DNA of 27,041 bases, from the IMG/VR virus record IMGVR_UViG_3300036827_000045, positions 1-27,041 of that record. One strand, 5' to 3'. The notes beneath the pieces are model-generated. The model was given only the letters and a program-made list of their open reading frames with translations. It had not been told where the DNA came from and did no database searches. The position numbers and the translations under genes are program-made. This stretch comes from a virus. Below, piece by piece: positions 1 through 27,041 of this stretch (positions are counted from its first letter, which is position 1; each line of letters begins with the position of its first letter).

Positions 1-44
1 GAGAGGTCGTCGTAATCGGAAAAATCGACATGGACCGCCTTCAT
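1..44 (-). CDS. 5' end of next tail gene (partial)
   Basis: An ATG at the end of the DUF3168 gene overlaps its stop in an ATGA arrangement, and the frame stays open to the window edge, giving MKAVHVDFSDYDDL. Only 14 codons are present, so no family can be assigned. By synteny with other siphovirus head-tail modules the next gene would be a major tail tube or another tail-completion gene; that is inference from position only. Confidence 0.6.
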   Translation of the reverse strand, partial: MKAVHVDFSDYDDL

Positions 45-493
45 GGGATCAGCATCGCCACGACCGCGACCAACACACTCTTGTCCTGCAGCAATCCCTC
101 GTATGGCTTGATCTCGGGCTCGACGTAGACGTGCTGGACCAGCCCGCCCAGGGTCTGCGTGTTCTGCGGGTTGCCGGGGTTGCTGATGGCGTCGTCGATC
201 GCGTCAGCCGCGGCGTTGATGGCCGTTGCCGGAATGATCGTTGCGCTGTTGAGCGCGGAAAAGTACGCGACGAAAGCAACGTAAAGCGTGCGAATCGGCG
301 GAATGCCCTTCCCCTTGTAGACGCGCCGCTCCGGCAACTGGAACGTGTAGAGCGCCGGGCACTGCGCCGGCGCAACGTTGGCCTCATGCGGCAGCAGGCG
401 CCCGACGTTGCCACCGAAGATCGCCTTGACTGCCGGCGCGTTAGTGATGAGGTCGAAGAGCGCTTGATAGATCGGTTCACGGGTCGCGCTCAC
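41..493 (-). CDS. Tail completion / tail terminator-like protein (DUF3168 type)
   Basis: This 150-residue protein has the features of the DUF3168 / HK97 gp17-like tail-completion family. It opens with an amphipathic helix containing REPIYQALFDLI, has a central PALYTFQLPERR strand region, and has the AADAIDDAI helix usual in these proteins. Such proteins cap or join the tail tube to the head. It starts with GTG in a GTGA overlap with the gp10-like gene, and its stop overlaps the next ATG, so it sits in a tightly coupled head-tail joining operon. Position directly after an HK97 gp10-like gene supports the call. No catalytic role is expected. Confidence 0.7.
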   Translation of the reverse strand: MSATREPIYQALFDLITNAPAVKAIFGGNVGRLLPHEANVAPAQCPALYTFQLPERRVYKGKGIPPIRTLYVAFVAYFSALNSATIIPATAINAAADAIDDAISNPGNPQNTQTLGGLVQHVYVEPEIKPYEGLLQDKSVLVAVVAMLIP

Positions 494-996
494 GCTTGCA
501 ACGCCTTCTGCATGCCGCGCTTCAACGCGGCCCCGAGCTCGGTCTGTATCTGCGCCCGCATCTCGAACAACGACGGCGCGAGGAACGGCCGCGCCGGAAC
601 CTGGCGGACACCCGGCGGGTGCCGGCGGATGTATGAGTCGAGCGCCTTACCGGAAATGGTCCGTGGGCCGCCGCGCGCCCCAGCGCCGACCTTGCGGCTA
701 AATCCATGCTCCCACGCGGCCCCGTAGCTGACGTTCGTGCCAACGTAGGCGATCGCCGTCGTGTCGGTGGACTCGAATCGACTCCTGGTATCTGCGCTGT
801 TCTGCGCGATCGACGAGCGCAGGCGCCCCGTCCTGACGCGCAGGACTTGCCCGGTAAGCTTCTGCGTCTGGACTCTAGCCTGTAACGCATAGCCGAGCTT
901 CTGCACGGTCACGTCGATCTCAGCCTTGACGATCGCCCCCGCGCCCGCGATGCGCGCGACCAGAGCTCTATCGCCGACGATGTAGCCGGAGATCAT
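490..996 (-). CDS. HK97 gp10-like head-tail joining protein
   Basis: The 168-residue protein fits the HK97 gp10 family, which takes part in head-tail joining. Hallmarks are the TGRLRSSI segment near residue 58, a strand with YVGTNVSYGAAWEHG (family pattern VGTNVxYAxxxExG), and the C-terminal PARPFLAPSLFEM segment (family PARPFLxPA). I chose the ATG at 996 because it overlaps the stop of the small membrane gene (ATGA); a frame extension to 1059 exists but would run into that gene. Downstream it overlaps the GTG of the DUF3168 gene. Confidence 0.85.
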   Translation of the reverse strand: MISGYIVGDRALVARIAGAGAIVKAEIDVTVQKLGYALQARVQTQKLTGQVLRVRTGRLRSSIAQNSADTRSRFESTDTTAIAYVGTNVSYGAAWEHGFSRKVGAGARGGPRTISGKALDSYIRRHPPGVRQVPARPFLAPSLFEMRAQIQTELGAALKRGMQKALQA

Positions 997-1157
997 TTGA
1001 GCAGGTCCGCTCCACGGTAGAGCAGCACGACCAGCGCCCAGACGAATAAGCCAGCCCATCCGAAGGCAAGACGCGGCGGCTCGGGTACGAGCTTGAACGC
1101 CGCTAGAGCCAGGAACACAACGGACAGGACCATCAGGATTACGGGAATCGTTGCCAT
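993..1157 (-). CDS. Small two-TM membrane protein in head-tail operon
   Basis: This 54-residue protein starts with an ATG preceded by a strong ribosome site (GAGGAG, about 6 nt away). It ends in an ATGA overlap with the gp10-like gene. Residues 2-20 (IPVILMVLSVVFLALAAF) and about 32-47 (FGWAGLFVWALVVLLY) are hydrophobic and look like two transmembrane segments joined by a Pro-rich turn; a few charged residues follow. Small membrane proteins in this position occur in phage head-tail operons and have no agreed function. It could be holin-like, but the position between connector genes gives no support for lysis. Confidence 0.75.
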   Translation of the reverse strand: MATIPVILMVLSVVFLALAAFKLVPEPPRLAFGWAGLFVWALVVLLYRGADLLK

Positions 1158-1168
1158 GCTCAATCTCC

Positions 1169-2218
1169 TCAATAAATTGGCGTCACACGCTTGTACTGGT
1201 TGAGCACGCCCTGCGCGCGCGCCGTGATGGCGGTATTGGTGAACGTGATCGACTGCTGTTCGATCGCCATCGAGGTCTGCCCAATACGATCGCGATAGCG
1301 GAACCAGTCGCCGATCATGTCAACCGCCGCCTGCTCGACATCGAACGGAACATAACCGTAAGAAAGCAATACTGGCGTTGCTGCATCGGCGTCAGCGAAG
1401 TAATAGACGCCGTTCGGATCGACACTGTAGGAACCTTTCGTCAACACCGATCCGAACGAAGTCGATTGAAACGGCGAGCCATCGGCATAGGTCACGCCGC
1501 GATCGCCCGCATTCCAGTGCGCTTGCGTTACCAGCACGAACGGCGCGCTGGCTGGTATGGTCTGCACCTCGCCCGCGACGAGATAGCCGGCCGAATAGTC
1601 CACTTGGATATTGCTGTACCCCGGCGTGAACAGGTAGCCGTTGAGCATCACGCGATACTGATCGAACGTGTAGCCCGACGGTCCTGCGGTCTGCCAGCCA
1701 AAACCGATAAAGTTCGTCGTCGATGCCGTGCCTAGCGGTGGCCGCGACGGCACCTGAATGCCATTGATCGCAACGGCAGAGACATTGGTGATCGGGAAAT
1801 TCGGCAGCATCATCGTCGGCCCGCCTAAGCCGCTGCGAAACTCGACGTAGGGCAGGTTGCGGATGGTGCGGTTGAGCATCGACTGGATGTACGTCGAGAC
1901 GGCCGAGATCAGCCGTTCGAGCAGTGAATCGAAACTCGCCAGCCCGCCATCGACGTAAACGCCGAATGCGGTTGAATCCACCGGGATCGAAAAGTTCACG
2001 TTGTCGATGACGGTTATCGTATATTCATTGCCGTTGACTTCGGTCGTGCCGTTGACCGCGAACAGGCCAACAACAAGTCCGGACGACAGTGGAACCTGCG
2101 GCGGCCCGACGAGTGTGACCACCGCTGGGTTGGCATTGGTGATGCCGGCAATCGCTAGGCCGGACAGTCCAAGCCACGCCTTAGCGTTGGCCAGAGTGGT
2201 GAGGTCGCCTGGGTTCAT
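1169..2218 (-). CDS. Head-tail connector (gp6-like) with inserted FCCH-like domain
   Basis: A 349-residue protein. It starts MNPGDLTTLANAKAWLGL, an N-terminal helix typical of gp6-like head-tail connectors, and resumes that fold at residues 93-115 (FDSLLERLISAVSTYIQ). Between them, residues about 24-92 read like the E1-FCCH domain found in many phage proteins (ITNANPAVVTL, then VNGTTEVNGNEYTI, then FGVYVDGG). The C-terminal part contains several beta-rich stretches, including LPNFPITNVSAVAINGI, and ends in a DMIGDWFRYRD helix. Connectors of this class are usually 100-200 residues, so this is long. The start codon lacks a clear Shine-Dalgarno site; an in-frame GTG at 2281 is an alternative. 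Confidence 0.8.
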   Translation of the reverse strand: MNPGDLTTLANAKAWLGLSGLAIAGITNANPAVVTLVGPPQVPLSSGLVVGLFAVNGTTEVNGNEYTITVIDNVNFSIPVDSTAFGVYVDGGLASFDSLLERLISAVSTYIQSMLNRTIRNLPYVEFRSGLGGPTMMLPNFPITNVSAVAINGIQVPSRPPLGTASTTNFIGFGWQTAGPSGYTFDQYRVMLNGYLFTPGYSNIQVDYSAGYLVAGEVQTIPASAPFVLVTQAHWNAGDRGVTYADGSPFQSTSFGSVLTKGSYSVDPNGVYYFADADAATPVLLSYGYVPFDVEQAAVDMIGDWFRYRDRIGQTSMAIEQQSITFTNTAITARAQGVLNQYKRVTPIY

Positions 2219-2304
2219 GTCGAAAAAATCCGCGACGGCGATGGCTAATAGTCGGTCAGGGAGGAGAACCCGACAAACCACGCCGCCGCGGCGCTTCTCA
2301 GACG

Positions 2305-3933
2305 TTAGCTTTTCACCCCCGTTATCACGCCGAACGCTGGCGGGAAATACATCTGCAACACGGCGTCGAAGTACACGCCGAGCGTGCGCTGCAACGTCAC
2401 GACGGGCCAATCAACTTGCCAGTAATCGCGACGGCAGAGCTTGCGGATGATGTTCGGCACATTCGACAGCGGGTACGGATTGGTACGGCTGTAGAAGATG
2501 ATCGTGCCCGCCGGGATGAACGGGTGCGCGTGAATCTGCAGCTGCGCGGTCGAGAATCCGACCGGGTTGTTATAGACCCGCGCCTGTGCTGCCGCCGCCA
2601 TACCGTTCGAGCTCGCATCGCCCATGAAGAACGGCGCGAGGTTCGTGTTGCCGGTCAGGATTAGCTTCGACAGGGCCAATTGATCGGCCGGGGACATGAA
2701 AATGTCCGTCGGCACCAGCCGGTAATTCGCGATCCGGTCGGCGATCAGCGCGTTGAACTCCGTGATGCCGCCCGAGCCAGAACCCGCCGTCGTCAGCGGC
2801 GAACCGCCCAAGTCCTTGACGTAGGCGCCCGAACCCGACGCGAGAATCTGCGTCAGGATGCCATCGTAGTTCAGCGAGTTGGTCGAAACGTCCGACGACG
2901 GGGCAGCAGAGGCTAGCTGGCCGGTGCTGTTAAGGGTGGTGATGGTGACGGTCGGCCAGCCCGTGATCGCAGCCAGCCGCTCGGTTCCGGCGGTCAGGCC
3001 CAGATACCAGGCATAGCCGATTGCGCCGTTCGTCGCCGTAACCGTCGCGGTAATCGAACCGTGGTTCGTGCCGCCGCTGACGTTGATCGATGCGCTTGCG
3101 GCCGACTGCGCGCCGCTGAAGCCCTGAATCAGATCAGTGGACCCGTCCAGATTCGAGCGGGTGTACGGCAATTGAATCGACCCGCCCAGCGCCGCAGCAA
3201 CGCCCGATGCCGTGACTGCTGCTACGGTCGGCGGGGTTGACGTTTCCATGCCCATGTAGGTCAGCGGCACGACGATCAGGCTGTAGCCCGAACCGTCAGC
3301 CAGGTTGCCGCCCGTGGTAACGGGCGTTCCTGCAGGTGTTGCACCGGTGCCGAGCGCGAGCGATGAGTTCGCGCCGATGTCCATGCGCTCCTCGCCTTCC
3401 ATCGTGCCCTGTAGGGTCGTGGTGGCAGCAAGCGCCATCAGGTCTTCAAACGTAACGGCGGCGAGGTACGCCTGTTCGGTCACGAAGTTGTCCAGACCCG
3501 AGGTACGGAACGGCGCGGTCTTGTCGACCACGGTCTGCGCCATTGCTGGGCCGCGGTGGCCTTCGCTCAAACCGATGTTGATGTTCGTCGGGTTGATCGC
3601 GGTCAGCGCGCGCCAGTTCGATTGGATACCCGTTCCGCCAGTGACCCGCGGAATCATGTTGCGGAAAAGCGTGGTGACCGGGTAGAGCAGCCGCGCGCCT
3701 TGTTCGAGGTCGTACTGCGCGAGGCCAGAGGTTGCGGTGCTGGGCTGGGTGAAAGCCTTCTGCATCGTGTGGCCCCAGCGCTTGCGGAGTTCTTCTTCGG
3801 TCAGCGCGTTGGGCGCGCCGTTGGCCTTGAACAGACACGACTTCATGACGTTGATTGCGACGGCCGGATCAACGCCCTTCTTCCAGGGAATTTCCTTGAA
3901 CAGTTCCAGAACGTTCGGGCTTACTGATTCCAT
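2305..3933 (-). CDS. Major capsid protein with Ig-like insertion
   Basis: A 542-residue protein in the usual place for the major capsid protein, after the protease-scaffold gene and before the connector. The N-terminal 160 residues (LARYP-like region ARLLYPVTTLFRNMIPRV, then the TSGLDNFVTEQAYLAAVTFEDL helix) and the C-terminal part (LVPTDIFMSPADQLALSK, then FYSRTNPYPLSNVP and RRDYWQVDWPVVT) look like an HK97-fold subunit. Residues about 235-350 are Thr/Ser/Ala-rich and beta-predicted, with an AIGYAWYLG motif as in Ig/FN3-like modules. This is an apparent surface insertion. The ATG follows a CAGGAG ribosome site. The length is well above the 300-400 residues typical of plain HK97 capsids. Confidence 0.82.
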   Translation of the reverse strand: MESVSPNVLELFKEIPWKKGVDPAVAINVMKSCLFKANGAPNALTEEELRKRWGHTMQKAFTQPSTATSGLAQYDLEQGARLLYPVTTLFRNMIPRVTGGTGIQSNWRALTAINPTNINIGLSEGHRGPAMAQTVVDKTAPFRTSGLDNFVTEQAYLAAVTFEDLMALAATTTLQGTMEGEERMDIGANSSLALGTGATPAGTPVTTGGNLADGSGYSLIVVPLTYMGMETSTPPTVAAVTASGVAAALGGSIQLPYTRSNLDGSTDLIQGFSGAQSAASASINVSGGTNHGSITATVTATNGAIGYAWYLGLTAGTERLAAITGWPTVTITTLNSTGQLASAAPSSDVSTNSLNYDGILTQILASGSGAYVKDLGGSPLTTAGSGSGGITEFNALIADRIANYRLVPTDIFMSPADQLALSKLILTGNTNLAPFFMGDASSNGMAAAAQARVYNNPVGFSTAQLQIHAHPFIPAGTIIFYSRTNPYPLSNVPNIIRKLCRRDYWQVDWPVVTLQRTLGVYFDAVLQMYFPPAFGVITGVKS

Positions 3934-3985
3934 GATTTAACTCCTGCTGCGAATGCGGTTAGGTTGAGGTTGTCGAAGGCGCGCG

Positions 3986-5497
3986 CTATTTCGCAGCAAC
4001 GGCCGCCAGTTTGTATCGCTTCTGCAAATACGACGAGGCATAGTCGATCGTGCCGTCGCCGTTGTAGATGTAGTCGCTCTTTTCGAGTGACGGAAATTCC
4101 GGCGTATCGGCGAACGCCGTGGGGGCTGGTGCTTCCTTTTCGACTTGCTTGGCGACCGCGCGCAGCGTGACGTAGGGGACGGGCTGCGCTTCTAGCTTCT
4201 TGATTCGTTCCAGCGCGTCCTTGAGTTCAGCCGACGCGGCTTTTTCGAGGTTGCCCTTGTGCGCTTTGTCGGCGGCGCAATCGGCGCCCATCGATGCAGC
4301 GTGATCGTGGATTGCCTGCACCATGTCGCCGTGCGCGGCGGTAAACCGGCCGGCCTTGGCAACGATGGCGGCCTTGACCGCTTCGGGCGTCTTCAGTCCC
4401 TTGCGCTCGTCCTCGGTCAATTCGGCGTCGGCGATCTTCATCAGATCGACCAGCAGCAGTTCGGGATCGGCGAGACGCTTGGCGAGCTTGCCAGCCTTGG
4501 CGAAGACCTGCAGCACCTTGGCGGTGTCGTCCTCGTCGTTGTCGTTTTCCTCGTCGTCTGCCTTGTCGCCCGGCTTTTCTTTTTTCTTCTTGTCGTCGGC
4601 CTTCTCGATGTCGGTCGGCGCTGCCTTGTCGCCGCCTTTCCAATCGTCGGGCAGATCAGACGTATCACCTAGCGCCTTCGCGCGCGCGATGATGTGCGCC
4701 TTTGCTTTTTCCTTGTCCTTCGCGCGCCCGTAAGCCTGCACGGCGTTTTTCAGGTCGCCGACGGTCTTGATCGGGAACGAACCATCGGGCAAGGCCGCAC
4801 CTGATTCCGCCGCCTTGTCGCGCGCTTCGGTCGAGAACTCGCGCTTTTTCAGATCGTCGGCGGTGACCAGCATCGAATCGACGCCGATCAGCTTGATGAT
4901 GTCGGTCATGCCCAGGCCGTTCGCTTTCATCGCCTCGGCAAACTCGGCCACCTGCTCATCGGTACCGACCACTTCAAATTCGGGCGGCTTGAACGCTTTC
5001 TTTTCCAGCGCACCGTCAGCCTTCACGATGTCGAAAAACTTGGCCGTCGGGATGCACGGCGAATCGACCAGACTGATTTCGGCCGGCTGCGCGGTGTAGC
5101 GCTTGATGGTCCGGTCGCCGATCTTCTCCGTCGTCTTGTCGCCGACGTAGCTGCCGCCGATGCTGAATCCGGTATAGACACCCTCGATCACCTTGGCCCA
5201 TTCGCTGTCATCGACGACCTTGGCGGTGATGTCGATCGCTTTCGCGGTATCGTTGAAGTCGATTGCGGTCAGCTTGCCCGCAGCGACCTTGCCGTGCATG
5301 GCGCGCAGGTTGCCGAGCGACTTGCCGCCTGTGTCGGTGTCGAACGACTTCGACCAGTCGACGAAGTGCTGCTTGGACGAGGCATAGTCGAATATCTCAT
5401 CGGCGCGGTCCGGCACTTCCTGCACGGCGCGGCCAAAGACGAGGCGCTTGGCTTCGTCGACCTTGGTGATCTGGGCAAATAGGCGCATGTCGGACAT
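3986..5497 (-). CDS. Prohead maturation protease fused to scaffold-like region
   Basis: A 503-residue protein. Residues 1-165 match the XkdF-like / S78-type prohead protease: MRAMHG-type histidine (H68 in NLRAMHGK), GFSIGG (S112) and EISLVDSP (S142). S142 is the likely nucleophile by family pattern. Residues about 226-290 (ALPDGSFPIKTVGDLKNAV, then AHIIARAKALG) match the DUF6582 module common after such proteases. Next comes a Lys/Asp/Glu-rich low-complexity stretch (about 295-335) and helical sequence to the end, typical of a scaffold delta-domain. The protease probably cleaves itself, scaffold and capsid during head maturation. It starts at an ATG with a CAGGAG site. Confidence 0.85.
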   Translation of the reverse strand: MSDMRLFAQITKVDEAKRLVFGRAVQEVPDRADEIFDYASSKQHFVDWSKSFDTDTGGKSLGNLRAMHGKVAAGKLTAIDFNDTAKAIDITAKVVDDSEWAKVIEGVYTGFSIGGSYVGDKTTEKIGDRTIKRYTAQPAEISLVDSPCIPTAKFFDIVKADGALEKKAFKPPEFEVVGTDEQVAEFAEAMKANGLGMTDIIKLIGVDSMLVTADDLKKREFSTEARDKAAESGAALPDGSFPIKTVGDLKNAVQAYGRAKDKEKAKAHIIARAKALGDTSDLPDDWKGGDKAAPTDIEKADDKKKKEKPGDKADDEENDNDEDDTAKVLQVFAKAGKLAKRLADPELLLVDLMKIADAELTEDERKGLKTPEAVKAAIVAKAGRFTAAHGDMVQAIHDHAASMGADCAADKAHKGNLEKAASAELKDALERIKKLEAQPVPYVTLRAVAKQVEKEAPAPTAFADTPEFPSLEKSDYIYNGDGTIDYASSYLQKRYKLAAVAAK

Positions 5498-5501
5498 CGC
5501 G

Positions 5502-6308
5502 TTACTCCTGAGTTTGTTCGGTGTCGCCGAAGTCGACGACGGGCACGATCACACAGCGGCAATTCGGATGAGCAGGCGGCGCGTCGTCCCCGCTCGGATA
5601 TTCGTCATCCAGCGCCAGCACGCCATCACCATTCGGGCCGGCTGCGGCGTTGTCCAGGCAATCCTCCTCGACCAGATCATCCTCGGCGGTGACCCATTGC
5701 TTGCGCTCCACGACGCCGCTCGCCTTATATCCGTTGAGCGCCCCGGCGTTGGCCGCCATCTGCGTTTCGGTGCGGGCGATGGTCATGGCTCGTTCTTCGC
5801 TGAAGCCGTAGGAGTCGGCAATTTCGCTGGCGAGCTTGTCATTGCTCCACCCACCAGCAATAGCGTCTGCCACAGAGGTACGCAGAAAATCCCGAGTGGT
5901 ATCGTCGATCGCCCATTCGGCGTTCGCGTTTTCGACCAGGCGCCCGAGTTCGTCATATCTCATTCCGACCAGTTCGGCGGATCGATCCCGCGCGTAGCTA
6001 GTAGCGAAATCGCTGACCACTCCGGCAGCACCTTCAGCAGCGCGAGTTTCAATTCCGACGGCGGCCAGGGCTGCATAACTACCGTCCTCGACGATAGAGG
6101 CCAGAATGGCGTCCACGTCCCCGACAAGAATGGACCAGCCCGTGAAGTCGATGCCGGCGATGATTTGCTCAAGCGCATCCTGCTCGTCTTGCGAGAGGTC
6201 AGCCTTGCCAACCCTGGCGCGGATGCGTGCGACGTCGGCCGCGAAGCGCGGTGCGGCGTAGCGGAAGAATGCGCGGATGGTTTTGGCGAGTTCATCGCGT
6301 TTGCTCAG
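5502..6308 (-). CDS. Mu F-like minor head protein, apparent CTG start
   Basis: The C-terminal half has the phage Mu gpF / SPP1 gp7 signature: SEERAMTIARTETQMAANAG, a KQWVTAEDD strand, then DDAPPAHPNCRCVIVPV. These proteins are minor head components next to the portal. The first ordinary start (GTG, 6116) would remove about 64 residues that read as good coding sequence (SKRDELAKTIRAFFRYAAPRF). The frame is open up to the portal stop, where a CTG at 6308 overlaps the TGA (CTGA). No ATG, GTG or TTG lies between. I therefore propose a CTG start and 268 residues, which is closer to the family length. The next gene follows 4 nt downstream, its ribosome site lying in this stop region. Confidence 0.75.
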   Translation of the reverse strand: MSKRDELAKTIRAFFRYAAPRFAADVARIRARVGKADLSQDEQDALEQIIAGIDFTGWSILVGDVDAILASIVEDGSYAALAAVGIETRAAEGAAGVVSDFATSYARDRSAELVGMRYDELGRLVENANAEWAIDDTTRDFLRTSVADAIAGGWSNDKLASEIADSYGFSEERAMTIARTETQMAANAGALNGYKASGVVERKQWVTAEDDLVEEDCLDNAAAGPNGDGVLALDDEYPSGDDAPPAHPNCRCVIVPVVDFGDTEQTQE

Positions 6309-8011
6309 TAGCGAAGCCCGCTCAGGGTCGAGTTGCGCCCGTATTTGCGTACGCCTTTTCCCACCTTACCGGCGACCCCCGGCGCCGGCGATGCGCCCGG
6401 CTTAGGCGCGAGCGCGGCCTGCGCCTTCATCTTGTCTTCGTTACGCGCGTCCGATTCGGCCTGTTGGTCAGGGGGCAGCACGGTAGCGTTGACGTTCGAC
6501 GAGAACGTCGGCTGATCCATCTGAGCGCGCATATCCGGCGACATCGCATCCATGCCCAGCGATTGCCGTATTTCGTCGGGGTGCATCGCCTTCATGGTCG
6601 AATAGAGGTTGAACCGCTGCGCTTCCTCAAGCGGGTCAGTGGCGACTTCCTCCTCCCACTTGAACACGATGTCGCGGCGGCCAAACTTCAGGTTGATGAT
6701 GTGATTCATCAAGTCGGCCAGATAGCTCGCATACGGCAGCGTGCCTTCTTCCTTCTGCTGCTCAGCGTGCGTCTGTCCGGTCGCGCGGTTCATCATCTTG
6801 ACGAACGGCATCGGCGAGAGCCCAAACGCAAAGCACATGATGCGGATCAGCCATTCGTCGGTCGCATCGGTCAGCGCATCCTTGCGCGGCTCATACGGCG
6901 GCTTGCCGCCGCCAGGCAACCAGCGCACGCCGCGGCGATTCCTGAGATTGCCTTGCAGCACCGAATCGAACAGCATCTGGAACTGCGCTATCTGGTCCGG
7001 ATTCCACGTGTCCGGCGCAAACGCGAACATATCCGGCACGCTACCCGCAGTGTAGAAGTCCTTGAGGAAATCTTCGCGCAGTAGTCCAATTTCGATCGTG
7101 CGGATGATCTGTTCTACCGGTCCGTAACCGTAGGGAATGTCGACGCGAGGATTTCGCGGCTTGTACAGCAATTCGGGGAATGGCTCGCCAAAGCTATCGA
7201 CCGGCACCGGCTGGCCCTTCGGCACCGGCTGGATGTAGTCGATCGCCGGCAAGCCCTTGAGCACCTGCTGATACGCGGGGCCGAACTCCGGCGGCGGCAG
7301 GCGGCCGTCGGCCATGATCTTCGGCGTAAACAACGCACCGTCGAGAATTTCAAGCGAGTACAGATCACCCACACGAGTCGGCCGCAGCCAGATCGCGGGC
7401 GCATCGTAGACCAGCACCTGCTCCATCAGCTGAAACGTCCAGTCGCGCCAGGTATGGACCTTATCCGGATACGCCAGCATGTCCTCGATCGCATCCATGC
7501 TAGCGTCACGACCTTGCTTCTTGTCGCGCGGCCCGATCGTCCAGGCCATCGTCGTGATTTCTTCCTTCACCCGCTCGATCATGATGCGGATGATGTCGAA
7601 ATTCGCCATCTCCTTGAGGAACGGGAAGCCGATCCGCAAGCCGGTGCGCGGCGTGACGCGCGTGTTGTATCCGACCGGGTAATCCCACATCCGGCCCTGC
7701 GCGCCGAAGCCTGGTGCTTGTGCAATGGGCTGTAGCGGTTGCTGCGGCGGGAACAGGACCGAGCCAGCGTCAGCGCCCAGGATGCGAATCGCAACAGCCT
7801 GCAGCAGGCGCCGCCCGAACGGTGCTGCAGCACTCGGCGCGCCCAGGTTCGACGTCGGCGGGTACTGTGGTGCATACAGCGGCGTTTCCGTGCCAACAAG
7901 CGATGCGGTGCCCGCCTCGTAGGCATCGATCATTGCCGGCACCGGATACTCGAACGGCGCAGACGATGATGCCTTGGGCTGCTTGGTCGGCGGTGGCGGC
8001 GTGCGCGCCAT
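6305..8011 (-). CDS. Phage portal protein
   Basis: A 568-residue portal protein forming the vertex ring through which DNA is packaged. Evidence includes the N-terminal Pro-rich tail, the wing region with FPFLKEMANFDIIRIMIERVKEEI, the clip-proximal GYGPVEQIIRTIEIGLLREDFLKDFYTAGSVPD segment, and the IMCFAFGLSPMPFVKM / ATGQTHAEQQ segment characteristic of the Phage_portal family. The C-terminus is Pro/Ala-rich and basic. It starts at ATG in a TAATG overlap with the zinc protein, and ends in the CTGA overlap with the minor head gene. Position between terminase and protease agrees. Confidence 0.92.
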   Translation of the reverse strand: MARTPPPPTKQPKASSSAPFEYPVPAMIDAYEAGTASLVGTETPLYAPQYPPTSNLGAPSAAAPFGRRLLQAVAIRILGADAGSVLFPPQQPLQPIAQAPGFGAQGRMWDYPVGYNTRVTPRTGLRIGFPFLKEMANFDIIRIMIERVKEEITTMAWTIGPRDKKQGRDASMDAIEDMLAYPDKVHTWRDWTFQLMEQVLVYDAPAIWLRPTRVGDLYSLEILDGALFTPKIMADGRLPPPEFGPAYQQVLKGLPAIDYIQPVPKGQPVPVDSFGEPFPELLYKPRNPRVDIPYGYGPVEQIIRTIEIGLLREDFLKDFYTAGSVPDMFAFAPDTWNPDQIAQFQMLFDSVLQGNLRNRRGVRWLPGGGKPPYEPRKDALTDATDEWLIRIMCFAFGLSPMPFVKMMNRATGQTHAEQQKEEGTLPYASYLADLMNHIINLKFGRRDIVFKWEEEVATDPLEEAQRFNLYSTMKAMHPDEIRQSLGMDAMSPDMRAQMDQPTFSSNVNATVLPPDQQAESDARNEDKMKAQAALAPKPGASPAPGVAGKVGKGVRKYGRNSTLSGLRY

Positions 8012-8229
8012 TACCCGATCACCTTCGCCATGTGGGCGAACGATGCGATAGCGAAACTACGCTGCTCGCGCTCTCGATCCCTGCGCTCTTCGCCGTTGCG
8101 CTGGTTAATCGGCCGCAGGCAATCCTTGCACCAGCCCTGCAGTCCGTCTTTGCGCCGCGCGTTAGCGTGGAAATACTCGCCCGTCCGCGGCAAGATTCGC
8201 CGACAGCCGCCGCAGGTATGCATGATCAT
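8011..8229 (-). CDS. Small zinc-ribbon protein
   Basis: A 72-residue protein with two CxxC pairs (HTCGGCRR and GWCKDCLR) about 26 residues apart, separated by EYFHANARRKDGLQ. That arrangement resembles the zinc-ribbon N-terminus of many phage HNH-type proteins, but no HNH catalytic segment follows; the rest is a charged, Arg/Glu-rich helix. It probably binds DNA or a packaging protein by virtue of its zinc site; function is unknown. It starts in a TGATG overlap with the previous gene (ATG at 8229; a second in-frame ATG is two codons later). Confidence 0.75.
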   Translation of the reverse strand: MIMHTCGGCRRILPRTGEYFHANARRKDGLQGWCKDCLRPINQRNGEERRDREREQRSFAIASFAHMAKVIG

Positions 8230-8417
8230 CAGTGCCCCCGCCCGAAGGCCCGCGGCGTTTCCGGCAACGCCGGTATCTGGTGTTCGTTCGTCATTGCGCG
8301 CGCCAAGTGTTCGATCATGCTCAGCGCCTTGCCGAGTTCGTGGGCAAGCTCGGAGATGTTGGCTTCAGCCGCAACCAGCCGGCTCTCGTAGCGCGCATTG
8401 CGATAGACGGCAGCCAT
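8229..8417 (-). CDS. Small helical protein, unknown function
   Basis: A 62-residue protein beginning [15 protein letters not shown]. Its middle (ANISELAHELGKALSMIEHLARAM) is a strongly amphipathic helix, likely a short coiled coil. I chose the ATG at 8417 because it sits in a TGATG overlap with the preceding stop; the frame extends much further upstream only as a shadow of the collagen-like genes. It lies between terminase/collagen genes and the portal. No family recognised. Confidence 0.65.
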   Translation of the reverse strand: MAAVYRNARYESRLVAAEANISELAHELGKALSMIEHLARAMTNEHQIPALPETPRAFGRGH

Positions 8418-8581
8418 CAATGCTTGCCATTCGGCGGCAGGTGCAGCGTCGTACCCGGCACAGCCTTGTCGGCCGGCGCGTGTACATCGCCTTGCTGCCG
8501 GTGTTTTTCGAGGGCATCGACGCGCGCGACCAGCACCTTCAATGCTTGTTCGAGCACGTCGATGCGTTCGTAGGGCGTCAT
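8417..8581 (-). CDS. Small coiled-coil protein, unknown function
   Basis: A 54-residue protein: [20 protein letters not shown] starts a heptad-like helix that runs to about residue 28 ([10 protein letters not shown]), followed by a short polar tail. Its ATG overlaps the stop of the collagen-like gene (ATGA) and its stop overlaps the next ATG (TGATG). The architecture suggests an oligomer-forming helix, perhaps a partner of the neighbouring 62-residue helical protein. This is inference. Confidence 0.65.
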
Positions 8582-8982
8582 CCGATGATCCCTGTGCCGC
8601 CAGTCGGACCCGTTGCGCCCGTTGCACCAGCAGGACCGACAGGAGCCGGACCGACGTTGCCGGTAGTGCCCGTGTTCGCCGTCTTGCCGACTGCGCCCAG
8701 GTGACCGACTGCGCCTGCCACACCCGTATTGCCGGTTAGACCCGTGAGCCCGGTGACGCCGGTGCCCTGGATCGCGCCGAGGTGACCACCAGCACCGGTC
8801 GCGCCGTTGGCCCAGTTGAAGCCCGCGCGCAGTAGGCCCGCCGAATACGCGGACTGCGGAATGGTCAGCAGCACGCCGCCACTGACCGGCACCAGCGGAT
8901 AGGCGATGCCATCGGCGCAGACGTGCGATGTCACCGGCGGGAAATATGCGCTGTTGCTCGAAAACAGAACAAGGTTCGCCAT
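8578..8982 (-). CDS. Collagen-like repeat protein (second of pair)
   Basis: A 134-residue protein. Residues 1-58 form a compact non-repetitive head domain ([20 protein letters not shown], ending [14 protein letters not shown]). From there on nearly every third residue is Gly, many triplets being G-x-T or G-T-x (for example [16 protein letters not shown]), as in bacterial and phage collagen-like trimers, with breaks such as GHLGA. Such proteins form triple helices as fibres or head decorations. Thr in the Y-position is typical of the phage type. It follows a related gene, with which it shares head-then-repeat architecture. The ATG overlaps nothing upstream and lies 12 nt after the first copy's stop. 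Confidence 0.8.
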
Positions 8983-8994
8983 AGTCGCCCCCGC

Positions 8995-9372
8995 TTACAG
9001 GCCAGTCGGCCCGGTATTGCCCGTGGCGCCCGTTGGCCCAGTCACACCCGTTCCGCCCGTGCCACCGATCGCACCAGCTGCGCCGGTTGCACCGGTTAAG
9101 CCGGTCAGGCCTGTTGCACCCGTGCCGCCCGTACCACCTGTTCCGCCTGTGCCACCAACGCCGCCAGTGCCACCGGTATTGCCCGTGTTGCCGGTCAATC
9201 CCGTGCCGCCCGTAACGCCTGCGCCGAAACTCCACCCGGCCGCGAAGATGTCGCGCGGGATGGCGCCATTCGGCATGACGACCTGGCTCGAAGCGACCGC
9301 ATAAAATACGCCGTCCGTGCCGAGAATTCCGCCGCCGGTGTAGCCAGAAGGTTGATTCAGGGTGACGTTCAT
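8995..9372 (-). CDS. Collagen-like repeat protein (first of pair)
   Basis: A 125-residue protein with a head domain of about 52 residues ([20 protein letters not shown], later [18 protein letters not shown]) and then about 70 residues of uninterrupted Gly-X-Thr-type triplets. The head ends in a motif (aGWSFGaG) like that of its neighbour ([11 protein letters not shown]), so the two are probably diverged paralogs. The ATG has a good AAGGGAAG site. Location between terminase and portal suggests a structural, perhaps capsid-decorating, role. The repeats also create high-G+C DNA in which long spurious frames appear on the other strand. Confidence 0.82.
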
Positions 9373-9382
9373 TGCTTCCCTT

Positions 9383-10750
9383 TCATGCCGGCCAGCCGGC
9401 CTGCGTTCGAGTGGTTGATGCAGTGATAGGCACGACCGGCTGCGCTTGTACTGCCGCAAGCCGCTCGTAGTAGCGGTACATTCCCATATCGGATTCATCT
9501 GACAATTCGGTAAGCGCCCAGACCAGCGCATCCATGCGGTCAGGCGAAAAGGGCGATGTCAGCGGGTCGTAATCGCACATCTGGTCCTCAAGCTTCGGAA
9601 AGCTTCCGACATGATGCACGCGGCCTTGCTCGTACAGCGCAGCGATGGGTTCGGCGCGGATCATCTTGCCGCGCGATGCAGTGACGGATTTGTAACTGAC
9701 GTTGGCGTCGACGGTGCGGATGGTGAGCTCGACCATCTCGCCGCCGTTGTTTGTTTCGGCAATGAGGCGATCGGCCTTGTGATCGCGATAGCATTTCACC
9801 GCAGCCTTGGCCCATAGGTCAGGCGATGCGATCAACGAAACGTCCGCGACGACGTAGAAGTGATCATCCGTACCTTGGCCGACAGCGACTATACCGGTTT
9901 CGTCCGAGTCTTCGCGCGACGTAACGGCAGGATCGACAGCGACGACAACACGCTTGAATCCTGGCGCACCCCCAACGCGCGTCGCATCGATCTGCTTGCG
10001 CTGCCAGAGTGCACCGGGATTGTCATCGAGCAATTCGGCGTTGAGTTCCTGGCGCCCGAGTCGCGTCCCTTCGTACTTGCGCACAACCGAAGCGTAGAAC
10101 GCCGCGGCGAGGTTTGATCTGTTTTCATAACTCGTCCCGCGAGTGACGACACAATAAGGATTCTTGAGCAGGTCTTTGACCAGTGGAGTCGGTCGCGGTG
10201 TAGTGGTTATGATCGCTTGCGGTGCATGGCCCAAACGCAAGCCGAACATCGCTTGGTCCCAGGCTTCGGGATAGCGCCATGCGCCGAGTTCATCGGCCCA
10301 CAATTTCTCGTGCTGCTTGTTGCGCAAACGCTCGGGCTCTTCTGCGGTGAAGATGAGCGAGCGGCAACCATTCGGCCACGTCAGACCGCGTTCGCGACTG
10401 TAGCTTGGGCGTTCGTCATTCGGACATATCGCGAGGATGCCGGACTCGCCTTCGATCATTGCGGCGCGGGCATCTTCAGCTGTGGGGCCGATCAGGTTGA
10501 CGTAGCGAAATTTGCGCGCCCACTCGCGCACTTGCTCGGCGCCAGTACGCGTCTTGCCGAAACCGCGACCAGCCATCAACAGCCAGTAGGTTTTCAGGCT
10601 TGCAGCGAATTCAGGCGGTGGAAACTGCGACGGCCGCGCCCAGAACGACCAGTCAAACCACAGGCTTGCCCGTTCCGTTTCCGTTAAGCTTGACCAGTTC
10701 CGGCGCTGAACTTCGATCGGTAGCGCCCTGAAACAGTTTGCTTTCGACAA
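9383..10750 (-). CDS. Terminase large subunit
   Basis: A 455-residue packaging ATPase-nuclease. Visible motifs: Walker [10 protein letters not shown] (residues 60-68), Walker B LWADE (150-154, with acidic D153/E154), and nuclease acids in VAVDPAV (D273), AETNNGG (E332) and [10 protein letters not shown] near residue 427. Length fits the family. Its frame needs the TTG at 10750, since no other start occurs before the LLMAGRG motif and the conserved [11 protein letters not shown] segment would be lost otherwise. This creates a 98-nt overlap with the small terminase gene. The ribosome site (CAGGA) is close to the TTG. Confidence 0.92.
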
Positions 10751-10994
10751 GTCCTGCGACGTGGTGGTGTTCGAGAGGATGATCAGGATCTCCCGACAAC
10801 GTCGTTGCGGTCAGGTCGGGTACAACCTTGCGCAGCAGGCCCAGCGCAGCGGTGACCTGCGTCGCGGTCATTTCCTTTTTGCCAAGCGCATGATCCTGCA
10901 AGCAACCGACCATAAGACCGCCCTGAATGCGCTTGCGGACCGTAGCCGCAGCCATCGGGTTGCGATCGGCGTGCATTCCTGGCTTTCCAGCCAT
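10653..10994 (-). CDS. Terminase small subunit-like protein
   Basis: A 113-residue protein immediately upstream of the large terminase. It has the sequence pattern of short small-terminase proteins (RNPMAAATVRKRIQGGLMVG, then LQDHALGKKEMTATQVTAALGLLRKVVPDL), a helix-rich DNA-recognition region. The C-terminal third is poorly conserved and is the part that overlaps the large-subunit frame. The start ATG has no good Shine-Dalgarno site of its own and is in a TGATG overlap with a 14-codon leader. Its job would be recognition of the packaging start site and loading of the large subunit. Confidence 0.8.
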   Translation of the reverse strand: MAGKPGMHADRNPMAAATVRKRIQGGLMVGCLQDHALGKKEMTATQVTAALGLLRKVVPDLTATTLSGDPDHPLEHHHVAGLVESKLFQGATDRSSAPELVKLNGNGTGKPVV

Positions 10995-11038
10995 CAGATT
11001 TGCCCCACGAATACGGCGGGGTAGAACGCATCGACCAT
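10994..11038 (-). CDS. Possible 14-residue leader peptide before small terminase
   Basis: A tiny frame, MVDAFYPAVFVGQI, preceded by GGTGA five nucleotides before its ATG. Its stop overlaps the small-terminase ATG (TGATG). The small terminase has no clear ribosome site of its own, so this would provide translational coupling. Coding status cannot be shown from one sequence. Confidence 0.35.
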   Translation of the reverse strand: MVDAFYPAVFVGQI

Positions 11039-11121
11039 AGTCCTCACCGGCGAGGTATCCCGCCTTGCGCGGACTTTAGGACAGAAGCATGCCCGGCTAC
11101 AAGTAAAAATTACAATGTTGT
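10995..11121 (-). other. 127-nt spacer, possible late-promoter region
   Basis: This is the only gap over 100 nt in the leftward run. Its right part is AT-rich (11100-11124) against a GC-rich background. A weak promoter-like pair on the minus strand, TTGTAG then TAAAGT with 18 nt between, can be placed here, but only TTG of the first hexamer matches consensus. No intrinsic terminator with a T-tract is seen. The left part holds the 14-codon leader. Confidence 0.3.
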
Positions 11122-11508
11122 TTATTCGGCCTGGATGGCTTGGCGTTCGGCTTCGGCTTCTGGACCGCGCCGGTATCCTTCCCGGATGCGTTCAATCGCA
11201 GCGGCTGGGCTATAGTTCGGGCATACCGGGAAAGCCTTGATGCTTTCCTCGACAATCCGAGCGCCGTGGCTGGCATCGTCGCAGCCGAAATGCCCGCGGC
11301 AATACCAGGACGGGGAACCTTTGGTATCCCCCGAAATTCCGCCCGCATACCGGCACCGATCGCCCGACGAAATCCAGTGGCACCGCAGGTAGTCGGCATC
11401 GGCACCCGAGGCGATCCTGACCATCGGTGCCATGCGCCATCCGCACTTGCATGACTTCGCCCGAAAGGCAATGTCGTCGCCGCACTCGGGGCAATTTTTA
11501 GTCTGCAT
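11122..11508 (-). CDS. Zinc-ribbon protein, unknown function
   Basis: A 128-residue protein. The N-terminus carries NCPECGDD and SCKCGWR, a classic treble-clef/zinc-ribbon knuckle pair, followed by a Cys/His-bearing middle (LRCHW, DRCRYAG, WYCRGHFGC, VCPNYSP) that could hold a second metal site. The C-terminal tail is a charged helix rich in Glu/Arg. The ATG at 11508 lies inside the end of the replication gene (11-nt overlap) with GGAGCAGGAAA upstream. Probably binds nucleic acid. It sits between the replication protein and terminase, which is the position of antitermination or DNA-processing proteins in other phages; this is only positional. Confidence 0.7.
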   Translation of the reverse strand: MQTKNCPECGDDIAFRAKSCKCGWRMAPMVRIASGADADYLRCHWISSGDRCRYAGGISGDTKGSPSWYCRGHFGCDDASHGARIVEESIKAFPVCPNYSPAAAIERIREGYRRGPEAEAERQAIQAE

Positions 11509-12280
11509 TTTCCTGCTCCATCTCGGCATCGGTTGGCACTTCCCCGACGTACTGCGCGAACTTCTCGGCCCCGAAAAGCGTGGCTGGTCTGAGGTACTCG
11601 GCCATCTTCGGATCGTCTTGCCATCGTCGCCAACGTCGCATGATCACCGCCTTGCAGTCGCTTGGGGTGTAGCCCTCCTTGAGCCTGGCAATGATCGGCT
11701 TGAGCGTGCTCGCTGTAGGTCTAAAGCTTCGCCCCGTTTTTTTGTTCAAAAACAACAGCAAATCGGCTGCTACTGCGGTGTTGCCGTTGATTTTGGCCTT
11801 TGCTGGCAGTGATTCGGTGTCGACCTTTGGCGAAGCCGAAGTCGACAATGGGTTTAAGGTCTTTTGGTTCTTGGTTACTGGCTTATGGTTATTGGCTGGC
11901 ATTGCCATCGCATTGCGTTCGCTATGCGTTCGCATTGCGTCTGCATTGCCAACGTATTGCAGATCGTCCCATCGAACGGCGGCTGCTGCTGATGCCTTCG
12001 CAGACTTTTCCCTGTACTTGGCGACCTCCTCATCGCAGCGATTGTGGTGGAATCCGTCCGGGTTTTCGGTGAAAAACTTGCGCAGGCAGTGTTCGACCGC
12101 ATCATTGTCGGCTTTGTCTCGACATCGCAGTGAGCCGTAGAGGTCAACCCGATCGACTGGCAATGGCTTTTCGTCGCTGTAGTACAGGTCGATCATGCGG
12201 CGATAGGCGCCGTCCTGGCGCATGGTTAACCCTATGGTTTTTTTTAGGTAATCTCCTATGTGATGGGGGTAATGGTTCAC
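11498..12280 (-). CDS. DUF1376-type phage replication protein
   Basis: A 260-residue protein. The N-terminal part (HYPHHIGDYLKKTIGLT, then RMIDLYYSDEKPLP) matches DUF1376 (YdaU-like). The C-terminal part (GRSFRPTASTLKPIIARLKEGYT, then CKAVIMRRWRRWQDDP and YLRPATLFG) matches the conserved phage C-terminal domain TIGR02220. This architecture is found in replication initiators/helicase recruiters. The two domains are joined by a variable linker (about 95-160) whose DNA holds six 11-bp iterons. The start is GTG in a GTGA overlap with the winged-helix gene, with GGAAAATGC upstream. An A8 run on the coding strand encodes LKK near residue 13. Confidence 0.85.
   Translation of the reverse strand: MNHYPHHIGDYLKKTIGLTMRQDGAYRRMIDLYYSDEKPLPVDRVDLYGSLRCRDKADNDAVEHCLRKFFTENPDGFHHNRCDEEVAKYREKSAKASAAAAVRWDDLQYVGNADAMRTHSERNAMAMPANNHKPVTKNQKTLNPLSTSASPKVDTESLPAKAKINGNTAVAADLLLFLNKKTGRSFRPTASTLKPIIARLKEGYTPSDCKAVIMRRWRRWQDDPKMAEYLRPATLFGAEKFAQYVGEVPTDAEMEQENAD
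11850..11898. other. T/G-rich stretch beside iterons, candidate unwinding element
   Basis: On the plus strand this segment is rich in T and G with repeated TTGGTT-type units and few C, in contrast to surrounding GC-rich DNA. It directly adjoins the six iterons on their downstream side relative to the replication gene. The same order (iterons, then easily melted DNA) is seen in the lambda origin inside gene O. Function as an origin is inferred. Confidence 0.45.
11899..11964. repeat. Six tandem 11-bp iterons (candidate replication origin)
   Basis: Contiguous 11-bp units begin at 11899, 11910, 11921, 11932, 11943 and 11954. Four units start with GCATTGC exactly; the third has GCTATGC and the sixth GTATTGC. 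The period is one helical turn and is not a multiple of three, so the repeat does not arise from a protein repeat. It lies in the linker-coding part of the replication protein gene, the place where the lambda O iterons lie in O. Binding by the encoded protein is inferred. Confidence 0.7.
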
Positions 12281-12576
12281 GCATTTTCCAGAAACAATAC
12301 CTGTTGTTTAGGTGCCAATCGCACCGGATGACACTGTTTGCCGCTAAAGGCGCAGGCCCGTCGCACACGCTCCTCAATCGTGCCGGCCGCGATCAGTTCA
12401 TTGACCCGGCCGCATATGGCGTTGATCGGGATCGCGCTCAGGTGGGACAGTTCGCCGCGGGTGAAGTCCCGCGCGGGGTGACTCAACAGGAACGCGACGA
12501 CCTTGGCCTGGCCGCGGGTGAGGTCGATGCCGTGATAGGCGTCGAGACTGGTGTCCCGGACGTTGGTCTTGCTCAA
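12277..12576 (-). CDS. Winged-helix DNA-binding protein
   Basis: A 99-residue protein. The middle reads as a winged helix-turn-helix: GQAKVVAFLLSHPARDFTRGELSHLSAIP, then the recognition helix NAICGRVNELIAAGTIEERVR. The TTG start at 12576 has GGGAG about 8 nt upstream; ATG codons further up in frame would cross a strong hairpin and the preceding gene. The stop overlaps the GTG of the replication protein (GTGA). Proteins like this next to phage replication genes are often regulators or replication accessories. Specific function unknown. Confidence 0.7.
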   Translation of the reverse strand: MSKTNVRDTSLDAYHGIDLTRGQAKVVAFLLSHPARDFTRGELSHLSAIPINAICGRVNELIAAGTIEERVRRACAFSGKQCHPVRLAPKQQVLFLENA

Positions 12577-12600
12577 AATCGCCCGCTCCCGCGAGTGAAA

Positions 12601-12618
12601 CCCCGGCCGGAGCCGGGG
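12601..12618 (-). terminator. GC-rich hairpin between coiled-coil and winged-helix genes
   Basis: A perfect 7-bp stem (CCCCGGC / GCCGGGG) with a 4-nt loop lies after the stop of the coiled-coil gene. On the minus strand only three T residues follow, so it is at best a weak or partial terminator. It could equally act as an attenuator or mRNA end-protection element upstream of the TTG start at 12576. Confidence 0.45.
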
Positions 12619-12634
12619 CAGTGCGTTACTTTGT

Positions 12635-12946
12635 TTACGGTGCGGCGGGGGTATTGGCGGCGACAGCTGCAGCAAGCGCGTCCGACTTGCCCTTGATGTC
12701 GGCTGCCAGCGCATCGATCGCGGCTTGGTTCGGCTGCAGTGCAGCGACTTGGGCCGCAAGCCCTTGGATCAGAACGACAGCGGAATCGACCACGGTATCT
12801 TCGGCGGTTACCGCTGCTTGTACGTCGGCGAGAGTTGCCATAATTTGCTTTCCTTGTGTTTGGACGGCCTGGACTATCGCGAGAATCTGATCGAGCTTGG
12901 CCTTGAGCTCGTCATCGCCGTTATGGAAATACACGTCAATCCGCAT
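12635..12946 (-). CDS. Helical/coiled-coil phage protein, unknown function
   Basis: A 103-residue protein beginning MRIDVYFHNGDDELKAKLDQ, with heptad-like helices (ILAIVQAVQTQGKQI, then AAVTAEDTVVDSAVVLIQGLA) and an Ala-rich tail ending TPAAP. Similar small proteins with an AEDTVVDSAV-type core are common in phages. The ATG at 12946 is in a TGATG overlap with the nuclease gene. An internal ATG at 12842, just after a strong AAGGAAAGC site, could produce a shorter second product starting MATLADVQAAV. Function unknown. Confidence 0.7.
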   Translation of the reverse strand: MRIDVYFHNGDDELKAKLDQILAIVQAVQTQGKQIMATLADVQAAVTAEDTVVDSAVVLIQGLAAQVAALQPNQAAIDALAADIKGKSDALAAAVAANTPAAP

Positions 12947-13380
12947 CACTTCCCTTTCGCCATGACCGCGAAATAGTGCTCGACGTCCGCCACGCTACGC
13001 GCGACGAAGGCTACCCCATTGGCCCGCTGCACCCGCGACAGGAACTCGACCTGTGCCTCGGTAGGATTGCCCCCGAGCCGCTTGACCTCGATGGCCAGAA
13101 ATCGCCCGTCGCGCATCTGCCCGATGATGTCGCTACAGCCGACGAAGCCAAAGCGTATCCTGCGCCCGTCGACGTCCCACTGGCCGGCGTTCATCCGGGC
13201 GAACCACGCCACGGCCTTGGCATAGGGTAGGTATTCTAGGATCGCGGCCAGCACGTCGCGCTCGGCTGGCTTGGGGTATTTGCCGGCCGCTTGGGGGATG
13301 GCCACGCCGCTAGTATCGACCACTGCAGCGCTGCGGACCCGTTCGGCCAGCCATACCTCGGTCTGGCGGTAGACGCTCAT
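12946..13380 (-). CDS. VRR-NUC family nuclease
   Basis: A 144-residue protein with the VRR-NUC (PD-(D/E)XK) pattern: GFVGCSDIIGQM, with the metal-binding Asp, followed by GRFLAIEVKRLGG (ExK) and TEAQVEFLSRVQ with the usual Gln, then a GVAFVARSVADV strand-helix. Stand-alone VRR-NUC proteins cut branched DNA and probably act in phage replication or recombination. I chose the ATG at 13380 (MSVYRQTEVW) because it is in an ATGA overlap with the tiny upstream frame; a longer frame to 13488 overlaps the HTH gene. Confidence 0.85.
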   Translation of the reverse strand: MSVYRQTEVWLAERVRSAAVVDTSGVAIPQAAGKYPKPAERDVLAAILEYLPYAKAVAWFARMNAGQWDVDGRRIRFGFVGCSDIIGQMRDGRFLAIEVKRLGGNPTEAQVEFLSRVQRANGVAFVARSVADVEHYFAVMAKGK

Positions 13381-13427
13381 GCCGGGTTCCACGTGGAACG
13401 CTGACAGGGCGCCATACCGGCGGTCAT
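13377..13427 (-). CDS. Possible 16-residue coupling ORF
   Basis: Encodes MTAGMAPCQRSTWNPA. It begins in an ATGA overlap with the HTH gene stop and ends in an ATGA overlap with the VRR-NUC start, so it bridges the only gap between them. It also contains the 14-bp palindrome. Whether it is a product or a pure coupling device is unknown. Confidence 0.35.
   Translation of the reverse strand: MTAGMAPCQRSTWNPA
13386..13399. promoter_or_regulatory. Perfect palindrome matching parS core
   Basis: GTTCCACGTGGAAC is its own reverse complement. It equals the inner 14 positions of the ParB-binding parS consensus TGTTNCACGTGNAACA; the two outermost positions are G and G instead of T and A. Binding by host or phage ParB is inferred from the match. 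No parA or parB gene is visible in the window. Confidence 0.55.
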
Positions 13428-13624
13428 GCGCGGGCCTCGCTGGGCTTCTGCAGCACGGCCCGCAGCTTGCCAGCCGTATCTCGCTCACACCATGATTGCC
13501 AGCCCTGCGGCACGGTCCCCGCCTGCATCCAGTTATAGATGGTCTGGCGGGTCACGCCGAGCGCCTTAGAGGCGCGGGCTACGCTGCCAGAACCGTAGTG
13601 CTCGATTACTTGCCGCGGGGTCAT
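13424..13624 (-). CDS. Cro-like (P22-Cro/YdaS type) DNA-binding protein
   Basis: A 66-residue protein. MTPRQVIEHYGSGSVARASKALG and VTRQTIYNWMQAGTVPQGW form a compact helix-turn-helix of the P22-Cro/YdaS kind, with the recognition helix at about residues 26-33. Such proteins repress or modulate the phage switch. It is the first leftward gene. There is no Shine-Dalgarno site before the ATG; the nearest promoter predicts transcription starting at the A of the start codon, so the mRNA would be leaderless, as for lambda cI from PRM. The operators would lie in the divergent region. Confidence 0.85.
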   Translation of the reverse strand: MTPRQVIEHYGSGSVARASKALGVTRQTIYNWMQAGTVPQGWQSWCERDTAGKLRAVLQKPSEARA

Positions 13625-13630
13625 AGGTGG

Positions 13631-13659
13631 ACTGTAGCCGCGTAAAATATATTTGTCAA
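13631..13659 (-). promoter_or_regulatory. Leftward promoter, likely leaderless transcript
   Basis: Minus-strand -35 TTGACA (13659-13654, perfect consensus) and -10 TACAGT (13636-13631) are separated by exactly 17 nt. The predicted start, 7 nt after the -10, is the A of the Cro-like gene's ATG at 13624. Confidence 0.7.
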
Positions 13660-13671
13660 GGGGTATTGACA
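13654..13671. promoter_or_regulatory. Inverted repeat joining the two -35 boxes (candidate operator)
   Basis: TGTCAA and TTGACA face each other across 6 nt and form both -35 boxes. A protein bound here would block both promoters. CTGTA/TACAG half sites occur nearby at 13632-13636, 13674-13678 and 13689-13693 and could be additional operator halves. Which protein binds is not known; the Cro-like product is the obvious candidate. Confidence 0.5.
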
Positions 13672-13694
13672 GGCTGTATAACTTGCTTTACAGT
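13666..13694 (+). promoter_or_regulatory. Rightward early promoter
   Basis: -35 TTGACA (13666-13671) and -10 TACAGT (13689-13694) with a 17-nt spacer. Transcription would start near 13701, giving a leader of about 27 nt with AAGGAG at 13716-13721, six nt before the ATG of the first rightward gene. Confidence 0.7.
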
Positions 13695-13727
13695 TCAGTC
13701 TTGGCAACGCACAACAAGGAGCAGACG

Positions 13728-13898
13728 ATGGAAGCAGTAACGAAAGCGACAACGGGATACATGCCCCTGCCGTATCACATTCCTACCGGCTGGTACTTCA
13801 TGGAATCGGATCGCGGATTGGATTGGCCCAAAGGCCCGTTCATTTCCAAAGATGAATGTGAGTGCGCCATCCGCGACTTCCTCAAGGCGGCAGTATGA
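13728..13898 (+). CDS. First early-arm protein, unknown function
   Basis: A 56-residue protein (MEAVTKATTGYMPLPYHIPT, then WYFMESDRGLDWPKGPF, ending ECAIRDFLKAAV). The ATG at 13728 has a strong AAGGAG site and is the first start downstream of the rightward promoter; a frame extension to 13653 would reach into the promoter. No family recognised. Aromatic-rich middle and acidic C-terminal helix. First-gene position under an unblocked early promoter is where host-takeover or anti-defence proteins often lie, but nothing in the sequence shows this. Confidence 0.75.
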   Translation: MEAVTKATTGYMPLPYHIPTGWYFMESDRGLDWPKGPFISKDECECAIRDFLKAAV

Positions 13899-14059
13899 CC
13901 ACCGTAGCGGTGAAGCAAGCGCATACGCCGAAGATCGAAGTGCGCCGGCAGGGTCGTCAGTGGGCCATCTACCGTGACGGCGTTCTAATCGAGGGCGGTT
14001 TCTTTTCCAGGGAGGCTGCAGCAGACGCAGCCGCCATCGCAAAGGCGCAGCCGCTATGA
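13895..14059 (+). CDS. Small protein, unknown function
   Basis: A 54-residue protein: an N-terminal beta hairpin-like part (KIEVRRQGRQWAIYRDGVLIEGGF) and a C-terminal Ala-rich helix (SREAAADAAAIAKAQ). It starts in an ATGA overlap with the previous gene and ends in an ATGA overlap with the next. The two-strand then helix layout recalls small DUF2188-type phage proteins, which is a loose likeness only. Confidence 0.7.
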   Translation: MTTVAVKQAHTPKIEVRRQGRQWAIYRDGVLIEGGFFSREAAADAAAIAKAQPL

Positions 14060-14235
14060 CACCAGCCGAAAAAAACCTGCACGACATCGCGCGAAGCTTC
14101 TCCGAGCTAGCGGTGCGCCCGGTCCGCGTCATCCAGTGTGCCTATTGTGACGGGATCGGCAGACGGGAGAACGGCGACCATTGCTACTACTGCTCGGGCG
14201 TCGGAAGGATTGCAACCGATGGGGGAGAGGTATGA
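14056..14235 (+). CDS. Small CxxCxGxG zinc-finger protein (DnaJ-type repeat)
   Basis: A 59-residue protein with two copies of the DnaJ cysteine-rich repeat, CAYCDGIGR and CYYCSGVGR, spaced 15 residues Cys to Cys. Together they could hold one zinc ion. No J domain is present. Such isolated repeats can bind proteins or nucleic acids. It is in ATGA overlaps on both sides, so it belongs to the chain of small early genes. Confidence 0.72.
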   Translation: MTPAEKNLHDIARSFSELAVRPVRVIQCAYCDGIGRRENGDHCYYCSGVGRIATDGGEV

Positions 14236-14369
14236 GCCGCGCCGCGATATTCCTGTTGCAGGCCGTCGAGCACGCCCGCTACGCCTGCGAGCGCACGCGC
14301 CGGATGGTACAGGTTGCCATCGCGCGGTTCATGGCTCTTCTGGCGATTGAGCGGGCATCATGCGTATAG
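14232..14369 (+). CDS. Small helical protein, unknown function
   Basis: A 45-residue, mostly helical and basic protein (MSRAAIFLLQAVEHARYACE, then RRMVQVAIARFMALLAIERA). The ATG has a strong GGAGAGG site and overlaps the previous stop. It overlaps the next gene by 10 nt. The helix is amphipathic, with enough hydrophobic residues that membrane association is possible. Not recognised. Confidence 0.6.
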   Translation: MSRAAIFLLQAVEHARYACERTRRMVQVAIARFMALLAIERASCV

Positions 14370-14557
14370 AACTCAACGAGGCCGAGATTGCGCGCGCCAT
14401 CGAGCGGTACGTCCGCGTCAAGAACGTATCTGACTCGCCAAACCATGAATACAAGGTGACGATCCAGTGGCGCGGCAAGTCCGCGCTCGTCGACATCAGG
14501 CCAGCAATCCCGACGCTAACGGAGACTGTTGATGACCCAATCAGTGCTCGTTCGTAG
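14360..14557 (+). CDS. Small protein, unknown function
   Basis: A 65-residue protein: an acidic helix (MRIELNEAEIARAIERYVRV), then a beta segment (NHEYKVTIQWRGKSALVDIRP). This helix-strand layout resembles small hypothetical proteins common in phage early regions. Its start follows GAGCGGG and overlaps the previous gene's end; its end overlaps the next gene by 26 nt. No function is assignable. Confidence 0.7.
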   Translation: MRIELNEAEIARAIERYVRVKNVSDSPNHEYKVTIQWRGKSALVDIRPAIPTLTETVDDPISARS

Positions 14558-14726
14558 CCGCACGCCCAGGGCTGGACCAGACCATTCCAAGCTGATCCTG
14601 TGGCCGCTGATGCCGCTGCTATTGCTCAACGCCGTCATGTGGAAATTCTACAGCGGCAACGGGTGGATTGCGGCCGGATGGTTCCTGGCGTTTATCGTCA
14701 GTGTGGGCTTTGCGAGGAAAACATGA
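14532..14726 (+). CDS. Small membrane protein (two TM segments)
   Basis: A 64-residue protein. A basic N-terminus (SRTPRAG) is followed by hydrophobic stretches at about 23-37 (ILWPLMPLLLLNAVM) and 46-60 (AAGWFLAFIVSVGFA), likely an N-in hairpin. The ATG at 14532 sits after GGAGACTG; a TTG three nt earlier is an alternative. An inner-membrane location is likely; role unknown. Confidence 0.7.
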   Translation: MTQSVLVRSRTPRAGPDHSKLILWPLMPLLLLNAVMWKFYSGNGWIAAGWFLAFIVSVGFARKT

Positions 14727-14839
14727 TCGACGACATGGAACGGATTGAAACAGCGGAAACGAAAGTACTTGACTGGATCATCGTCATCATTTCCTGCATT
14801 GTCATCGTCTTTTTCATCGTGGAGAAACTAAGTGGTTAA
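14723..14839 (+). CDS. Single-TM miniprotein
   Basis: A 38-residue protein with an acidic soluble N-terminus (MIDDMERIETAETKVLDW) and one strongly hydrophobic segment (IIVIISCIVIVFFIV), ending EKLSG. A strong GAGGAAA site precedes the ATG, which overlaps the previous stop (ATGA). It directly follows another membrane protein, so the two may act together at the membrane. Confidence 0.7.
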   Translation: MIDDMERIETAETKVLDWIIVIISCIVIVFFIVEKLSG

Positions 14840-14996
14840 GTCAATCCTTGATCCGACGTTCAAGTATACGAACGCGGCGAATACCGACATTCGGGCGACG
14901 TTCAGGCGCATCCGCAAGGAACAGGCCGAGCAGGCGAAGCAGGCCGAGGCCGAACAAGCCGCGAAGGTGCAGCCGATCCGCAAGGTGCGGCCGTGA
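14832..14996 (+). CDS. Small charged helical protein
   Basis: A 54-residue protein starting with GTG (GGAG 7 nt upstream) and overlapping the end of the miniprotein. SILDPTFKYTNAANTDIRATF followed by RRIRKEQAEQ resembles a short phage protein of the DPTFKYxPAxxTDI type seen in many phages; the rest is an Ala/Glu/Lys helix. The function of that type is unknown to me. Confidence 0.7.
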   Translation: MVKSILDPTFKYTNAANTDIRATFRRIRKEQAEQAKQAEAEQAAKVQPIRKVRP

Positions 14997-15121
14997 GACT
15001 GCCGAAGACGATTGCCCTTTGGCTGGCGCTTCGCAAGACCACGACGCCGGAGGAACGCAAGAAGGTTAAGCGATCCATCGGCAACCGGTACGCCAAGCGC
15101 AAGGCGAAGGCAGCAGCGTGA
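14993..15121 (+). CDS. Very basic miniprotein
   Basis: A 42-residue protein (VRLPKTIALWLALRKTTTPE, then basic helix ERKKVKRSIGNRYAKRKAKA). It starts at GTG overlapping the previous TGA and ends overlapping the GTG of the nuclease gene. The high Lys/Arg content suggests nucleic-acid binding, possibly with the adjoining nuclease or RecT-like protein. Inference only. Confidence 0.65.
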   Translation: MRLPKTIALWLALRKTTTPEERKKVKRSIGNRYAKRKAKAAA

Positions 15122-15927
15122 GCGAGCCGGCCATTCTCGGCACGATCCGCGCATCATCCTGGCCGACGTTGTTCGATTGTAGCCTGCGCTGGTACTACCA
15201 GAACGTGCTCGGACTACGCACGCCGTCGCACGGGAAGTCTCAGCTTGGAACGGCGCTGCACAAGGCGACGGCGGTCTATGACGCGCCGGGGTTGGTAGGC
15301 GCGCCTGGGAGCCTCGGTGAAGCCACAGACGCGCTCATGCAGACGCTGCAACAGCCGCAGCACCCGGTCGAGTGGGATGACGACTTCAAGCCGGCGAAGG
15401 CCGAAGCGATTGGGCTGGCGCTGACCAAGAACTACGCGGAGCAAATCGCGCCGAAACACGAATACCGCGCGATCGAGGTCAACTGCAACGCCCTCGACAT
15501 CACGACCGAAGCCGGCGTGGTCCGCATCAGCGGCACGACTGACCGCGTGCGCGTTACCGAGGACGGGCGCGAGGGCATCAGCGACATTAAGAGCGGAGGA
15601 CGCGCGGTTGCCGCCGATGGCCGCGCCGTCACCAAGGGCCACCATCTGCAAACAGGGATTTATCGCATTATGGCCGAGGCGGCGCTTGAGCGCGTATTCG
15701 ACGCGCCCGACGAAATCATTGGCTTGCAGGTTGCCGCCAACGCCCGCGTAGGCTGTGCAGAAATCTCCGATAGCCGCACGCCGCTGGTCGGCGACGAGGA
15801 CGCGCCTGGTCTGATCGAAATGGCGGCGCGCATGCTCAAGAGCGGGATATTCCCGCCTAACCCGCGTTCGATGTTGTGCTCGCCGACGTACTGCGGCGGG
15901 TATTCCCGCTGCAAATTCCACGACTGA
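15118..15927 (+). CDS. PD-(D/E)XK nuclease, Cas4/RecB type with Fe-S cysteines
   Basis: A 269-residue protein. GTALHKA (His), SGTTDRV (Asp) and GISDIKSGG (DxK) followed by QTGIYRIM (Gln) are the ordered active-site motifs of the RecB/Cas4 (PDDEXK_1) family. One Cys at residue 21 (LFDCSLRWYY) and three near the C-terminus (LCSPTYCGGYSRCKF) match the four-Cys Fe-S cluster of Cas4/AddB nucleases. It begins with GTG in a GTGA overlap. With the RecT-like gene 10 nt downstream it would form an exonuclease-annealase pair for phage recombination, like Exo-Bet or RecE-RecT. Confidence 0.88.
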   Translation: MSEPAILGTIRASSWPTLFDCSLRWYYQNVLGLRTPSHGKSQLGTALHKATAVYDAPGLVGAPGSLGEATDALMQTLQQPQHPVEWDDDFKPAKAEAIGLALTKNYAEQIAPKHEYRAIEVNCNALDITTEAGVVRISGTTDRVRVTEDGREGISDIKSGGRAVAADGRAVTKGHHLQTGIYRIMAEAALERVFDAPDEIIGLQVAANARVGCAEISDSRTPLVGDEDAPGLIEMAARMLKSGIFPPNPRSMLCSPTYCGGYSRCKFHD

Positions 15928-15937
15928 GGAGATCAAA

Positions 15938-16861
15938 ATGACAACCGCATCGGCAAATATAGCCGACCTGAAACACGGCCCGACGCCGCGAGAATCACGA
16001 CTACCGGCAGTCCAGCCCGGCTTCGGCGACCTGCAATCGTTCGAACTCTTGCAGCGCGGCGCGAGGCTGCTGGCGGCGTCGCCGTTGGTGCCGGAAATAT
16101 ACCGCGCCGGGGATGGCGCTGGCGTCGCCTCATGCGTCATCGCGCTAAACATGGCGCTGCGCATGAAGGCCGACCCGCTGATGGTGATGCAGAACCTTTA
16201 CGTCGTGCATGGACGCCCGGCATGGTCGGCGCAGTTCCTAATTGCCTGCTTCAATCAATGCGGGCGATTCTCTGCGATCCGCTATCGCTGGCAGGGCACG
16301 CAGCCGACCAGCGACTGGGGTTGCCGCGCCTACGCCAAGGAATTGCAGACTGGCGACGAAATCGTCGGCCCGCTGGTGACGATGGCGACGGCCAAGGCCG
16401 AAGGCTGGATCGAGCGCAAGGGATCGAAATGGCAGACGATACCCGAACTCATGCTGACCTATCGTGCAGCCGCCTGGATGGTTCGCACGCACGCGCCGGA
16501 ACTAGCGATGGGGCTGCCGACCGCCGAAGAAATCAACGACTACATCGACGTGACGCCTCAACGCGAGCCGTTGACGCCAGAGGGCATCAAGGCTGCAGAG
16601 CACGCGACCGGCGCAACGGACAATTTTTCGCAAGGATTGCCGGGAGACAAAGGGGCAACGCAGTCCAACGTCGGTGCGGTCGGCGACAGCGGCCGCACCG
16701 ACGGCCCCGCCTATGCAGAAATAGCAGACAAGATTAACCGCGCAAAGTCGCACGATGACGTTGACGCAGCCGTATCACTCATCCACGCCAGTTTGCCAGC
16801 GCCGCAGCGTCTAGAACTAGCCGACCTCGCCAGGGCGCAGCATATTTCGATCGGCGCCTAA
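15938..16861 (+). CDS. recT: RecT-like single-strand annealing protein
   Basis: A 307-residue protein. The core (VASCVIALNMALRMKADPLMV, then VVHGRPAWSAQFLIACFNQCG and KWQTIPELMLTYRAAAWMVRTHAPELAMGLPTAEE) has the conserved order of RecT-type annealases that work on phage ends with an exonuclease partner. The C-terminal third is variable and helix-rich, ending in a possible protein-contact tail. The ATG has a strong AGGAG site. The preceding Cas4/RecB nuclease supports the call. Confidence 0.82.
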   Translation: MTTASANIADLKHGPTPRESRLPAVQPGFGDLQSFELLQRGARLLAASPLVPEIYRAGDGAGVASCVIALNMALRMKADPLMVMQNLYVVHGRPAWSAQFLIACFNQCGRFSAIRYRWQGTQPTSDWGCRAYAKELQTGDEIVGPLVTMATAKAEGWIERKGSKWQTIPELMLTYRAAAWMVRTHAPELAMGLPTAEEINDYIDVTPQREPLTPEGIKAAEHATGATDNFSQGLPGDKGATQSNVGAVGDSGRTDGPAYAEIADKINRAKSHDDVDAAVSLIHASLPAPQRLELADLARAQHISIGA

Positions 16862-17535
16862 TGCCAGCCTGCCCGATCTGCAAGACCGTGGCGGTAGCAA
16901 TGCGGGCCGGGACTCCCTATTGGGAGTGCCCCGGCTGCGGCCTATTATTCCAAGACCCGATGCCACCGAAGCTGTACCAGCACCCGGATGAATACGACCT
17001 GCAGGAAATGCCGGAGGGCGATAAAACCGCGAACCGGATGCTGGCGCAGTGGCTATTCGATAACCCGATGCGTAAAGTGGCCGGGGCGACACTGGATGTC
17101 GGAAGCAAACATCCTGTGCTGGCGGCCTATCTGCGCGAGCACGGCTGCGCTTCATTCGCAATCGACGCGGAATTACCGCGGTATTCGCTCGGCATCGAGG
17201 TATTTCACGGTGATTTCGAGCGCGACGCCATCCCCGGATCATACGACCTCATCACGTTCGTCCACGTCTGGGAGCACGCCTATCACCCAGCCGCGACTAT
17301 GACGAAAATGCGCGGACTCATGCGCGACGAGCACTCGCGGCTGTTCCTGCGGATTCCCGACAGCAACGTCGATGGGATTGACCGCGATTACATACCGGAG
17401 CGATATGCCATCCACCCATACATTCATTCGCTATCGTCCATCGCGCAACTGTGCGCGCAGACGGATGCATTTGTGATCGAGCATACCTATGCGCTGCTAC
17501 CGGGGCAGCGGGATATGGTGTTGAGACCGATCTAA
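16861..17535 (+). CDS. SAM methyltransferase with N-terminal zinc ribbon
   Basis: A 224-residue protein. CPICK and CPGCGLLFQDP form a zinc ribbon at the N-terminus, as in Methyltransf_23-type sugar methyltransferases. ATLDVGSKHPVLAAYL is motif I, followed by an acidic strand end (AIDAEL) and DLITFVHVWEHAYHP (motif post-II/IV region with HVWEH). The C-terminal part continues a Rossmann-like layout. Related proteins often methylate sugars in polysaccharide or antibiotic loci. Located before two orphan genes and a glycosyltransferase fusion, a role in glycan modification is plausible but inferred. TAATG overlap with RecT. Confidence 0.8.
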   Translation: MPACPICKTVAVAMRAGTPYWECPGCGLLFQDPMPPKLYQHPDEYDLQEMPEGDKTANRMLAQWLFDNPMRKVAGATLDVGSKHPVLAAYLREHGCASFAIDAELPRYSLGIEVFHGDFERDAIPGSYDLITFVHVWEHAYHPAATMTKMRGLMRDEHSRLFLRIPDSNVDGIDRDYIPERYAIHPYIHSLSSIAQLCAQTDAFVIEHTYALLPGQRDMVLRPI

Positions 17536-17549
17536 AAAGGGAGACAGTA

Positions 17550-17831
17550 ATGGTACGCATATTCAAGGACGGTAAGCCGAACTATATGGTCCAAACAACG
17601 TGTCTGGACGCGGATTCTTTCGTCTCCGATCTATCCGAAGCAATGGCCCAATTGATGAATGGATCGCAAGATGATAACGCGATCGCAATTATGCAGGTTC
17701 TCGGCCATGCCATGCCTATCATGTTTAGGTTATCGGGATACAAATCCGACACAGTTACAGAACAGCGTACATTGGTAAGCGGCTTTATATCGCCGTCAGA
17801 ATCGTCGGTAATAGCTACGGCTGGCAAATGA
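17550..17831 (+). CDS. Unknown protein in AT-richer segment
   Basis: A 93-residue protein (MVRIFKDGKPNYMVQTTCLD, then ALIV-type helix AMAQLMNGSQDDNAIAIMQV) starting after a strong AGGGAG site. It overlaps the next gene in an ATGA arrangement. The DNA here looks visibly more AT-rich and uses more A/T-ending codons than the flanking methyltransferase and glycosyltransferase genes. No family recognised. Confidence 0.65.
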   Translation: MVRIFKDGKPNYMVQTTCLDADSFVSDLSEAMAQLMNGSQDDNAIAIMQVLGHAMPIMFRLSGYKSDTVTEQRTLVSGFISPSESSVIATAGK

Positions 17832-18370
17832 CGATTCGCATCCCAACGACAATAGGCGCGCTGGTTAATCCGGCATTTACCGGCGGCGGTATAACTCACG
17901 GTCCAAACCGCACCGGAATAACGTCGAGATTTAGAGAGGGTTATGCATACAGTAAAGGAGACTTAAATATTTGGCTCGCTAACAGCGGGTGGATAGAGAG
18001 CATCATCGGCGTTAGTGACGCGAGAGGACAACCTGAGGACGAAGGAACAATGGCGAATTATGCGGAACAAATGGATGCTGCGACAGCAGTTGTCGAAAAC
18101 TCAATGACCAAGTTCTTCGCTTCTCGCGATAGGTTCAAGGGAGAACTTCGCAACGACGTTTCTTCCGTCGGCGCCGCTGCAAATAGGATGCACGCCGAAA
18201 TGCTAAAGTTACAGCAATCGGTAGAAGCAGCGATTCGATTGATGAATAGCGCCGAAATGATCGCGGCCCTAGCTAACGCAGAACGTCTTGCTCAAGCGCT
18301 TGGAGCAATCAATGCGTTGCAAAGCCAGCGTCTAACCTTTGCCGTGATAGAAAACAAAAGCCCGGCCTAA
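17828..18370 (+). CDS. Unknown protein with C-terminal coiled coil
   Basis: A 180-residue protein. Residues 1-75 look like a small folded domain with Gly-rich turns (TIGALVNPAFTGGGITHGPN). Residues about 95-165 (FKGELRNDVSSVGAAANRMH, then MLKLQQSVEAAIRL and ALANAERLAQALGAINAL) form long helices with coiled-coil character. Codon use is AT-shifted like its upstream neighbour, so the pair probably entered together. The fold could suit a trimeric or oligomeric structural protein; function unknown. Confidence 0.68.
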   Translation: MTIRIPTTIGALVNPAFTGGGITHGPNRTGITSRFREGYAYSKGDLNIWLANSGWIESIIGVSDARGQPEDEGTMANYAEQMDAATAVVENSMTKFFASRDRFKGELRNDVSSVGAAANRMHAEMLKLQQSVEAAIRLMNSAEMIAALANAERLAQALGAINALQSQRLTFAVIENKSPA

Positions 18371-20496
18371 TGAAACCCACCATCTGCGCCGTACTGATCG
18401 GGCGGAACGAGGAGCGCGACCTGCCGCGGGCGCTGAAGTCGTTGGATGGCGTAGCCGATCAGATCGTGTTCGTCGATACCGGCTCAACAGACGATACCTT
18501 CGCTGTAGCCAAACAAACGCGCCGCTGCCATGCCGTGACCTATCTCGGTGCCAGCGAGCCAGTGCCCGTACCATCGCAATGCGCTGGGCTCCCGGTCGAA
18601 TACCGTATCGTCAACTTCGCGCAGGCGCGCAATCACGCCATCGAACTCGGGGAACTGTCCGGCTGCACGCACATCCTCTGGCTGGATTGCGATGACGAGA
18701 TCACAACGCCGCTGGCAATCCGTCGCGCCGCCTACATGCCTGACGCTTGCTATGGCATCTGGATCGAAATCGGCGGCGGCATCCGGCAGGTACACCATCG
18801 GCTGATCCCGGCGAAGTGGCACCTGCGCTTCAAGGGTTGGGTACATGAATACCTGGTGCTCGGCGATCATCCGCAGATCGTGCTCAACGACGCCTGCATC
18901 CGCCACGACGCGACCGCGCACGCATCATCAGGCGAGAACTCGAACGAACGCAACATGCGAATCCTGACCGCGCAATACGAGGCCGAGCCGGATGCGCGGA
19001 CGGCGTTCTATCTGGCGAACACGCACAAGGATGGCGGGCGGTGGGCTGAAGCGTGCGAGTGGTATCAGAAGCGATTGAACTACGGTCAGGCATTCCGCGA
19101 TGAATGGCTATTCGCGGGCTTGTACAACATCCGATGCTTGCGTCAACTCGGCAAGGATGAAGCGGCCGAGCGCGGCGCGATCTATGCGATCGAGCATGAG
19201 GCCCCCGACTGGCAAGAGCTCCGCATGGAGCTCGCCTTCATCGCTTACGACCGAAAGGAATGGGCGAAGTGCATCGAGGAAGCGACCAAAGCGCTCGACA
19301 AACCCATCCCGCAGACGGTGCTCTGGCGCGAACCGCAGATGTACCGCGACCAGCCGGCCCGCTATATCTCCTGGTGCCATGAACACTTGGGCAACAAGGC
19401 ACAAGCCCTCGTCTGGTCGCAGCTGGCGACGCGGCTGATCGGCGGACCGGATAGGGATTGGGCAAGACGTGAGGCGCGATTAGAGGCGGCGGTCGACGCA
19501 GCTCAGTATGGACTTGGACCCAACGCTGTTTTAGATGCGGCCCCGGCCATCGTCAAGGGCCTGCGGCGCATGGTGGCCCTGCATCGGCCCGGCGCTATCG
19601 GCGACATCCTGATGACGCTGAACCTGTTGCCGGCGTTCAAGGAAGCGAATCCCGATACCGATGTGCATTACTTCTGCAGCGCTGGGCTCGCGAGCATGGA
19701 CGCGCTCGGCGGCATCATCCTCGCCGCCGGCGCCGATGCCGTCATGGACTGCGCGAGTCTGCCGCAGTGGCGAAAGCGGTATGACAAGACCCTCGATTTG
19801 GTCGGCTACCCGCTGGCCGAGGGGTATCCCGATAAGCCGATGCGCTTGCACCTGTTGCAATGGTTTGCGATGGAAATGGGGTTGGCGCCGCGCACTGTTT
19901 GGCCCGACAGCCTGCCATCGCTGACGCTGCGGCGGCCGAAGGCATATACGCCGTTGCCTGACAGTTTTGCAACGATCCAAGTTAAGGCCGGATGGTCTAA
20001 ATTCAAAGAATGGGATTTTGAACGCTGGCGAGACGTCGAGCGACGGAGCAATATGTTGATCATTCAGATCGGCGCAAAGGATGATCCGTTAGTGGTTTGC
20101 CGGGATGGCGATTTACGCGGGTTGCGACTCAGCGATTCCATGAGCGTGTTCGCCAACGCCCGCATGCACATCGGCATCGATTCGTTCTGTAACCACCTCA
20201 CAAACTACTACTGGACCGACGAGCACGGCGGACGGCGCGTGCCAGGCGTGATTCTGTGGGGCAGCACGCAGGCGAGCGCGGCGGGCTATCCCGACAACGT
20301 CAATATCAGCAAAGGGCTGGAGTGTCAGCCGTGCTTTAGGGAAAACCCGGCCATTAGCAGGATGCCGCGCGGGCCGTGTATCAATCCGCCACGGGCAACG
20401 TACGAAGACGATACGCCGCACGAATGCATGAACCGTATCAACGTCGACGAAGTCGTCGAAGCGGTGCGGACGATGTGGAACAGAACCGCAACCTAG
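18370..20496 (+). CDS. GT2-TPR-GT9 glycosyltransferase fusion
   Basis: A 708-residue protein with three parts. Residues 1-170: a GT-A family 2 transferase with VDTGSTDDT (35-43), LDCDDE (105-110, acidic metal site) and a downstream HLRFKGWVHEY segment typical of SunS-like GT2 enzymes. Residues about 180-390: TPR-like helical repeats (for example FYLANTHKDGGRWAEACEWY). Residues about 400-705: a GT-B heptosyltransferase-like (GT9) domain with LHRPGAIGDILMTLNLLPAF, a SMSVFANARMHIGIDSFCNH loop and a Cys-containing C-terminal strand region (LECQPCFRENP). The fused arrangement suggests two sugars added to one acceptor. Acceptor unknown. TAATG overlap. Confidence 0.85.
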   Translation: MKPTICAVLIGRNEERDLPRALKSLDGVADQIVFVDTGSTDDTFAVAKQTRRCHAVTYLGASEPVPVPSQCAGLPVEYRIVNFAQARNHAIELGELSGCTHILWLDCDDEITTPLAIRRAAYMPDACYGIWIEIGGGIRQVHHRLIPAKWHLRFKGWVHEYLVLGDHPQIVLNDACIRHDATAHASSGENSNERNMRILTAQYEAEPDARTAFYLANTHKDGGRWAEACEWYQKRLNYGQAFRDEWLFAGLYNIRCLRQLGKDEAAERGAIYAIEHEAPDWQELRMELAFIAYDRKEWAKCIEEATKALDKPIPQTVLWREPQMYRDQPARYISWCHEHLGNKAQALVWSQLATRLIGGPDRDWARREARLEAAVDAAQYGLGPNAVLDAAPAIVKGLRRMVALHRPGAIGDILMTLNLLPAFKEANPDTDVHYFCSAGLASMDALGGIILAAGADAVMDCASLPQWRKRYDKTLDLVGYPLAEGYPDKPMRLHLLQWFAMEMGLAPRTVWPDSLPSLTLRRPKAYTPLPDSFATIQVKAGWSKFKEWDFERWRDVERRSNMLIIQIGAKDDPLVVCRDGDLRGLRLSDSMSVFANARMHIGIDSFCNHLTNYYWTDEHGGRRVPGVILWGSTQASAAGYPDNVNISKGLECQPCFRENPAISRMPRGPCINPPRATYEDDTPHECMNRINVDEVVEAVRTMWNRTAT

Positions 20497-20508
20497 ACAG
20501 GAGCAATC

Positions 20509-20808
20509 ATGGGCAGACGCCCGAAGCAATCACAACGAAAGGAAACTAGCATGGGACAGCACACGGGAACGCACGGAATGGCATCGGCCTCGCAGATCAC
20601 GGACGCGGACCTGGCGGAGTTCATGCGGCTGAAGGCTGCCGGGCCTAGCCATGCCGCATGGCTATTTGTCATCGGCAAGCATCACGTCGGAAAGGATGGC
20701 CTGCCGCTGCATGTGAATAACGATATGGTCAATTTTCCGGCGACGTATGGCTTCGCCTCTGCCGAAGACGTGAAGGGCTATTTCGCCACCATCGAGACGG
20801 CGAAGTAG
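20509..20808 (+). CDS. Small protein, unknown function
   Basis: A 99-residue protein (ITDADLAEFMRLKAAGPSHA, then WLFVIGKHHVGKDGLPLHVN, ending FASAEDVKGYFATIETAK). The ATG at 20509 follows CAGGAG; another ATG at 20551, after AAAGGAAA, would drop a Lys/Arg-rich leader and could be the true start. Aromatic and acidic segments suggest a compact fold. No family recognised. Confidence 0.6.
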   Translation: MGRRPKQSQRKETSMGQHTGTHGMASASQITDADLAEFMRLKAAGPSHAAWLFVIGKHHVGKDGLPLHVNNDMVNFPATYGFASAEDVKGYFATIETAK

Positions 20809-21098
20809 TGACGACGTCCTACGGCATGCGCGTCCTGATCGCTATAGACGCCCTCATCCAAATCACATGGCGCTACGGCGTGCCAGGGGTGACTATGAGT
20901 AGCAGGATAGGCACAGCGGCGGCCCATGGGCACCGATGGGGGATTATTGGCTCGTGGTGCCTGGACAAGACGCCGTGGCTTGGATTCGGGCCCAACCATT
21001 GCCGCGATGCGGTGTGCAACGACATTCTCAGAGCGCGAGCGGCCATTGTCGAGCTGACGGACCCTGTCGTCGTCGCCTACTACGCGGGCAAGCCATGA
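20808..21098 (+). CDS. Small protein, unknown function
   Basis: A 96-residue protein starting at GTG in a TAGTG overlap with the previous stop. Hydrophobic N-terminus (MRVLIAIDALIQITWRYGVPG), a Trp/Gly/His-rich middle (HGHRWGIIGSWCLDKTPWLGFG) and a helical end. The N-terminal segment might be a signal-like or membrane helix, though it is broken by charged residues. No family recognised. Confidence 0.6.
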   Translation: MTTSYGMRVLIAIDALIQITWRYGVPGVTMSSRIGTAAAHGHRWGIIGSWCLDKTPWLGFGPNHCRDAVCNDILRARAAIVELTDPVVVAYYAGKP

Positions 21099-21853
21099 CC
21101 GACGAAGCGCTGCTGCGGGAGATAGACGAGTGGATCGCAGCGCAGCGGTACATCGCTGGGACCATATCGCTTGAGACGGTGCGGCGTTGCCGAGCCGCCC
21201 TCGCCTCTGCCCCCGTAGGAGCGGAGCCGGGCGACGGATATGCCGACTATATGTGCCCGAACTGTGTCACACCGTGGAAGTGCAACGGGCCGCACATACC
21301 GGAATCCCACGGAGCGGAGCCGGCCAAAGGAGCGGATGCGCCGGAGAATGTATTTACGCGCGACAGCTTTGGCGGTGGCCTGATCCCGGCTCCTAACCTG
21401 ACCTACGAAGAAATACGGGAACAGTTGTCCACCCGCGCGTCCCCCAGCAAGGCCGAAGGGGAGGTTACGACGGGGCAGGCGGAACTGGTGCTGGATATAG
21501 ACGGTTTCGTGAAACGCTATCCCCATTCGCCGGCTCGCCGAGTCCTAGGCGCCTGCCGCGCCATGATCGAATCCCTCGCCAGAGAGCGGGATGAGTTGGT
21601 CCACGACAACGCGCGGCTATACGCCAGCCTGAACGGCGAGGCCAACGCGCGCATCGTCGCCGAATCCGAGAACGCCAGCCTACGCGCCAAGCTGGCCGAG
21701 GCGCAGACCAAGATCGCAATGCTCGACGGTGCGCTTGGCGACATTAGCAGCGCCAGGGACATTCACGAGGCAGCGGAAATGATATGGAAGCGCGTCCGCG
21801 CTTGCCGCCAATCCGCCCAAGCCGCAAGTCAACCGAGCAATCCAGAAACGTAG
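21095..21853 (+). CDS. Coiled-coil protein with CPNC motif, unknown function
   Basis: A 252-residue protein. Start ATG in an ATGA overlap. The N-terminal helix (MTDEALLREIDEWIAAQ) is followed by a short Cys motif (MCPNCVTPWKCNG) and repeated GAEP-type linkers, a disordered middle, and a long C-terminal coiled coil (about 150-215, SLRAKLAEAQTKIAMLD). The architecture (zinc knuckle plus coiled coil) fits an oligomeric binding protein. No function assigned. Confidence 0.65.
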   Translation: MTDEALLREIDEWIAAQRYIAGTISLETVRRCRAALASAPVGAEPGDGYADYMCPNCVTPWKCNGPHIPESHGAEPAKGADAPENVFTRDSFGGGLIPAPNLTYEEIREQLSTRASPSKAEGEVTTGQAELVLDIDGFVKRYPHSPARRVLGACRAMIESLARERDELVHDNARLYASLNGEANARIVAESENASLRAKLAEAQTKIAMLDGALGDISSARDIHEAAEMIWKRVRACRQSAQAASQPSNPET

Positions 21854-21863
21854 AGGGGAGTCG

Positions 21864-22331
21864 ATGAAAGCTAAGATTAGCCGGTTGGCGTTATGGTGGC
21901 TGCGCTGCGCGGCACGCAACAGTAATTATGTCAAACACGCGACCAGAGAGTTCACCGCGACGGGTGACACAGAGTCAGACGGCCCGAATCGTTGGATGCG
22001 AGACCACCTGCAAAACCTGCTCGCTGTATTCGCTAATGAGGGACACAGCGGGAGCAGCGCTCCGTGGGCGGTGGCGACATTCAAGAAGCTCGCACTATTC
22101 GAGCCGCTAGGCCCGTTGACGGGAGCCGATAGCGAGTGGGTAGAGTTCGCCGAAGGTAAGTTCCAGAACAATCGTTGTAGCCATGTTTTCAAGGAAAACG
22201 GCGAGGCATACGACAGCGAAGGCCGCATCTTTCAAGACCCAGATGGATGCTGCTACCAAAACTTTGAAAGCCGCGTGCCGGTAACGTTTCCGTATACGCC
22301 GAAGCGCGAGTACGTGCTGCGTCAGCCATGA
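21864..22331 (+). CDS. Conserved phage hypothetical protein
   Basis: A 155-residue protein. The middle and end (NEGHSGSSAPWAVATFKKLA, LFEPLGPLTGADSEW, NNRCSHVFKENGEAYDSEGR, GCCYQNFESRVPVTFPYTPKREYV) fit a conserved phage family with the GHSGSSA, EPLxPLTG and RCSHVFK signatures, which I recall only as hypothetical. The first 60 residues are less recognisable. The Cys/His content could allow a metal site. GGGGAG ribosome site. Confidence 0.75.
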   Translation: MKAKISRLALWWLRCAARNSNYVKHATREFTATGDTESDGPNRWMRDHLQNLLAVFANEGHSGSSAPWAVATFKKLALFEPLGPLTGADSEWVEFAEGKFQNNRCSHVFKENGEAYDSEGRIFQDPDGCCYQNFESRVPVTFPYTPKREYVLRQP

Positions 22332-22600
22332 CCGCCGAGAAGCCGGAGGGCGATGTGGCGCTGCGTTGGGAATTGTCGAGGATGGACTTCGATCAGATCG
22401 TGGCCTATGTCGAATCCCAATCCCTCCGTATCGCCGAACTGGAGAAGGCGCTGCGTGACGCGACCGATCAGATAGCGCGACAACATAGCCCGTTCAATCA
22501 CGACTATATTCGAGATGAGAAAGCGTGCGCCGAATGCAAGAATATCGCCCGATACCGCCGCGCTCTCTCTAGCGGCCAACCTGAAGCGGATCATGGATAA
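22328..22600 (+). CDS. Small protein with CAEC motif
   Basis: A 90-residue protein in an ATGA overlap with the preceding gene. A helical start (SRMDFDQIVAYVESQSLRIA, then ELEKALRDATDQIAR) is followed by a single CxxC (KACAECKNIARYRRAL). One CxxC alone is unlikely to bind zinc unless it dimerises. No family recognised. Confidence 0.6.
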   Translation: MTAEKPEGDVALRWELSRMDFDQIVAYVESQSLRIAELEKALRDATDQIARQHSPFNHDYIRDEKACAECKNIARYRRALSSGQPEADHG

Positions 22601-22775
22601 ATTGACCGGAGAGGTACTGCGTCAACACGCTAACGCCGAGCGCAGCATGGCTTGGGAATCGCAGGCGAGACAGCTTTTGCACTGGGCAGCGGAACTGATA
22701 GACGCGGCGGATAATATTCCTAACTTCGATAAATCTACCGCCATCCCCACTCCCTCTAGCGGCAAGGGGGAGTAG
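22593..22775 (+). CDS. Small helical protein
   Basis: A 60-residue, mainly helical protein (MDKLTGEVLRQHANAERSMA, then WESQARQLLHWAAELIDAAD) starting 8 nt before the previous stop. Its final codons lie in a hairpin that covers the start of the next gene. No family recognised. Confidence 0.55.
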   Translation: MDKLTGEVLRQHANAERSMAWESQARQLLHWAAELIDAADNIPNFDKSTAIPTPSSGKGE

Positions 22776-22777
22776 GG
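22746..22777 (+). promoter_or_regulatory. RNA hairpin covering SD of MazG-like gene
   Basis: CCCACTCCC can pair with GGGAGT plus GGG (a single A bulged), closing a 13-nt loop. The 3' arm includes the GGGGGAG ribosome site and first base of the GTG start of the next gene. Ribosomes finishing the preceding gene would melt it, giving translational coupling. Inferred from pairing only. Confidence 0.45.
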
Positions 22778-23028
22778 TGCTGCACGAAGCCGAATTGATC
22801 GAGTTCGTACTGGTCGAGATTGCCACTTCAGCGAAGCGCTACGGCCCGCCAGCATCGAGTCACGAGTCCTATGGCGTGCTCTGCGAGGAGGTCGCAGAAC
22901 TGCTCGACGCGATCCGCAGCAATGATTTGTCGAGCATCAAAACCGAGTCGATCCAAGTCGCCGCCGTGGCGTTGCGCTTGGCCGACGCCTGTCTTACGCC
23001 GGAATTTATCAAACGGAGCAGTAAATGA
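22777..23028 (+). CDS. MazG-like nucleotide pyrophosphohydrolase
   Basis: An 83-residue protein. SYGVLCEEVAELLDAIRSN contains the EExxE metal motif and ESIQVAAVALRLA the second helix of MazG-like four-helix proteins. In phages these often cleave nucleoside triphosphates, affecting pool balance or alarmones. The GTG start is in the hairpin described separately. It is compact relative to full MazG but normal for phage versions. ATGA overlap with the helicase. Confidence 0.68.
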   Translation: MLHEAELIEFVLVEIATSAKRYGPPASSHESYGVLCEEVAELLDAIRSNDLSSIKTESIQVAAVALRLADACLTPEFIKRSSK

Positions 23029-25229
23029 GCTACGCTGATTTCCTTGCGGCGAAGGCGATACGAGATCCGCTGACCGGACTCGACATTATCCCGCCGCTCA
23101 ATCCGGCGCTATTCGATTTCCAGCTGGACATCGTCGCCTGGGCATTGAAACGTGGACGGGCTGCCATCTTCGCCGACTGTGGTATGGGCAAGACTCCGAT
23201 GCAGTTGGAATGGGCTAGGCACATTTCAGGCCGCGTGCTGATCCTTGCGCCCCTAGCGGTATCGTCTCAGACCGTCCGCGAAGCCGCCAAATTCAACGTG
23301 CCGGACGTGGCCTATGCGCGCTCCGGCGACTCGGCAACATCGCGCATCGTCGTCACCAATTACGAGATGTTGCAGCACTTCGACGTTGGCGACTTTGCCG
23401 GAATCGTGCTTGACGAATCTAGCATATTGAAGGCCTACGATGGCAAGACTAGGACAGCGATCATCGAGGCCTTCGCGCAAACGCCATTCCGTCTCGCCTG
23501 CACCGCAACCCCGGCCCCGAATGATTACATGGAGCTCGGGAATCACGCTGAGTTCCTAGGCACCTTGTCGCGGACCGAAATGCTCTCGACCTATTTTGTT
23601 CACGACGGCGGGGAAACGCAGAAGTGGCGACTCAAGGGTCACGCGCAGCAGGACTTTTGGGCATGGCTCTGTTCCTGGGCCGTAATGATCCGCAAGCCCT
23701 CAGACCTCGGATATTCGGATGACGGCTTCACTCTCCCGCCGATTGAGTATATCGAACACGTCGTAGGCGCGACCAAGGCGCAGGATGGCTATCTGTTCCC
23801 GCTGCCGGCCAACGGATTGCAGGAACGGATCGCGGCGCGCCGTGACACGCTCAAAGAGCGCGTCACCGAAGCCGCGTCCACGGTCTGCGCTGATCCTGGA
23901 CAATGGATCATCTGGTGCAATCTGAACTCGGAATCGCAGGCGCTAGGCTCCGCTCTGATCGGGGCGGTAGAAGTCACTGGCTCGGACTCGGTCGAGTTCA
24001 AGGAAAAGGCATTGCTTGATTTTATCGACGGCAGGACTCGCATCCTGATAAGCAAACCGTCGATATTTGGCTTCGGTATGAACCTGCAGAACTGCGCGAA
24101 CATGGCCTTCGTCGGGCTGTCGGACTCCTGGGAAGCGTACTATCAGGCCGTCAGAAGATGCTGGCGGTTCGGCCAAACGAAGCCGGTCACGGTCCACGTC
24201 ATCACGGCGGATATTGAAGGTGCCGTTGTCTCAAACATCAAGCGCAAGGAAACCGACGCGGCCAACATGGCGCAGGAGATGCTTTCACACATGCATGATC
24301 TAAACGAACAAGCGCTGAAGGGCGCGACGGTAAGACAACGGGCCGAGTACGAGACGGATAAGGCGGAAGGTGAGGACTGGACTCTATACCTTGGAGATTG
24401 CGTCGACATTGCCAAAACGCTGCCCGATGAGTCGCTGCACTATTCGATCTTCAGCCCGCCGTTTTCGTCGCTCTACACCTACTCCGCGAGCGACCGCGAC
24501 CTAGGCAACTGCCGAGACGATGATGTATTTATGGAGCACTTCGGCTTTCTGATCGCAGACCTGTACCGAGCGCTGATGCCGGGAAGGCTTCTGAGCTTTC
24601 ACTGCATGAACCTACCGACCTCGAAACAGCATCACGGCTACATCGGGATTCGAGACTTTCGCGGTGATCTGATTCGACTATTCCAGTCCTACGGATTCAT
24701 CTTCCATTCCGAAGTCGTGATCTGGAAGGACCCGGTGACAGCGATGCAGCGGACCAAAGCGCTCGGGCTGCTGCATAAACAGATCAAGAAGGACTCGTGT
24801 ATGTCGCGGCAGGGCGTGCCGGATTATCTGGTGACGATGCGAAAGCCAGGAGAAAACCCGGAGCGAGTGACGCACACGAACGAAGACTTCCCGGTGCAGT
24901 TGTGGCAGAACTACGCTTCTCCGGTCTGGATGGACATCAATCCGAGCGAAACGCTGCAATTCCGTAGCGCGCGGGAACACGACGACGAACGCCATATTTG
25001 CCCGCTGCAGCTTGAGGTTATCCGCCGAGCGTTGAAGCTATGGACGAATCCAGGCGATACCGTGTTCAGCCCGTTCGCCGGGATAGGGTCCGAGGGCTAC
25101 TGTGCCTTGCAGGCGCAGCGGAAGTTCATCGGAGCGGAACTTAAACCGTCCTACTGGCGACAAGCCTGTATCAACCTTGGCCGGGCACGGCAGGATCAAG
25201 GCCTGCTGCTGGAAACGGACGCTGCCTAG
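23025..25229 (+). CDS. SNF2-type helicase fused to amino-methyltransferase
   Basis: A 734-residue fusion. Residues 1-440: superfamily 2 (SNF2-like) ATPase with Walker A DCGMGKT (51-57), Walker B LDESS (129-133) and a C-terminal motif VI AVRRCWRFGQ near 375-385. Residues about 455-734: a beta-class amino-methyltransferase with target motif IV SPPF (about 475) before motif I SPFAGIGSEGY (about 680). SPPF favours N4-cytosine or N6-adenine methylation. No endonuclease motif is visible. It may be an ATP-driven methyltransferase protecting phage DNA, or have another role. ATGA overlap with the MazG-like gene. Confidence 0.88.
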   Translation: MSYADFLAAKAIRDPLTGLDIIPPLNPALFDFQLDIVAWALKRGRAAIFADCGMGKTPMQLEWARHISGRVLILAPLAVSSQTVREAAKFNVPDVAYARSGDSATSRIVVTNYEMLQHFDVGDFAGIVLDESSILKAYDGKTRTAIIEAFAQTPFRLACTATPAPNDYMELGNHAEFLGTLSRTEMLSTYFVHDGGETQKWRLKGHAQQDFWAWLCSWAVMIRKPSDLGYSDDGFTLPPIEYIEHVVGATKAQDGYLFPLPANGLQERIAARRDTLKERVTEAASTVCADPGQWIIWCNLNSESQALGSALIGAVEVTGSDSVEFKEKALLDFIDGRTRILISKPSIFGFGMNLQNCANMAFVGLSDSWEAYYQAVRRCWRFGQTKPVTVHVITADIEGAVVSNIKRKETDAANMAQEMLSHMHDLNEQALKGATVRQRAEYETDKAEGEDWTLYLGDCVDIAKTLPDESLHYSIFSPPFSSLYTYSASDRDLGNCRDDDVFMEHFGFLIADLYRALMPGRLLSFHCMNLPTSKQHHGYIGIRDFRGDLIRLFQSYGFIFHSEVVIWKDPVTAMQRTKALGLLHKQIKKDSCMSRQGVPDYLVTMRKPGENPERVTHTNEDFPVQLWQNYASPVWMDINPSETLQFRSAREHDDERHICPLQLEVIRRALKLWTNPGDTVFSPFAGIGSEGYCALQAQRKFIGAELKPSYWRQACINLGRARQDQGLLLETDAA

Positions 25230-25288
25230 CTATCCAGAATCGCCTTGATCTGCGCCAGCTTGCCGTTTGCGGCGCCATAGGAGAAAGA

Positions 25289-25528
25289 ATGAACGATTGG
25301 CCCCCGCGATTTCACATCGCCGATATGACGCCGGCTACGGCCGCGAAGTTTCTGCGCGACCTGTGCGAGCAGACCGTTCGTGGCTCGCGTGATTGGGACA
25401 ACATGCAGGCCATCTTTGAACAATTCCTGACCGATGCCTACAATGGCGGCAAGAAGGCGGCTAGCCCAAATACGCCACAGTCAGCGCCGGAAGATCAACT
25501 TTCGGATCGCCAGTCACGGTGGCTGTGA
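25289..25528 (+). CDS. Last rightward gene, small protein of unknown function
   Basis: A 79-residue protein after a strong AGGAGAAAG site, 59 nt downstream of the helicase gene. The middle (TPATAAKFLRDLCEQTVRGS) is helical; the C-terminus is polar and disordered. Its 3' end overlaps the minus-strand membrane protein gene by 68 nt, so the two operons converge inside coding sequence. No family recognised. Confidence 0.65.
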   Translation: MNDWPPRFHIADMTPATAAKFLRDLCEQTVRGSRDWDNMQAIFEQFLTDAYNGGKKAASPNTPQSAPEDQLSDRQSRWL

Positions 25529-25850
25529 ACACGCCGGCCTGACCTGATTTGCCGGCCGGAACGGCAGGCTCGGCGGTCTGCGCGGAGCTTAGGTCGGCTG
25601 GGGCCGCGTGGTCGACCAGCCTACCGATTGCCGCAGTCAGGGCCGCGACGTCCGCGCTGACCGTGGTCTGAACCGCGGCAGCCGCAGCCGGTTTCTTCAC
25701 CTTCAGCCAGACGAAGCCAACGACCAGGATCACCCCAGCGACGGCGAAGCCTACCCACCAGGGGATGCCGGAGCCGGCCGGGGCCGCGACTGGCGTCAGG
25801 GTTTGCGCCGAGGCGGACGCGGCGAAAAGATAGAGCGGGACAATCTTCAT
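25461..25850 (-). CDS. Lysis-cassette membrane protein with signal peptide
   Basis: A 129-residue protein. A signal-peptide-like start (MKIVPLYLFAASASAQ, possible cleavage after ASA) leads to a transmembrane helix at about 29-50 (WWVGFAVAGVILVVGFVWL), followed by KVKK and an Ala-rich, helix-forming tail. The ATG overlaps the stop of the Rz1-like gene and has GAAAGGAAC upstream. In this cassette it could be a holin or accessory lysis protein; a single TM after a cleavable signal is unusual for a holin. Confidence 0.7.
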   Translation of the reverse strand: MKIVPLYLFAASASAQTLTPVAAPAGSGIPWWVGFAVAGVILVVGFVWLKVKKPAAAAAVQTTVSADVAALTAAIGRLVDHAAPADLSSAQTAEPAVPAGKSGQAGVFTATVTGDPKVDLPALTVAYLG

Positions 25851-26179
25851 GGCGTTCCTTTCGTTGTGCATTGCAAAAAGAGGGCATCGACCTGCCGGGC
25901 GAAGTCTGCCATCGCCACGGCATCGGCGAGCTCGGCCGCGGCCAGCTGCTCCGTCGTCGCCGTCTCTGGATCTATCGGCGTGGGCTCGGGGAGTACCGGG
26001 CGCTGGTCTTCGGTGAAGCATGGGGTAATGACCGGCACCTTGACCTGCACCGTCGTCGTGCGCTGTTCTGGCGGCAGGGTTTGCAGCGGCGCGCAGGCGG
26101 CGAGTAGTACAATGCAGGCGAGCGGCGTGGGTAGCCCCCACGGTAGGCGCGCTATGCGGCGAGTACGTCGCCCGCCCAT
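25847..26179 (-). CDS. Rz1-like outer-membrane spanin lipoprotein
   Basis: A 110-residue protein with a basic N-terminus, a hydrophobic stretch and lipobox LLAAC (Cys29 as lipidation site), then a Pro-rich region (LPPEQRTTTVQVKVPVITPC), which is typical of Rz1 spanins. It is longer than most Rz1 proteins, with a C-terminal helix (AAAELADAVAMADFARQVDALF). It starts in a TAATG overlap immediately after the Rz-like gene, instead of being nested within it. Confidence 0.72.
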   Translation of the reverse strand: MGGRRTRRIARLPWGLPTPLACIVLLAACAPLQTLPPEQRTTTVQVKVPVITPCFTEDQRPVLPEPTPIDPETATTEQLAAAELADAVAMADFARQVDALFLQCTTKGTP

Positions 26180-26643
26180 TATTTCCCCGCCTTCGCCGCC
26201 GCCCTTGCCCGCGCCGCGTCTCTCAGCAGTTTGTCCGTCGCATCAAGTTTCTGCTGGCAAGTCTGATCCTTGACCGGGGGAGCAGCGGCGATTTGCTGGT
26301 AGCGCTGGACCGCGGTCTGCGCAACGACATGGGCCGCTGCACCCTCAGCCCGAGCCTTGGCCGCAGCCGCGAAGTTTTCCTTCGCCCGGCCCTGCCACAA
26401 GTCCACCAGATCCGATTGCGTCTTGACGGCTGAGACGCAGGCTGCGGTATCGGACTGGGCATTCTTCGTCCGACCCTCGGCATCGTCCGCCCGCTTGTTC
26501 GCGGCATTCACGACCTCTTGATCGTGGGCGATCTGCTCCGCGACGAACGGGGCCGAGATCGAATGCTCGACGCTATGCCAGACCGTGATCGCGCCGAAGA
26601 TGGCACCGGCCGCAAGGACGCCGTAGAGGATAAGGGAGATCAT
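26179..26643 (-). CDS. Rz-like inner-membrane spanin
   Basis: A 154-residue protein. MISLILYGVLAAGAIFGAIT is an N-terminal TM anchor; the rest is a long charged helix (QIAHDQEVVNAANKRADDAE and the NFAAAAKARAEGAAAH region) expected in the periplasm. This is the Rz-type layout. With the Rz1-like protein it would fuse inner and outer membrane at lysis. Start ATG at 26643 in a TGATG overlap; a frame extension reaches further upstream through the next gene and is unlikely. Confidence 0.7.
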   Translation of the reverse strand: MISLILYGVLAAGAIFGAITVWHSVEHSISAPFVAEQIAHDQEVVNAANKRADDAEGRTKNAQSDTAACVSAVKTQSDLVDLWQGRAKENFAAAAKARAEGAAAHVVAQTAVQRYQQIAAAPPVKDQTCQQKLDATDKLLRDAARARAAAKAGK

Positions 26644-26885
26644 CAGCCTTCCCAATACCACTTTACGGCGCCAGCGAAGAAGGTCTCCAGCACCTTGCGC
26701 GCTTGTTCTACCGTGCAATTCGCGGCATGGGCGTAGCCAAGCAGATGGCCCTCGTCCATCGTGTCTTTTTCCAGCCGCCGCAAGTCGCCAGCGATCAAGT
26801 CGCGCGGCGAACCGCTGGCTTGGTAGTCGCCTTGCAAATGATTTCGGCTGACCACTCGCACATAATTCATGGGGTATCCCATCAT
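26643..26885 (-). CDS. Small protein upstream of spanins, unknown function
   Basis: An 80-residue protein (MMGYPMNYVRVVSRNHLQGD, then SGSPRDLIAGDLRRLEKDTM, ending VLETFFAGAVKWYWEG). ATGA overlap with the gene before it. The centre is a charged helix; there is no clear TM or catalytic motif. The ATGATG start leaves a three-nt choice of start. No family recognised. Confidence 0.6.
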   Translation of the reverse strand: MMGYPMNYVRVVSRNHLQGDYQASGSPRDLIAGDLRRLEKDTMDEGHLLGYAHAANCTVEQARKVLETFFAGAVKWYWEG

Positions 26886-27013
26886 TGCTTTTCCGCCGTC
26901 GACGCCATCGCCTTAGCCTTGAGGCTGGCCGCCTCGTCGCTTTTTAGTTTCATTTGCTGGGCGTAGCGGGCGCACATGGCCATGTCGTACGGCGGGAGCT
27001 TGGGCATGGTCAT
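26882..27013 (-). CDS. Small helical protein at window edge
   Basis: A 43-residue frame (MTMPKLPPYDMAMCARYAQQ, then KLKSDEAASLKAKAMASTAE) ending in an ATGA overlap with the next gene. An in-frame stop lies at 27038-27040, so the frame is complete within the window unless it starts a few codons earlier. The ribosome site is poor, so the call is weaker than its neighbours. Lysis genes such as an endolysin would be expected further right. Confidence 0.5.
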   Translation of the reverse strand: MTMPKLPPYDMAMCARYAQQMKLKSDEAASLKAKAMASTAEKQ

Positions 27014-27041
27014 CTGCTTGGCTTCGCACTCGGCCTGCTAC

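Follow-up and report, generated by a model that had tools for sequence, protein, structure and literature searches.

Described Iteron-Based and Strand-Specific Origins

In phage lambda, the iterons are found inside the initiator gene O, between the N- and C-terminal domains of its product; the opening region follows directly on the same side, and the next gene is P. The AT-rich region is in addition a single-strand target of the O proteins of lambda and Stx phages (PMC7466680). A combination of double-stranded iterons with repeated motifs in the unwinding element is likewise found in the RK2 and F plasmids, whose respective initiators, TrfA and RepE, bind to one of the two strands of that element, TrfA requiring its repeats (PMC4081077). 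At the ori2 origin of Vibrio cholerae, the single-strand motif of RctB, 5'-(G/A)ATCA-3', is repeated in the unwinding element (PMC10797057), and at Bacillus oriC, on the host chromosome, DnaD reads one strand at a TnnT motif (PMC10201434). In the DnaA-trio and DnaD Recognition Element systems, short strand-specific motifs adjoin the initiator boxes. In plasmids, the iterons are usually found outside the rep gene; RctB belongs to a protein family other than DUF1376, and the ori2 iterons are not known to be intragenic.

DUF1376, which occurs in the phages and prophages of many bacteria, formally has no assigned function, and no description of DUF1376 origins was found in the open-licence literature. 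An active origin, oriJ, has been attributed to the Rac prophage, at the level of the whole prophage (PMC3945230). In E. coli K-12 it carries ydaU-ydaV, a DUF1376 gene followed by a gene for an ATP-binding protein.

The window, that is, the whole stretch of 27,041 bases of an IMG/VR phage contig analyzed here, carries a DUF1376 gene whose linker-coding DNA probably contains an intragenic phage replication origin, where the DUF1376 protein would bind iterons, an adjacent array would open and the helicase would be loaded.

The Putative Initiator Gene and its Linker

The product of the gene has two Pfam matches only, to PF07120 (DUF1376; E = 2.9e-26, 92.1 bits against a curated cut-off of 30.1), which places it in this family, and to PF09524 (Phg_2220_C; E = 6.4e-22). 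Neither Phage_rep_O nor a Rep family of the iteron-plasmid type (Rep_3/RepA_N) was thus found by Pfam, and the fold search gave no significant match to such Rep initiators. Its PHROG relatives are named 'primosomal protein' and 'replication initiation protein', and its C-terminal region weakly matches a DnaD-like loader PHROG. A PDB sequence search returned nothing, and a fold search with its AlphaFold model detected neither a significantly similar solved fold nor a significant DNA-binding match (best E = 0.41). The model has helices and a hairpin, and MarR, MotA, and DnaD-N were among the PDB matches, but none of these was significant, and a winged-helix assignment of DUF1376 was discarded.

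In several named relatives, the gene after DUF1376 encodes an AAA/IstB/P-loop ATPase or a DnaB helicase. No DnaB or DnaC gene was recognized on the window contig, which is a fragment. The slot that is the helicase-loader position in several relatives is occupied in the window by a gene for a 135-residue zinc-ribbon-like protein (11122-11529, minus strand), directly downstream of the initiator gene, and this protein could be a partner.

Table 1. Features of the putative initiator gene and of its linker, in window coordinates.
Feature	Coordinates	Strand	Remarks
Putative replication initiator gene (DUF1376 + Phg_2220_C)	11498..12280	-	260 aa, GTG start; Pfam and PHROG
DUF1376 core domain, aa 2-87	12020..12277	-	conserved across the family; not predictive of iteron class
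Putative iteron-recognition segment, aa 91-108	11957..12010	-	EKSAKASAAAAVRWDDLQ; peak of class prediction, helix end in AlphaFold model
Iteron 1 (gene direction), degenerate	11954..11964	-	+ strand GTATTGCAGAT; coding strand ATCTGCAATAC
Iteron 2	11943..11953	-	+ strand GCATTGCCAAC; coding strand GTTGGCAATGC
Iteron 3	11932..11942	-	+ strand GCATTGCGTCT; coding strand AGACGCAATGC
Iteron 4, degenerate	11921..11931	-	+ strand GCTATGCGTTC; coding strand GAACGCATAGC
Iteron 5	11910..11920	-	+ strand GCATTGCGTTC; coding strand GAACGCAATGC
Iteron 6, nearest the array, 1-nt gap	11899..11909	-	+ strand GCATTGCCATC; coding strand GATGGCAATGC
Period-7 CCA array, five units	11865..11897	-	AGCCA AACCA AGCCA AACCA AACCA; putative opening/helicase-loading element
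Hairpin-forming inverted repeat	11817..11847		TGTCGACCT...AAGTCGACA; directly 3' of array; fold; tentative third element
Phg_2220_C C-terminal domain, aa 177-245	11546..11752	-	Pfam

The linker between the two domains contains six abutting 11-bp units (11899-11964), four of them with an exact GCATTGC, so that on the coding strand the units end in GCAATGC or variants of it. Six contiguous iterons at this place, four with exact cores, had been claimed in the original prediction from inspection of the letters. The Pfam boundaries bear out the placement, and the units themselves are borne out by Tandem Repeats Finder, which detects them at periods 11 and 22, and by synonymous-codon shuffling: self-identity within the gene is highest at lag 11 (71% over 55 nt), and only 2 of 20,000 shuffles match this periodicity at any lag of 8-25 anywhere in the gene. 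Read on the coding strand, the linker comprises the codons of residues 91-108, the six iterons, of which the first overlaps the codons of residues 106-108, the 1-nt gap, the five array units, and the inverted repeat.

The interval 11850-11964 is thus made of two elements rather than one. The iterons had been said to lie next to T/G-rich DNA; such DNA is present, but it is more than T/G-rich, as TGG recurs on the plus strand at exact 7-bp steps (11865, 11872, 11879, 11886, and 11893), forming a conserved period-7 CCA array on the coding strand.

The position of the iterons relative to the domains, which had been likened to that in lambda O, agrees with the domain order and with the gene positions: nucleotides 349-433 of 900 for the four iterons of lambda O, and approximately 317-382 of 783 in the window. 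The putative opening element is also on the same side as in lambda, right after the iterons, and several relatives have a loader gene next, as P follows O. The designation as a lambda-O-type origin is therefore appropriate for the architecture (initiator domain first, then iterons and a putative opening element, and finally the C-terminal domain) but not for homology, given the lack of a Phage_rep_O match. In detail, the window iterons are 11 bp long and abutting, whereas those of lambda are 18-19 bp long at a spacing of ~20-24 bp, and the array is of CCA/TGG type and not AT-rich, in contrast to the A-rich lambda element. Unlike in lambda O, moreover, iteron classes vary here with a short protein segment. 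With RK2 oriV/TrfA and F/RepE the locus shares double-stranded iterons together with repeated motifs in a (here putative) unwinding element; however, the RK2 repeats are 13-mers in AT-rich DNA, and the protein family differs. The RctB motif resembles AACCA in length and perhaps in purpose, with ATCA in place of ACCA. As for Bacillus oriC, the likeness lies in short strand-specific motifs next to initiator sites, while the period and the strand logic differ from those of the TnnT motif or the 3-nt trios.

A Layout Common to the Family

The same layout was found in hundreds of related phages. Comparison of the linker DNA among relatives, which had been proposed as a check on the prediction, revealed repeats in the nearest relative, L242, and across the family. 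Among the first 39 relatives, many have 11-bp repeats followed by arrays of AACCAG (period 6) or of AACCAAG/TAACCAA (period 7). When IMG/VR was scanned, without regard to genes, for four AACCA units spaced by 7 bp, at least 120 stretches were returned; 112 of the 120 matches listed are in sense orientation within a DUF1376 open reading frame, and three more belong to genes cut by contig ends. AACCA at period 6 was rejected as a marker of DUF1376, since 96 of the 120 matches listed fall outside such genes, mostly in simple repeats.

An estimate free of selection on the pattern was obtained from 100 dereplicated DUF1376 genes picked by their N-terminal protein sequence alone, with an array defined as four or more [ACG]CC[AC] in succession at 6-7 nt. 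By this definition, an array is present in 79 of the 100 genes, whereas the number expected from synonymous shuffles is 14.4 and never exceeds 20. All of these arrays are on the coding strand, no antisense array being found in any of the 100. Array spacing varies between 6 and 7 and the number of units ranges from 4 to 9; CC, hence GG on the opposite strand, is kept in every unit, and the flanking A's are conserved at 92% before and 95% after it, positions that are restricted by the detection motif. The genes without AACCA mostly have CACCAGA, ACACCA, CCCATTA, or AGCCATA arrays instead. AACCA/CACCA arrays were also seen in other apparent phage initiators, namely in proteins that by eye are distantly DUF1376-like (L489, L519, L404, L414) and in one initiator of another type (L502), and the array may extend wider than DUF1376.

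Over the 88 nt that precede the array, peaks of self-identity fall at lags 11, 22, 33, and 44 (z = 16.5, 13.5, 7.6, and 4.5, respectively, relative to synonymous shuffles), with a best lag of 11 in 48 of 75 genes and of 22 in 11 of them. No such peak is found 3' of the array, and the iterons are thus confined to its 5' side. The register between the two elements is fixed: the last core is separated from the array by 1, 12, or 23 nt, i.e., 1 + 11n, in 45 of 54 class-0 genes and in 27 of 32 genes of the window class (classes are defined below). The window fits this family pattern in its 11-bp iterons, its array of period 6-7 and its gap. What was first noted at a single locus is a family-wide intragenic origin-like element, a larger find than the one first noted.

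Past the array, hairpins with stems of at least 6 occur within 70 nt in 24 of 75 family members, compared with 7.0 in shuffles, and a hairpin may tentatively be counted as a third element of the layout. A strong C6-loop-G6 hairpin, coding for PPNPPAGG, is located right past the array in L010, L013, L022, and L025-L039 (e.g., CCCCCCAACCCCCCTGCAGGGGGG); it is a candidate terminator, primosome hairpin, or priming hairpin.

DUF1376 genes are also carried by some plasmids of ~38-60 kb, which is compatible with autonomous replication but no proof of it. In the window, 250 nt separate the GC skew minimum from the element, but this minimum is far off in some of four complete phages checked; being inconsistent across these genomes, GC skew was set aside as evidence for an origin. 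It was the only uninformative one among the computational tests for DNA-level iterons of an intragenic origin, most of which gave favorable results.

Constraint at the DNA Level

The iterons and the array are constrained at the level of DNA. The peptides encoded by the linker vary (NQNQNQ, NQEPRTK, TPTPTP, HQTPDT), while the DNA motif and its spacing stay constant. The iteron period is 11 in independent genes, and each of the three codon phases is represented among the positions of the last core. Among homologues with clear synonymous divergence (137 pairs, which are non-independent), third-position identity amounts to 0.87-0.90 in the iterons and 0.95 in the array, the latter value being partly inflated because arrays are detected by pattern, as compared with 0.63-0.65 in the DUF1376 domain and downstream. 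Selection on the DNA had originally been deduced from a period that is not a multiple of three. That argument is weak by itself, but its conclusion holds because the core is found in all codon phases and synonymous sites are conserved.

Pairing of a Protein Segment with Iteron Classes

When the 60 nt preceding the array were grouped without supervision, six classes of iterons emerged, typified by GTTCAAC/GTTGAAC, GCAATGCGAAC (the window class), AACCCAG, GTCACG, CCCCTAAT, and AATCAGA. The classes number at least six; 31 of the 190 array genes are unclassified and class 3 is heterogeneous. To predict the class from the protein, only residues with codons outside the class-defining DNA were used, and only neighbors with core identity below 50%. 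The best match of the DUF1376 core gives the right class in 19% of cases, against 20% by chance, and GC content has no predictive power either (0.20). In contrast to the core, where windows of 16 residues reach 13-34%, the prediction rises to 54% for residues 85-100, 75% for 91-106, and 85% for 93-108. The AlphaFold model shows the segment as the last part of a long helix (80-109).

Motif expressions, written after inspection of the classes, fit most members: AG[KR]ASA in 50 of 59, SAxxRW in 30 of 34, NGKxGGRP in 32 of 33, a KRENEKER-like stretch in 14 of 15, G[KR]KGAA in 12 of 12, and SARxAN in 6 of 6. SAxxRW is that of the window class, and the window itself pairs the segment KASAAAAVRW with iterons of this class. 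The NGKxGGRP motif recalls an AT-hook.

At an equal core identity of 0.39, segment identity is 0.39 within classes and 0.18 between them, and third positions are saturated (0.27), so that the coupling between segment and iterons looks old and does not suggest recent joint transfer. As the segment adjoins the iterons, physical linkage could explain part of the association, the saturation of third positions notwithstanding. Class changes number at least 39 on the core tree of 159 tips. Here as in the other counts, the sequences carry no full phylogenetic weighting. A natural swap is provided by L234 and L055, with cores 86% identical: the former has SAAKRW with GCGAACGCAATGC and the latter NGKKGGRPK with AACCCGGTT-type repeats, and these differing segments and iterons are followed by nearly the same AACCAAGAACCA array. 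L165 is likewise 83-87% identical in its core to L248 and L246, and the exchange of its segment for a KEKERMRRHR-type basic stretch, together with differing repeats, has the appearance of a natural specificity swap.

By inspection, twelve named phages and the Rac ydaU gene, none of which was used to define the classes, also fit the pairing; the hosts of the named phages are Vibrio, Thalassomonas, Methylophilaceae, Moraxella, Bordetella, and Acinetobacter. In Rac ydaU (L161:5570-5690), an AGKASV segment goes with GTGTTCAAAC-type repeats, 11-bp GTGTTCAAACA/GATGTTGAAGT repeats being followed by a ACAGATAAAGAT array and then by CCCCCCC...GGGGG; unlike that of the window, the array is of ACAGAT/AAAGAT type and not CCA. 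The pairing is consistent with a short recognition helix that would be read against its own adjacent iterons.

A Model for Origin Function and its Alternatives

The elements, their register, their constraint as DNA, their conservation in the family, and the coupling of segment and class are all supported by the computation. On this basis we infer binding of the protein to the iterons, strand opening, loading, and origin activity, as follows. The DUF1376 protein would bind the 11-bp iterons through the segment of residues ~91-108, which would read the iteron sequence, whereas the core would supply functions common to all members. Because the units lie one DNA turn apart, the protomers would be aligned on the same face of the DNA, and the assembled complex might then open the DNA beside the last of these units. 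With its fixed register relative to the iterons, the CCA/TGG array would be the opening element, one strand of which the initiator, or else a conserved partner, may hold single-stranded. Helicase and loader would be delivered to this strand, the candidates being the DnaC/IstB-like ATPase or the DnaB encoded next door in several relatives, and perhaps the DnaD-like C-terminal domain here.

The origin may further be modular, and we judge it somewhat more likely than not that a constant single-strand loading array is combined with exchangeable cassettes, in each of which ~16 codons for a recognition helix are placed beside their own 11-bp iterons, with at least six specificities exchanged dozens of times between cores. 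The combination of a constant array with a variable segment-iteron pair is previously undescribed in the open-licence literature.

The iterons might instead be an operator through which the DUF1376 protein represses its own gene, the origin being elsewhere. Autoregulation is common for arrays of binding sites in or near genes, plasmid iteron initiators do both, and the occurrence of units in both orientations (GTTCAAC/GTTGAAC) is as expected of operators bound as DNA. Nevertheless, an operator accounts neither for the conserved one-strand CCA array in fixed register 3' of the iterons nor for the excess of hairpins, and a site in mid-gene past the N-terminal domain is where lambda has its ori, which makes this reading very unlikely. 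Action at the level of the mRNA, by a structure or a protein-bound RNA that controls translation, would suit an array found exclusively on the coding strand, as well as the hairpins that follow it in some genes; however, a helical period of 11 bp and a register of 1, 12, or 23 nt are typical of double-stranded DNA sites, and an RNA motif is not expected to tolerate both unit orientations, so that control of translation appears extremely improbable.

The array could also act through its TGG strand, with GG tracts at 6-7 nt forming a two-layer G-quadruplex that drives opening, in place of a recognized single-strand motif. The GG in every unit and the presence of at least four units in most arrays would allow for this. 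It seems nonetheless highly unlikely, in view of flanking A's nearly as conserved as the CC within the limits set by the detection motif, of a spacing that switches between 6 and 7, and of unit numbers from four to nine rather than four; besides, two-layer quadruplexes with loops of 4-5 nt are weak. Lastly, selection might act on flexible protein linkers such as NQNQ, NQEPRTK, or TPTP, the DNA repeats arising by replication slippage, and AACCA at 6-bp spacing does occur in unrelated low-complexity genes, as seen in the period-6 scan. The changing peptides under a constant DNA motif, the use of all codon phases, and the frozen third positions led us to reject peptide composition as the cause, and we give slippage in low-complexity linkers the lowest probability of all. 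The preferred reading remains the intragenic origin, as originally proposed.

Broader Implications and Other Features of the Window

Origin recognition is a candidate job for DUF1376, and if it is confirmed, the sequence could be used to locate the origins of numerous phage genomes. Six or more paired peptide and iteron specificities are available for matching short protein segments to short DNA sites, which might amount to a compact, readable protein-DNA recognition code, and the exchange of cassettes might be a means of escape from origin incompatibility between phages. The CCA array would be a candidate conserved strand-specific loading motif, to be set beside the DnaA-trio, the DnaD element, and the RctB ATCA repeats. 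DNA opening by an iteron-bound initiator and placement of the helicase can be tested in small systems. One of these is Rac ydaU in E. coli K-12, which is convenient to handle in the laboratory and would be a test case for oriJ.

Elsewhere in the window, collagen-like GxT/GxN repeats are present in open reading frames past the terminase gene (8578-9531, minus strand). A PD-(D/E)XK exonuclease gene next to that of a RecT-like annealing protein forms a recombination module (15118-16861, plus strand), and a 734-residue fusion combines an SNF2/helicase-like region with an N6/N4 DNA methylase (23025-25229, plus strand).
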